Assembly: GCA_003221035.1 (NCBI GenBank)
Contig: QHUB01000028.1
Coordinates: 1-52,093, forward strand
Reading direction: 5' to 3'
Length of the DNA stretch: 52,093 bases
From: Gemmatimonadota bacterium
GTDB taxonomy: Bacteria; Gemmatimonadota; Gemmatimonadetes; Gemmatimonadales; GWC2-71-9
Positions 1-52,093 of the stretch are shown here, piece by piece. The translations under genes were made by a program, and so were the position numbers. The notes beneath the pieces are model-generated. The model saw nothing but the letters and a program-made list of their open reading frames with translations. It did not search any database and was not told the origin of the DNA. Positions within the stretch are counted from its first letter, which is position 1; each line of letters begins with the position of its first letter.

Positions 1-443
1 TCCCGGTGCTGGGCGGATTTGCGAGCCGGGACGAGGCGCTCGCCGCGACGCGGAACGCCGCGGGTGGGAAGTGGTACGTGTACGCGACGATGACCCCGAC
101 CGACTACTCGGGAGGAACTCCCCTGGCACAGGCGGTCCTGCCCGGGTGCTACAAAGATACGAAAACCACGCTGTGGGTCTGCCCGCCCAAAGACTCGCTG
201 CGGGTGATGGCGCTGGACGAGTTGGACCGGATCGATATCACATTCGTGCGGCGCACCGGGCGCCCGACAACCGTCTCGCTCGATCCGGCGCACGCCGGGG
301 CCACCATCTACACCCTGCAGGATTTCGACCGCTTCATCGTTCCGTATTACACGCGCGTGTTGGGGCCGGCGCAGGCGGCGCGGATGCGCGAGGACCTGCT
401 GTCCTACGTGCGGCGGTCCCTGGACGCCGGGAAGGCTCACTAA
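1..443 (+). CDS. Hypothetical protein, C-terminal part (5' end outside window)
   Basis: An open frame runs from the window edge to a TAA at 441-443. A GTG at 6 could be a start, but the frame is open to the edge with no ribosome binding site visible, so this is most likely the tail of a longer protein. Codons are strongly G/C-ending as in neighbouring genes, which supports real coding. The roughly 145 visible residues contain two cysteines (PGCYKD and WVCPPKD) and a mixed alpha/beta pattern, with no motif I recognise. The gene ends one base before the stop of the convergent kinase gene. Confidence 0.6.
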   Translation, partial: PVLGGFASRDEALAATRNAAGGKWYVYATMTPTDYSGGTPLAQAVLPGCYKDTKTTLWVCPPKDSLRVMALDELDRIDITFVRRTGRPTTVSLDPAHAGATIYTLQDFDRFIVPYYTRVLGPAQAARMREDLLSYVRRSLDAGKAH

Positions 444-444
444 C

Positions 445-2886
445 TCATCGCCGCCCGGGTGTGCTGGCGGTCGTGAGCGCGATGAAGCGGGGATCCTGTT
501 GGAGCGCGCGGAACCAGTAGTGATTCGCGACATACTCGCGCCAATTGGGCTGGGCGCGGAGTAGCGTCGCGAGCGTGGCGAGAGCCGAGTCGGGCTCGCC
601 CAGCAGCACATAGACAGAGGCGGCGGGAAGGTCCACTCCCTCATCCGGGTCCCGCCGCAGGATCGCATGCATCCACGACCGTGCGCTGTCGCGCTGACCG
701 CTGCGCGCCAGGATGGACACCACCTGCATTTCGCGGTAGGACCGTCCCGCGTCGAGCATCGGTATCGTGTCGAGGCGCTTGAGCTCGCGCTCCGCCGCGC
801 CGAGGTCGCTCGGTGTGCGACCAGTCCATCCCAGCACGGTAATGCGACATTCCAGAAAGTTTGGGTCGTCCGGGAATCGCGTCTGGCCCTCACGACACCA
901 GTGGTCGGCGTCTTCGAAGGCGCCGCGCGCGAGCGTCGAACTGTAGAGCTGCACGTGGATCTGTTCCGCCTCGGCCAGGTAGGCGTCCTTTTCGAGCGCC
1001 TTCCGGGCCGCGGCCTCGGCCTCGAGGTGCTCACCCCGCGCCGAGCTGAGCAGCTGACTCAGCGTCCACCACGCGCGTGCCGACGCGGGGTTGTCGCGAA
1101 CGGCGCTGCGCAAGTCCTGCTCCGCCGCGGCAAGCAGGGAGTCACCGCCCTCGGCGACCGGCACATGCTCCCACAGATGAAAACGCAGGAATCCACGAAG
1201 CTCGAGCGCGCGCGCGTCCCCGGGATTTCGTCGTACGGCTTCTTCGGCGAACCGAAGCCCATCACGAATTCGGGCGACTTGCTGGTTGCGTCCCGCCGCG
1301 CTGTTGGTCTCGCCACTCGCCGCGACCACCGCGCGGGACCACGCAATCCAGCCTCGCCGCAACACGGGTTCCGCCCAGTGGGCGTCGAGCTCCGCGGCGC
1401 GCGCGGCCAGCGAATCGGCCTGATCGAACGCGCGGCGACTCGACGTGCCGTCGCCTTGCATCCCGATCTGCCGCGCATACTCCGACAGCTCTTGCGAGCG
1501 CTGCTGCAGGACCCACGCCTCGACATTCGTCGCCTCGGCCCGGCTCGTCTGCAGACTCACTTGATGCCCGAGACGCTCGCGGAGCTCGCGCGCGAGATCG
1601 GCAATCAGCTCATCGCGCACGTGCAGCAGATCGCCGCGAGGCCGATCGAACTGAAAGCTCGCCAGAATCTCGCGGGATGAAGCATCGACCAGCCGCGCGT
1701 CGAGACGGGGATGCGTGCTCGTCCCTGTGAGCGATCCCTCCACGTATGTCCCCACCGCGAGCGTGTGGAGCACGCTGTCCATGGAGACACCATTGGTCTG
1801 CAGGGCTTTGATCTGACGGAGCGAAGGCACGTGCAACGCCTCGACCTGAGCGAGCTCCTGCACGAGCTCGTCGGTCATGCCTTCCGCCACCTGCCGGAGC
1901 TCGCCATTCGTGCTGCGGTCTTCGAACGGCAACACCGCGATATGTGTCGGATCGAGCGGTGGCGGCGGCGTGGGCCTCCCGATCGCCCACGCGATCACCG
2001 CGACGGCAGCGACACCACCCAGCGCGGCGCCGATCTTCCAGAGCGGCCGCTGCGAGTCGACGGGCCGCGCCACCGTGAGTGCCTGCAGCGCCGCGAAGAA
2101 TTCAGTCGCGGTCGCGAACCGATTGGCGCGATCGCGCGCCAGCGCCATCCGGAGTACGCGCACCACGCTCACCGGCACATCCGGCCGGCGCCCCGTAAGC
2201 GAATCGATGGCGCTGTCGGGACCCGGCGTGTGCCCCACCAGCATCTCGTACAGCACGAGCCCGAGACTGTAGATGTCCGTCCGGCCGTCGAGCTCCTCGA
2301 TGCCGTGTTCCTGCTCGGGACTCATGTAGTCGACAGTCCCCAGGACGATCCCGGGAATGGTCCGGCGATTGCCGGCTTCGATGATCGCTTTCGCGATGCC
2401 GAAGTCGCTGACGACCGCGTGCCCTTCCTCAAACAGGATGTTCTCGGGTTTGATGTCCCGATGGATCACGTTCTGTCGATGCGCGTGATCGAGCGCCTCG
2501 GCGACCTCCTGCGCGATGCGGAGCGCGTCGGGAAGCGGAAGCCTGCGCTGCCGCGCGAGGCGCTGCCGCAACGTTTCTCCCTCCACGAACGGCATGGAGT
2601 AGTAGAGAAGGCCGCGGGCCTCGCCGCCTTCATGCAGCTTCAGGATGTACGGGTGGTTGAGCCGCGCAGCGACCTTCGTCTCGTCCAGGAAACGTTCCGG
2701 ACCGAGGCTGGCCGCCAGCTCGGGCCGCAGCACCTTGATCGCGACCTGCCGGCCGAGGCTCGGGTCGAACGCGAGAAAGACGATAGACATCCCGCCGCGC
2801 CCGATCTCGCGCTCAATCGTGTAGCGGCCTGCCAGAGCCGCGGCGAGCCGCGCCTGAAGGTCGTCCACGGGTCTAACATACGGCAC
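445..2886 (-). CDS. Serine/threonine protein kinase with TolB-like domain and TPR region
   Basis: This 813-residue membrane-anchored Hanks-type kinase carries a complete catalytic domain at about residues 22-270: glycine loop GRGGMS at 29-34, VAIK lysine at K51, HRDIKPEN with catalytic D144, and DFG at 161-163. A hydrophobic segment near 285-303 would cross the inner membrane. The outer part begins with a TolB N-terminal/FlgO-like domain (IAVLPFEDRS) followed by helical TPR-like repeats to the C-terminus. By family knowledge it phosphorylates Ser/Thr on partner proteins; the extracytoplasmic part may sense or scaffold. The start is GTG. It is divergent from prs across 60 bp and convergent with the partial gene at the window edge. 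Its substrate cannot be read from the sequence. Confidence 0.93.
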   Translation of the reverse strand: MPYVRPVDDLQARLAAALAGRYTIEREIGRGGMSIVFLAFDPSLGRQVAIKVLRPELAASLGPERFLDETKVAARLNHPYILKLHEGGEARGLLYYSMPFVEGETLRQRLARQRRLPLPDALRIAQEVAEALDHAHRQNVIHRDIKPENILFEEGHAVVSDFGIAKAIIEAGNRRTIPGIVLGTVDYMSPEQEHGIEELDGRTDIYSLGLVLYEMLVGHTPGPDSAIDSLTGRRPDVPVSVVRVLRMALARDRANRFATATEFFAALQALTVARPVDSQRPLWKIGAALGGVAAVAVIAWAIGRPTPPPPLDPTHIAVLPFEDRSTNGELRQVAEGMTDELVQELAQVEALHVPSLRQIKALQTNGVSMDSVLHTLAVGTYVEGSLTGTSTHPRLDARLVDASSREILASFQFDRPRGDLLHVRDELIADLARELRERLGHQVSLQTSRAEATNVEAWVLQQRSQELSEYARQIGMQGDGTSSRRAFDQADSLAARAAELDAHWAEPVLRRGWIAWSRAVVAASGETNSAAGRNQQVARIRDGLRFAEEAVRRNPGDARALELRGFLRFHLWEHVPVAEGGDSLLAAAEQDLRSAVRDNPASARAWWTLSQLLSSARGEHLEAEAAARKALEKDAYLAEAEQIHVQLYSSTLARGAFEDADHWCREGQTRFPDDPNFLECRITVLGWTGRTPSDLGAAERELKRLDTIPMLDAGRSYREMQVVSILARSGQRDSARSWMHAILRRDPDEGVDLPAASVYVLLGEPDSALATLATLLRAQPNWREYVANHYWFRALQQDPRFIALTTASTPGRR

Positions 2887-2906
2887 GGCGTGGCCCGGGT
2901 AAGGCC

Positions 2907-2935
2907 TTGGCGAGTCGCGCGTTGCCGACTACTTT
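2907..2935 (+). promoter_or_regulatory. Candidate sigma-70 promoter for prs
   Basis: TTGGCG at 2907-2912 and TACTTT at 2930-2935 are separated by 17 bp in the short gap between the divergent kinase and prs. Transcription would begin around 2942, almost at the prs ATG (2947), giving a very short leader. This is a pattern match only. Confidence 0.3.
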
Positions 2936-2946
2936 CCGAGGCCCAA

Positions 2947-3900
2947 ATGCGGGACCTGTCGATGTCGCGCAGCCAGTTGCTGCTCCTCGCGGGCACGGCC
3001 AACCGGCCCCTCGCCGAGGAGATGGCCCAGCATTTGGGACAGCCGTTGTGCGCGGTGTCGATCCGGCGGTTTGCCGACGGCGAAATCTTCGTCAAGATCG
3101 ACGAGAACGTCCGGGGACGGGATGTGTTCATCATCCAGTCCACCAACCCGCCCGGCGACAACTATCTGGAGCTGCTGCTCCTGATGGACGCCGCGCGGCG
3201 GGCGAGCGCGGCGCGGATCACGGCGGTGCTGCCCTACTTTGGATACGCGCGCCAGGATCGCAAGGATCAGCCCCGCGTGGCGATCAGCGCGAAGCTGATG
3301 GCGAACGTGATCACGCATGCCGGCGCGGATCGCGTGTTGGGAATGGATTTTCATTCCCACCAGGTGCAGGGCTTTTTCGACATCCCGGTGGACCATCTGT
3401 ACGCGGCTCCGGTGTTCGTGAATCACTACCGGACCAAGCAGCTGCATCAACCGGTGATCGTCGCGCCGGACGTCGGATCGGCAAAGATGGCGCGCGGGTT
3501 CGCCAAGCGACTCGATGCGTCGCTCGCGATCATCGACAAGCGGCGGCCGTCGGCGAACATCGCCGAAGTCGTCAACGTCGTCGGAGAGGTCGAGGACAAG
3601 GATTGTCTGATCCCCGACGACATGATCGACACCGCGGGGACGATTTCCGAAGCCGCGGCGGCGCTGAAGCGGCTGGGCGCTCGGCGCATCTTCGCGTTCG
3701 CGACGCATGCGCTGCTGTCGGGCCCGGCGGTCGAGCGGCTCCGCGCCGCGCCGATCGAAGAAGTGACGGTGACAAACACGATCCGCATTCCGGACGAGCG
3801 GGTCTTTGAGAAGCTCAAAGTGCTTTCCATCGCCAGCCTGATGGCAAAGGCGATTGGATATGAGCATTCGAATCAATCGGTGAGCTCGCTGTTCGATTGA
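2947..3900 (+). CDS. prs: Ribose-phosphate pyrophosphokinase
   Basis: It makes phosphoribosyl pyrophosphate from ribose 5-phosphate and ATP, feeding purine, pyrimidine, histidine, tryptophan and NAD synthesis in the cytoplasm. The 317-residue product matches the usual family length. Visible hallmarks are RFADGEIFVKI near the N-terminus, YFGYARQDRK (ATP/active-site loop), MDFHSHQVQGFF, the flexible-loop DKRRPSAN and the PRPP-binding DDMIDTAGTI. I chose the ATG at 2947 because GAGG lies five bases before it; a second ATG at 2962 is possible. The frame stays open far upstream across the kinase gene, but that stretch is antisense noise. It heads the run prs-rplY-pth-ychF. Confidence 0.97.
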   Translation: MRDLSMSRSQLLLLAGTANRPLAEEMAQHLGQPLCAVSIRRFADGEIFVKIDENVRGRDVFIIQSTNPPGDNYLELLLLMDAARRASAARITAVLPYFGYARQDRKDQPRVAISAKLMANVITHAGADRVLGMDFHSHQVQGFFDIPVDHLYAAPVFVNHYRTKQLHQPVIVAPDVGSAKMARGFAKRLDASLAIIDKRRPSANIAEVVNVVGEVEDKDCLIPDDMIDTAGTISEAAAALKRLGARRIFAFATHALLSGPAVERLRAAPIEEVTVTNTIRIPDERVFEKLKVLSIASLMAKAIGYEHSNQSVSSLFD

Positions 3901-3937
3901 GCGACGGCAGGTACTGCGACGGTAAAGGACGGAAGTC

Positions 3938-4672
3938 ATGGCTCAGACGGTGATACTCAGCGCCACGGCGCGAGACAAGACGGGCAAAGGCGCGGCCCGG
4001 CAGGCGCGCTTCGAGAAGAAGGTTCCCGCGGTGGTCTACGGCCATGGCCGCAGCACCCAGCCGGTCATGGTGGATGCGCTCGCGCTCGAGAAGGCGCTCA
4101 CGGGCATCGAGCCTGAGAGCACGCTCATCGATCTCACGGTCGACGGCAAGAAGTCGCGCGCGCTGATCCGCGAGATTCAGCGCCATCCGCTGCGCCCCGA
4201 CATCATCCACGTCGATTTCTACGAGATCAAAGCGGACGAGAAGGTCACGCTGAAGGTGCCGGTGCACCTCGTCGGAACGGCCGACGGCGTGCGCAATGCC
4301 GGCGGCGTGCTCGATCAGGTCACGCGCGAAGTCGAAATCGAAGTCCTGCCCGAGCACATTCCCGATCGCGTCGAGCTGGACGTGAGCGCGCTGAAGATCG
4401 GTGACTCGCTGCACGTGTCGGCGTTGACGATTGCCAACGCGGTGATTCTGACGGGCGCCGACCTGACGATCGCGACGGTCGTGCCGCCGCGCGCCGAGGA
4501 AGTGGCCGCGCCGGCCGCCGAAGCCGCGACCGAGATCGCCGAGCCCGAGCTCATCCGCAAGGTGCGCGAGGGCGAAGAAGGCGAGGAGGGCGCCGAGGGG
4601 GCTGCGCCGGCCGCCGAGGGAAAAGCCGCACCGAAGGCGGAGGAGAAGCCGAAGGGCAAGAAGGAAGAGTAG
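3938..4672 (+). CDS. rplY: 50S ribosomal protein L25/CTC family
   Basis: This 5S rRNA-binding protein of the large subunit is the long CTC form: an L25 domain at about residues 1-95 (VVYGHGRSTQPVMVD, HPLRPDIIHVDFYEI), a beta-rich TL5 C-terminal domain to about 185, then an acidic Glu/Ala tail ending in a Lys-rich stretch. Its 244 residues are at the upper end for CTC proteins, which run about 200-220. The ATG follows AAGGACGGAAG. It lies 37 bp after prs and three bases before pth, the prs-rplY-pth order seen in many bacteria, so the genes are probably cotranscribed. Confidence 0.96.
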   Translation: MAQTVILSATARDKTGKGAARQARFEKKVPAVVYGHGRSTQPVMVDALALEKALTGIEPESTLIDLTVDGKKSRALIREIQRHPLRPDIIHVDFYEIKADEKVTLKVPVHLVGTADGVRNAGGVLDQVTREVEIEVLPEHIPDRVELDVSALKIGDSLHVSALTIANAVILTGADLTIATVVPPRAEEVAAPAAEAATEIAEPELIRKVREGEEGEEGAEGAAPAAEGKAAPKAEEKPKGKKEE

Positions 4673-4675
4673 TCG

Positions 4676-5209
4676 TTGCGTGCCGTCGTCGGCCTGGGCA
4701 ACCCGGGCGAGGACTACGCGGCGACGCGGCACAATGCGGGTTTCCTCCTGGCCGACGCGTTGGCCGAGCACTGGAAGTTTCCGCCCTTCCGTCGCGCCGA
4801 GCGCGCGCGCGCGACGGAAGGGGCGGTGTCCGATCAGTCCGTTCGCATTCTCAAACCCACGACGTTCATGAACCGCTCGGGCTCGGCGCTGGCCTCGCTC
4901 CGCGCCGACCCGGCGTTCGATCCCGCGCGCGATCTCCTCATCCTGGTCGACGATTTCCAGATTCCGCTCGGCACGTTTCGTTTCCGCACCGAGGGATCGG
5001 CCGGCGGGCATAACGGCTTGAAGAGCATCGAAGGCGCGCTGCAGTCGCCGCAATACGCCCGGCTCCGGATCGGGGTGGGCCCCTTGCCCGAAGGCATCGG
5101 AGACTGGGCGGATTACGTGCTGGCTCCGTTCGAGCCGGAGGAGCGCGCGCAGGTCGAGTCGCTGATCCCCCGGATGATCGACGAGGTCGAGCAGTGGCTG
5201 AAATCATGA
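4676..5209 (+). CDS. pth: Peptidyl-tRNA hydrolase
   Basis: It cleaves peptidyl-tRNA released by stalled ribosomes, recycling tRNA. The 177-residue product begins VVGLGNPGEDYAATRHNAGF, with the substrate-binding Asn9 and catalytic His19 of the family; FMNRSG and the GSAGGHNGLKSI segment are also present. The start is a TTG at 4676, three bases after the rplY stop, with AAGGAAG overlapping the rplY end as the likely ribosome binding site. No ATG would preserve the conserved N-terminus. Coupling to rplY translation is likely. Confidence 0.96.
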   Translation: MRAVVGLGNPGEDYAATRHNAGFLLADALAEHWKFPPFRRAERARATEGAVSDQSVRILKPTTFMNRSGSALASLRADPAFDPARDLLILVDDFQIPLGTFRFRTEGSAGGHNGLKSIEGALQSPQYARLRIGVGPLPEGIGDWADYVLAPFEPEERAQVESLIPRMIDEVEQWLKS

Positions 5210-5219
5210 GGTGCGCGGT

Positions 5220-6323
5220 ATGCTCCGCTTAGGCATCGTCGGCCTTCCGAACGTCGGGAAATCGACGCTCTTCAACGCACTCACGTCTTCGAAAGCCGCG
5301 GCGGCGGAGAACTACCCCTTCTGCACCGTCGAGCCCAACGTCGGCGTGGTCGAAGTCCCGGAGCAACGACTCGAAACGTTGAACACCGTCGTCAAACCAA
5401 AACGCAAGATCCCGGCGGTCGTCGAGTTCGTAGACATCGCCGGCCTCGTGAAGGGCGCTTCCCAGGGCGAGGGACTCGGCAATCAGTTCCTCTCGCACAT
5501 CCGCGAAGTCGACGCCGTCGTTCACGTGATCCGCTGCTTCGAAGATCCCGACGTCGTGCACGTCATGGGACCCGTCGACCCGGTGCGCGACCACGACGTC
5601 ATCACGAGCGAGCTCGCGCTGGCCGACCTCGCGGTGGTCGAGCGCCGGCTCGAGAAGACGCGGAAGTCCGCGCGCTCGGGAGAGAAGGAAGCGCAAACCG
5701 AGCTGGTCTTGCTCGAGCGCGTCGTGGCGGAGCTCAACGCCGGCCGCGGCGCGCGCGAAGCGGGTGAAACCGGCGACGCGGTCAAGTTCCTGCGCACACT
5801 GGGCCTGCTGACCGCGAAGCCCATCCTGTATGCCGCGAACGTGAGCGAGAATGACCTTGCCGCGGGCGGCGGCAAGTGGATCGAGAAGCTGAAGGCCGCG
5901 GTCCAGGGCCATCACGAGGACGCCGAAATCGTCCCCTTCTCCGCCAAATTCGAAGCCGAGCTCGGCGAGCTGGCCGGTGACGAGCGCAAGGACTACCTGG
6001 CGAGCGCCGGCGTCGCCGAGCCGGGACTCGACCGGCTGATTCACGCGGGCTATCGCCTGCTGGGCCTGCAAACCTTCTTCACCGTGGGCGAAAACGAAGT
6101 GCGCGCGTGGACGATGCACCGCGCCGACACCGCGTTCGCCGCCGCCGGAGAGATTCATTCCGACTTTCAGCGCGGCTTCATCCGCGCCGAGACGGTGGGC
6201 TTCGGGGAATTTGTGAAAGCGGGCAGCTACAAGGCTGCCCGCGAGCAAGGACTGGTGCGCAGTGAAGGCCGGGACTACGTCGTCAAGGACGGCGACATCC
6301 TGTTATTTCGCTTCAACGTCTAG
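5220..6323 (+). CDS. ychF: Ribosome-binding ATPase YchF (Obg-family)
   Basis: A cytoplasmic translation-factor-type P-loop NTPase of 367 residues, matching E. coli YchF. It shows G1 GLPNVGKST at 8-16, the G3 region DIAGLVKGASQGEGLG and the atypical G4 NVSE in place of NKxD, the change linked to ATP rather than GTP preference. A C-terminal TGS domain contains FFTVGENEVRAWT. The ATG at 5220 is preferred over the in-frame GTG at 5211 because GAGG at 5208-5211 is correctly spaced and family members start two to four residues before the G1 strand. It is convergent with the next gene, whose stop overlaps by four bases. Confidence 0.97.
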   Translation: MLRLGIVGLPNVGKSTLFNALTSSKAAAAENYPFCTVEPNVGVVEVPEQRLETLNTVVKPKRKIPAVVEFVDIAGLVKGASQGEGLGNQFLSHIREVDAVVHVIRCFEDPDVVHVMGPVDPVRDHDVITSELALADLAVVERRLEKTRKSARSGEKEAQTELVLLERVVAELNAGRGAREAGETGDAVKFLRTLGLLTAKPILYAANVSENDLAAGGGKWIEKLKAAVQGHHEDAEIVPFSAKFEAELGELAGDERKDYLASAGVAEPGLDRLIHAGYRLLGLQTFFTVGENEVRAWTMHRADTAFAAAGEIHSDFQRGFIRAETVGFGEFVKAGSYKAAREQGLVRSEGRDYVVKDGDILLFRFNV

Positions 6324-7087
6324 CGCGTCCAGATCTCCACAAGGCCGCACTGCCCCGCGGCCGACATTCCGGTTCCCATCCACAGCGACCCCCCCGTTGA
6401 ACTCGACACCATCGAGCGGCTCAAGTCGGCGGGTGGCACGCCCCGATACACCTCGACCCCCGTCACGTCCGCGATGTCGATGCCGTCGTAGTCAGGCTCA
6501 TGCTGGGAAACGCCGTTGACACTCACGGACACGGCACACAACCGGCCCCGATTCAGCCGCGCCGGCCAGCAGCCCGGGGAGCAGCGCGTCACGATGCCCT
6601 CGGACGTGAGCAGTCCGGCGATCGATTCGACGCGCACGTGGGAGATCTCTTCGCGCGTGTAAAAGTGCGCGAAGCCGTGATACTCCTGGCGTCGCTCGTA
6701 GAATCCCGCGAGATCGCGCCAAATATTGGCCTCGCGCGCCTCGACCACGAGCGGGTCGAGATCGACGGCATCGATGTCGAGCAACACGGCGATGCGTTTG
6801 GAGCTGTGGGGTTGCAGCTCGAAAATGTACGCCTGCGTCACCCGCCCGTCGTACGAGACCTGGATGGGCTGCCTGCCCACGGGGAGCCCGCCCAGCGCGA
6901 ACCGTCCGTTGGCGTCGGTCATGACGAGCTTCTGCGTCTCGGGCGCAAAGATCATCACGCCGGCGAGCGGGAGCCCGTTATAAGAAGAAATCGCTGAACC
7001 GTGAATGCCGGCGCTGCTGTCGACGGGCGCCCGAATGGGACCCTGGACTGAAGCGATGATCGCCGCAACGAGTGAGAAGGCAATCAT
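6320..7087 (-). CDS. Exported carboxypeptidase-regulatory-like / TonB-plug-like protein
   Basis: A 255-residue protein with an N-terminal signal peptide (MIAFSLVAAIIASVQG). A carboxypeptidase-regulatory-like beta-sandwich follows at about residues 28-105, recognisable by GLPLAGVMIFAPETQ and DANGRFALGGLPVGRQPI. The second half (REEISHVRVESIAGLL to VTGVEVYRG) resembles the plug domain of SusC/TonB-dependent receptors, but there is no beta-barrel, so it is a standalone plug-like protein, probably periplasmic or outer-membrane associated. Four cysteines in the last third may form disulfides. ATG 7087 is preferred over GTG 7093 because GAGG is spaced seven bases before it. The function is unknown. 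Confidence 0.75.
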   Translation of the reverse strand: MIAFSLVAAIIASVQGPIRAPVDSSAGIHGSAISSYNGLPLAGVMIFAPETQKLVMTDANGRFALGGLPVGRQPIQVSYDGRVTQAYIFELQPHSSKRIAVLLDIDAVDLDPLVVEAREANIWRDLAGFYERRQEYHGFAHFYTREEISHVRVESIAGLLTSEGIVTRCSPGCWPARLNRGRLCAVSVSVNGVSQHEPDYDGIDIADVTGVEVYRGVPPADLSRSMVSSSTGGSLWMGTGMSAAGQCGLVEIWTR

Positions 7088-7306
7088 GTTCACACCTCAC
7101 TTACTAACTACTGTCTTGTCAATAATCCACGATGGCCGTCGCGTCCACTGCGGCTTCTCAGACTGCGCGGTTGCCATAGACCAAGCAGCCATAATAACGG
7201 TCCCTTCCACCCAGCGGCTCGGCACCAGGACCGATGCCACCGAAATTGCAAGACGCGAGCCAGCAAAATCTCCTGGTAGCGGGACTCCTCCCCGCGGCCT
7301 GCTGCA

Positions 7307-7336
7307 TTGTAGGGCCCCGCCGTAATGTCCTAGAAT
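7307..7336 (+). promoter_or_regulatory. Candidate sigma-70 promoter for the rpsF operon
   Basis: TTGTAG at 7307-7312 and TAGAAT at 7331-7336 are spaced by 18 bp. Transcription would start near 7343, giving a leader of about 110 bases that includes the hairpin at 7405-7430. It is the best promoter match I found in this intergenic region. Confidence 0.35.
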
Positions 7337-7404
7337 AGCACGCGGCCCTGGCTCCTTCAAATTGCCGTCCTCTGCCTCTATCTTTCGCCCCTCAACAATC
7401 CCCT

Positions 7405-7430
7405 ACTCGGTGCCTTCCACCGCACCGGGT
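7405..7430 (+). promoter_or_regulatory. Hairpin in rpsF leader, possible S6:S18 autoregulatory element
   Basis: The arms 7405-7413 and 7422-7430 pair over nine base pairs (one G-U) around an eight-base loop of sequence CTTCCACC, ending 24 bases before the rpsF ATG. Leaders of rpsF in many bacteria carry an S6:S18-binding structure with a conserved CCG; a CCG is present here at the loop/stem boundary. Whether this is that element needs a covariance-model comparison. Confidence 0.4.
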
Positions 7431-7454
7431 CACCCATGACCAAAGGGAGGTGGC

Positions 7455-7817
7455 ATGAGTCGTCGGTACGAGACCGTCTACATTTTTGATAGTGCCCTGG
7501 ACGAGCCGGCAATCACCGAAAAGCTGAACCGTTTCCACGCCCTCTTGACCAAGGACGACAAGGGGTCGATCACGAACGTGGCTCATTGGGGCAAGCGGAC
7601 ACTCACCTACAAGATCAAGAAGAAAGACACCGGCTATTACGTGGTCGCCGAGTTCCAGACGGCTGGTGAGCTGCTGCCCGAGTACGAGCGCGCGGTCAAG
7701 CTCGACGAAGGCGTGCTCCGCTACATGTGCGTGGAGGCGTCGCGCGAGCAACCCAAGCCGGTCGTGGCGGCGGCCGTCGTTGCCGAAGAGGAAGAGGTAG
7801 AAGAGGAGGAAGCATGA
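7455..7817 (+). CDS. rpsF: 30S ribosomal protein S6
   Basis: This small-subunit protein pairs with S18 on the 16S rRNA platform. Its 120 residues show the canonical ferredoxin-like fold sequence: [15 protein letters not shown] at the start, [14 protein letters not shown] in the middle and [10 protein letters not shown] near the end of the domain, followed by an acidic Val/Glu tail. The ATG follows a strong AGGGAGGTGG site. The stop overlaps the rpsR start in the sequence ATGA, indicating translational coupling of the two partners. It is the first gene of rpsF-rpsR-DUF2232-rplI. Confidence 0.97.
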
Positions 7818-8035
7818 GACGCCCCGCCAAGACCTGTCCCGTGTGCGAATCCGGCGCGCGCGTGCTCGATTATAAGGATGACCGGACGCTGAGCCGCTTC
7901 CTGACCGAGCGCGGCAAGATTCTGCCCAGCCGCCTCTCGGGTATGTGCGCGCGTCACCAGCGCCAGCTCGCGACGGCGATCAAGCGCGCGCGGCAGCTCG
8001 CGCTGCTTCCTTATATCAAGGGCCACACCGCATAG
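7814..8035 (+). CDS. rpsR: 30S ribosomal protein S18
   Basis: A 73-residue small-subunit protein that binds next to S6. It contains TCPVCES and [10 protein letters not shown], the Cys-containing (C+) form able to bind zinc, plus the conserved [18 protein letters not shown] and the LLPY end. The ATG at 7814 overlaps the rpsF stop by four bases, and GAGGAGG within the acidic rpsF tail serves as ribosome binding site. A longer in-frame start at 7727 would lie inside rpsF and is not needed. Confidence 0.97.
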
Positions 8036-9006
8036 GCGCCCCCGCGTCGGCTCCCGCCAGGCGGCCGTGGTGGCGCCTGTTTCTGGCGCTGCTGCTGTTT
8101 CTGCTGTGGGCACACCCGAGCCTTGTGGGATTGCCGTGCGCCGCGCTCCTGATCATCGCCCCCGGGTCCCACCCCGGGCGTGGAAACTGGTCGCAGCCGA
8201 TCGCCGGACTGATCGGCGCCATCAGCGTGGCGCTGCTGGTGCTGAGCGGCGGATCCGGCAGCCGGCTCGGCGCGGCGACGAGTGCCTACATCGTTCTGGC
8301 GAGCGGCGCATTCGTGTCGGTGGTGCTGCTGCGGCCGGACACGATCCTGCGCCAGGCGCTCCGGTCGATCGTTTTGGCCGGCGCGGCAACCGCGCTGCTG
8401 ATCCGGGCGATCTGGGGAACGGGGGCGTGGGGCGCGTTGGCGTGGGAGGCCACCCGCGACACGAGCCTGACGATGCGCACGATGGTCGAGGTTTTGCCGG
8501 ATGCGTTCCCGATCTATGAGCCGATGGTGCGCTTCATCAGCATGACGTGGCCCGCCATGCTGGCCCTCCAGACGCTCGCGGGCCTGGCGCTCGCGTGGGA
8601 GCTGCACCGGAGGATCGCCGCGTCCACAGCGCAAGGCGCACCGCTCATGCGGTTCAAGGATTTCGAGATCGGCGACGGCTGGGTTTGGGGCATCGTGGCG
8701 TGGCTCGGCGTCCTGATTCTTCCGGTCTCGAGTTTTCTGCATGTCGCGGGCACGAACCTGGGACTCGTGGCCGGCACGCTGTATGTGCTGCGCGGCGCCG
8801 CGATCGTCGCAACGTTCGCGGAAGCGTTCGGCATTTCGGCGTTGACGCTGGTGCTGGTCGCCGCTGCAGCGGCGGCGCTCGCGCTGCCACTGCTGTTCGT
8901 AGTCCCGGGATTGTGCACGCTGGGCATCACCGATACCTGGTACCGATACCGCCGCCGTCTGGCCGCGGCAAAAGCCGGTCAAGGGCAGCGGTCCAACACA
9001 CCATAG
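8032..9006 (+). CDS. DUF2232/YybS-like multi-spanning membrane protein; start uncertain
   Basis: A polytopic inner-membrane protein with about eight hydrophobic segments beginning [16 protein letters not shown] and ending near [15 protein letters not shown]. It sits between rpsR and rplI, where DUF2232 (YybS-like) proteins are commonly found; no enzymatic function is established. The start is unclear. The only ATG that keeps the first membrane segment (7945) lies 91 bp inside rpsR, and the first GTG after rpsR (8125) would delete that segment. I therefore place the boundary at the ATA (8032-8034) that overlaps the rpsR stop (ATAG), as a hypothesis. There is a cytoplasmic Arg-rich C-terminus. 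Confidence 0.72.
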
Positions 9007-9018
9007 AGGATCGAAGCG

Positions 9019-9462
9019 ATGGAAATCATTCTGCGGGCAGACGTCCAACATCTGGGCAAGGTCGGCGACGTCGTCAAGGTGAAGGACGGCTACGCCCGGA
9101 ACTACCTGCTGCCCAAGGGCCTCGCCTATCCAGCGACCGAGGGCAACAAGAAAAAAATCGCCTATGAAGGCGAGCGCCTGGTGAAACAGCAGGCGGCCGA
9201 GAAGTCCGCGGCCGAGGGCGAAGCCACACGCCTGGCCGACGTGCATCTCACCTTCGAGGCCAAAGTCGGCGAAGAAAACAAGCTGTACGGCTCCATCACC
9301 GCGAGCGACATCCAGCGCAAGCTCGAGGAGCTGGGTATCCACGTCGACAAGCGCAAAATCGACCTGGCGGAGCCGATTCGTGAGCTCGGCGACTTCCACG
9401 TCGGCATCAAGATCCACCCGGAAGTGCGGCCGGAAGTGCGCGTTACGGTGGTGAAGGAGTAG
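9019..9462 (+). CDS. rplI: 50S ribosomal protein L9
   Basis: A 147-residue large-subunit protein at the base of the L1 stalk. The N-terminal domain is clear: MEIILRADVQHLGKVGDVV followed by GYARNYLLPKGLAYPAT, the family signature. A long connecting helix (residues about 45-75) and the C-terminal domain with NKLYGSITASDI follow. The ATG is preceded by AGAGGATCGAAG. It is 12 bp after the DUF2232 gene. The stop overlaps the region where the DhaL-DegV protein must start. Confidence 0.97.
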   Translation: MEIILRADVQHLGKVGDVVKVKDGYARNYLLPKGLAYPATEGNKKKIAYEGERLVKQQAAEKSAAEGEATRLADVHLTFEAKVGEENKLYGSITASDIQRKLEELGIHVDKRKIDLAEPIRELGDFHVGIKIHPEVRPEVRVTVVKE

Positions 9463-9464
9463 CG

Positions 9465-11300
9465 ATCGTCGCGATCGGTTACGTCGACGGCGCGCGTTTC
9501 CGGCGCTCGCTGCTGGCCGCGGCCGATTGGGTGGCCGCCGGGCGCGACGAGCTGAATCGGATCAATGTTTTTCCGGTCCCCGACGGCGACACGGGGACGA
9601 ATATGTGCCTCACCCTGCGGTCCGTGGCCGCCGCCCTGCGCGAGCTTGGCAACGGCGACGGTGACGCGTCGCTTCCACTCCCCTCCGTCGCCGAGACGAT
9701 GGCCCAAGCCAGCATCCGCGGCGCGCGCGGCAACTCGGGAATGATGCTGTCGCAATTCCTCATCGGGTTCCGCGACGGCGTCGGCGAGCGCCTGCGCATC
9801 ACCGCGCGCGAGCTCGCCGCCGCCATCCGCATGGGGTTCGAGCGGTTGCACGCTTCGCTGGACGACCCCATGGAAGGCACGATCCTCACGGTCGCGCGCG
9901 AGACAGCCGACGAAGCCGGCGACGCCCGCGCTGAGTCTGACCTGCGCGTGTTCATGAGCCGCATCGTTACGCGAGCCGAAGCCGCCCTGCAGCGCACACC
10001 CGAGCTCCTCGCCGCGCTCAAGAACGCCGGCGTCGTTGACGCCGGCGCCAAGGGGTTCGTTCGGCTGCTCGAAGGCGTCAAGCGCCTGATCGAGGAAGGC
10101 CATGTCGCCCAGGGAGCGGTCGATCGCCTCACCGGACAGGCGGGAGCCAGCGCGGCGGCCCAGACCGAAGTCGAAGCCGACAAGGACTACCGCTACTGCA
10201 CCGAGCTGATGGTGCGATCGGCCACGCTGCCCGAGCCGGGGGCCGTGCGCACCGCCCTGCGGCCCCATGGGGGCTCCATCGTAGTGCTCGCGACGGGTGA
10301 TCTCCTAAAGGCTCATATTCACACCGACGCCCCAGATGCAGTCTTCACGCTGGCGAGCACCTGGGGCGCGCTCGAATCGACCAAGGCTGACGACATGCGG
10401 GCCCAGCACCAGGCGCTGCAGGCCCGCCGGCCGATCGCCTTCGTGAGCGACACAGCCTGCGACCTGCCGGACGAGTTGGTGCTGCAGTACGACATCGGCC
10501 TCGTGCCGATGCAGTTGATCGTGGACGATCGGGCGTACCGGGACCGGCTCGAGCTCACCGCAGGCGAGTTCTTTCGCCGCTTGCGCACGGGTCACGACGC
10601 CAGCACGTCCCAGCCGGCACCCCAGGCGTTCGCGGATGCCTATAGCGATGGGGCCCGTGCCGCAGATCGGGTCATTGCGGTGGCGGTCTCCAGCGCCCTT
10701 TCCGGCACGTACGCGAACGCCGAAGCTGCAGCCCGGCGCTTCGACACCCGCCAGGCGGGCGGGAACCCGGGGAGCCGGGTAACTGTGCTGGATAGCCGCA
10801 GCGCCTCCCTCGGCGAGGGGCTGCTGGTGATACGTGGCGTGGAGCTTGCTGCAGCAGGCTGGGAGGCGGACGCGATTGTGAAAGAGCTCCAGCGGGTCCG
10901 TGCGCAGTCGGGTGGCTTCTTTACGGTGGACAACTTCGAGCGGCTGGTGCGCTCAGGACGGCTGGGACGCGGGAGGGCGTGGCTGGGAACGAAGCTCAAT
11001 CTGAAGCCGGTGATGGCGCTGAGCCTGGAAGGTAAGATCGAACCCGTCGGCCGCGTGCGCGGCCGTGAGGCGGCTCGGCGCCGTGTGCTCGAGCTGCTCG
11101 ATCGCGCACTCACCCCGCGGCCGCGGGCGCTCCGGCTGGGGGTCGTGCACGGCGACATCCCCGCGTTTGCCGACGCGCTGAGGGTCGAGCTGGTCTCCCG
11201 CTACCGGCCGATGCAGTGCTTGGTGACGCCCATCACACCGGTCATCGCTGCGCATGCAGGCATTGGGGCATGGGGCGTGTTCTTTCAGAATGAAGACTGA
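9465..11300 (+). CDS. DhaL-DegV fusion, probable single-chain fatty acid kinase (FakA-FakB type)
   Basis: About 611 residues in three parts. The N-terminal DhaL/Dak2 ATP-binding domain contains NRINVFPVPDGDTGTNM (phosphate/Mg ligands) and GARGNSGMMLSQ. A middle domain typical of FakA follows (DYRYCTELMVRS, VLATGDLLKAHIHTDAP). The C-terminal DegV domain has SDTACDLPDEL, TSQPAPQAF and AVSSALSGTY, as in the acyl-binding FakB. In Firmicutes FakA phosphorylates fatty acids held by separate FakB proteins; here both would be in one chain. The first canonical start (GTG 9531) would remove the conserved YVDGARFRRSLLAAADW segment, so translation probably begins upstream, perhaps at ATC 9465 after GGAG. 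It overlaps rsfS by 11 bp. Confidence 0.88.
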   Translation: MVAIGYVDGARFRRSLLAAADWVAAGRDELNRINVFPVPDGDTGTNMCLTLRSVAAALRELGNGDGDASLPLPSVAETMAQASIRGARGNSGMMLSQFLIGFRDGVGERLRITARELAAAIRMGFERLHASLDDPMEGTILTVARETADEAGDARAESDLRVFMSRIVTRAEAALQRTPELLAALKNAGVVDAGAKGFVRLLEGVKRLIEEGHVAQGAVDRLTGQAGASAAAQTEVEADKDYRYCTELMVRSATLPEPGAVRTALRPHGGSIVVLATGDLLKAHIHTDAPDAVFTLASTWGALESTKADDMRAQHQALQARRPIAFVSDTACDLPDELVLQYDIGLVPMQLIVDDRAYRDRLELTAGEFFRRLRTGHDASTSQPAPQAFADAYSDGARAADRVIAVAVSSALSGTYANAEAAARRFDTRQAGGNPGSRVTVLDSRSASLGEGLLVIRGVELAAAGWEADAIVKELQRVRAQSGGFFTVDNFERLVRSGRLGRGRAWLGTKLNLKPVMALSLEGKIEPVGRVRGREAARRRVLELLDRALTPRPRALRLGVVHGDIPAFADALRVELVSRYRPMQCLVTPITPVIAAHAGIGAWGVFFQNED

Positions 11301-11649
11301 GCTCGCTCAAGTCGTCGACGTGCTCGTAGATCGCAAGGCCGTCGATCCGGTGGTACTGGATTTGCGCGGGTTATGCGAGGCGACCGACTATTTCGTGATC
11401 GCGTCGGGAACATCGGATGCACACGTGCGGGGTATGGCAGAGCACCTTGTGACGGCCCTCGCACCAGGCGGTTTGGAGCCGCATCATGTGGAAGGACTGG
11501 CCCAAGGCCGCTGGGTGTTACTCGATTACGTCGATTTTGTAGTGCACGTGTTTCATCCGGAATTGCGCGAGTTTTATCAGTTGGAGCGGCTGTGGGGGGA
11601 TGCGCCCGTCGTCGCTGCCGGCGAGAGTGGAGGCAGGCGCGAAGGGTGA
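11290..11649 (+). CDS. rsfS: Ribosomal silencing factor RsfS
   Basis: A 119-residue cytoplasmic protein that binds L14 on free 50S subunits and blocks subunit joining under starvation. It carries the family pattern VVLDLRGLCEATDYFVIASGTSDAHVRGMAEH and then GRWVLLDYVDFVVHVFHPELREFY, in a compact alpha/beta domain. The ATG at 11290 overlaps the end of the DhaL-DegV gene by 11 bp. An in-frame GTG/ATG further up would only add residues encoded by the overlapping frame. NadD, a frequent rsfS neighbour, is not here. Confidence 0.95.
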   Translation: MKTELAQVVDVLVDRKAVDPVVLDLRGLCEATDYFVIASGTSDAHVRGMAEHLVTALAPGGLEPHHVEGLAQGRWVLLDYVDFVVHVFHPELREFYQLERLWGDAPVVAAGESGGRREG

Positions 11650-11662
11650 GGGGAGAGGAAGC

Positions 11663-14600
11663 ATGCGAGGTGTAGCGCGGCTCGTTGGAGGGGCGTTGGT
11701 CGCGGCGCTGGCATTGGCTGCGGCACCGGGGGGAGCGTCCGCGCAGTACTTCGGTCAGAACAAGGTGCAGTACCGCAGTTTCAAGTTCCAATCGATTCAG
11801 ACCGAACACTTCGACATCTACTACTATCCGGACGAGCGCCCTGGCGCGCTCGATGCGGCGCGCATGGCCGAGCGGGCCTACGCGCGGTTGTCGCGCATCC
11901 TGCACCATCAGTTCCAGAGCCGGAAGCCGATCATCCTGTACGCCTCGCAAGGGGACTTCCAGCAGACAAACGTCGTCGACGCATCGGGCGAAGGCCTGGG
12001 CGGCGTAACGGAGTTTTTCAAGCATCGCGCGGTGCTGCCCTTCACGGGCTCGTACGCCGAATTCGAGCACGTCCTGCAGCACGAGATGGTCCACCAGTTC
12101 CAGTACGACGTGTACAGCCGCGGGCATCCCGGCGCGGGCGTGCAGACGTTGATGGCGGTCAATCCGCCACTGTGGTTCATGGAGGGGATGGCGGAGTATT
12201 TGTCGCTCGGGCCGATCAATCCCGAGACGGCGATGTGGCTGCGCGACGCGGCGCTCGAAGGACATTTGCCGTCCATCGAAGACATGACGAATGACCCCTA
12301 CATCTTCCCCTACCGGTACGGCCACGCGCTGTGGGCGTACATCGGCGAGAAGTGGGGCGATGAGGTGATCGGCGAGATCCTGCAGACGTCCGTCACGTCC
12401 GGCCTCGAGCCCGCGTTCAAGCGCGCGACCGGACGGTCGCTCGAGGATCTTTCGAACGACTGGCGCGATGCGATCCAGACCACGTTCCTGCCGCAACTTG
12501 GCGATCACTATCGCGCGCGGCGGATCGCGCAGCCCACGCTCACCCAGCGGCATTCGCGCGGGCGCCTGTTCCTCGCGCCGGCCCTGTCGCCGGACGGCAA
12601 GAAGCTCGCGTTCTTCGGCGACGAGGGCGGCTTCTTCGTGGATTTGTGGCTCGCCGACGGCGAGACGGGGCACGTCCTGAAGCGGCTCGTGAAGTCCACG
12701 CAGAACAACAACTACGAGAGCCTGCGGTTCATCAATTCGGCGGGCTCATTTTCGCCCGACGGCCGCTACTTCGCGATGGCCGCCAAGCGAAAAGACCGCG
12801 ACGACCTGGTGATCCTCGACGTGAAGAAGGACAAAGAGGAGCGCCGCATCAGCGTTCCGCTGAGCGCGATTCAGACGCCGCACTGGTCACCCGACGGTCA
12901 ACAGCTCGTGTTCACCGGCTTCAGCGGCGGCTTTACCGATCTGTTCATGATCAACCGCGACGGCACCGGGCTGCGGCGCCTCACGGACGACAAGTTCGCG
13001 GACTTGCAGCCGTCGTGGTCGCCGGACGGGCGGACCATCGCGTTCGTGACCGACCGCGGCCCCGGCACCGATTTCGACTTGCTGCGCTTCGGCAACCTGC
13101 GCATCGCCCTGCTCCACCTCGAGAGCGGCCAGATCGACTTGCTCGGTCACATGGACCTGGGCCACAACATCAATCCGCTGTGGGCGCCGGACGGCCGGTC
13201 GATCGCCTTCGTCTCGGATCGTACTGGAATCGGCAACATCTTCCTGTATGACTTGACCGACGGGCAGATCTATCAGCTCACGAACATGTTCACGGGCGTC
13301 CAGGGCATCACCCCGCTGTCGCCCGTGCTCAGCTGGGCCTCGCAAGCCGATCGCATGGCCTTCGTCTATTACGAGGATGGCCAGTACAGCGTGTATTCAA
13401 TCGAGAATCCGCGCTCGCTCCGGCGCGCGCCGTTCCACGGCCCGACCACGATGCCGGTCGTATCGCTGCTGGAGCGCGAGCGGCTTGACAGCCTGCTGTC
13501 GGCGCCGTCCTTGTTCGAAGAAGTGTCGAGCGCAAATCCCAACACGATGGGCGGAACGACCACACCGTCCGCCGGTCCACCGGATGCATCGGCGCCAATG
13601 TCGATCTACCGGTCGCCGTCGGGATTCCGGCCGTCCGCGGAGCCCGATCCCGCCGGCGAGCAGACGACGCCGCCGCCGGTCACCGTGCGCGCGCTGCTCG
13701 ACTCGGCGACGCTGGCGCTGCCCGACACAACGGAGTTCACGTTCCGGCCCTACAAAGTACGGTTCACAGCCGACTACGTCGTCCGTCCGACGGTCGGCTA
13801 CCAACGCGACAACTTCGGACGCGGCGTGTTCGGTGGCACCGCGATCGCGCTGTCCGACATCCTCGGCAACCACTCGGTGGTCCTGGCCGGCTCGATCAAT
13901 GGCCGCATCAGCGAAGCCCAGGTCCTCGGGCTGTACGTCAATCAGTCGCGCCGGCTGAACTGGGCGGGCGGGTTCTCGCAGGATCCGTTCTACTTTTATG
14001 GCGGGAGCGACTGGACGCGCATCGAGAAACCGGGCAGCCCGGGCGACAGTCTCGACGTCTACGCGACGCGCATTCGCCGGTTTGTGACTCGCGATCTGTT
14101 CACCGAGTCGTCTTATCCATTCAGCCGCTTCAACCGCGTCGAGCTCGGATTCCATGCGGTCAACGTGGCGGAGGCGACGCTCGAGCTGCGGACGATGTAC
14201 GATGCCGGCACGAACTCGTACGTCGACCAGCAACTCATCCAGGGCCGCGGACCGTCCGCGATGTACATCCAGCCGACGATCGCGCACGTCCATGACAACA
14301 CGTTGTTCGGCTACGTCGGACCGTTCGCGGGCTCGCGCTCGCGTTTCTCGATTGCGCCGGCCATCGGCTCCTGGTCGTTTGCCGCGGCGATGGTCGACTA
14401 CCGCCGGTACGTATTCTTCAAGCCGTTCACGGTCGCGGTCCGCGGGCTGATGTTCGGCCGCTTCGGCCGCGACGGCGATCGCTTCCCCGTCTTCCTCGGC
14501 AGCCCCGAGTTGATTCGCGGCTACACGTCCGGATCGTTCCGCGGACACGAGTGCTCGCTCGGTCCACAAGGAGCTCGGACCGGATGCCCAGAGCTCGATC

Positions 14601-14935
14601 AGCTGATTGGATCGAGGATCGCCGTGGGGAACGTCGAGCTGCGCTTCCCGTTGACCCGCAGCCTGGTGCTCGGATTCCTGCCGGTCGGCCTGCCGCCGGT
14701 TGAAGGCGCGGTGTTCTATGACATCGGAATGGCGTGGAACGGCACGAGCACTGTGAAATGGGACCGCTCGCCGCTCGCAGATCCGGTGCTCGTGCGGACG
14801 CCGTTGCGCAGCTGGGGCTGGTCGATCCGCGCCAACATGTTCGGGTTGATGATCATGCGGTTCGACTTCAGCAAGCCGCTGGACCGGCCGGAGAAGAAGG
14901 CGTATTGGACCATCAGTTTAGGTCCGACGTTCTAA
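11663..14935 (+). CDS. Exported gluzincin-like metallopeptidase / PD40 beta-propeller / Omp85-like barrel fusion
   Basis: A 1090-residue protein with a signal peptide cleaved near GASAQ (residue 28). An MA-clan peptidase-like domain follows at about 35-290, with HEMVH at 140-144 and the downstream WFMEGMAEY supplying the probable third zinc ligand (E174). WD40-like/TolB propeller blades occupy about 290-620, with repeated SPDG(K/R), WSPDG and WAPDG motifs. After a Pro/Ser-rich linker, about 700-1090 looks like an outer-membrane barrel: alternating strands, SPELIRGYTSGSF resembling the Omp85 RGF/Y loop, NVELRFPLTRS, and a terminal phenylalanine as in BAM substrates. ATG 11663 follows GGGAGAGGAA. 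The role is unknown; a surface or periplasmic protease tethered to its own barrel is the inference. Confidence 0.85.
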   Translation: MRGVARLVGGALVAALALAAAPGGASAQYFGQNKVQYRSFKFQSIQTEHFDIYYYPDERPGALDAARMAERAYARLSRILHHQFQSRKPIILYASQGDFQQTNVVDASGEGLGGVTEFFKHRAVLPFTGSYAEFEHVLQHEMVHQFQYDVYSRGHPGAGVQTLMAVNPPLWFMEGMAEYLSLGPINPETAMWLRDAALEGHLPSIEDMTNDPYIFPYRYGHALWAYIGEKWGDEVIGEILQTSVTSGLEPAFKRATGRSLEDLSNDWRDAIQTTFLPQLGDHYRARRIAQPTLTQRHSRGRLFLAPALSPDGKKLAFFGDEGGFFVDLWLADGETGHVLKRLVKSTQNNNYESLRFINSAGSFSPDGRYFAMAAKRKDRDDLVILDVKKDKEERRISVPLSAIQTPHWSPDGQQLVFTGFSGGFTDLFMINRDGTGLRRLTDDKFADLQPSWSPDGRTIAFVTDRGPGTDFDLLRFGNLRIALLHLESGQIDLLGHMDLGHNINPLWAPDGRSIAFVSDRTGIGNIFLYDLTDGQIYQLTNMFTGVQGITPLSPVLSWASQADRMAFVYYEDGQYSVYSIENPRSLRRAPFHGPTTMPVVSLLERERLDSLLSAPSLFEEVSSANPNTMGGTTTPSAGPPDASAPMSIYRSPSGFRPSAEPDPAGEQTTPPPVTVRALLDSATLALPDTTEFTFRPYKVRFTADYVVRPTVGYQRDNFGRGVFGGTAIALSDILGNHSVVLAGSINGRISEAQVLGLYVNQSRRLNWAGGFSQDPFYFYGGSDWTRIEKPGSPGDSLDVYATRIRRFVTRDLFTESSYPFSRFNRVELGFHAVNVAEATLELRTMYDAGTNSYVDQQLIQGRGPSAMYIQPTIAHVHDNTLFGYVGPFAGSRSRFSIAPAIGSWSFAAAMVDYRRYVFFKPFTVAVRGLMFGRFGRDGDRFPVFLGSPELIRGYTSGSFRGHECSLGPQGARTGCPELDQLIGSRIAVGNVELRFPLTRSLVLGFLPVGLPPVEGAVFYDIGMAWNGTSTVKWDRSPLADPVLVRTPLRSWGWSIRANMFGLMIMRFDFSKPLDRPEKKAYWTISLGPTF

Positions 14936-14998
14936 CTCCGCTTCCCTAAAATAGTTGCCAGGCCCGAGCCGGTTATCTATTTTGTCCGGCGAGGCCAT

Positions 14999-16390
14999 TT
15001 GCCCATCTCCCGCTTCCTTCTGCTTGCGACTGCGACGCTTTGGGGTTGTGGATCCCAAGCGGCGACGGCTGGATCGTCGCAAAAACAGTCACCCCAACAA
15101 GTTAGCCAGATACAGATCCTCGCGCGCTCGCCCGGTGTGGCCATCCGGCTGCCAGCCAAGGGCGGCACGCCCGGGCTCTATCGACTTCCGCGGCTGACGC
15201 CCGTCGATGGCATCCTCAAGGGGAAGCTGCCCCCGGTCGAGCGCGTGGTCGGTCTCGACGCCGAGTCGGAATACCTGTTCGTGACCACGGCCAAGCATGA
15301 GCTGCTCGCGCTGGACTTGGGCAGCGGTCGAGTGGATACGGTCGCCGTTGCGGTGGCGAAAGCCGCGCTCGGACCCGATGGGACGTTGTACGCGGTCGAT
15401 ACGCTGCGACACGTGATCTCGCTGTCGCGCCGCACGCGCTTCGCGTGGCCGCAAGCGCTTACCGCGGTGCCGCGCGATCTGTTCGGCGCCACCGATCAGC
15501 ATCTGGTTGGCGTGATTCCGCAGGATCGCCTGCTCGTCGCGGCGGCGGATCAGCCGGCGACGGTGCGGCCCATCGCCGCAGGGGGGGATGTCGCCGCGTC
15601 GCGCTGGGGCGATCTGGTCGCCGTCGCGAGCGACTCCGGCGTGACGTTCTACGATCCGCTCGGACGCCGCGATCCGGGATTCATCAGGCTCGCCGACGCG
15701 CCGCGCGCGCTCGCGTTCTCACCATCGGGTCACCGCATCTATGTCGCGCGACGCAATGTGCCCGGGTTGGCCGTCGTCGACCGCTACGATCGCAAAGAGC
15801 TCGACGGCGTCGCGTTACCCGGCCCGGTCGCGGCGCTGCGCCTCGATCCGCTGGGGCGCTGGCTGCTCGCCCGTCCCGCCGTGGGCGACTCAGCATGGAT
15901 CGTCGATCTCCCCATCAAGCGTCACACCGGGATCGTGCCGACCGAATGGCAGGCTGACCTGCCGGCGATTTCGCCCGACGGCATGTTGATCTACAGACAT
16001 GGCAAGGACGTCTTGTCCGCGCGACCCGATTCCCTGACCGATGTCGGGAAAATCGTGGGGGGCGCCGCTGATCTGTGGGTGCTCACGTCGTGGCTGCCGC
16101 GCGGCGTGCCGGCGAGCCCCGTCGCGTCAGCAGCGGGGGCCGACACGTCGGGCACGAGTGGTCCGGAAGGCCCGATGTACGTCCAGGTGTCCACGTCACA
16201 GAATCCAGAATGGTCCGGCCATCTCGCCGATGACCTCGCGCGCGCGGGACTGCCGGCTCGCGTGTTGCCGCCCCAGCATACCGACGAAGGCTATCGCGTC
16301 GTGCTCGGACCGTACGCCACGCGCGAGCAGGCCGAAGCCACCGGCCGGCGACTCGGCCGCCCCTTCTGGATCTACCAGCCGGGACAGTGA
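14999..16390 (+). CDS. Beta-propeller lipoprotein with C-terminal SPOR domain
   Basis: A 463-residue protein. The N-terminus FLLLATATLWGC has the form of a lipoprotein signal with lipidated Cys17. The body (about 50-370) is made of short beta repeats resembling a YVTN/quinoprotein-type propeller (LLALDLGSGRVDT, RALAFSPSGHRIYVARR). The last 75 residues (MYVQVSTSQNPEW to GRPFWIYQPG) match a SPOR domain, which binds denuded peptidoglycan at division sites. The start is TTG at 14999 with GAGG four bases before it. The stop overlaps the GTG of the next SPOR gene (GTGA). No known ortholog is recognised; a division-associated envelope role is inferred from the SPOR domain and from smc downstream. 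Confidence 0.75.
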   Translation: MPISRFLLLATATLWGCGSQAATAGSSQKQSPQQVSQIQILARSPGVAIRLPAKGGTPGLYRLPRLTPVDGILKGKLPPVERVVGLDAESEYLFVTTAKHELLALDLGSGRVDTVAVAVAKAALGPDGTLYAVDTLRHVISLSRRTRFAWPQALTAVPRDLFGATDQHLVGVIPQDRLLVAAADQPATVRPIAAGGDVAASRWGDLVAVASDSGVTFYDPLGRRDPGFIRLADAPRALAFSPSGHRIYVARRNVPGLAVVDRYDRKELDGVALPGPVAALRLDPLGRWLLARPAVGDSAWIVDLPIKRHTGIVPTEWQADLPAISPDGMLIYRHGKDVLSARPDSLTDVGKIVGGAADLWVLTSWLPRGVPASPVASAAGADTSGTSGPEGPMYVQVSTSQNPEWSGHLADDLARAGLPARVLPPQHTDEGYRVVLGPYATREQAEATGRRLGRPFWIYQPGQ

Positions 16391-17628
16391 CCACCCAGCG
16401 GCAACTCCCGCTCTCGCGGCTCGGTCATCTGGTTCCACCGCTCCTCGACGGCGCGGCGCTGATCGCACTGATCCCGATCACGCAGGATCTGCCCTGGGCC
16501 GCGAAGGCGGCGTGGGACATCGCGCGTATCGCCGCGCGTGACGGTCGCCGCGTCGCACTGGTGGACCTGTGTCTCGAGCATCCCGTACTCCACGAGACGG
16601 TCGGTCTCAAGGCGACTGAAGGAATCGTGGATGCGTTCGAATACGGTGTATCGCTGAACAAGGCGGCGCACGAGGTCACCGGCGTCTTCATCATTCCCGC
16701 CGGCTCCGAGACCGCTCACCCCGCCGACGTGTACGCGCATGAGCGCTGGCGCAAGTTGCACGCGGGATTCCGGTCTGAGGGCGCGTTACTGATCGCGCTG
16801 CTGCCCCTGAACGGACTCGCGCAGTTCTCGGCGACTCCCGACGGCGCCATCGCGCTCGCCCCCGAAGGCCTCGGCGCCGATTTTTCGCTCGAGCGCGACG
16901 TGCCCCTGCTGGGTGTCGTGCGCGACCGCTGGTTGCCCTCGCATTCGCGCACATCGCCGCCGCCGATGCCGATGCCCGTTGCTGAAGGGCCGCGGCGCTC
17001 GTCGCGACTGACAGCGGCGTTCCTGATCGTAGCGGCGCTCGCGGCGAGTGGTTGGGCACTGGCGCGCGCGCGGGAGGCTTTCGTCGCACCTCCCAAGCAG
17101 CCCGCGACGGCTCCCCGTCCCGCGCCTCCTGGCGCTCCACGCGCGCTCCCTGCTTCGCCGCCAACCGCGATCGAGAGACTCGACACGCTGGGATGGACCA
17201 TCCAGCTCGCGGCATACACGTCGCTGGACAAGGCGCTGGCGCATGCGGATCGGCTCAGCGCGGATGCCGGCGTTCCTGCACTCGTGACGCCGCTTCCTCA
17301 GGTCGGCAGCGGGCCGGTCTGGTACCGCGTGCTCGCCGGCTCATACGCGACGCGCGCGGCCGCCGGCACCGCGCGCGCAAACCTCTGGCGGCGAGGCATA
17401 GCGTCGGCGGGAGTTGGCGACTTGCTGCTCGCACCGTATTCCTACCACGCGCCGGCCGGGACGTCGCTCGACTCACTGCGGCACAAGGGCCTGCCGGCAG
17501 TGCGCTGGTCGAATGGCGTCATTCTGCTCGGGGCATTCGAAGCAGCCGAACAGGCAGCGTACACGCAGGGCCAACTCAAGCGCGCCGGCGTGCGCGCGAA
17601 CCTACTCCCTCGCATGGGGACACCATGA
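16387..17628 (+). CDS. Degenerate ParA/MinD-like protein with membrane segment and SPOR repeats
   Basis: 413 residues. Residues about 25-190 follow the order of a ParA/MinD or Wzc-type ATPase: strand ALIALIPI, a helix where the P-loop should be (TQDLPWAAKAAWDIARIAARDG), then RRVALVDLCLEHPVLHETVG like the Walker A-prime/B region. The Walker A GKGGxGKS is absent, so ATP binding is doubtful. A hydrophobic helix (about 203-221) crosses the membrane, followed by a Pro-rich linker. A SPOR-like domain at about 265-345 (WTIQLAAYTSLDKALAHADRL) and a partial second unit (GVILLGAFEAAEQAAYTQGQL) complete it. It overlaps both neighbours by four bases, so it is coupled to smc. Confidence 0.72.
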   Translation: MTTQRQLPLSRLGHLVPPLLDGAALIALIPITQDLPWAAKAAWDIARIAARDGRRVALVDLCLEHPVLHETVGLKATEGIVDAFEYGVSLNKAAHEVTGVFIIPAGSETAHPADVYAHERWRKLHAGFRSEGALLIALLPLNGLAQFSATPDGAIALAPEGLGADFSLERDVPLLGVVRDRWLPSHSRTSPPPMPMPVAEGPRRSSRLTAAFLIVAALAASGWALARAREAFVAPPKQPATAPRPAPPGAPRALPASPPTAIERLDTLGWTIQLAAYTSLDKALAHADRLSADAGVPALVTPLPQVGSGPVWYRVLAGSYATRAAAGTARANLWRRGIASAGVGDLLLAPYSYHAPAGTSLDSLRHKGLPAVRWSNGVILLGAFEAAEQAAYTQGQLKRAGVRANLLPRMGTP

Positions 17629-20600
17629 GACTGAGCAGGCTCGAGCTCTCAGGATTCAAATCATTCGCGGGCACGGTAGAGCTCCCGTTCGATCAGGGCG
17701 TGAGCGCGATCGTCGGACCCAACGGATGCGGCAAGTCCAACATCTCCGACGCGGTACGCTGGGTGCTCGGCGAGCAGTCGCCGCGATTGCTGCGTGGTGG
17801 CAAGATGGAAGACGTGATCTTCCAGGGATCCACGGGCCGCCGGCCGGTGAACGTCGCCGAAGTCTCCCTCGTGTTCGACAACTCGGACGGCAGTCTGCCG
17901 ATCGCCTATCAGGAGGTCGTCGTCACCCGGCGGCTCTCGCGGTCCGGGCAGAGCGACTATCTGCTCAACCGTTCACCCGTGCGACTGCGGGACATCCAGG
18001 ATCTGCTGCGCGGCACCGGGCTTGGCGCCGACGCCGCCGTGGTGATGGAAGCGAAGATGATCGAAGCGCTGCTTTCGGAGAAAGCCGAGGAGCGGCGTGC
18101 CCTGTTCGAGGAAGCGGCGGGAATCGGGCTCTATCGCGACCGGAAAAAGAGCACGGAGCGCCGGCTCGAAGAGACGGCCGCTGACCTGGCCCGGCTCGAA
18201 GACCTGATCGCGGAAGTTCAGACGCAGGTGCGCAGCCTGGCGCGCCAGCGCGGCCGCGCCGAGCGCTACGGCAAGATGATCGAGGAGCGCTTTGGGATCG
18301 CGCTGACGCTGGTACGTCGCGAGCTCGAGGACTTCGACATTTCGCTCGGCGGCCTCGGCGTACGGGCGCGCGAGCTGGCCGAGCAGTTGCCCGCAGCCCG
18401 GTCGCGGCTCGAGGACGCGCAGCACCAGCGCGAAGCGCGGGTGCAGGCGCGGCACACGGCCGAAGCGCGGCGTACCGAGGTCGAGCGTCGCCTCGGCGAC
18501 GCCAAGCTGGAGGCGGGGAGGCTCGAGAGCGATCTCGCCCTCGCCGCGGAACGGCTGAGCAATGCCGGCCAGCGGCGTCAAACCGCCGCGGACGAGCGCG
18601 TCCAGGCTGAGCGGCGCGCGGCGCAGGCGGAGCGCGAGCACGAGGCTGCCGCGGCCGAGCGCGCCGCGGCCGAGCGCGACCTCGCCGCGGTACAGAGCGA
18701 GCTCGGCGCGCGCACCGGCGAAGAAGACAGCGTGCGCGGCCGGCTCACCGCCGAGCGCGCCGCGGTGCGCGAGCTGGAGGAGGCGCTGCAGCGCCGCGCG
18801 GAAACCGCGCGCGCGCTCGAAATCGAAGGGGGCGCGCTAGATCGCGAACGCAGCGAGCTGCGCGAGCAGCTCGCGCTCGCGACCGACGTGCGAGACGAGC
18901 GCGAGACCGCCGCGCACCAGGCGGCGCAGGATGCGGACGAGGCAGTACAGCGCGTGAATCGCGAGGCTCAGGTGGCCGTGCAAGCGGTCGAGGCGCTCCA
19001 ACGTACACGTCGCTACGTCGCGACGTTGCACGAACAGGAGCTGAGCGCGCGCTCGGCGCGGCGGCAGTCGGAGACGGCGCTCGCACAGCTCCAGGCCCGC
19101 CGCGACGCGCTGAGCGAGCTCGATCGCGAGCATGTCGGTCTCGCGCCCGCGGCCCAAGCGCTGCTCAAGGCACGCAACGAGTTCGGCGACGGTGTCCTCG
19201 GCCCGCTCGCGGATTTCGTTCGCACCAGCCGTCGCGACGCCGAGCTCGCGGAGCGGCTGCTGGGTGAGTGGCTCCATGCCGTTCTGGTGCGCGACGCATC
19301 CGTAATCGATGCGATTCGCGCCTGGCACTCGGAAGCGCAGCCCGGGCCGCTCGTGCTGCTGCCGGCCGTCCCGGGTCCGCGGCTCGGCGCCGACGGTCAT
19401 CCGCTGAAAGACGAGCTGCGCGTGGACGGACCGGCCTCCGCGTGGGTGCGTGCGCTGCTCGCCGGCCACGAAGTGATCGGCGCCGGTGCCCTGCGTCGCG
19501 CGAACGGCGCGGTCTTCCTGGACAGCGGCACGCCGGCCGCCGGCCCGCTGCAACGCCGCGCCGAGCTGGAAGTGTTGGAAAAAGAGGTGCGCGAGGCCAC
19601 GACCAATCTCGAGCGGGCCCGCGCCGCCGAGGAGTCGACGCTGAAGGAGCTGACCGCGGCCGAAGCTGCGCTCGCGGCGGCCGGCCACGCGGCGGAGCAG
19701 ACGCGCCGCGCCGAGCTCGAAGCCGGTGCCGAGAAGGGCGAGGCCGACCGCGGCTTGATTCACGCGCGGCGTCAGGCGGAAGAGGCCGCCGGCCAGGTCG
19801 AACGGCTCACTCGGCGATTGGCCGAGGTGGAAGCGCGGCTCGGGGCATTGCACGTCGAGCTCCAGGAGCGCGAAGTCGAGCGCATGCGTTCCGCCGAGCA
19901 ATTGAATGCCGAGCGCGCCGGTCTGGCGGATCTCGAGGCGCAGCAGGAAGCCGCCCGCGAACAGCGCGTGCGCTGGCAGGTGGAAGCGGCGCAGGTCGAC
20001 GCTCGACTTGCGGCGGCCACCGAGCGCGCCAACCGGGCCGACGCGGACGCGAGTGCGTCGCGCGAACAGGCCGCGGCGCGTGCCGAAGAAATCGCCCGCA
20101 TCGAGCAGGAAACGGCGGCGTTGACCACGCAGCGGGCGCAGTGGGAAGACACGCTGCAGGAGCGCCGCGTGGCCCTCAGTGAGCTCCAAGCCGCGGCGGC
20201 GGACGCGGAAGCGCAGGTCGGCATGACGGACGCGGACCTCGGCCAGGCCGAAGGCGCGCTCGATCAGGCGCGCAAGGCACTCGCCGCGCTGGGCGAAGAG
20301 GAGCACCGGCTCCAGCTCGAGCGGACGGAGGTCGAAGGACGCAAGCGCGGGCTCGTCGAGCGGGTGGAAACCGAATGGCGCAAACCGCTCGACACGCTCC
20401 TCGCCGAGGCTCCCGAAGTGCCGGGGGACCTCGAATGGTTGCGGCAGGAAAACGACCGGCTGCGCGGCGCGATCGACGCGGTCGGACCGGTCAACGCGCT
20501 CGCGGTCGAAGAGCACGCGGAGGAAACCAAGCGCCTCGAATTCCTGCAGACCCAGCGCGACGATCTCGTCACCGCGCGCAGCTCATTACAGCAGGCCGCG

Positions 20601-21089
20601 CGCGAGATCGACCAGACCGCCAAGACGCTCTTTCTCGAATCGTTCTCGAAGGTTCGGGAGCATTTTCGAGGAGTGTTTCAAACCCTGTTTGGCGGCGGCG
20701 AATGCGACGTGCGGCTCGCGAATGAGGACGAGCCGCTCGAGAGCGAGATCGAGATCCACGCGGCTCCGCGCGGCAAGCGCACGCAGCGGATCCATCTGCT
20801 GTCATCCGGCGAGCGCACCCTCGTCGCCGTATCGCTCTTGTTCGCGATCTTCCTCGCCAAGCCGAGCCCGTTCTGCTTGCTGGACGAAGTCGATGCGCCG
20901 CTCGATGACGCGAATGTCGGCCGCTACGTGCGTCTCCTGACGCAGTTCAAGGAGTCGACGCAGTTCATCGTGATCACGCACAACCCGCGCACGATGCAGG
21001 CGGCGGACGCGGTATATGGCGTGACCATGCAGGAGCCCGGCGTCTCGACGATCGTGGGCGTGCGGCTGGGTCAGATGGAGCCGGTGTAG
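17625..21089 (+). CDS. smc: Chromosome segregation protein SMC
   Basis: A 1154-residue condensin subunit that compacts and resolves sister chromosomes. The N-terminal head has FKSFAGTVELPF and the Walker A GPNGCGKSN at 31-39. Long Ala/Glu/Arg-rich coiled coils flank a hinge at about 495-645 (NEFGDGVLGPLADFV). The C-terminal head shows the signature LSSGERTLVAVSLLF near 1060 and Walker B FCLLDEVDAPLDD near 1082. The ATG overlaps the previous stop (ATGA). ScpA/ScpB are not in the window. Very G/C-rich coiled-coil codons create long antisense open frames that are not genes. Confidence 0.97.
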   Translation: MRLSRLELSGFKSFAGTVELPFDQGVSAIVGPNGCGKSNISDAVRWVLGEQSPRLLRGGKMEDVIFQGSTGRRPVNVAEVSLVFDNSDGSLPIAYQEVVVTRRLSRSGQSDYLLNRSPVRLRDIQDLLRGTGLGADAAVVMEAKMIEALLSEKAEERRALFEEAAGIGLYRDRKKSTERRLEETAADLARLEDLIAEVQTQVRSLARQRGRAERYGKMIEERFGIALTLVRRELEDFDISLGGLGVRARELAEQLPAARSRLEDAQHQREARVQARHTAEARRTEVERRLGDAKLEAGRLESDLALAAERLSNAGQRRQTAADERVQAERRAAQAEREHEAAAAERAAAERDLAAVQSELGARTGEEDSVRGRLTAERAAVRELEEALQRRAETARALEIEGGALDRERSELREQLALATDVRDERETAAHQAAQDADEAVQRVNREAQVAVQAVEALQRTRRYVATLHEQELSARSARRQSETALAQLQARRDALSELDREHVGLAPAAQALLKARNEFGDGVLGPLADFVRTSRRDAELAERLLGEWLHAVLVRDASVIDAIRAWHSEAQPGPLVLLPAVPGPRLGADGHPLKDELRVDGPASAWVRALLAGHEVIGAGALRRANGAVFLDSGTPAAGPLQRRAELEVLEKEVREATTNLERARAAEESTLKELTAAEAALAAAGHAAEQTRRAELEAGAEKGEADRGLIHARRQAEEAAGQVERLTRRLAEVEARLGALHVELQEREVERMRSAEQLNAERAGLADLEAQQEAAREQRVRWQVEAAQVDARLAAATERANRADADASASREQAAARAEEIARIEQETAALTTQRAQWEDTLQERRVALSELQAAAADAEAQVGMTDADLGQAEGALDQARKALAALGEEEHRLQLERTEVEGRKRGLVERVETEWRKPLDTLLAEAPEVPGDLEWLRQENDRLRGAIDAVGPVNALAVEEHAEETKRLEFLQTQRDDLVTARSSLQQAAREIDQTAKTLFLESFSKVREHFRGVFQTLFGGGECDVRLANEDEPLESEIEIHAAPRGKRTQRIHLLSSGERTLVAVSLLFAIFLAKPSPFCLLDEVDAPLDDANVGRYVRLLTQFKESTQFIVITHNPRTMQAADAVYGVTMQEPGVSTIVGVRLGQMEPV

Positions 21090-21117
21090 CGGGCGCCGAA
21101 TACCCGTCCCGGTCTCG

Positions 21118-23379
21118 ATGCGACGGTTCATCTGGCTCGTATTTCTGCCTGCGGGATTGGCGGCGCAGCGGCCCGCCGTCTCCCCCGTCCTGCCGCGCTT
21201 CCTCGCGCGGCAGATCGACACCACCCTCTCCGTATGGCTGTTCGCGCGACCTGACGCGTCGCTCGACGCGTTGCGCGAGCGGCTCGCCACACAAGGCGTC
21301 CGCGTGCGCGTCCAGAGCCGGTGGCTGCACGCCGTGAGCGCCGACGTTTCGACCGCCGTGCTGCGCGACCTGCTCCAGGACCGCGAGCTCAGGCGGATTC
21401 AGCCGCTCGGCCGCTTCAAGCAGCGTGCGCCGCCGCCCGTACGGCCTACCATCACAGCCCCGGGCGCCCCGGGAGATACCTGCGGCTTCACCACCGGCGA
21501 TGATCCTGTCCTCGGTCCATCCGAAATGCCTTACCGCCGGCTGCATCTGCGGCCGCTGACCGATCAGGGAATCGACGGCACCGGCGTGCGTATCGCGATC
21601 TTCGATACGGGATTCGACACCGCAAACACCGCGTTCAACGGCATCACGATTACCGCCCAACATGACTTCGTCTTCAACGACGGCTTCGTGAGGGATCAGC
21701 CGAACGATCAGCCGGGCGCGCAGTCGCACGGTACGGCGACCTGGTCGTTGTTCGCGGGGGATGTGCCTGGGCGGCTGCACGGGATCACCCGCGGCGCGCA
21801 CTTTCTGCTCGCGAAGACTGAGGATGTGCGCTCGGAGACGCGGGTTGAGGAAGACAACTACGTCGCCGCGCTCGAGTGGGCCGATTCGATCGGCGTGGAC
21901 ATCGTGTCGTCGAGCCTCGCCTACCTCTCGTTCGACAACGGATTCAGCTACACGCCGTCGCAGCTGAACGGCGATATCGCAGTGACCACGGTCGCGGCGG
22001 ACATGGCGGCGCAGCGTGGCATTCTCGTGGTAACCGCGGCCGGTAACAGCGGGCCCGGCTCGCGCACCGTGTGGACGCCTGCCGATGGAGACTCCGTGCT
22101 CGCCATCGGCGCCGAGGACTCGCTCGGCGCCATCGCGATTTTCTCCTCACGCGGCCCAACCGCGGACGGCCGCATCAAGCCGGACTTCACCGGTCCCGGG
22201 GTCGCGGTGTGCGTCGTCACGGGCCAGGGCCACGTGGGACGTCTGGACGGGACGTCGTTCTCGACGCCGCTGCTGGCCGCGAGCGCCGGGCTGCTCAAAC
22301 AGATGCACCCGACGCTGCTGCCGATGGACATTCGCACGGCGTTTCGGAAGACCGGAACGCATAGCTCCGCGCCGGACACGACGTTTGGTTGGGGACGGCC
22401 CGACGTGGCGGCGGCAGCCGTGTTTCCCGCCGGCGTGACGGCGCTCGCGCCGCTGCCCAGCGCCGGCCCGCTGACCACAGTCACCCCCGCCTTCTCGTGG
22501 AGCGCGGGGACGCTGCCCGCATTCGCGATGCCGGTCACGTACCACCTGCGCGTCGGCCGCGACAGCACGCTGGCGAACCCGCTGGTGGATACCGCGATAA
22601 CGGCCCAGACATTCGCGCCCGGGCAGGCCTTCAAGGCGGGGAATGTGTTCTGGCGCGTGGACGCAACTGCCGCAAGTGGCGAGACGGCGACAACCGGACC
22701 GATCGGTCCCGTCAGCGTACCGCCCTGGGCGACGCTCGTTACGTTCAACAATCCCGCCGGCGTCGTGATCGATACCGCGCAGCCAACATTCATCTGGGAC
22801 CCGGCGCTCGTCTCGAGCCCGCCCGGACCGTTTCTGTACGATCTCCGTGTGCAGCGCGTCGCGACCGGAGCCATCGACATCATCGCCCTGGGATTGACCG
22901 ACACGACCTACGAGCTGACGCAAGCGCTCGAGCGCAACACCGCCTATCGCTGGATCCTGACCGTCCATGCGGGCGCTGATACGAGCATCCTGCGAAGCCA
23001 GGGTTCGATTCTGGTCGTAGATCTAGGCATGCCGACCGCCACGCTGCTCTATCAAAATTTCCCCAACCCATTCCCCACCGGCGGCCGCGATTCGACGTGC
23101 CTCTGGTTCGACGTAGCGATCGCGGGCAACGTAGAGCTCGACATTCTGGACCTGCGGGGCAACCGCGTGCGCCGCTTCGTGCCGGGACGGGATTTCCCCG
23201 GCGTCCTGGGGCCGGGCCGCTACGGCCGGGGATCGGGCACCGGAGGGATCTGCGATCCGCGCTTGATGTGGGATGGCCGCTCGGACGATGGTCAGCTGTT
23301 GCCCGCCGGCGTATATCTCGCCAAGCTCAAAGCGCCCGGGTTGTTGGTCTTCAAGCGGATCGTATTCCGCGGAAAGTGA
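21118..23379 (+). CDS. Secreted subtilisin-like (S8) serine protease with FlgD-like C-terminal domain
   Basis: 753 residues with a short signal peptide ending LAAQ. The propeptide-like region is residues 20-130. The catalytic domain has the triad D163 (IAIFDTGFD), H204 (QSHGTATWS) and S380 (GTSFSTP), with oxyanion N310 (TAAGNSG). Two fibronectin-like beta domains (about 440-540 and 545-640) follow. The C-terminal stretch beginning TATLLYQNFPNPF and ending DGQLLPAGVYLAKLKAP is a FlgD Ig-like/secretion-tail module of the kind common in FCB-group exported proteins. Four cysteines (two in the propeptide/catalytic region, two in the tail) may form disulfides. It starts at ATG 21118, 28 bp after smc. 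Confidence 0.93.
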   Translation: MRRFIWLVFLPAGLAAQRPAVSPVLPRFLARQIDTTLSVWLFARPDASLDALRERLATQGVRVRVQSRWLHAVSADVSTAVLRDLLQDRELRRIQPLGRFKQRAPPPVRPTITAPGAPGDTCGFTTGDDPVLGPSEMPYRRLHLRPLTDQGIDGTGVRIAIFDTGFDTANTAFNGITITAQHDFVFNDGFVRDQPNDQPGAQSHGTATWSLFAGDVPGRLHGITRGAHFLLAKTEDVRSETRVEEDNYVAALEWADSIGVDIVSSSLAYLSFDNGFSYTPSQLNGDIAVTTVAADMAAQRGILVVTAAGNSGPGSRTVWTPADGDSVLAIGAEDSLGAIAIFSSRGPTADGRIKPDFTGPGVAVCVVTGQGHVGRLDGTSFSTPLLAASAGLLKQMHPTLLPMDIRTAFRKTGTHSSAPDTTFGWGRPDVAAAAVFPAGVTALAPLPSAGPLTTVTPAFSWSAGTLPAFAMPVTYHLRVGRDSTLANPLVDTAITAQTFAPGQAFKAGNVFWRVDATAASGETATTGPIGPVSVPPWATLVTFNNPAGVVIDTAQPTFIWDPALVSSPPGPFLYDLRVQRVATGAIDIIALGLTDTTYELTQALERNTAYRWILTVHAGADTSILRSQGSILVVDLGMPTATLLYQNFPNPFPTGGRDSTCLWFDVAIAGNVELDILDLRGNRVRRFVPGRDFPGVLGPGRYGRGSGTGGICDPRLMWDGRSDDGQLLPAGVYLAKLKAPGLLVFKRIVFRGK

Positions 23380-23381
23380 CT

Positions 23382-24155
23382 ATGGAGCTCGTTACCGTCG
23401 GTACCGGAACAGTCGCTCCCTCAGCGCGCCGTACTTGCCCCTGTCATTGGGTGTCGCGTGGCGATCTGCGCGTCTTGCTCGACTGCGGCGCCGGTTCCCT
23501 GCACCGGCTCGCCGAGTTCGGGCTTCCGTGGCATCAGATCTCGCACGTCGTCCTGACGCACTTTCATCCGGATCACTGGGGCGAGCTGCCGATGCTCGTC
23601 TATGCGCTGAAGTACACGACGGAGCCACCGCGCCGCGAGCCCTTCGTCATTCTCGGTCCGCCCGGTGTCGTCCAACTGCTCAAGACACTCGCCGAGGGCT
23701 ACGGCGGATGGCTGCTCGATCCCGGATTCCCCATCGGCATCCTCGACGTCCGCGACGGTGAGCCTTTCCCCCTCAACGCGGACGTGAACCTCGAGACGTT
23801 TCCGGTGCCGCATACCGACGAGAGCGTTGCACTGTCACTCACCGCTCCGGAAGGCCGTCTCGTCTATACCGGCGATACCGGGCCGAGCTCCGAATTGGCC
23901 CGCTGGGCCAGCGGCTGCGACCTGCTGCTGGCGGAGTGCTCGCTTCCCGAGGAGCGGGCCATCGCCATGCATCTCACGCCGGAACGGGCCGGCGACCTCG
24001 CCAAGGAGGCGTCGGCGAAGCGCCTAGTCTTGACGCACTTCTATCCTCCGGTAGAAACTTCGGACCCGGCAAAAATTGCCGGCAAGCGGTTTGGCGGCCC
24101 CGTCTCGGCCGCGAAAGACGGCGATCGCTTCACCATTGGAGATGGGAGACGCTAG
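23382..24155 (+). CDS. MBL-fold metal-dependent hydrolase (ribonuclease Z-like)
   Basis: A 257-residue cytoplasmic metallo-beta-lactamase-fold protein with [10 protein letters not shown] (HxHxDH metal site), GDTGPS (Asp bridging ligand) and a final LVLTHFYPP histidine. The start [14 protein letters not shown] resembles RNase Z/ElaC family members, but the length is shorter than RNase Z (about 305) and the exosite is not evident, so the substrate is open. The ATG at 23382 is two bases after the protease stop. A longer frame to 23097 is within the protease gene and is not used. It is followed by DAHP synthase with two bases between. Confidence 0.87.
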
Positions 24156-24157
24156 AC

Positions 24158-25198
24158 GTGCTGATCGTGATGCGGCATGGAGCCACGCGCGACGAAGTCG
24201 ACAAGGTCATCTCCGTCATCGAGGAGCTGGGCTATCAGGCGCAGCCCATGCCCGGCGCGCAGCGCACGGCGGTCGGCCTCGTCGGCAACGACGGCCGCGT
24301 GGATGCGTCGCGTCTCGAGGGATTGCCCGGCGTCCAGGAAGTCATCCACGTCACGCAGCCGTACAAGCAGGTCAGCCGCGAGTGGAGATCCGAAAATACG
24401 ATCGTGCGCCTGGCCGGCGGCATTGCCTTTGGCGGAACGGAGGTCGTGGCGATCGCGGGTCCCTGCTCGGTCGAAAACGAGCGCCAGATCCTCGAAGCCG
24501 CGCGTCAGGTCAAGGAAGCCGGGGCCGTCATTCTGCGCGGCGGCGCCTGGAAGCCGCGCAGCTCGCCCTATTCGTTCCAGGGGCTGGGGAAGCCGGGGCT
24601 GCGGCTTCTCGCCAGGGCACGCGAAGAGACCGGCCTCCTGATCTGCACCGAGGCTATGGATGAAAGCGGGCTCGGCTGGGTCGCGGAGACCGCCGACATC
24701 GTCCAGATCGGCGCCCGCAACATGCAGAATTTTTCGCTGCTCAAGGTGGCGGGCCGCTGCGGCAAGCCGGTACTGTTGAAGCGCGGTATCAGCGCGACGG
24801 TCGAGGAGCTGTTGCTGTCGGCCGAGTATCTGCTGGCCGAGGGGAATCACGACGTGATTCTGTGCGAGCGCGGCGTGCGGAGCTTCGACACGGCCACCCG
24901 CAACCTGTTCGATCTGACCGCGATCCCCGTGGTGCACAAGTTGTCGCACCTGCCGATCATCGCCGACCCGTCACACGGCACGGGCCTGCGCGACAAGGTG
25001 ATCCCGATGGCGCGCGCCGCGGTTGCGGCCGGCGCGGACGGAATCATCATCGAGGTCCATCCGAACCCCGAAGAGGCGCTCTCGGACGGCGCGCAGTCGC
25101 TGTTCCCGGATCAGTTCATGCAGTTGATGCGGGAAGTGCGGATTATCGCGGAAGCGATTGGGAGACGCGTAGCCGAGCCGGCTGCCGTGGGGGCATGA
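24158..25198 (+). CDS. aroF: 3-deoxy-7-phosphoheptulonate synthase (DAHP synthase, type I-beta)
   Basis: It condenses phosphoenolpyruvate with erythrose 4-phosphate, the first step of the shikimate pathway. The 346-residue product has an N-terminal ferredoxin-like regulatory domain ([20 protein letters not shown]), as in Thermotoga-type enzymes where it mediates feedback control. The barrel contains [45 protein letters not shown] and [20 protein letters not shown] 24158 lies two bases after the MBL stop. The end overlaps lolA by four bases (ATGA). No other aromatic pathway gene is nearby. Confidence 0.96.
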
Positions 25199-25872
25199 GA
25201 GTCAGGTCGGCACGACTGCACGTCGGCACGATGACGTTGCTGGCGAGTGTCGCGCTCGTGCCGACGTGGCGACGTGCCGACGTGGACCCTTGGCCCATCC
25301 TTGACCGCGCCTCCGCCTCCTTCGACACCGTCCGTACCCTCCAGGCCGACTTCGTCCAGATCGTCAACAACCCCATGCTCGGCGATCCCGACACGACGCG
25401 CGGCAGGCTGTTCCAGGAGCGACCGAGCTATTTCGCCATGCGATTCACGGAGCCCAAGGGCGACCGGATCGTAGCGGACGGCAAGAAGCTCTGGCTCTAT
25501 ACGCCGAGCACGACGCCCGGCCAGGTGATCCGGAGCGATATCCCCGGGACGGGCGGCGCCGGGCCCAATCTGATCGGACAATTCGTCGAGCGCCCCCGCG
25601 AGCGCTACACGGCGCGGTACGTGCGCAGCGACTCGCTCCCGGATGGAGCGGCCGACGTGATCACATTGACGCCCAAGACGCAGGATCTGGCGTATTCGGA
25701 AGCGACGATATGGATTGCGAAGCGGGATGGGCTGATACGCCGGATCGACATCGTGGAGAACTCGGGTCAGCGCCGCACGATCGCGCTCGGCGCCATTACG
25801 GTGAATCGGGCGATCGCGAGCCGTGAATTTCGGTTTTCCCCGACGTCCGGATTACGGGTGGTAGATCAGTAG
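25195..25872 (+). CDS. lolA: Outer-membrane lipoprotein carrier protein LolA-like
   Basis: A periplasmic chaperone of about 225 residues that ferries lipoproteins from the inner to the outer membrane. After a signal sequence ([17 protein letters not shown]), the family pattern follows: [60 protein letters not shown] and [13 protein letters not shown]. The signal region is encoded by octanucleotide repeats (25206-25285), so its length may vary among strains. ATG 25195 overlaps the DAHP synthase stop. The last 77 bp overlap the end of the convergent DUF2520 gene. Confidence 0.88.
25206..25285. repeat. Octanucleotide tandem repeats in inverted arrangement within lolA
   Basis: Left block 25206-25229 reads GTCGGCAC, GACTGCAC, GTCGGCAC. 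Right block 25258-25285 reads GTGCCGAC, GTGGCGAC, GTGCCGAC, GTGG, the reverse complement of the same unit. A 13-bp perfect inverted repeat (25219-25231 with 25256-25268) results, flanking the hydrophobic core of the LolA signal peptide. Confidence 0.85.
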
Positions 25873-26725
25873 CGAGCGCGTCGGCGACCTTCGCGGCCGT
25901 CGCTTCATCCATGCCCTGTTTCTGCGCCAGCTCCAATGCCGCGCGTCCCAGCGCGCGGTACAGTTTCGCGTCATCCAGGGCCAACGACTGCAGATGGCGC
26001 ACGATCGTCGCGGTATCGCTGCGGACGACGGGACCGGTGAGCGCCTTGCGCGGCTCGTGGCGACTCAAGTTTTCGAACGTGCCCTCGACCAGCGGCCGCA
26101 GCGCCGCCCAGGCGTCGGCGTCCGATAACCCGGCGTGGCGCAGCAGCCGCTGCGCGACTGCTTCGACCACGACGAGATAGTTCGACGCGAACACGGCCCC
26201 CGCGTGATAGATCGCCTTGGATTTGGTCGCGATGCGGAAGGGGTGCATTCCGAGATCCTTCGCAATGCGCTCTCCCGCTTCGACCGCGCGCGACATTCCC
26301 TCCACAGCCGCCCACGCGCCCCTGAGCCGCGCCGGAGTCAGCTCCGGCTCGACGATGGTCTGCAGCGGGTGGAATGAGCCGAGCGCCGCCCGGCTCACGA
26401 CGAGGGGCCCGAGGGCTTCCTGCCCCTGCACGCCTGAGAGATGCAGCACGACGTGGCGCTCGCGTACGACGCGCGCCTCGGCCAACGACGTGGCGAGCGG
26501 CGTGATGGCGTCATCACGCACCGTCAGGATGACGACGTCGACGTCGTCGATCCATGGCGGCTTGCCGCCGGCGCCGAAGGTCAGTGTGAGAGGTGCGGGT
26601 ACGCTTTTCTTGTTGCGGCCGTGGAGACAGACCGAGTAGCCCGCCTGGGCCAGTGCGAGAGCCAGTCCGACTCCCGCGCGACCGGGCCCGATGAGCCCGA
26701 TCGCGCGGGAAGACTGTTGGATCAC
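25796..26725 (-). CDS. DUF2520 Rossmann-fold protein (putative NADP-dependent dehydrogenase)
   Basis: 309 residues. The N-terminal nucleotide-binding fold has IGLIGPGRAGVGLALALAQAGYSV, similar to the F420/NADP-dependent and proC-like dehydrogenases. The C-terminal helical domain holds SFHPLQTI and KAIYHAGAVFASNYLVVV, the signature of DUF2520 proteins. The reaction is not established; neighbours in other genomes often include panC/panB, not seen here. GTG 26725 overlaps the ctpA stop (GTGA), so it is the last gene of the minus-strand operon. Its final 77 bp overlap lolA head-on. Confidence 0.85.
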   Translation of the reverse strand: MIQQSSRAIGLIGPGRAGVGLALALAQAGYSVCLHGRNKKSVPAPLTLTFGAGGKPPWIDDVDVVILTVRDDAITPLATSLAEARVVRERHVVLHLSGVQGQEALGPLVVSRAALGSFHPLQTIVEPELTPARLRGAWAAVEGMSRAVEAGERIAKDLGMHPFRIATKSKAIYHAGAVFASNYLVVVEAVAQRLLRHAGLSDADAWAALRPLVEGTFENLSRHEPRKALTGPVVRSDTATIVRHLQSLALDDAKLYRALGRAALELAQKQGMDEATAAKVADALATDLPPVIRTSGKTEIHGSRSPDSP

Positions 26726-28347
26726 CTGTTGCGGATCGTCGAGGAAGAGGGCGGAGTGTTCGCGAGCGTGAGCAGATCCTGCGGTGTCTTCGCGCGATCC
26801 GCCAGCGCCAGGGCACGCTGCACCTGCTGGTCGTCATGCATGCGACGCCGGAATTCCACCGGCCGGCCGAAGCTATAGCGGGCGGCTTCGTACCCCAGCT
26901 GCTGCGAAATGAGCTCGCGCGCAGGGGATACGACGGAATCCGAGACGCTCACGCCTTTGGCGCGCGCGCGCTTCAGCACTTCATTCACCATTGCCGGCGT
27001 CACGGTGAAGTCCGGGGAGTTGAGCTGATGATTCTCCTTCAATTCGAGCGCATAGGTCGTGACGGCGTCCTGATACAGCGGCGTCTTGTCAGCCAGCGCG
27101 CGCACGAACGCCCGTTCTCCCGTCGTGAACGTGTCAGCCACGACATAGAGGTCGGGACGAATCCCGCCGCCGCCGAAGATCGTGCGGCCTGCATCGGTGT
27201 GGAAGATCGCTGTCGAATCGACCTTGATGTCCTGCCCGCGCTGCGCCGCGATCACCTGCTCTTCCTGCTCCGCCTCGTTCCGTGTGACGCGTTGGATGGT
27301 CCGGCCACTCGGCGTATACCAGCGCGCGGTCGTCAGCTTGAGACCCGTTTCCGGCGTCAGCCGCCAGAACGATTGGACCAGGCCTTTGCCGAACGTCGGC
27401 GTGCCGATCAGCACGGAACGGTCGTGATCCTGCAGCGCGCCGGCGATGATCTCCGCGGCGCTCGCGGAGCCGCCGTTGACGATCGTCACGATCGGAAGCC
27501 GCGGCCACTGCTGGGGCTTGCTGTCGGTGAACTCGTGCGATGAGCCTGGCGCGCGTCCGCGCGTCTCGACGATCGGCTTACCGGGATCGAGGAACAGGTC
27601 CGAGACCGCGACCCCCTGATCGAGCAGCCCGCCCGGATTGCCGCGCAAGTCGAAAATCAGCGACTTCATGCCCTGCTTCAGCAGCGTATCGACGGCCTGC
27701 GAAACCTCACGCGCCGAGCTCTCGCTCACGGGATTGAGCGAGATGTATCCGACGTGGTCGTTCAGCATCATCGCCAGCTGTACCGAGCGGATGTGAATCG
27801 TCGCGCGCGTCAGCTTGAACGTGATCGGCTTGTCGATCCCGGCGCGACGGATTTGCAAATCGGCCTGCGTGCCCGCGGGCCCGCGCAACGCCTTCACGGC
27901 GGAATCCTGCTTCCATCCTTCCGTGGACTGGCCGTTGAGCGCGACGATGATGTCACCGGTGTGAATGCCGGCGCGGTCGGCGGGTGTGTCCGGGAGCGGT
28001 GCGACGACGGTAATCCAGCCGCCGCGCACGTCGATCTGAATGCCGAGCCCGGAATAGTTGCCCGTCGTCGCCTCGGAGAGCTGGCGGAAGTCGTCGGGCT
28101 TCAAGAAGACGGAATAGGGATCCTTCAACTGATCGAGCATGCCGTCGATCGCCATCTGATAGAGCTGCTTCTCGTCGAGCGAATCCACATAATAGTCGGC
28201 GACGTGAGCCAGAACGTCATCGAACAACCGCGCCTGCTGATAGACCGACCCGGCCGGTTCCGTCTCGCGCTGCAGTAACCAACCGCCCGACACGAGCGCG
28301 ACCGACACGACGGCGGCAACCACGAATCCTTTGTGACGAATCATCAT
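26722..28347 (-). CDS. ctpA: S41 family C-terminal processing peptidase
   Basis: A 541-residue envelope protease with an N-terminal membrane anchor (about residues 7-24). The PDZ domain at about 95-175 contains SGLGIQIDVRGG and AGIHTGDIIVALNG. In the S41 catalytic core (about 185-370) NGGSASAAEI places the nucleophile at S294, and TPTFGKGLVQ the general base at K321. The C-terminal extension (about 400-541) is helical. By family it trims or degrades periplasmic proteins from the C-terminus. The ATG overlaps the tmk stop by four bases. It is about 100 residues longer than a minimal CtpA. Confidence 0.95.
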   Translation of the reverse strand: MMIRHKGFVVAAVVSVALVSGGWLLQRETEPAGSVYQQARLFDDVLAHVADYYVDSLDEKQLYQMAIDGMLDQLKDPYSVFLKPDDFRQLSEATTGNYSGLGIQIDVRGGWITVVAPLPDTPADRAGIHTGDIIVALNGQSTEGWKQDSAVKALRGPAGTQADLQIRRAGIDKPITFKLTRATIHIRSVQLAMMLNDHVGYISLNPVSESSAREVSQAVDTLLKQGMKSLIFDLRGNPGGLLDQGVAVSDLFLDPGKPIVETRGRAPGSSHEFTDSKPQQWPRLPIVTIVNGGSASAAEIIAGALQDHDRSVLIGTPTFGKGLVQSFWRLTPETGLKLTTARWYTPSGRTIQRVTRNEAEQEEQVIAAQRGQDIKVDSTAIFHTDAGRTIFGGGGIRPDLYVVADTFTTGERAFVRALADKTPLYQDAVTTYALELKENHQLNSPDFTVTPAMVNEVLKRARAKGVSVSDSVVSPARELISQQLGYEAARYSFGRPVEFRRRMHDDQQVQRALALADRAKTPQDLLTLANTPPSSSTIRNR

Positions 28348-28991
28348 GCCCCTCTCAGTGATAGTGCCGTTACCGCCGTGACTTCCCGCCAGGCGGCATC
28401 CTGGACGGCCTTCTTGTGCTGGCTTGCATCAATATGAACAATCCCGGGTCCGGTTGCGCTACGATAGGCGTCACGGACTCGTGTGTGAAACGTGTCATCC
28501 TCACGCTCGATGCGGTCCTTCACCTTTCCCGCCACGCGCTGACGCTCCCGTCCGACCGCCACCGGGACGTCCAGCACCAGCGTCAGGTCGGGGGTAAGGC
28601 CTCCCGTCGCGATTCGCAGCGCCGCTTCCACATCGTTTCGCGGCAGCCCCCGGCCCACAACCTGATAAGCGATCGTGGACAGGCCGAACCGGTCCGCGAT
28701 GACCACCTGGCCGTTGCTGAGGGCGGGCCGGATCACCCGTTCGACCAGATCGGCGCGCGCGGCCAAAAACAAGAACAGCTCCGCCGCAAAGGCCCGCTCG
28801 TGGCGGGATTTCAGCGCGAGCTTCCTGGCCGCTTCAGCGAGCGGCGTGCCGCCCGGTTCGCGCACCGTCAGCACGTCGCGTCCTTCCGCGCGGAGCGCCG
28901 AGCCGAGCCAGCGCACGAGCGTCGACTTGCCCGCGCCTTCGGGACCTTCGACGACAACGAATGTCCCCTGGCTCCCGACTCCTGACTCCAA
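28344..28991 (-). CDS. tmk: Thymidylate kinase
   Basis: It phosphorylates dTMP to dTDP. P-loop GPEGAGKST, REPGGTPLAE (DR/E substrate motif region), DRFGLSTIAYQ and the LID-type VKDRIEREDDTFH are present, and the length fits the family (about 210). The start is uncertain. The TTG at 28991 gives 215 residues and begins a few residues before the first strand; TTG 29003 and ATG 29057 are in frame but run into ylbF by 8 and 62 bp. The 5' end is made of heptanucleotide repeats (28968-29001), so the N-terminus is probably not conserved. It overlaps ctpA by four bases. Confidence 0.92.
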   Translation of the reverse strand: MESGVGSQGTFVVVEGPEGAGKSTLVRWLGSALRAEGRDVLTVREPGGTPLAEAARKLALKSRHERAFAAELFLFLAARADLVERVIRPALSNGQVVIADRFGLSTIAYQVVGRGLPRNDVEAALRIATGGLTPDLTLVLDVPVAVGRERQRVAGKVKDRIEREDDTFHTRVRDAYRSATGPGIVHIDASQHKKAVQDAAWREVTAVTALSLRGA

Positions 28992-29001
28992 GCTCCTAGC
29001 C
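28968..29001. repeat. Heptanucleotide tandem repeat at the tmk/ylbF junction
   Basis: Four degenerate 7-bp units, CTGGCTC, CCGACTC, CTGACTC, CAAGCTC, then CTAGCC, span the ylbF stop and the tmk N-terminus. The same unit family occurs in prmC (29890-29920) and hyuB (36763-36793). Confidence 0.8.
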
Positions 29002-29349
29002 AAGCGTAATGATCGGGCTCGCGGCGCCCTTTTTGATGCCCTCGTAAATCCGGGCATTAATTCTCGCCATCAGTTTCTCGAAATTCGCCTGCGCCGCGAC
29101 CATCTGCTGGTACACCGAATTCCCCTGCACGCTTTGAAGGGCCCGGTCGTACTGCTCCACCTGTTCCTTGGTCGGCTCCTTCCCCTGTTGCGCGACGCGC
29201 TCGATCTCCTGCGCCAGGCGCTCAGCCTCGGCGAGCACCTTCTGCACCTCTTGATCGTCACGGAGCGCTTCCGTCGCGCGACGTAACGCCTTGTATTCAT
29301 CGGTCTGGCCGAGTACGCGCCCCAGGTCTTCCGCTTTTTCTTCGAGCAC
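28996..29349 (-). CDS. YlbF/YmcA family protein
   Basis: A 117-residue, almost wholly helical cytoplasmic protein with the YlbF-family layout: EKAEDLGRVLGQTDEYKAL at the start, heptad-like helices in the middle, and SVYQQMVAAQANFEKLMARIN near the end. In Bacillus, YlbF-YmcA-YaaT modulate RNase Y and Spo0A phosphorylation; no such partner is visible here. The GTG at 29349 shares one base with the prmC stop (TAGTG), with GAGGA just upstream. Its own stop lies inside the heptanucleotide repeat. Confidence 0.85.
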   Translation of the reverse strand: MLEEKAEDLGRVLGQTDEYKALRRATEALRDDQEVQKVLAEAERLAQEIERVAQQGKEPTKEQVEQYDRALQSVQGNSVYQQMVAAQANFEKLMARINARIYEGIKKGAASPIITLG

Positions 29350-30239
29350 TATTCCTCCGAGGTTGTAACACCGGGAGCATGCCCCGGTATCGAGAGCGCG
29401 TACCGCGGACATCCGAAGACGTCGGTGTGAATGTCTACGGCCCAGCCAAACTCACGGCCCAGGGCGCGAACCGCGTCGGCGCGTCCTTCGTCGATCTCGA
29501 GCGCGAGGAGACCGCCGGGTTCCAGCAACGGCGCGGCGCCGGCGAACAGACCGCGTGTGGCGTCGAGTCCCGTCACGCCGCTCACGAGCGCCTCGCGCGG
29601 CTCGAAATCTCGCACGGACGAGTCCAATGCGTCGTACTCGGCAAGGCTCACGTACGGTGGATTGGAGACGATGGCGCGAAAGCGCTCTGTGTTGTGCACC
29701 AGCGGCGCAAGCAGGTTCCCTTCACGAATCTCGACAGGGGTCTTTGAACCAATGCGCTCCACATTTTCACGCGCGAGCGCAGCAGCGGCCGGCGATTGCT
29801 CGATCGCGATCACGCGCTCGAAGTTTCCTTCGACCGCGAGCGACAGCGCGATACAGCCGGAGCCTGTGCCGATATCTGCGACGAGACCCCAGCTCCCGGC
29901 TCCCGGCCCCCGGCTTCCGTACTCGAGCACCAACTCCACGAGCCCCTCGGTCTCGGGACGCGGAATCAGCGCGCGCGGATCGATTTTGAGATCGAGCGTG
30001 CGGAACCCCACCGACCCGGCGACGTAGGCGAACGGCACCCCGCGCTTCCGTTGCGCCACGGCCATCCGGAAGCGGCTCACGACATCTGGTGCCGCTTCCG
30101 ACTCGCGTCGGAGCCACACCTCGGCCGGGCTCAGGCCCGCGACCGCGGCCCACAGCGCGGTCGCTTCGCCGTCGTCGAGATCGCCGGAGGCCTGGGCCAG
30201 CTCGTCCGTGATGCGACGCAGCACGCGGACTTCAGACAC
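29349..30239 (-). CDS. prmC: Peptide chain release factor N5-glutamine methyltransferase
   Basis: It methylates the glutamine of the GGQ motif in release factors, whose target prfA lies directly upstream. 296 residues: helical N-terminal domain with GVPFAYVAGSVGFRTLDL, then SAM-binding DIGTGSGCIALSLA (122-135) and catalytic NPPY (193-196). Heptanucleotide repeats encode the Gly/Ser/Pro loop GSRGPGAGSWGL (108-119) between the two domains, an insertion that homologs generally lack or vary. GTG 30239 overlaps the prfA stop by eight bases. Confidence 0.96.
   Translation of the reverse strand: MSEVRVLRRITDELAQASGDLDDGEATALWAAVAGLSPAEVWLRRESEAAPDVVSRFRMAVAQRKRGVPFAYVAGSVGFRTLDLKIDPRALIPRPETEGLVELVLEYGSRGPGAGSWGLVADIGTGSGCIALSLAVEGNFERVIAIEQSPAAAALARENVERIGSKTPVEIREGNLLAPLVHNTERFRAIVSNPPYVSLAEYDALDSSVRDFEPREALVSGVTGLDATRGLFAGAAPLLEPGGLLALEIDEGRADAVRALGREFGWAVDIHTDVFGCPRYALSIPGHAPGVTTSEE
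29890..29920. repeat. Heptanucleotide tandem repeat within prmC
   Basis: Units CCAGCTC, CCGGCTC, CCGGCCC, CCGGCTT and a partial CCG lie end to end. They encode a Gly/Pro/Ser linker just before the SAM-binding strand of PrmC. Confidence 0.85.
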
Positions 30240-31290
30240 CCGCCCGCTCCTTCTCCTGCGCTTCTTTCAGCGCAGCAATCAGCTCGTCGAGTCTCCCGTC
30301 CATGACTTCATCGATGTTATGCGTCGTGAAATGAATGCGATGATCCGTGACCCGGTTCTGCGGAAAGTTATAGGTGCGAACCTTCTGCGAGCGGTCGCCC
30401 GTCCCCACCTGCGACTTTCGCGCGCGCGCACGCTCCGCTTCCTGCTCGGCCACCATTCGGTCGAGCAACCGCGACCGCAAGATCTCCATCGCTTTGATCT
30501 TGTTCTGCAGCTGCGACTTCTGATCCTGGCACTTCACTTCGAGGCCGGTCGGCAGATGGGTGATGCGCACCGCGCTGTCGGTCGTGTTCACGCTCTGCCC
30601 GCCCGGTCCGCCCGAGCGAAACACGTCGATCCGCAGATCCTTGTCTTCGATCTTGAGGTCCACCTCTTCGGCCTCCGGCAGGACGGCGACGGTCGCCGCG
30701 GACGTGTGAATGCGACCTTGCTGCTCGGTCACCGGCACGCGCTGGACGCGGTGCACGCCCGACTCGTAGCGCAGCGTGCCGTATGCCTTCGGCCCGCGCG
30801 CTGCGAAGATCGCTTCCTTGAGACCACCGAGCGTCCCTTCGGATAGCGACAGGATCTCGGCCTTCCACCGGCGCCGCTCGGAGAAGCGTGTGTACATGCG
30901 GAACAGATCCGCGGCGAACAACGCGGCCTCATCGCCGCCGGTGCCGGCGCGAATCTCGACGATCGCATCGCGGTCATCGAACGGATCCGCCGGGGCGAGC
31001 AGCTCCGCGAGCTCACCCTCGAGCCGCTCGATCTGGGGCCGCAAGCGGTCCACATCGTCACGCGCGAGCTCCGACAGCTCTGGATCCTTGTCGGCCAACA
31101 CTTCGCGCGCCTGGCCGAGCTCGGCTTCGAGACGCTCGAGACGCTGATGGGCGAGCCGAATCGCCTCGAGCTGAGCATGCTCGCGGCCGAGGGACTTGCG
31201 TTTGGCTGGATTCCGCGCGGTGGCGGGGTCGGCCAACTGGCGGGCGACCTCCTCCGCCCGCGCGAGCGCCTGGCGGAGTCTGTCGTCCAC
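30232..31290 (-). CDS. prfA: Peptide chain release factor 1
   Basis: It terminates translation at UAA and UAG. The 352-residue product shows the tripeptide anticodon PxT as PVT (186-188) and the peptidyl-transferase motif GGQ (230-232) in RSGGPGGQSVNT, with the usual acidic/helical N-terminal domain (VEIRAGTGGDEAALF). GTG 31290 is the start, four bases after the rpmE stop; no strong ribosome binding site is visible, suggesting coupling. It is followed by its own methylase gene prmC. Confidence 0.97.
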   Translation of the reverse strand: MDDRLRQALARAEEVARQLADPATARNPAKRKSLGREHAQLEAIRLAHQRLERLEAELGQAREVLADKDPELSELARDDVDRLRPQIERLEGELAELLAPADPFDDRDAIVEIRAGTGGDEAALFAADLFRMYTRFSERRRWKAEILSLSEGTLGGLKEAIFAARGPKAYGTLRYESGVHRVQRVPVTEQQGRIHTSAATVAVLPEAEEVDLKIEDKDLRIDVFRSGGPGGQSVNTTDSAVRITHLPTGLEVKCQDQKSQLQNKIKAMEILRSRLLDRMVAEQEAERARARKSQVGTGDRSQKVRTYNFPQNRVTDHRIHFTTHNIDEVMDGRLDELIAALKEAQEKERAGV

Positions 31291-31294
31291 GGAA

Positions 31295-31513
31295 TCAGCT
31301 CGCGCCGGGGGGCGCCTTGGTTCCGTACTTCTGGCGGAAGCGCTCCACGCGGCCGGCGGTGTCGATCATCTTCTGCTTGCCGGTGAAGAAGGGGTGGCAG
31401 GCGCCGCACACTTCAACGTGGATGACGGGGGTCGTCGAGCGCGTGATAAAGCTGTTCCCGCACGCGCACTGGACGGTCGCGCGCTGGTATTTGGGGTGAA
31501 TTCCGGGTTTCAC
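31295..31513 (-). CDS. rpmE: 50S ribosomal protein L31 (zinc-binding form)
   Basis: 72 residues beginning [10 protein letters not shown], with CACGN and [15 protein letters not shown] providing the zinc-binding cysteines of the C+ type, and [10 protein letters not shown] at the end. GTG 31513 is preferred because AAGGA is correctly spaced and orthologs start at this position; an ATG at 31522 would add three residues. It is the first gene of the run rpmE-prfA-prmC-ylbF-tmk-ctpA-DUF2520, expressed from the promoter at 31557-31586. Confidence 0.96.
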
Positions 31514-31556
31514 TACACACATCCTTGCCTGATTGTCGGACTGAACGAAGTGCGGA

Positions 31557-31586
31557 AATATAGTCAGCGCACGAACTTGGGGGCAA
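31557..31586 (-). promoter_or_regulatory. Sigma-70 promoter for the rpmE-prfA operon
   Basis: On the minus strand TTGCCC (31586-31581) and TATATT (31562-31557) are spaced by 18 bp, about 40 bases before the rpmE start. It lies back-to-back with the crp-like promoter, so the 127-bp gap serves both operons. Confidence 0.55.
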
Positions 31587-31605
31587 GGCTCACGGTTTGG
31601 TTCAA

Positions 31606-31634
31606 TTGACATGGCTTCCGACACGTCGTAAGCT
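31606..31634 (+). promoter_or_regulatory. Sigma-70 promoter for the Crp/Fnr gene, probably leaderless transcript
   Basis: A perfect TTGACA (31606-31611), a 17-bp spacer and TAAGCT (31629-31634). The GTG start is at 31641, six bases after the -10 box, where transcription should begin, and there is no Shine-Dalgarno sequence, so the mRNA is probably leaderless. Confidence 0.6.
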
Positions 31635-31640
31635 GTTCGC

Positions 31641-32318
31641 GTGTCTGCTGCCGACGTGCTGCAACGAGTCCCTCTGTTCAGCCAGCTCTCCGCCGCCGAC
31701 CTGCAGCGGGTGGTGGAGGTGGCGCGCGACCGCTCCTACCCCAAGAACTCCGTCATCCTGTTCGAGGACGATCCCGGCGACGCGCTTTACGTCGTCGGCA
31801 AGGGACAAGTCAAAGTCGTCCTGATCGGCGAAGACGGCCGCGAGGTCATTCTCTCCGTGCTCGGCGAAGGAGAATTCTTCGGCGAGATGGCCTTGATCGA
31901 CGACGAGCCGCGGTCGGCGCATGTCATCGCCATGGAGGACTCGATGCTGCTGGTGCTGCGGCGCGAGGACTTCCAGGGCATCCTCGAGCACTCGGCGGGC
32001 ATCGCGCTCGCGCTCTTGCGTGAGTTGTCGCGCCGGCTGCGGCGCGTCGATGAAAAAGTCGGCAGCCTGGTGCTGCTCGACGTGCACGGCCGCGTCGCTC
32101 AGCTGCTGCTCGACCTCGCCGATGAAACGGACGGCCAGCGCATCACGCGTCGCTTGACCCATCACACCATCGCCCAGATGATCGGCTCGTCGCGCGAAAC
32201 CGTCTCGCGGACCATGCGCGAGCTGGTTGATAAGGGCATGATCGACGTCAGCCGCAAAGACATCGTGATTCGCGATCGCGGCGCCCTGGAGCAAGCGGCG
32301 GGACGCGGTGGCTCGTGA
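31641..32318 (+). CDS. Crp/Fnr family transcriptional regulator
   Basis: 225 residues: cyclic-nucleotide-binding-type beta-roll at about 8-120 ([16 protein letters not shown], phosphate-binding cassette-like [15 protein letters not shown]), the dimer helix, and a winged helix-turn-helix at about 145-215 ([24 protein letters not shown]). There is no N-terminal cysteine cluster, so it is not an oxygen-sensing Fe-S FNR; the cassette has Arg, so cAMP or another nucleotide could bind. It starts with GTG directly downstream of a consensus promoter. It may regulate the MBL-CsgG-HD-GYP genes that follow, or the divergent rpmE operon, but no operator was identified. Confidence 0.93.
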
Positions 32319-32350
32319 GGCGGGTCACGACGCGCGGGTGAGGCCGCGGC

Positions 32351-32380
32351 TTGTTCTACGTCACTAATTACCAGTAACTT
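32351..32380 (+). promoter_or_regulatory. Candidate promoter before the MBL hydrolase
   Basis: TTGTTC (32351-32356) and TAACTT (32375-32380) with an 18-bp spacer lie in the 89-bp gap after the Crp-like gene. The predicted leader would be about 20 bases without a clear Shine-Dalgarno sequence. Confidence 0.3.
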
Positions 32381-32407
32381 AGCGCGAGTTTCGGCGCGCC
32401 AATACGC

Positions 32408-33280
32408 ATGCCTTACACGGTGATCTTTTGGGGGACCCGGGGGAGTATTCCTACTCCCGGTGCTGCGACAGCGCGCTACGGCGGGAACACACCGTGTGTC
32501 GCGGTCGAAGGCGCCGGGGGTCAACTCGTTGTGTTGGACGCCGGCACAGGCATTCGGGCGCTGGGCTTGGAGCTGGTCGCCCGGCAAAACGGTGCAGCAC
32601 GAGTCGAGATTCTGCTGTCGCATGCGCATTGGGATCACATCCAGGGTCTGCCGCACTTCAAGCCGTTCTTCTCGGCCGGCAACACGGTGCGGATCTGGGG
32701 ATCGCGCCAGGGGACGACGTCCCTCGAAGCGATCCTGCGGCAACAGATGGATCCCGCTGTGTTCCCCGTGCCGCTCGATGCGCTGTCGGCGCAGCTGACC
32801 GTGCAGCAAGTCGATACGGACGAATTCTCGATCGGCGAATTCCGGGTGCGGACCATGAGACTGCGGCATCCGGGCACGACGCTGGGTTTCCGGCTGACAC
32901 CGGCAACGGGTGGTCCCAGCATGGCGTATGTGACGGACAACGAATTGGGCGCCGGCGGCGAATACGAAGTGCCGAAAAACTGGCGCCGGGAGTTCGTCAC
33001 ATTCCTGAAGAGCGTCGATCTCCTTATTCACGACGCCATGTACACGCCAGCGGAGCTGGAGCAGCACCGGGGGTGGGGTCACTCGACATATGAAGAAGCG
33101 GTGACCCTGGCCCACGATGCCGGAGTGAAAAAGCTCGTGCTGTTTCATCACGAGCCCGAGCATGACGATAAAGAGATGGATGGATTGCTGGCGGCCGCGC
33201 ACAAGTTCGCCAAGGCGCGTGGGAGTGGCGGAAGACTCGAAGTGGTCGCCGCCCAGGAAGGCATGAAGGTGACCTTGTGA
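32408..33280 (+). CDS. MBL-fold metal-dependent hydrolase
   Basis: 290 residues of the PhnP/RNase Z-like branch: GTRGSIPTPG and RYGGNTPCV at the start, LDAGTGIRALG, then the metal site SHAHWDHIQGLP, the Asp ligand in AYVTDNE, DLLIHDAMYTPAEL, WGHSTYEEAV and LFHHEPEHDD. This pattern is typical of cyclic-phosphate or nuclease-type hydrolases often annotated from signalling operons; the substrate is unknown. The final GTGA overlaps an alternative start of the next gene. Confidence 0.88.
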   Translation: MPYTVIFWGTRGSIPTPGAATARYGGNTPCVAVEGAGGQLVVLDAGTGIRALGLELVARQNGAARVEILLSHAHWDHIQGLPHFKPFFSAGNTVRIWGSRQGTTSLEAILRQQMDPAVFPVPLDALSAQLTVQQVDTDEFSIGEFRVRTMRLRHPGTTLGFRLTPATGGPSMAYVTDNELGAGGEYEVPKNWRREFVTFLKSVDLLIHDAMYTPAELEQHRGWGHSTYEEAVTLAHDAGVKKLVLFHHEPEHDDKEMDGLLAAAHKFAKARGSGGRLEVVAAQEGMKVTL

Positions 33281-33294
33281 CCCGAGGAGTAGGT

Positions 33295-33990
33295 ATGCGC
33301 GCGCGTGCTGTGACGACCGTGTTGAGCCTGGTTCCTGTCCTTCTGGCTGCCCAACAGCGTGGCCAGGATACCCGACCGGGCATCGCCGTCTTCCCCTTCT
33401 CCAATGGCGGCTCCTACGGCCAGGGGAAAGAAGACTTTGACGCGCTCGAGCGCGGCATTGCCGGGATGATGATCTCCGAGCTGTCGCAGAATCCCGCCGC
33501 CCGCGTCGTGGAGCGTCAGGAGATCCAGCGGATCATCGACGAGCAGAATCTGGTCGGCCAGAACCGCGTCGATCCTCAAACCGCCGCGAAGGTCGGCAAA
33601 CTGGTCGGCGCCCGTTACGTGGTTGCCGGCACGTTTATCGACTTCTACGGCGACTTCCGGGTGGACGTCCGGCTGGTCAACGTCGAAACCGGCGAGATCG
33701 TGAAAACGGAATCCGAGCGGATGCAGCGCGATCATATGTTCGACATCATCCGCAATGTCGCGACGCGCCTGATGAAGGACGCGAATCTGCCGGCGCTCCA
33801 GCGCCAGGCATCGGACCAGCGCATGGGACGGCAGGTCCCCACGGAAGCGCTGACCTATTACTCGCGTGGGCTGCTGTACGCCGATCACGGTCAGAGGGAC
33901 AAGGCGATCGAGATGTTCAACCAGGCGACCACGATTTTCCCCGGTTACGCCGAGGCCGAACAGGCCCTCCAGCGCGTGAAGTCGTCATAA
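33295..33990 (+). CDS. CsgG/HfaB-like exported protein with C-terminal TPR
   Basis: 231 residues. The signal peptide (MRARAVTTVLSLVPVLLAAQQ) has no lipobox. A CsgG-like domain at about 30-170 (IAVFPFSNGG, VVERQEIQRIIDEQNL, GARYVVAGTFIDFYGDFRVDVRLVNVETGEIV) is followed by a single TPR-like pair (ALTYYSRGLLYADHGQRDKAIEMFNQA). CsgG forms the curli export pore, but without lipidation this one is more likely a periplasmic, assembly-type relative. ATG 33295 follows GAGGAG five bases away; the GTG at 33277 is less likely. Confidence 0.85.
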   Translation: MRARAVTTVLSLVPVLLAAQQRGQDTRPGIAVFPFSNGGSYGQGKEDFDALERGIAGMMISELSQNPAARVVERQEIQRIIDEQNLVGQNRVDPQTAAKVGKLVGARYVVAGTFIDFYGDFRVDVRLVNVETGEIVKTESERMQRDHMFDIIRNVATRLMKDANLPALQRQASDQRMGRQVPTEALTYYSRGLLYADHGQRDKAIEMFNQATTIFPGYAEAEQALQRVKSS

Positions 33991-34024
33991 CGGATCCGCT
34001 CGCGGCCTTCGTGCGTGCCAAGCC

Positions 34025-35977
34025 GTGAGATACCTGCTGCTGCATCCGCCCATGTGGCGGCCCGACGCCGTAGCCCCCGCGCTCGAGACATCGCAGGTGG
34101 AGGCGCGGCCGGTCCGGACGGCCAAAGAGCTGGCGGTGGCTGACGACCGCCCGACGGTGTTCCTGCTCGACGCCGAAAGCCGCTCGGCGTTCCCCGTGGA
34201 CGTCATGCGGTCCTTCGTGGATGCGGGCGGCGCGATCGTCGCGCTCGGCCGCAACGGCGAGACCGACGTCCCGCCCGAGATACCGACAGAGTTCCTGTCG
34301 GGATTCCTGACCCAGCCGACGACCCCGCGGCGCATGCTGGTCGCAATCCGCGCCGGGTTTCGCGAAGCGGCCGCGCGCGCGGAGACTGCACGGGCGCGCG
34401 GCGAGGCGGCGCAACGGGCGCGCGAGATCGGCGAGCTCACGCGCATCGGCGTCGCCCTGGGCACCGAGCGCGACATCAAGACCCTGCTCGATTTGATTCT
34501 CACGCAGTCGCGCCGCATCACCCAGTCGGACGCCGGCAGCCTCTATCTTGTCGAGACCAACGAGCTCGGCGAGAAGCGGCTGCGCTTCCGGCTGGCCCAG
34601 ACCTTCTCGAAGCCCGAGGCGCCGTTCGTCGAGCACACGATTCCGGTCGATCGCGGCAGTCTCGCCGGCTACTGCGCCGTCACGGGCGACCCGCTCGTCA
34701 TCGACGACGCGTACTTCCTGCCGCCCGACGTCGAGTACACGATCAACCGGTCGTTCGACGAGCGCTACGGTTATCGCACGAAATCGATGCTGGTGATTCC
34801 GATGAAGGATCACAAAGAGGAGATCATCGGCGTACTGCAGCTCATCAACCGCAAGCGCAATTTCGACGCGATCCTCACGCTCCGCGAAGACGTCGACAAA
34901 CAGGTCGTGCCGTACTCGAGACGCACGGTGGAAATGGTCACCGCCCTCGCGGGCCAAGCGGCGGTCGCCATCGAAAACAGCCGGCTGTACGAGGACATCG
35001 AGAAGTTGTTCGAGGGCTTCGTGCTCGCCGCCGTGCACGCGATCGAGCAGCGCGACCCGACGACCTACGGTCATTCGGGTCGCGTCGCCGGAATGACGGT
35101 GGGGCTCGCGGAAGTCGTCGACCGCGCGGGGGACGGCCCGTATCGCGGTGTGAAGTTCTCCCGCGAGCAGCTCAAGGAGATCCGCTACGCGGCGCTGCTG
35201 CACGACTTCGGCAAAGTCGGCGTGCGCGAGCAGGTCCTCGTCAAGGCGAAAAAGCTCTATCCGTCCGATCTGGGCCTGGTCCGGCACCGGCATGCGTTCA
35301 TCCGGCGGACCGCGGAGCGCGAGTTCTGGCGCAAGCGGGCCGAGTTTCTCGAGAGCCACGGCAAGACGGGCTATGACGGCTTCGTCACAGAGCTGACTGC
35401 CGCCCACGAGCAGGAGCTGAAGGAACTGGACCGCTTCCTCGAGATCGTGCTGCACGCCAATGAGCCGACCATTCTGCCGGATGGAAGCTTCGACGAGCTC
35501 AAGGCCTGGGCGAAGCGCGAGTTTCACGGTCTGGACGGCGTCAGCGAACCGTTTCTGTCACCCGACGAGGTGCGCTACCTGACGATCCGCAAGGGCAGCC
35601 TCGACGACGCCGAGCGCCACGAGATCGAGAGTCACGTGACGCACACCTATCAGTTTCTGCAGCGCATTCCGTGGACGCGCGAGCTGCAGCAGATCCCGCT
35701 CATCGCCTATGGCCATCACGAGAAGATGGACGGCCGGGGATATCCGCGTCGCATCACGGCGGACGCGATTCCGGTGCAGACGCGCATGATGACGATCAGC
35801 GACATCTACGACGCGCTCACCGCGCAGGACCGGCCGTACAAGCGCGCGGTCTCGACCGACCGCGCATTCGACATCCTCACCGCGGAAGTGAAAGACGGGC
35901 AGCTCGACGCTGACCTTTTCAAGCTGTTCATCGAGGGCAGAGTCTTCGAACGGCAAATCGAACCAGCCGCGCGTTAG
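34025..35977 (+). CDS. GAF / HD-GYP domain protein, probable cyclic-di-GMP phosphodiesterase
   Basis: 650 residues. An N-terminal receiver-like fold (about 1-115) lacks a clear phospho-acceptor site. A helical linker follows, then a GAF domain at about 140-320 (DAGSLYLVETN, PLVIDDAYF, IIGVLQLINRK) and an HD-GYP domain with H393-D394 (LLHDFGKVG) and GYP at 572-574 (HHEKMDGRGYP). Roughly 110 residues (about 407-517), predicted mainly helical, are inserted between the HD and the RKGSLDDAE..H motif, far longer than in standard HD-GYP proteins. The family hydrolyses c-di-GMP. Start is GTG 34025. The stop overlaps the convergent TauE gene by four bases. Confidence 0.92.
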   Translation: MRYLLLHPPMWRPDAVAPALETSQVEARPVRTAKELAVADDRPTVFLLDAESRSAFPVDVMRSFVDAGGAIVALGRNGETDVPPEIPTEFLSGFLTQPTTPRRMLVAIRAGFREAAARAETARARGEAAQRAREIGELTRIGVALGTERDIKTLLDLILTQSRRITQSDAGSLYLVETNELGEKRLRFRLAQTFSKPEAPFVEHTIPVDRGSLAGYCAVTGDPLVIDDAYFLPPDVEYTINRSFDERYGYRTKSMLVIPMKDHKEEIIGVLQLINRKRNFDAILTLREDVDKQVVPYSRRTVEMVTALAGQAAVAIENSRLYEDIEKLFEGFVLAAVHAIEQRDPTTYGHSGRVAGMTVGLAEVVDRAGDGPYRGVKFSREQLKEIRYAALLHDFGKVGVREQVLVKAKKLYPSDLGLVRHRHAFIRRTAEREFWRKRAEFLESHGKTGYDGFVTELTAAHEQELKELDRFLEIVLHANEPTILPDGSFDELKAWAKREFHGLDGVSEPFLSPDEVRYLTIRKGSLDDAERHEIESHVTHTYQFLQRIPWTRELQQIPLIAYGHHEKMDGRGYPRRITADAIPVQTRMMTISDIYDALTAQDRPYKRAVSTDRAFDILTAEVKDGQLDADLFKLFIEGRVFERQIEPAAR

Positions 35978-36330
35978 AACAGCAGCAGCTTCACGGACGT
36001 CAGCAAGAGCAATCCGCCGAACATCCTTCGTAGCGTGAGATCGGGAATCGATGCGGCGTAGCGCGCGCCAAAATAGGCGCCGATGAGCAAGCCGGCGGCG
36101 ATAACCGCGGCGTAGCCCCAGTTCACCTGACCCCGCTTGGCATACTGCAGGACGCCCAGGAGTCCGACCGGCAGCAGCAGGGCCGCGAGCGATGTGCCAT
36201 GCGCGGTGTGCTGCTGCAGTTTGGCGATCAGCACGAGTCCGGGGATGATCACGACCGCACCTCCGACGCCGAACAGCCCGGACACGACGCCCGCGAATAG
36301 GCCGAGCACCGACACTCCAAACCAGGTCAT
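35974..36330 (-). CDS. Half-size TauE/SafE family membrane protein
   Basis: 118 residues with about four hydrophobic helices: GLFAGVVSGLFGVGGAVVIIPGLVL (the duplicated TauE/SafE motif, one copy only), AALLLPVGLLGVLQYAKRG, NWGYAAVIAAGLLIGAYFGARYA and a final MFGGLLLLTSVKLLLF. Full-length members have about 250 residues with two such halves, so this one must dimerise to form a channel or be a remnant. The fold moves sulfite, sulfonates or similar anions out of the cell. The ATG overlaps the hyuB stop by four bases. Confidence 0.85.
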   Translation of the reverse strand: MTWFGVSVLGLFAGVVSGLFGVGGAVVIIPGLVLIAKLQQHTAHGTSLAALLLPVGLLGVLQYAKRGQVNWGYAAVIAAGLLIGAYFGARYAASIPDLTLRRMFGGLLLLTSVKLLLF

Positions 36331-37874
36331 ACCTTTTCTCCTTTTCCCCAGCCGCCGCCGCCCGGGGTTTCGATGCGCAGGACGTCTCCCCCTGCAAGTC
36401 GCACAGTGGCTTTCGATTCCAGAGACTGGCCATTCAGCAGATTTGCTCCGGATTTACCGTCCGTCCCGCCTGCGGTTCCCGCAGGTCCGTGCCGGCGCCG
36501 CTCCGTCAGCAACGTCATCTCCATGGGCGCGAGCGCCTCGAATTCGCGCACCACGCCTTCCCCCCCGTCCCACGTCCCCCGTCCCCCGCTCCCACGTCGC
36601 AACGCATAGCTGCGCACCCGCAGCGGATGCTCGAGCTCCAGGACTTCGATGGGAGTGTTGAGGGTGTTGGACATCCCCACGTGGACCCCCGATGGGCCGT
36701 GCGCGCCACGGCTCGCGCCCTGTCCTCCGCCGATGGTCTCATAGTATGTCCAGCTGCCACCCCCGGCTCCTGGCTCCCGGCTTCCGACTCCTCCGAAGGT
36801 GACGTTATTCATCGTCCCCTGTCCCTGCGCCGGCACGACGCAGCCGCCGCTCGCCAGCGCACGAAACACCGTGTCGGCGATCCGCTGCGACGTCTCGACA
36901 TTGCCCGCGGCGACGGCACTCGGCGGACGCGCATTGACGAGGCAGCCCGGCGGAGCCGTGACCTCGATCGCGCGCGGAACCCCGCCATTCATCGGGACAT
37001 CATCGGGCAACAGCGTCCGCACGACGAACAACACCGCCGAACGGGTCACCGCGATCGGGCAATTGACGTTGCCGGGCGCGGCGTCGCGCGTGCCCGTGAA
37101 GTCGGCGCGAAAGATGCCGTCCCGGATCGTGACCGCGACCCGGATCTCGAGATCGTCGTCGACGACGCCATCACCCTCGAGGTAATCGACAGCGTTCATC
37201 ATGGCGGATGGCAGGCGGCTGAGGGCGGCCTTGGTGCGCCGCTCTGCATAGTCGAGTAAGTCGCGCGCGGCTGCTCGAAGCGCATCCCAGCCATGCCGTC
37301 GCGTGAGCGCTCGGAGACCGATGGCGCCACGCTCCACCGCAGCGCGCTGGGCGGCGAGATCGCCGCGACGCATCGTCGGCGTCCGCACATTGGCGAGCAG
37401 CAGGCGCTCGAGGTCGGGCGTCAAACGGGTGGGCGGGATCACGAGCCCTTCCTGGTACAGCTCGCGTGCGCCGGCCGGCATGCTGCCCGCGGTCATCCCG
37501 CCGACATCGGAGTGGTGCGCGCGCACGACGCTGTAGCCGCCAATGGCCTCATCGATTTCGATCGCGCCGATGAGCGTGAGGTCGGGCAGATGGCTGCCGC
37601 CCGAGTACGGATCATTCAGCAGGAAGAGCTCGCCGGGCAGTGGGTCGAGCCGGCGCACGGCGGCCACGGCGTCCGCCAGCGCGCCGAGATGCACCGGAAT
37701 GTGCGCGGCCTGCGCGATCATCTCGCCATCGGCGTCGAACAGTGCGGCGGACGCGTCGCGGCGCTCGCGGATGTTGGGCGAGAGCGCGCTGTGCACGAGC
37801 ACCAGGCCCATTTCCTCCGCGATCGACGCGAACGCCTGCGACATCACCTCGAGGCCGATGGCGTCGAGTCTCAC
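36327..37874 (-). CDS. hyuB: Hydantoinase B/oxoprolinase family protein
   Basis: 515 residues of the B subunit of ATP-dependent hydantoinase/5-oxoprolinase-type enzymes: LVHSALSPNIRERRDASAAL, MIAQAAHIPVHLGAL, FLLNDPYSGGSHLPDLT, HHSDVGGMTAGSMP, VNCPIAVTRSAVLFV, and a C-terminal Gly-rich GRGTWDGGEGV and GGGGWGKGE. With HyuA it would open a cyclic amide or lactam using ATP. GTG 37874 overlaps the hyuA stop (GTGA). Two short repeat arrays (36566-36594, 36763-36793) encode Gly/Ser-rich loops, a sign of tolerated expansion. Confidence 0.93.
   Translation of the reverse strand: MRLDAIGLEVMSQAFASIAEEMGLVLVHSALSPNIRERRDASAALFDADGEMIAQAAHIPVHLGALADAVAAVRRLDPLPGELFLLNDPYSGGSHLPDLTLIGAIEIDEAIGGYSVVRAHHSDVGGMTAGSMPAGARELYQEGLVIPPTRLTPDLERLLLANVRTPTMRRGDLAAQRAAVERGAIGLRALTRRHGWDALRAAARDLLDYAERRTKAALSRLPSAMMNAVDYLEGDGVVDDDLEIRVAVTIRDGIFRADFTGTRDAAPGNVNCPIAVTRSAVLFVVRTLLPDDVPMNGGVPRAIEVTAPPGCLVNARPPSAVAAGNVETSQRIADTVFRALASGGCVVPAQGQGTMNNVTFGGVGSREPGAGGGSWTYYETIGGGQGASRGAHGPSGVHVGMSNTLNTPIEVLELEHPLRVRSYALRRGSGGRGTWDGGEGVVREFEALAPMEMTLLTERRRHGPAGTAGGTDGKSGANLLNGQSLESKATVRLAGGDVLRIETPGGGGWGKGEKV
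36566..36594. repeat. Heptanucleotide tandem repeat CGTCCCC-type within hyuB
   Basis: CGTCCCA, CGTCCCC, CGTCCCC, then the 8-bp CGCTCCCA, end to end within the coding sequence. They encode part of the Gly-rich stretch of HyuB on the opposite strand. The unit differs from the CCGGCTC family. Confidence 0.75.
36763..36793. repeat. Heptanucleotide tandem repeat CCGGCTC-type within hyuB
   Basis: CCGGCTC, CTGGCTC, CCGGCTT, CCGACTC and a partial unit, in frame. They encode the loop GVGSREPGAGGGSW in HyuB. This is the same family as at 28968 and 29890. Confidence 0.85.
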
Positions 37875-39841
37875 GAGCGCTCCACAATGACCGCGCCCGA
37901 CGGATGCACCATGCCGCGCCAGCCGGGCTCGATGAGGCCCGTCGCGTCGCCGCCCGTCAGCACGGCCGGCCCGTTGATCTGTTGGCCCACCGACATCTCG
38001 CCGAGCGGACAGACGTCCGCACGCAGCCGCTTGCCATCGCGCGTGACGATCGTTCGCCGCCCCCTCGCCGCCCCCTCGCCGCCCCTTCGCCGCCCTATAA
38101 TGACTTCCGGCAGCGCCACCGCCCGCTCAGCCACCACACGCAAATTCACCAGCTCTACCGGCTGCTCGGAGTCCGCATAGCCATGGCGCGCGCGGTGCGC
38201 GGCGAGAAATGCGGCCGCGAGCGTCACCGCATCATCGCGTGGTGCCGGCACGGTGACTTCATAGCCCTGCCCCGCAAACCGGCAGTCTACGTATTGGGTG
38301 AGGCTCGCGTCGGCGAGCGCGGCTCCGGCGGCGGCGCGGAGCGGCTCGAATGCGCGCGCCAGCTCTCCATCGCGCAGCTCGGCGAGCGGACGGTGTAACG
38401 AGCCAAGGACATCCACGCGTTCGGGCGCGGCAGCGAGACCGAGCGCACTCAACACGCCGGGATGCGGGGGCACGACGACGCGCGACATCCCCAACGCGTC
38501 CGCCAGGGCGCAACCGAACAGCGGCCCCGCCCCGCCGAACGGCAACAGCGTCATTCCTCGAGGATCGACGCCGCGTGCCACGCTCACGCGCTTCAGCGCG
38601 CGCGCCATCACGGCCGTCGCCACCTGCACGATACCCGCGGCGACCTCGTACACGTCGCGCGGGATCTTCAGACTCGCAACGGCGTGCTCGGCGGCGGCGC
38701 GATCGAGCTGCACCGAATCGGCGAGGGGGTACGCGGGATCGAGCCAGCCAAGCACGAGGCACGCGTCGGTGACGGTGGGCTCCGTCCCGCCGCGCCCATA
38801 ACAGGCCGGTCCCGGCTCGGCGCCTGCGCTGCGGGGGCCGACACGCAGCGCACCACCCTGGTCGACTGCCGCGATCGAGCCGCCGCCGGCGCTCACGGTT
38901 TCGATCAGGATCGCCGGCAACGCGATCGGCACCCCGGCAACCGATTCGGCACCCTCGGTCAGGGCGGCGCCGCCGCTGATCAGACTGGCGTCGGCGCTGG
39001 TGCCGCCCATGTCGAGCGTGAGCAGCTCGCGAATGCCGACCGCCTCGCCCACCAGGCGCGCGCCAACGACGCCGCCGGCGGGACCGGACAGGGCCAGACT
39101 CGAGGCGCGCCGCGCCGCCTGGTCCGGTGCGAGCGTTCCGCCGCTCGACGTCATGATGCGCAGCGTCTGGACGTGCTTGCGCCGCGCCCGGGTCCCCATC
39201 TCGACCAGGTAGTCCGCCACCTTCGGCCGCAGATACGCCTCGGCGCTCGTGGTGCTGGTGCGCTCGTACTCGCGAAATACGGGCAGAATCTCGTGGCTCG
39301 CGGTCACGGGCACACCCGGCAACGCCGTACGGAGCGCGGCCGCGAGTCGCCGCTCGTGTTCCGGATGACGGAACGCAAATAGCAGCGCAATGGCGACCGA
39401 TTCCGGCGCGAGCCCGCGGACGGCACCAGTCGCGCGTTCGACTTCGTGGTCAGAGAGCTCCGTGATGACGCCATCCGGTCCCATGCGTTCGCGCGCGCCG
39501 ATCACGTCTTCCCGCGCGACGAGCGGCTCCGGGTGCGCCTTGGCGAGGTCGTACAGCGCGGCGCGATCCTGCCGCCTGAGCCAGAGCAAGTCCTCGAAGC
39601 CGGCGGTCGTCACCAGCACGACGCGCGCGCCACGCCGCTCGAGCAACGCATTCGTTGCGACGGTGGTGCCGTGGATCAGGACATCGATTTCGTCCGCGCC
39701 GAGGGCATCGAGCGAGCGGAGCAGACCAAGCGAGGGATCCTGGGGCGTGCTCGCGACTTTGCGGATTGCGAGATTGCCGTCGGGGCGGACTGCGACGAGA
39801 TCGGTGAATGTCCCGCCGACGTCGACGCCGACGCGCGTCAT
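37871..39841 (-). CDS. hyuA: Hydantoinase/oxoprolinase family protein, ATPase subunit
   Basis: 656 residues. The ASKHA-type ATPase fold is seen in VGVDVGGTFTDLVAV, HGTTVATNALLERRGARVVLVTTAGFEDLL, SGPAGGVVGA, LDMGGTSADASLI, and the Mg/nucleotide-region FGGAGPLFGCALADALG. It would phosphorylate the substrate amide for HyuB to open. ATG 39841 overlaps the lnt stop by four bases; the frame runs further up, but that part lies within lnt. An 11-bp tandem repeat (38054-38096) sits in the C-terminal third. Confidence 0.94.
   Translation of the reverse strand: MTRVGVDVGGTFTDLVAVRPDGNLAIRKVASTPQDPSLGLLRSLDALGADEIDVLIHGTTVATNALLERRGARVVLVTTAGFEDLLWLRRQDRAALYDLAKAHPEPLVAREDVIGARERMGPDGVITELSDHEVERATGAVRGLAPESVAIALLFAFRHPEHERRLAAALRTALPGVPVTASHEILPVFREYERTSTTSAEAYLRPKVADYLVEMGTRARRKHVQTLRIMTSSGGTLAPDQAARRASSLALSGPAGGVVGARLVGEAVGIRELLTLDMGGTSADASLISGGAALTEGAESVAGVPIALPAILIETVSAGGGSIAAVDQGGALRVGPRSAGAEPGPACYGRGGTEPTVTDACLVLGWLDPAYPLADSVQLDRAAAEHAVASLKIPRDVYEVAAGIVQVATAVMARALKRVSVARGVDPRGMTLLPFGGAGPLFGCALADALGMSRVVVPPHPGVLSALGLAAAPERVDVLGSLHRPLAELRDGELARAFEPLRAAAGAALADASLTQYVDCRFAGQGYEVTVPAPRDDAVTLAAAFLAAHRARHGYADSEQPVELVNLRVVAERAVALPEVIIGRRRGGEGAARGRRTIVTRDGKRLRADVCPLGEMSVGQQINGPAVLTGGDATGLIEPGWRGMVHPSGAVIVERS
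38054..38096. repeat. 11-bp tandem repeat within hyuA (about 3.9 copies)
   Basis: TCGCCGCCCCC is repeated starting at 38054, 38065, 38076 and 38087, the last copy shortened and ending CCCT. Eleven is not divisible by three, so gain or loss of one copy shifts the HyuA frame. It encodes an Arg/Gly-rich stretch ending in GRRT. Confidence 0.85.
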
Positions 39842-41385
39842 GGACGGAAGCGACGCTTGAGCAGCAGGCCGGCGCCGCCGAGCGTCAGCAGCACCACGAG
39901 TGTGCCGACCCAGTCCCCGAGTCGCACGTACGGTGGGATCACGTCGCTGGTGCGCAGCATGCCGGCGATCGCGGCGGCTTCGTTGAGTTTCGTGCCGGCA
40001 TAGGCATGGCCCCACGGGTCGACGAACTCGGTGATGCCGGAGTTCGCCGCGCGGGCGACGCCCATGCGGGTCTCGATCGCGCGCAGAACCAAATGGGACG
40101 CGTGTTGCGCGGGCGCGCTCGTACTGCCGAACCACGCGTCGTTCGTGATGTTGACGAAGAAGTCCGCGCCGTGCGCGCGATAGGTGCGCGTCGCGTCTTC
40201 GAACGCGGACTCATAGCAAATCACGACGCCCAGCTTTCCGATCGGCGTGGTGTAGATCGACCACTCGCCGCCGGGTCGGAAGCCGCCCGACCAGTTCTTC
40301 AGTCCCGGAATTGCGCGGAACAGCTTCACCGGCACGAACGGCACGCGCTCCGTCACGGGTACGAGATAGTGCTTGGCGTAAATCGGATAGCGAGTGCGGT
40401 CGCCGGTCGAGTCGTAGTAGAACACGGCGTTGTAAATCCGATAGCCCTGCGCCGGCGGCGGTTGCGGCTCGGCGTTCAGGCCGCCGGTGAGCAGAGGAAT
40501 GCCGTTCTCGCGCACGAGCGACGCGATCATCCGCTCCCACTGCGGATGATCGAGGAAATAGCCCGGGACCGCGGCTTCCGGCCACACGAGCAGTTGCGGC
40601 CGCGGCGCGCGCGTCATCAAGCCGTGCGACAACGACAGCAGCGTATTCATCGCGCTGTCGGCGTGCGACGGATTCCACTTCTCGCTGAAGCCCTCGTTTG
40701 GCTGGATCATCCCGATGACGCCGACGTCGCGCACCGGGAGGGTCTTCATGCGCCAGACGCCATAGGCGAGCGCCAGCACAAGCGTCACGATCACTGGCCC
40801 GACGCGACGTACGACGTACGACGCACGACGGACGTCTACAAACGCCTCAACGATCATCACGTTGCACCACGCGACCCAGAGCGTGACCCCCCGCGCTCCG
40901 GCAATGTCGGCCCACTGAATCAATACGGGAGCATCCGCGAGCGACGTCCCGAGACCCAGCCAGGGAAATCGGACGTCACCGAGATGGCCGATGAGCCATT
41001 CGAGCGCCGTCCACGCCACGGGGAAGACGACCCACACGGGCACGGCCGGCGCGGCAAGCCGGATCCGGACCACGAACCAGAACATGACTCCGGTGAGCAA
41101 TCCGATGATCGCGATCGTCCCGAGATAGCCGAGCGCGGAGAGTGGCGTGAAGTGCCACAGCGCCACGACCATCCAGTAGAGCACGAGCGCATTCGTGACG
41201 AGACCGTACCACCAGCCCCAGCGAAACGCGGTGCGAGGATTCGCCTCGAGCATCGCCTGCCGGACGAGCAGCACGGCGGGCGTGACGGCAAAAAAGCTGA
41301 CGACAGGAAGCGGGAACGGCGGATAGCTGAGGGTGAGCGCGATCGCTCCCAACACGACGAGCACAATCTCCCGACGAAGCCTCAC
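39838..41385 (-). CDS. lnt: Apolipoprotein N-acyltransferase
   Basis: A 515-residue inner-membrane enzyme that adds the third acyl chain to lipoproteins, consistent with a diderm envelope. Six or so N-terminal membrane helices, then a nitrilase-type domain with the triad E270 (LLVWPEAAVPG), K338 (YAKHYLVPVTERVP) and C390 (VVICYESAFED), then a last helix near the C-terminus. GTG 41385 overlaps the Gfo/Idh stop (GTGA). A heptanucleotide repeat (40804-40831) encodes residues about 184-196, just before the sixth membrane segment. Confidence 0.95.
   Translation of the reverse strand: MRLRREIVLVVLGAIALTLSYPPFPLPVVSFFAVTPAVLLVRQAMLEANPRTAFRWGWWYGLVTNALVLYWMVVALWHFTPLSALGYLGTIAIIGLLTGVMFWFVVRIRLAAPAVPVWVVFPVAWTALEWLIGHLGDVRFPWLGLGTSLADAPVLIQWADIAGARGVTLWVAWCNVMIVEAFVDVRRASYVVRRVGPVIVTLVLALAYGVWRMKTLPVRDVGVIGMIQPNEGFSEKWNPSHADSAMNTLLSLSHGLMTRAPRPQLLVWPEAAVPGYFLDHPQWERMIASLVRENGIPLLTGGLNAEPQPPPAQGYRIYNAVFYYDSTGDRTRYPIYAKHYLVPVTERVPFVPVKLFRAIPGLKNWSGGFRPGGEWSIYTTPIGKLGVVICYESAFEDATRTYRAHGADFFVNITNDAWFGSTSAPAQHASHLVLRAIETRMGVARAANSGITEFVDPWGHAYAGTKLNEAAAIAGMLRTSDVIPPYVRLGDWVGTLVVLLTLGGAGLLLKRRFRP
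40804..40831. repeat. Heptanucleotide tandem repeat ACGACGT-type within lnt
   Basis: GCGACGT, ACGACGT, ACGACGC, ACGACGG in direct succession. They encode an Arg/Val-rich loop (DVRRASYVVRR) between membrane segments of Lnt on the minus strand. Confidence 0.85.
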
Positions 41386-42389
41386 AGCAATACGTCGCGT
41401 CCTTCGTCGGCCGAGCGATAGATCGCGTCGAGCACGCGTTGCAGCGCCAGCTGGTCGCGCGGAGGCGGCGCGTGGACGTCCCCCTTGATCACCGCCAGGA
41501 AATACATCCACTCCGCGCGATAGGACTGGATGAACTGGGTCTCGCGCCCCGTCGCCCCCGTGGGCGTGACGTCCACGGCCGCACCGTGCTGCTCCTTGAA
41601 GATCCGGAGCGGCTGAATCATCGCCGATCCCTTCGCCCCGACGATGTCGAACCAGAATCGCTCACCCTCGCCGAGGTGGCGCCAGCTCACGTCCATCGTG
41701 ATCGACACGCCATTTTCGCACACGATCAGCGCCGATCCCATATCCTCGACGCCTTCCCGGGCGGGCCGCGTGAGGTGCGCGGAGATCCGCTTGGGCGCGG
41801 GCCATCCGGCGAGCCACAGGCCCAGATCGATGAGCGGCAACCCCAGATCGAGAATGGCGCCGCCGCCGGCCTGCTCGCGCCGCAGGCGCCAGCCGAGCAT
41901 CTGGCGGCTGGGCTGAAAGGTGTACCAGCCGCTCCGAACCGCCTGCAGGCCGCCGAGGTCGCCGCCGGCCAGAAAGCCGCGCACCGCCTGGACGTCCGAG
42001 CGGAAGCGGTGGTTCATCCCCACCATCACGCGTTTGCCGTACTTGTCACTGGCGGCGAGCACGCGCTCGACCCCCGCGAGCGTCAGCGCCAGCGGACGCT
42101 CGCACAAGACATGTACGCCCGCGGCGAGCGCCGCGGTCGCGTGGATCTCGTGCAGGTGGTTCGGGGTGCAGACGACGACCACGTCCACGTTGGCGTACCG
42201 CAGCACTTCTTCGATGTCGTCATAGGTGTCTTTCACGTCGAAGCGGGCGGCGAGCGCCTGCGCCTTGCCGAGATCGTTGTCGCAGATCGCGGCCACTTCG
42301 GCGCCCGGAAGCCGGCGCAGCACCGGGAGATGCGCCACCTGCGCGATGCCGCCCGCGCCCAGCACGCCGACGCGAATGGAATCGTTCAC
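41382..42389 (-). CDS. Gfo/Idh/MocA family oxidoreductase
   Basis: 335 residues with an N-terminal NAD(P)-binding Rossmann fold (VGVLGAGGIAQVAHLPVLRRLPG), CTPNHLHEIHATAALAAGVHVLCERPLALT (the family EKP lysine is replaced by Arg in CERP), and the alpha/beta substrate domain with GMNHRF and GGGAILDLGLPLIDLGLWLAGWP. Members oxidise or reduce sugars and related hydroxy-compounds; the substrate is unknown. GTG 42389 overlaps the next upstream stop (GTGA). The K-to-R change at the CEKP motif may alter catalysis. Confidence 0.9.
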   Translation of the reverse strand: MNDSIRVGVLGAGGIAQVAHLPVLRRLPGAEVAAICDNDLGKAQALAARFDVKDTYDDIEEVLRYANVDVVVVCTPNHLHEIHATAALAAGVHVLCERPLALTLAGVERVLAASDKYGKRVMVGMNHRFRSDVQAVRGFLAGGDLGGLQAVRSGWYTFQPSRQMLGWRLRREQAGGGAILDLGLPLIDLGLWLAGWPAPKRISAHLTRPAREGVEDMGSALIVCENGVSITMDVSWRHLGEGERFWFDIVGAKGSAMIQPLRIFKEQHGAAVDVTPTGATGRETQFIQSYRAEWMYFLAVIKGDVHAPPPRDQLALQRVLDAIYRSADEGRDVLL

Positions 42390-43084
42390 TTCGGCGCCGG
42401 CGGGGGAGCAGGCGCGGCCGGCTGCCGGCCCGCTTTCAGGCGGTACATGACGCCGGTCCGCAGACTGGCCGTCCTGAGACCGGTGGAGAGGACGCCGCGC
42501 CCATCGAGCGTGAACCGCCACGCCTTCGAGAGATTGAACTCCAGGCCGAGTGTGCCGTTGAGCCCGGCGGTGATGATGTCGAGCGCATCGTCTACGAACG
42601 TGCCGTCGATCGCGGCGCCGCTCCCGTTGCGCACATGAATGCTGACGCCGGTCCCGACGTAGGCCGTGATTCCACGGCCTTGAGGAAACACCAGCTGGAA
42701 GTCCACGTCGCCGATCACATCACTCAGCCTGATCTCGCCGAGGTTGATCGTGTCGGGCGTGGAAGGATTGACCAGACTGTCGAGCCGGCGCTCGAAGCGA
42801 TCCCGCGCTTCGTTCGCGTACTGCGTCCGAAAGTACGACAGGCCGAACATGAGCCGCACTTTCGGCGCAATGCGGCCGTAGTCGAACCGGATGCCGCCCA
42901 CGGTCGTGCCCATCATGTCCGACGCCCCGAGGACGCCGGCGTCGATCTGGATCCCCGAAAGGCGCAGGTTGTCGTAGGAGAACTCGTTGAGGACACCCTG
43001 GGCCCAAAGTCGGACGGTTGGAATGTTGGAAAGGAGCAGCGCCAGCGCGAAACCTCCCCACCATCCACCCGTCCCACGTTTCAC
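42386..43084 (-). CDS. Predicted outer-membrane beta-barrel protein
   Basis: About 232 residues: signal peptide (GGFALALLLSNIPTVRLWAQ), then alternating hydrophobic strands (LRLSGIQIDAGVLGA, GIRFDYGRIAPKVRLMFGLSYF, ITAYVGTGVSIHVRN, TLGLEFNLSKAWRFTLDGRGVLSTG, TGVMYRLKAG) as in an eight-stranded barrel, and a Pro/Ala tail. No specific family is recognised. GTG 43084 is favoured by AAAAGG upstream; the TTG at 43102 is an alternative. It is two bases from spoIID and overlaps Gfo/Idh. Confidence 0.72.
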   Translation of the reverse strand: MKRGTGGWWGGFALALLLSNIPTVRLWAQGVLNEFSYDNLRLSGIQIDAGVLGASDMMGTTVGGIRFDYGRIAPKVRLMFGLSYFRTQYANEARDRFERRLDSLVNPSTPDTINLGEIRLSDVIGDVDFQLVFPQGRGITAYVGTGVSIHVRNGSGAAIDGTFVDDALDIITAGLNGTLGLEFNLSKAWRFTLDGRGVLSTGLRTASLRTGVMYRLKAGRQPAAPAPPPAPK

Positions 43085-43085
43085 C

Positions 43086-44348
43086 TCAATAGACCTTTTC
43101 AATTTTGGTCCCCGGGAAATACGTCGTCAGAATCTTCCGGTAATCCTGCCCCGCGCGCGCGCGTCCAATGGCTCCCCACTGGCACATCCCGACCGCGTGC
43201 CCTGATCCGGCGCCCGCCGCGACCAACCGCGTCACTTCGCCATTCGTCTTCGTGACCGTCAATTGAAACGCGGCGCTCGCGAGCATCCGGTCCGCCTCCG
43301 GTCTGAGCACCGACCGCACGTCCGGCCCCGGGATCCGGACGTCGCCGCGCTCGAACACGATCCGTAGCTCCCCGACTCGTCCCGACCGCGTCGTCCGGCT
43401 CACCGTGACGTCGGTGATCCGCTGCAGGCCGTCGCCCGACAGCGGCGTCACGCCCGGCAGTGTCCGCGACAATATAGCGCGCAGCCTGGTCGCGTCCCAT
43501 TCTTCACGCCAGCGAAATCGCGGCGAGATATCGCAGTAGTAGTGGCCTGTGCTGCTTTCGTCCGAGACGGGCCGCAGGTACGGACGCGACTGCGCCGTCG
43601 CAAACACCTCCTCCACCGCCGCGGTGCTGAAGCCACAGGTCGAATGAAAAAAGGCGTCGATGACGGCGCCGTCGTACGTCAGGATCTCACCGGCGGTTTG
43701 GCGGACGGCGTCCCGCGCCTGATTCGTCTCGACCGCGACCCCCAGGTACACTTGGTCGCGCGTGTCCGCATACGCGTCGAAGCCAAACGCGTCCCAGCGA
43801 CCGCGGTTTTTGAGCGCGAAGCTGCGTGAGACGATCGCCTGCGCCAGCACCGCGGCGAGCTCATCGGGACGGCGCGCGCCGATCTCCGGACCGACGACCC
43901 CGGCGACGTAGCTCTCGACGCCGACCCGGTTCACGACGTTGAGACCGCCGCGACCCGACGTGATGTTGATGCGGCCGCGGTAGCGGCGGCCGTTGGCGAC
44001 GACGAACCGGTTCTCGGTGACGTTGACGACGGCGATCCCGCGCAGCGCGTCGCTGCGCGTGCCGTCGGGACGCATCAGCCGGAGGCGCGAGGAGTCCGCT
44101 GAATCCGGGACGACCGCCCAGCGAACGCCGGCCGGAACCGCGCCGACGGGCAGGCCACTCACTGCCTCGCTCAGGAACAGCTCGCCGCTCTCGGCTCCTC
44201 CAATCGAGGAATTCGGCAGTCCCACGGCGAGCCCGATCCGCAGCTCCGGCTCTCCACTGAGGGGCTGCGGGGCGGCATGCGGCCGCGCACAGGCGGCCGT
44301 GGCCAGCAGTGTGAGGCTAGCGAGCGCGCGCCTCACCCAGCGCCGCAT
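43086..44348 (-). CDS. SpoIID/LytB-domain lipoprotein
   Basis: 420 residues. The signal ends with the lipobox-like LLATAAC, so it is probably lipidated. The SpoIID/LytB domain at about 145-400 contains YRGRINITSGRGGLNVVNRVGVESYVAGVVGPEIG, AVLAQAIVSRSFAL, AFFHSTCGFSTAAVEEVF and the end GAGSGHAVGMCQWGAIGRARAGQDYRKIL. In spore-formers this fold is a lytic transglycosylase; in Gram-negatives its role is in envelope remodelling or protein complexes. ATG 44348 overlaps the hemL end by 32 bp; GTG 44336 is also possible. Confidence 0.88.
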   Translation of the reverse strand: MRRWVRRALASLTLLATAACARPHAAPQPLSGEPELRIGLAVGLPNSSIGGAESGELFLSEAVSGLPVGAVPAGVRWAVVPDSADSSRLRLMRPDGTRSDALRGIAVVNVTENRFVVANGRRYRGRINITSGRGGLNVVNRVGVESYVAGVVGPEIGARRPDELAAVLAQAIVSRSFALKNRGRWDAFGFDAYADTRDQVYLGVAVETNQARDAVRQTAGEILTYDGAVIDAFFHSTCGFSTAAVEEVFATAQSRPYLRPVSDESSTGHYYCDISPRFRWREEWDATRLRAILSRTLPGVTPLSGDGLQRITDVTVSRTTRSGRVGELRIVFERGDVRIPGPDVRSVLRPEADRMLASAAFQLTVTKTNGEVTRLVAAGAGSGHAVGMCQWGAIGRARAGQDYRKILTTYFPGTKIEKVY

Positions 44349-45603
44349 CGAGTTGTGCGATGGTGAAATCGATGTCGGAGTCGGTATGAGCCGCAGAGAC
44401 AAACCCCGCTTCGAATGCCGATGGCGCGAGAAACACGCCGCGCGCGAGCGCCGCCTTGTGCCAGCGCGCGAATAACTGCGTGTCGGTCCCGCGCGCCTCG
44501 CTGTAATTCCGCACGGGACCCGCCGTGAAATAGGCACCCCACATCGACCCCGCATGGCCGGCCGTCATGGTCACATCGTGGCGCTGGGCGGCGGCGGCGA
44601 GGCCCGACACCAGATGGGCGGTCTTGCGTTCCAGCGCATCGTAGAATCCGGGACGGTTGGTCTCACGCAGCGTCGCGAGGCCGGCGGCCATCGCGACCGG
44701 ATTCCCCGACAATGTGCCGGCTTGATACACCGGACCGTCGGGCGCAATCCGCCGCATCAGATCGGCGCGTCCGCCATACGCGCCGACGGGGAATCCGCCA
44801 CCCACGATCTTGCCCAGCGTCGTGAGATCGGGTTGCACGCCGAGACGCTCCTGCGCGCCGCCGGCGGCGACGCGAAAGCCGGTCATCACCTCATCGAAGA
44901 TCAACAGGGCGCCGTATTGGTCACACAACTCGCGCAGCGCGGGATGGAAATCGGAATCGGGTCCGATGAACCCGACGTTGCCGAGGAACGGCTCGACGAT
45001 GATGGCCGCGATCTGATCCTTGTGTTCACGAAACAGATCCGCGACCGAACGCGCGTCGTTGAAGGGGGCGGTCAGCGTGAGGCTCGCGAGCGCAGCAGGA
45101 ACGCCCGGACTGTCGGGTAGCCCGAGCGTCGCGACGCCCGAGCCCGCTTTCACGAGAAAGCCGTCAGCATGCCCGTGGTAGCAGCCATCGAATTTGACGA
45201 TCAGATCCCGGGCTGTGGCCGCCCGCGCGAGGCGCACCGCCGCCATCGTGGCCTCGGTCCCGCTGTTCACGAAGCGCATGACCTCGAGACTCGGCATGCG
45301 GCGCTGCACCTCTTCGGCGAGCGCGACTTCGGCTTCACAGGGCGCGCCGTAGGTCCAGCCCCGCGCCGCCGCCTCGCGCACCGCGGCGAGCACCACGGGA
45401 TGCGCGTGCCCAAGAATCAGCGGCCCCCATGAGCACACATAGTCGAAGTAACTCCGGCCGTCCACGTCCGTGAGCCGGGCCCCCTCGGCTGAAGCGACAA
45501 AAAAGGGCGTCCCACCAACTGCCCGGAACGCCCGTACGGGGGAATTGACGCCGCCGGGCAGTACCCGCTTTGCCCGGTCGAAGAGCTCGCCTGATTTGGT
45601 CAC
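44317..45603 (-). CDS. hemL: Glutamate-1-semialdehyde 2,1-aminomutase
   Basis: It converts glutamate-1-semialdehyde to 5-aminolevulinate in tetrapyrrole synthesis (C5 pathway). 428 residues: VLPGGVNSPVRAFRAVGGTP, SWGPLILGHAHP, NSGTEATMAAVRLARA, FDGCYHGHAD, FDEVMTGFRVA, and the PLP lysine in TTLGKIVGGGFPVGAYGG. GTG 45603 overlaps the rimO stop (GTGA). Other heme genes are not in this window. Confidence 0.97.
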   Translation of the reverse strand: MTKSGELFDRAKRVLPGGVNSPVRAFRAVGGTPFFVASAEGARLTDVDGRSYFDYVCSWGPLILGHAHPVVLAAVREAAARGWTYGAPCEAEVALAEEVQRRMPSLEVMRFVNSGTEATMAAVRLARAATARDLIVKFDGCYHGHADGFLVKAGSGVATLGLPDSPGVPAALASLTLTAPFNDARSVADLFREHKDQIAAIIVEPFLGNVGFIGPDSDFHPALRELCDQYGALLIFDEVMTGFRVAAGGAQERLGVQPDLTTLGKIVGGGFPVGAYGGRADLMRRIAPDGPVYQAGTLSGNPVAMAAGLATLRETNRPGFYDALERKTAHLVSGLAAAAQRHDVTMTAGHAGSMWGAYFTAGPVRNYSEARGTDTQLFARWHKAALARGVFLAPSAFEAGFVSAAHTDSDIDFTIAQLDAALGEARAR

Positions 45604-46907
45604 GTCAGCGCGGCCGCCTGGAAGTCGTAATCCTCGCTCGCCGTGATGCGCGCGCGCACAAAGTCGCCGGGCTGCGCCCACCCACCCCGCTCCAGGTAGG
45701 TGACCCCATCCACGTCGTCGGCCTGCCATTGCACACGGCCCGCCGTGATGCCGTTTTCCTCCTCCAAACCATCCACGAGGACATCGACCTCGCGTCCAAC
45801 GAACCGCTCCAAACGCTCCGCCGAGATGCTGCGCTGGAGCTCGCCGATTTCTGCTAGACGCTCTTGCTTGACGTAGTCATCGACGTCGTCCTCGTACTGC
45901 ACCGCGCGGGTCCCCGCCTGCGGCGAGTACGCAAAGGCTCCCATGCGGTCGAACTGCGCCTCGTCCAGGAAGGCGAGCAGCGCGCGGAAGTCTTCCTCGG
46001 TTTCGCCGGGGAAACCCACGAGGCAGGTCGTGCGGATGGCGAGATCGGGGATCGCGCCGCGCAGCCAGGCGAGTTTCTCACGGAGCGTTCGCACGCGCTC
46101 GGGGCGGCGCATCCGCTCCAGCATGTGGTCCGTGGCGTGCTGGATCGGCATGTCGATGTACGGAACGATCCGGGACTCCCGCGCCATCAGCTCGACCAGC
46201 CGCTCGTTGATCCCGGCCGAATAGACGTAGAGCAGCCGATACCACGGCACCGATGTTTCACGCAGCAGCGCCTCCAGCAAGTCGGGCAGTTTCGGGGTCC
46301 CGACTCCGAGATCCCGGCCCCAGTGACCGAGGTCCTGCGCAACGAGGTTGATCTCCTTGGCGCCCTGCGCTTCGAGCTGCTGCGCCTCGCGCACGAGGCG
46401 CGCGAGCGGCTCGGAGCGGTGCTTGCCGCGCATCAGCGGAATCGCGCAGAACGCGCACGTGTGGTCGCAGCCTTCGGAGATCTTGAGATAGCGGACGTGC
46501 GATTGATCACCGAGGAACTCCCGCACGCCGGGATGCGAGGCGACCGGGTCGTCGATCAGGCCGCGCTTGGCGAGCTCGGGCACGAGATGGTGTAGGTCCG
46601 AGAATCCCAGAAACAGATCCACCTCGGGAATCTCGGTTTGCAGCTCATGCTTGTATCGCTGCACGAGACAACCGACCGCCACGACCGCCTTGACCGCCGC
46701 AGTTGTCTTTAGTTTTGCAGCCTCGAGCATCGCGTCGATCGATTCCCGCTTGGCGGCGTCGATGAAGCCGCAGGTGTTGACGAGGATGACGTCGGCCGAT
46801 GAGAGCTCGCGCGTGACGACGGCGCCGTGGCCGACCAGCTCGCCCACGAGCCGCTCGGAGTCTACGGTCGCCTTGTCGCAGCCGAGGGAGATGACGCCCA
46901 GTTTCAT
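45600..46907 (-). CDS. rimO: Ribosomal protein S12 methylthiotransferase
   Basis: A radical-SAM enzyme that adds a methylthio group to the conserved Asp of S12. 435 residues: UPF0004 domain with SLGCDKATVDSE, NTCGFIDAAKRESID and VAVGCLVQR (three Cys of the auxiliary cluster), radical-SAM motif EGCDHTCAFCAIPLMRGKHRS, and a C-terminal TRAM domain. ATG 46907 overlaps the yajQ stop by four bases. Confidence 0.96.
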   Translation of the reverse strand: MKLGVISLGCDKATVDSERLVGELVGHGAVVTRELSSADVILVNTCGFIDAAKRESIDAMLEAAKLKTTAAVKAVVAVGCLVQRYKHELQTEIPEVDLFLGFSDLHHLVPELAKRGLIDDPVASHPGVREFLGDQSHVRYLKISEGCDHTCAFCAIPLMRGKHRSEPLARLVREAQQLEAQGAKEINLVAQDLGHWGRDLGVGTPKLPDLLEALLRETSVPWYRLLYVYSAGINERLVELMARESRIVPYIDMPIQHATDHMLERMRRPERVRTLREKLAWLRGAIPDLAIRTTCLVGFPGETEEDFRALLAFLDEAQFDRMGAFAYSPQAGTRAVQYEDDVDDYVKQERLAEIGELQRSISAERLERFVGREVDVLVDGLEEENGITAGRVQWQADDVDGVTYLERGGWAQPGDFVRARITASEDYDFQAAALT

Positions 46908-47407
46908 CCGCGGTAGTTCCCGAACCGGAGCTCGATGCCGAAGTCCTGGGATCTGAGGAACGCGATCACTTCCTGCAGCTCGTCCTTGGATGGCGCCGTG
47001 ACGCGAATCTCCTCGCCCTGAATCGAGCTTTGCGCCTTCTTGAACTTTTTGTCCTTGATCGCCTTGACGATCGCCTTGGCCTTTTCCTGCGGGATGCCCT
47101 GCGTGAGCTTGATCTCGCGCCGCACGGTGTCGTTCGCGGCCGGCGTGATCGCGCCCAGCTCCATGTTTTTCACCGGCACGCCGCGCTTGATCATCTTCGA
47201 CTGGAGCACGTCGAACAGCGCCTTCATCTTGAAGTCGTCATCCGCAATGAGCGTCAGGGTCGCCTTGGGGCGGTCAAAGGCAATCGACGCCTTCGACCCT
47301 TTGAAGTCGTAGCGCTGGATGATTTCCTTCTGGGCTTGATTGACGGCGTTGTCGACCTCTTGGAGGTCGGCACCGGTGGAGATGTCGAACGACGCTTGGC
47401 TGGCCAT
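46904..47407 (-). CDS. YajQ family nucleotide-binding protein
   Basis: 167 residues with the two-domain YajQ fold: SFDISTGADLQEVDNAVNQAQKEI, RYDFKGSKASI, GAITPAANDTVRREIKLTQGI, and FLRSQDFGIELRFGNYR at the end. In Xanthomonas a YajQ protein binds c-di-GMP and regulates virulence, but whether this one does is unknown. The start codon is directly preceded by a GC-rich hairpin (47409-47429) instead of a ribosome binding site. Confidence 0.95.
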   Translation of the reverse strand: MASQASFDISTGADLQEVDNAVNQAQKEIIQRYDFKGSKASIAFDRPKATLTLIADDDFKMKALFDVLQSKMIKRGVPVKNMELGAITPAANDTVRREIKLTQGIPQEKAKAIVKAIKDKKFKKAQSSIQGEEIRVTAPSKDELQEVIAFLRSQDFGIELRFGNYRG

Positions 47408-47408
47408 A

Positions 47409-47429
47409 GGGCGGGAAAGATACCCGCCC
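47409..47429 (-). promoter_or_regulatory. GC-rich hairpin between rpoD and yajQ
   Basis: A perfect 7-bp stem (47409-47415 with 47423-47429) with a seven-base loop AAAGATA. On the minus strand it ends one base before the yajQ ATG and begins just after the rpoD stop. There is no U-tract, so a classical terminator is unlikely, but it could reduce read-through or hide the translation start. Confidence 0.35.
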
Positions 47430-47434
47430 CGGGG

Positions 47435-48292
47435 CTAGGACAGGAAGCTTTCCAGCGCGCGGGCGCGCGAGACGTGTCTCAGCCGCGCCAGCGCCTTTTC
47501 CTTGAGCTGGCGCACCCGTTCGCGCGTAATCCCGAGCTGCGACCCGATCTCCTCGAGTGTCATCGGCTCCTGGCCCTCGAGACCAAAGTAGAGCCGCAGA
47601 ATGCGGGCCTCCCGCTCCTTCAGCGTGGCCAGCACCGACTCGATCGACTCGGTCAGCGCGTGCTCGAAGATCTCGTCGTCGGGACCGGGATTGGTCGTAT
47701 CGGGGAGATAATCCAGCAGCTTGTTGTCTTCGCCCGGCGTGAGCGGCGCGTCGAGCGAGAGATGCGCCTGGGAGATCGACAGCGTCTTCGCGACTTCTTC
47801 CTCGGAAATGTCCATCCCCTCGGCGATCTCTTCGACCGTGGGCTCGCGGCCCAGCTCCTGGAGGAGCGTGGCGGACCGCTTGCCGATGCGATGCAGCGTA
47901 CCGGCGCGATTCAGCGGCACGCGCACGATGCGTGACTGCTCGGCGAGCGCCTGCAGGATCGCCTGCCGGATCCACCAGACGGCGTAGGAGATGAACTTGA
48001 TGCCTTTGGTTTCGTCGAACTTATGGGCAGCGCGGATCAAGCCGAGGTTGCCCTCGTTGATCAGGTCCGACAGAGAGACTCCCTGGTTCTGGTATTTCTT
48101 GGCGACCGAGACGACGAACCGCAGATTCGAGCGCACGAGCTTGTCGAGTGCCTCGCGATCGTTCTGCTTGATCCGTTGCGCGAGGGTCACCTCTTCTTCG
48201 CGCGTGATCAGCGGATACTGGCTGATTTCCCGCAGGTACTGATCCAGAGAACCCTCGTCGAATGATGCGCGCTTCGCCGTATTCAGCTGCAT
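47435..48292 (-). CDS. rpoD: RNA polymerase sigma factor, probable primary sigma (short RpoD/SigA)
   Basis: 285 residues with regions 1.2 to 4.2 only: SLDQYLREISQYPLITREEEVTLAQRI (1.2), LVRSNLRFVVSVAKKYQNQGVSLSDLINEGNLGLIRAAHKFDETKGIKFISYAVWWIRQAI (2.1-2.4), LAEQSRIVRVPLNR (3.0), and LEEIGSQLGITRERVRQLKEKALARLRH (4.2). It lacks region 1.1 and the non-conserved insert, as in the primary sigma of Bacteroidetes/Chlorobi. ATG 48292 with GAGGAG ten bases before it. It could also be a group 2 sigma, but nothing else in the window suggests so. Confidence 0.93.
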   Translation of the reverse strand: MQLNTAKRASFDEGSLDQYLREISQYPLITREEEVTLAQRIKQNDREALDKLVRSNLRFVVSVAKKYQNQGVSLSDLINEGNLGLIRAAHKFDETKGIKFISYAVWWIRQAILQALAEQSRIVRVPLNRAGTLHRIGKRSATLLQELGREPTVEEIAEGMDISEEEVAKTLSISQAHLSLDAPLTPGEDNKLLDYLPDTTNPGPDDEIFEHALTESIESVLATLKEREARILRLYFGLEGQEPMTLEEIGSQLGITRERVRQLKEKALARLRHVSRARALESFLS

Positions 48293-48331
48293 GGAATGGC
48301 CACTCCTCTCGAGGAAGCTACCACTCTCGTT

Positions 48332-49099
48332 CTAGTGAATCAGCGAACCGAGACGACTCCACCGAATGTCCGTGAGCCAGGGTACCGCATCGCGCGTCCC
48401 CCGGTCGTAGCTGAAGTACACGACGAGCGGGCGGCCCTTCACCGCGCTCACATCCACAAAACCCCAGTAGCGCGAATCCGCGGAGTTGTCGCGATTGTCG
48501 CCGAGGACGAAGTACTTGTCGTCCGGGACACGCAACGGGCCCCAATTATCACGCGTGGGGTGATACCGGCGGCGCTGGTCTTCGCTGCGCCGCACGAGAT
48601 ACTCGCGTTGCCAGTTGAATTCGGGATCGTAACCATCGTGCATCGGATCGACGCGCTGGACGTACGGCTCTTCCTGCGCGCGCCCGTTCAAATAAACGTC
48701 GCCTACCCGCATCTCCACGATATCGCCCGGAACGCCAATCACCCGCTTCACGTAGCTGAGCGTCGGATCTTTCGGATAGGCGAAGACAATGACGTCGCCG
48801 CGATGCGGTGTGTTGAAGCCGGGCAGGCGGGCGCTGGTGCCGGGGATCTGTGCCCCGTACACCGCCTTGTTCACAAACAAAAAATCCCCCGCGAGGAGCG
48901 TGCGTTCCATGCTGCCGGAGGGGATTTGAAATGCTTCAAGCAGGAAGGTGCGGATGACGATGAAGAGCACGAGCGCCATCCCCAACGATCGCATCCAACT
49001 GTCGAACCATCGGGCTAGTACGGATCGTCTGTAGGGGGGAGGTGAGAGCCGGCGCGTATCTGGGCTATTGCCAGCGAGCGGGGCTCCCAAGTCATGCAT
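48332..49099 (-). CDS. lepB: Signal peptidase I
   Basis: A 255-residue inner-membrane enzyme that cleaves signal peptides. A single membrane helix (about 38-55) is followed by the nucleophile motif FQIPSGSMERTL (S63) and the general base in YVKRVIGVPGD (K118), then VLGDNRDNSADSRYWGFVD. Compared with E. coli it has a single membrane span and a moderate-size domain. ATG 49099 lies seven bases after a TAAGAT -10 box, with no Shine-Dalgarno sequence; the longer frame to 49135 starts within the promoter. Confidence 0.95.
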   Translation of the reverse strand: MHDLGAPLAGNSPDTRRLSPPPYRRSVLARWFDSWMRSLGMALVLFIVIRTFLLEAFQIPSGSMERTLLAGDFLFVNKAVYGAQIPGTSARLPGFNTPHRGDVIVFAYPKDPTLSYVKRVIGVPGDIVEMRVGDVYLNGRAQEEPYVQRVDPMHDGYDPEFNWQREYLVRRSEDQRRRYHPTRDNWGPLRVPDDKYFVLGDNRDNSADSRYWGFVDVSAVKGRPLVVYFSYDRGTRDAVPWLTDIRWSRLGSLIH

Positions 49100-49106
49100 G
49101 TGATTT

Positions 49107-49135
49107 ATCTTAGCAAGCCGGGCCGCACGGCGCAA
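49107..49135 (-). promoter_or_regulatory. Sigma-70 promoter for lepB, probably leaderless transcript
   Basis: On the minus strand TTGCGC (49135-49130), 17-bp spacer, TAAGAT (49112-49107). The ATG of lepB begins seven bases downstream of TAAGAT, at the expected transcription start. It may also drive rpoD and the genes after it. Confidence 0.5.
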
Positions 49136-49355
49136 CAGTTACGCCCCATCCGCGGGCTCCACCCCATTCCCGAACTCGGACTCGGAATTCCGTCACCGGG
49201 TCGATGTGACGTACGCGGGCTGCCAGGCATGCTACCCGACCCTCTCGCTCGATTCTGGCCCAGGTGACCGTGGCGTTGGGCAACGCGTCGAGGGCGTCAG
49301 GTTCGAGGACCGCGCCACCGGCCGCCAGGACGACGAGGATCGACTCGTAAGGCAT
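49110..49355 (-). CDS. Small hypothetical protein (81 aa), uncertain
   Basis: An ATG-started minus-strand frame fills most of the 327-bp gap between lepB and moeB. Codons are G/C-ending and the beginning (ESILVVLAAGGAVLEPDALDAL) looks protein-like, but no ribosome binding site is visible, no family is recognised and its end runs through the lepB promoter. The rest of the gap (49356-49426) holds nothing I recognise. It may be noise of high-GC DNA. Confidence 0.3.
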   Translation of the reverse strand: MPYESILVVLAAGGAVLEPDALDALPNATVTWARIEREGRVACLAARVRHIDPVTEFRVRVREWGGARGWGVTVAPCGPAC

Positions 49356-49426
49356 GCCCCAACGGTAGGCGGCGGGAGCAGATCTTCGTCATCATTTCCT
49401 CGCGACCCGGACCGAATTCCGGCGAC

Positions 49427-50581
49427 TCAGTACCGGGCGAGAGTCGGATCCACCTCCTGCTGCCAGCGCAGGATTCCGCCGGTCAGATTCGCGACCCGCG
49501 GGAACCCCGCGTCGGCCAGATGCGACGCTGCCGCACGACTCCGCGCCCCACCCTTGCAGTACACCACGACATCGCGCTCCCGGTCGAGCGCTTCGATCGC
49601 TTCCGGCAACGTCGCGAGCGGCACGAGCCGCGCGCCGGCGATGCGCGCGATGTCCCACTCGAACTGTTCGCGCACGTCGATCAGCTGCAGATCCGCCCCG
49701 CGCGACAGCCGGCTCGACAGCTCACGCGGGGTGATCTCGACGAACCCCCCGACGGCGCGCGGCTCCGCTTCCGCCGCCCGCAGGCCGCAGAACTGTTCGT
49801 AATCGATCAGCGCCTGGATCTCGCGCGTCCCGCATGCCGGACAGGTCGGATCCTTCCGTACGTTGACGGTGCGGAACTTCATCCCCAGGGTGTCGATCAG
49901 CAGCAGTCGGCCCTTGAGCGGCTCGCCTGCCCCGACGATCAGTTTGATGGCCTCCGTCGCCTGGATCGTGCCCACCAATCCCGGCAGAACGCCCAGGACC
50001 CCCCCTTCGGCGCAGCTCGGCACGAGTCCAGGCGGCGGAGGCTCAGGAAAGAGACAGCGGTAGCAGGGTCCGTCGGGCAAGGCGAAGACCGACGCCTGGC
50101 CCTCGAACCGGAAGATGCTCCCATAGACGTTTGGCTTGCCGAGCAGCACGCAGGCGTCGTTGACGAGATAGCGAGTGGCGAAGTTGTCGGTCCCGTCCAC
50201 CACGATGTCGTAATCGCGGATGATATCGAGCGCGTTTTTCGAGGTCAGCGCGGTCTCGTATGTCTCGAGCCGGACGTGTGGATTCACGTCGGCGATGCGC
50301 TCGCGCGCGGACGCGAGCTTCGGCCGGCCGACGTCCTTGGTGCCATGCAGGATCTGACGCTGCAGATTCGTGACGTCGACGTTGTCGAAGTCCACGAGCC
50401 CGAGGTTTCCGACTCCGGCTGCCGCGAGGTACAGCGCGGCCGGTGAGCCCAGCCCGCCTGCCCCGATGAGCAGGACGCGCGCGGCCTTGAGCTTCTCCTG
50501 CCCCGCGACGCCGACGTCGGGAAGAATCAGGTGCCGGCTGTAGCGTACCAGCTCGGCCTGTACGAGCGTGCCCGCTCCCAT
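49427..50581 (-). CDS. moeB: ThiF/MoeB-type adenylyltransferase with C-terminal rhodanese domain
   Basis: 384 residues. The E1-like domain has LLIGAGGLGSPAALYLAAAGVG (nucleotide binding), NLQRQILHGTKDVGRPK, DGTDNFATRYLVNDAC, and two zinc pairs (CYRCLF and CPACG). The rhodanese domain (about 285-384) has the active-site loop CKGGARS. Together they adenylate and then thiolate the C-terminal Gly-Gly of a ubiquitin-like sulfur carrier, almost certainly the MoaD-like protein encoded just upstream. ATG 50581 follows GGGAGG. The thrB-thrC context suggests a role other than molybdopterin synthesis. Confidence 0.94.
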   Translation of the reverse strand: MGAGTLVQAELVRYSRHLILPDVGVAGQEKLKAARVLLIGAGGLGSPAALYLAAAGVGNLGLVDFDNVDVTNLQRQILHGTKDVGRPKLASARERIADVNPHVRLETYETALTSKNALDIIRDYDIVVDGTDNFATRYLVNDACVLLGKPNVYGSIFRFEGQASVFALPDGPCYRCLFPEPPPPGLVPSCAEGGVLGVLPGLVGTIQATEAIKLIVGAGEPLKGRLLLIDTLGMKFRTVNVRKDPTCPACGTREIQALIDYEQFCGLRAAEAEPRAVGGFVEITPRELSSRLSRGADLQLIDVREQFEWDIARIAGARLVPLATLPEAIEALDRERDVVVYCKGGARSRAAASHLADAGFPRVANLTGGILRWQQEVDPTLARY

Positions 50582-50583
50582 GG

Positions 50584-50859
50584 TCAACCTCCCGCGATGG
50601 CCGGCACGACGATGATTTCATCGCCGTCGCGCACCGTCGCCTGGAATCCGCCCTGCAGCCGGGCGTCGTCGTCGTTCACGTAAAACGTAACGAAGGGATA
50701 GGGCTGGCCCGCGTCGTCGCGGAGGCGCGGCGCGAGATTCGGAAACCGGGTCGCGACATCGGCGACGACGTCCCCGAGTGTCGCGCCGCTCGCTTCGAGC
50801 GAGCGACGTCCGTCCGCGAGCTTCGCGAGCACAGTCGGTAATTGCAGTGTGACGCTCAT
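50584..50859 (-). CDS. MoaD/ThiS-like sulfur carrier protein
   Basis: A 91-residue ubiquitin-fold protein ending in IAGG: SVTLQLPTVLAKLADGRRSL, FVTFYVNDDDARLQGG, ATVRDGDEIIVVPAIAGG. The C-terminal Gly-Gly is activated by the MoeB-like enzyme to a thiocarboxylate. Related proteins serve in molybdopterin, thiamine or cysteine (CysO) synthesis. The ATG overlaps the thrB stop by four bases, coupling it to threonine genes. Confidence 0.92.
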   Translation of the reverse strand: MSVTLQLPTVLAKLADGRRSLEASGATLGDVVADVATRFPNLAPRLRDDAGQPYPFVTFYVNDDDARLQGGFQATVRDGDEIIVVPAIAGG

Positions 50860-51794
50860 GATTGCTCCAAGGCAACAGGGATGGTTTGCGAAGTGACGGT
50901 CACCGAGGCACCGGAAACGGACTCGGGCCGGCGAATCAGCTCTGCGGTGACGCCCTGCGATCGCCAGGCGCAGAGCAGCGCGGTGCCGACGTCGGGCGCG
51001 CGATCGCGCGGCGCAATCGCCAGGATTGCCGAACCGGCGCCGGAGAGCGTCGCGCCGTAGGCGCCGGCGTCCTTCGCGGCGGCGACGACCGCGTCATAGC
51101 CATAAACTTTCCCGCGCCGGAAGGGCACGTGCAGCACGTCATCGAGCGCGGCGCTCAACAGGCCGCCGTCGCCCGTGGAGAGCCCCTGCACCAGCGCGGC
51201 GGCCCGGTGTGCCGCGAGCACCGCATCTGCATGCGGCAGCGTGTGCGGGAGTGCGGCGCGCGCCGCTTTCGTGTCGTTGGTGAACGGCGGCACGGCAATC
51301 ATCAGCTCGATTGCAGGCGAAATCTGCAGCGGCGATGATGCCAAACCCGTCGCCGTTTGGACGCTCAACAACGCGCCACCATGAATCGCGGGCCCGACGT
51401 TGTCGGGATGGCCTTCGATCGTCGTGCCGATCTGGAGGACTTCCGCGCGAGACAGGCCCAGCTCGAGCGCGGCATCCGCCAGCAATGCGCCGGCAACGAT
51501 CGCCGCCGCCGACGACCCGAGCCCACACCCCACCGGAATGTTCGAGTCCGCCTCGATGATCGCGCCGGCCGTCGGGACGCCACCGGCAGCGCATGCAGCC
51601 CGAAATCCGCGCGTGAACAGATCCTGATCGGCGCGGACCCGGACCGCGTTGAGTTTTCCATGGCGACGGATCGAAATCGAGGCGCCCTCCAGAATCACCG
51701 TCGCCACCAGCCAGCGATCGATCGCCACGCCGATGCAATCGAAGCCTGAGCCGAGGTTGCTCGAGCTCGCGGGCACGCGCACGCTGACGGTCAT
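50856..51794 (-). CDS. thrB: Homoserine kinase
   Basis: A 312-residue GHMP-family kinase that makes O-phosphohomoserine. VRVPASSSNLGSGFDCIGVAI at the N-terminus, PVGCGLGSSAAAIVAGALLA as the phosphate loop, and GAYGATLSGAGSAILAI as the C-terminal motif. The ATG overlaps the thrC stop by four bases. The run continues to a sulfur carrier and its activator. Confidence 0.96.
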   Translation of the reverse strand: MTVSVRVPASSSNLGSGFDCIGVAIDRWLVATVILEGASISIRRHGKLNAVRVRADQDLFTRGFRAACAAGGVPTAGAIIEADSNIPVGCGLGSSAAAIVAGALLADAALELGLSRAEVLQIGTTIEGHPDNVGPAIHGGALLSVQTATGLASSPLQISPAIELMIAVPPFTNDTKAARAALPHTLPHADAVLAAHRAAALVQGLSTGDGGLLSAALDDVLHVPFRRGKVYGYDAVVAAAKDAGAYGATLSGAGSAILAIAPRDRAPDVGTALLCAWRSQGVTAELIRRPESVSGASVTVTSQTIPVALEQS

Positions 51795-52093
51795 GCGCCG
51801 GCCTCCTCCACGAGCGCGCGCACCGCGGCGACCCGTGGGGCGATGACCGGCGCCACCGGTAACTCCGGAGCAACGGCGTCCGGGGTCTTGAGACCGTTGC
51901 CGGTGATGCAGAGAACCAGCTCGTCATCGGCGGCGAAACGGCCTTCGGCCGCCAACGCCAGCGCCGCGGCGACCGTTACTCCGCCGGCGGTCTCCGTAAA
52001 GATCCCCGCCTCCTCAGCCAGCAACCGGATCCCGGTGACGAGCTCGGCGTCCGAGACCGCCGCGGCCCACCCGCCCGATTCGAGAATCGCGCG
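51791..52093 (-). CDS. thrC: Threonine synthase, C-terminal 100 residues (5' end outside window)
   Basis: The frame runs off the right edge. The visible C-terminus includes AILESGGWAAAVSDAEL, IRLLAEEAGIFTETAGGVTVAAAL and CITGNGLKTPDAV, matching the tail of PLP-dependent threonine synthase, which turns O-phosphohomoserine into threonine. The PLP-lysine region is outside the window. It is coupled by ATGA to thrB. Confidence 0.93.
   Translation of the reverse strand, partial: RAILESGGWAAAVSDAELVTGIRLLAEEAGIFTETAGGVTVAAALALAAEGRFAADDELVLCITGNGLKTPDAVAPELPVAPVIAPRVAAVRALVEEAGA

What the first reader, a model, noticed from the sequence alone, without database searches (positions are those of the whole stretch)
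11663..14935. Metallopeptidase, beta-propeller and Omp85-like barrel in one chain
HEMVH plus a downstream Glu, PD40/TolB blades, and a C-terminal barrel with an RGY loop and terminal Phe form one exported protein. TolB-like propellers normally dock on envelope complexes, and Omp85 barrels insert or translocate proteins. A protease and propeller physically tethered to an Omp85-like pore suggests a self-contained surface-processing or secretion device.
Basis: partly seen in the sequence, partly recalled or inferred. Interest (0 to 1): 0.7.

Follow-up and report, generated by a model that had tools for sequence, protein, structure and literature searches.

The report
Peptidase–propeller–Omp85 outer-membrane fusion protein
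One gene encodes a protein that joins a zinc-peptidase domain, a TolB-like propeller and a BamA-like outer-membrane barrel; this fusion belongs to a widespread but essentially undescribed bacterial family, probably an outer-membrane-anchored protease that helps assemble or police outer-membrane proteins.

Summary
The gene at 11663-14935 (+) encodes 1090 aa: a signal peptide, a gluzincin-fold metallopeptidase (HEMVH plus E174), a TolB-like propeller, and a 16-strand Omp85 barrel with an L6 RGY motif and terminal Phe. A predicted model (pLDDT 87, pTM 0.84) matches TolB (Z 26) and BamA/Sam50 (Z about 22-24). The peptidase domain modelled alone matches collagenases and M1 aminopeptidases (Z up to 16).

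The fusion is not a one-off. 197 of 200 near-complete genomes of the phylum (Gemmatimonadota) carry the family. Full-length relatives occur in several other phyla. The host has four paralogues plus a separate POTRA-bearing BamA. One paralogue lies in a conserved operon with an exported prolyl isomerase, a lipoprotein and LptE.

Omp85 topology and the PlpD precedent put the peptidase in the periplasm, so an outer-membrane assembly or quality-control protease (BepA-like role) is likelier. Propeller-Omp85 proteins are a known subfamily (WD40-Omp85, 2014); I found no description of the N-terminal peptidase. New variant of a known kind. Catalysis, location and substrate are untested.

The parts
11663..14935 (+). 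CDS, 1090 aa: signal peptide, gluzincin peptidase, propeller, linker, Omp85 barrel
   Evidence: dN/dS 0.04-0.37 in all domains
11663..11743 (+). Sec signal peptide, about residues 1-27 (VARLVGGALVAALALAAAPGGASAQ)
   Evidence: read from the sequence; low model confidence in residues 1-29
11744..12511 (+). gluzincin metallopeptidase domain, residues 28-283
   Evidence: modelled alone: pLDDT 88, Z up to 16.4 to M9 collagenases, 13-14 to M1; weak BSP / M9 / Peptidase_MA_2 profile hits
12080..12094 (+). HEMVH zinc-binding motif, residues 140-144
   Evidence: invariant
12182..12184 (+). E174, predicted third zinc ligand (PPLWFMEGMAEY)
   Evidence: 79/79 invariant, not part of the search seed
12512..13432 (+). 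TolB-like PD40 beta-propeller, residues 284-590
   Evidence: PD40 in 5 stretches; Z 26 to TolB
13433..13732 (+). poorly conserved linker, residues 591-690
   Evidence: pLDDT under 50 over much of 618-668; lowest conservation of the mature protein
13733..14932 (+). Omp85 (BamA/Sam50-like) 16-strand barrel, residues 691-1090
14516..14524 (+). RGY of the L6 loop, residues 952-954 (LIRGY; VRGF/Y-type motif of Omp85)
   Evidence: R952 and G953 79/79
11254..11649 (+). upstream neighbour: RsfS (ribosome silencing factor)
   Evidence: Pfam; next to the gene in 54 of 80 loci
14999..17628 (+). downstream neighbours: two SPOR-domain proteins (14999-16390, 16387-17628)
   Evidence: Pfam SPOR; first in 47 and second in 29 of 80 loci

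Best explanation
This is an outer-membrane protein anchored by an Omp85-type barrel, with its TolB-like propeller and zinc gluzincin peptidase facing the periplasm. Most likely it works as an assembly or quality-control factor. The barrel or propeller recognises unfolded beta-strand segments of outer-membrane proteins at the membrane, and the tethered peptidase clips stalled or misfolded clients. That would put in one chain a role that in E. coli is shared by BamA (insertase), BamB (propeller) and BepA (metallopeptidase). Shown by homology, conservation or predicted model: the three folds, the intact catalytic residues, export, purifying selection, near-universality in the phylum, and a paralogue in an LptE/PPIase operon. 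Inferred: orientation, proteolytic activity, client identity, and whether the barrel inserts proteins or only anchors the enzyme.
For: Barrel of BamA/Sam50 fold with invariant L6 RG and an aromatic C-terminus. Gluzincin fold with invariant HExxH+E. The peptidase is the most constrained domain: dN/dS 0.04-0.05 against about 0.14 for the propeller and 0.17 for the barrel in the two closest relatives, so activity is probably needed. 197/200 near-complete genomes of the phylum carry the family, which fits a housekeeping role. A canonical POTRA-bearing BamA next to lpx genes is present separately, so this is an accessory Omp85. The C113 paralogue is in a conserved operon 4HBT - exported cyclophilin/HEAT - fusion - lipoprotein - LptE - RfaE2, with PPIase, lipoprotein and LptE found in 12 of 12 relatives examined. 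In E. coli, LptD assembly needs BAM and is policed by the metallopeptidase BepA (PMC8423444). PlpD sets the precedent for a periplasmic enzyme domain on an Omp85 barrel (PMC11116518).
Against: The operon evidence comes from a paralogue about 27% identical, not from this gene; this gene's own neighbours (rplI, DAK2/DegV, RsfS, SPOR, SPOR, SMC) do not point to outer-membrane protein assembly. There is no POTRA domain, the usual substrate-handling part of Omp85 proteins. No activity, location or interaction data exist. Outside Gemmatimonadota no shared neighbourhood was found. The genome also has three M48 peptidases, so BepA-like functions may be covered elsewhere.
Confidence: 0.45

Rival explanations
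1. The barrel is only an anchor or pore. The protein is a periplasmic, outer-membrane-tethered peptidase that degrades or processes peptides, lipoproteins or wall-linked proteins, with the propeller as substrate filter, and has no role in inserting outer-membrane proteins.
For: Peptidase most conserved, barrel least conserved of the three domains; no POTRA; the host has its own BamA; SPOR-domain genes next door; PlpD precedent for an Omp85 scaffold used for an enzyme.
Against: The L6 RG motif is invariant in 79 of 79, which an inert anchor would not obviously need; a paralogue is in an LptE/PPIase operon.
Confidence: 0.3
2. Secretion or surface-processing device: the barrel translocates a client, or the protein's own N-terminal domains, to the cell surface while the peptidase trims it.
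For: Omp85/TpsB barrels can translocate proteins; PlpD was first read this way. A collagenase-like (M9) fold would suit extracellular protein degradation.
Against: In PlpD the enzyme domain stays in the periplasm; a 256-residue folded peptidase plus a folded propeller would have to pass a narrow barrel; no adjacent secreted client was recognised in the conserved locus.
Confidence: 0.15
3. Artefact: a gene fusion by assembly error, or chance motif matches.
For: The genome is a 113-contig draft.
Against: Same full-length frame in dozens of independent genomes from several phyla and four such genes in the host; confident model.
Confidence: 0.01

Closest known systems
WD40-Omp85 subfamily (Heinz & Lithgow 2014, PMC4104836)
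   Same: Beta-propeller closest to TolB, N-terminal to an Omp85 barrel, without POTRA; suggested there to resemble a BamA-BamB fusion.
   Different: That paper's text does not mention a peptidase domain in this group; here an intact gluzincin precedes the propeller. Whether their cluster members also carry it was not checked (supplementary tables were not available).
PlpD / patatin-Omp85 (type Vd)
   Same: Enzyme domain N-terminal to an Omp85 barrel.
   Different: PlpD has a patatin lipase and one POTRA; here a metallopeptidase and a propeller, no POTRA.
'Metallo' Omp85 subfamily of Heinz & Lithgow 2014
   Same: Omp85 barrel with a metal-dependent N-terminal domain.
   Different: Their domain is PF00149 (a Pfam metallophosphoesterase family, from my own knowledge; the paper calls it a metalloprotease), unrelated to HExxH gluzincins.
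BepA (E. coli M48 peptidase acting at BAM)
   Same: Periplasmic HExxH metallopeptidase working at an Omp85 barrel: the proposed functional analogue.
   Different: Separate protein with TPR repeats, family M48; this domain has no M48 match and its nearest folds are M9 and M1.
TolB
   Same: Propeller fold, Z 26.
   Different: Below the TolB model cut-off (131 of 343 bits); fused to other domains.

Membership tests
Omp85 superfamily (barrel) | C-terminal BamA/Sam50-type 16-strand barrel | tested here: met
   Pfam Omp85 38.3 bits over the cut-off of 24; model aligns over about 300-350 residues with BamA/Sam50, Z about 22-24; 11 strands before L6 and 5 after, read from DSSP (closure itself not measured)
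Omp85 superfamily (barrel) | VRGF/Y-type motif in L6 | tested here: met
   LIRGY at 950-954; R and G 79/79
Classical Omp85 (BamA/TamA/PlpD type) | at least one POTRA domain | tested here: not met
   No POTRA by Pfam in this protein; found in other host proteins
WD40-Omp85 subfamily | TolB-like propeller followed by Omp85 barrel, no POTRA | tested here: met
WD40-Omp85 subfamily | sequence clustering with the 2014 cluster members | not tested
Peptidase clan MA, gluzincins | HExxH plus downstream Glu, in a gluzincin fold | tested here: met
   H140, E141, H144, E174 invariant; fold Z up to 16.4 to M9, 13-14 to M1
Peptidase clan MA, gluzincins | curated profile cut-off | tested here: inconclusive
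   Domain alone: BSP 23.7 of 23.8 and Peptidase_MA_2 16.5 of 32.4; the C64 paralogue passes BSP, 25.1
Peptidase clan MA, gluzincins | zinc-dependent peptidase activity | not testable with these tools
   needs a biochemical assay
TolB (TIGR02800 equivalog) | score over the family cut-off | tested here: not met
   131 bits against 343
BepA / M48 peptidase | M48 domain (PF01435) | tested here: not met
   No M48 match in the Pfam scan; host M48 proteins are other genes

The most novel reading that the evidence does not exclude
A multi-phylum family of single-chain outer-membrane assembly and quality-control machines, in which insertase barrel, substrate-binding propeller and protease are fused, working beside BamA as a core envelope component in Gemmatimonadota.
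Probability: 0.35. Interest if true: 0.8.

Novelty: new variant of a known kind. Interest (0 to 1): 0.55.

Why it matters
Outer-membrane biogenesis is known mainly from Proteobacteria and, recently, Bacteroidota. A near-universal, multi-copy Omp85 family with a built-in protease in Gemmatimonadota, also found in other phyla, suggests that insertion and quality control can be physically coupled. It also gives a directly testable candidate, and it corrects the view of these proteins as mere 'TolB-like' or 'PD40' hypothetical proteins.

Tried and rejected
TolB membership: rejected on score. Assembly or chance artefact: rejected. Phage or mobile origin: the viral scan returned only two short fragmentary HExxH-region matches. 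A shared neighbourhood outside Gemmatimonadota, as a functional clue: none found. A BamB equivalog: hits only below cut-off, so presence or absence of BamB is unclear. Literature searches for PD40+Omp85, 'peptidase MA'+Omp85 and WD40-Omp85 found nothing beyond the 2014 paper; gluzincin+Omp85 returned one paper, on a mitochondrial type II secretion relative, which was not read. The F. johnsoniae BAM complex paper (PMC12611786) contains neither 'peptidase' nor 'propeller' in its text.

Full report
Observation. The reading frame is real and intact. The start at 11663 follows a purine-rich stretch and gives a signal peptide ending ASAQ; close relatives start at about the same place. The protein has 1090 residues. 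Pfam finds PD40 repeats (5 stretches, 104 bits) and an Omp85 domain (38.3 bits, cut-off 24) over cut-off, and peptidase families (BSP, M9) only below cut-off. In relatives and paralogues the same region matches Peptidase_MA_2 and BSP, the latter over cut-off in the C64 paralogue.

Structure. AlphaFold2 on a 79-sequence alignment gave pLDDT 87.3 and pTM 0.84. Residues about 285-587 match TolB (Z about 26), and about 703-1090 match BamA, Sam50 and TamA barrels (Z about 21.5-24, about 15% identity). DSSP shows 11 strands before the long L6 segment and five after it, as in Omp85 barrels; two short strands at 702-716 precede them, and closure of the barrel was not measured on coordinates. The peptidase domain folded alone (pLDDT 88, pTM 0.87) matches M9 collagenases (Z up to 16.4) and M1 aminopeptidases (Z about 13-14). 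Foldseek's own E-values for that domain are weak (best 1.1e-3), so the clan is well supported and the family within it is not settled.

Conservation. In 29 sequences collected by whole-protein similarity, H140, E141, H144 and E174 are invariant. In the 79-sequence set from several phyla they are again invariant, but that set was seeded on patterns that included HExxH, so only E174, R952 and G953 are unbiased there. The C-terminal residue is F, Y or W in 78 of 79. Between this gene and its two closest full-length relatives, dN/dS is 0.04-0.05 for the peptidase, about 0.14 for the propeller and 0.17 for the barrel (a simple Nei-Gojobori estimate). The peptidase is the most constrained domain, which argues for an active enzyme.

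Distribution. The host is inferred to be a member of Gemmatimonadota, because its close relatives carry that name. 197 of 200 genomes of the phylum that are at least 90% complete have a relative at E up to 1e-60; some of these best hits are paralogue-type. Full-length relatives are present in Acidobacteriota including Aminicenantes and Vicinamibacterales, in Rhodothermales, a Latescibacterota genome and a Calditrichia genome. At the same threshold 23 of 80 genomes drawn from the phylum of an Acidobacteriota locus and 48 of 80 from the phylum of the Rhodothermales locus have a hit (kinship is not told for these). The host has three further fusion proteins: C64 (1042 aa), C113 (971 aa) and the divergent C81 (950 aa), all with HExxH, a downstream Glu and an RGY loop. 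A tree places this gene in a large Gemmatimonadota clade, with the C64 paralogue among sequences from other phyla (support of the deep branches was not examined).

Context. In Gemmatimonadota the gene lies in rplI - (DAK2/DegV) - RsfS - gene - SPOR - SPOR - SMC; RsfS is adjacent in 54 of 80 loci. Outside the phylum no shared neighbour was found. The C113 paralogue lies in an operon: 4HBT thioesterase, an exported cyclophilin with HEAT repeats (frame overlapping the fusion gene by 4 nt), the fusion, a lipoprotein-like ORF, LptE (42 bits, cut-off 23), an RfaE2-like cytidylyltransferase and an XTPase. PPIase, lipoprotein and LptE are found beside the paralogue in all 12 relatives examined, one of them with the PPIase cut by the contig end. 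The host also has a canonical BamA beside LpxD, LpxC and LpxA (the lpx names rest on my reading of the translations) and two further POTRA-Omp85 proteins.

Mechanism. Omp85 barrels keep their N-terminal parts in the periplasm, and the well-studied enzyme-Omp85 fusion PlpD was shown to keep its enzyme in the periplasm, against an earlier secretion model (PMC11116518). So the peptidase and propeller most likely face the periplasm. In E. coli the metallopeptidase BepA acts on LptD while it assembles on BAM, promoting maturation or degrading stalled intermediates (PMC8423444). A peptidase tethered to a BamA-type barrel, with a paralogue encoded between a prolyl isomerase and LptE, fits the same job. 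That is an inference: no activity, location or client is shown, and the operon evidence is from a paralogue. The main rival is that the barrel is merely an anchor for a periplasmic peptidase.

Novelty. Propeller-Omp85 proteins without POTRA were named WD40-Omp85 in 2014 (PMC4104836). The word 'peptidase' does not occur in that paper's main text, and my full-text searches found no description of a gluzincin in such proteins. Only open-licence papers were searched, so this is weak evidence of absence. I call it a new variant of a known kind; if the 2014 members all carry the peptidase, it is better described as an overlooked domain of a known subfamily.

Noticed in passing
L161:2865-5780 (G000:C113), with neighbours L161:1686-8171: Paralogue of the fusion in a conserved operon with an exported cyclophilin/HEAT protein, a lipoprotein-like 238-aa ORF and LptE; found in 12 of 12 relatives examined.
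   Followed up: yes
L163:3524-6376 (G000:C81): Divergent fourth fusion gene; its upstream neighbour is an N-acetylmuramoyl-L-alanine amidase (Amidase_3) and its downstream neighbour a Ser/Thr kinase with a TonB C-terminal-like match.
   Followed up: partly
window 21118-23379 (+): Subtilase-like exported protein (by eye) with a C-terminal 'YQNFPNPF' stretch resembling FlgD-like / type IX sorting regions.
   Followed up: no
window 14999-17628 (+): Two consecutive SPOR-domain proteins, conserved beside the fusion gene in Gemmatimonadota, just before an SMC gene.
   Followed up: partly
L139:502-2238 (G000:C19) and L138:1348-3222 (G000:C45): Further host proteins with weak Omp85 matches but N-termini unlike POTRA or propeller by eye; no domain scan was run on them.
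   Followed up: no
G000, TIGR02800 hits: Forty-six TolB-type propeller matches in the host genome, none over the TolB cut-off: a large set of PD40 proteins.
   Followed up: no
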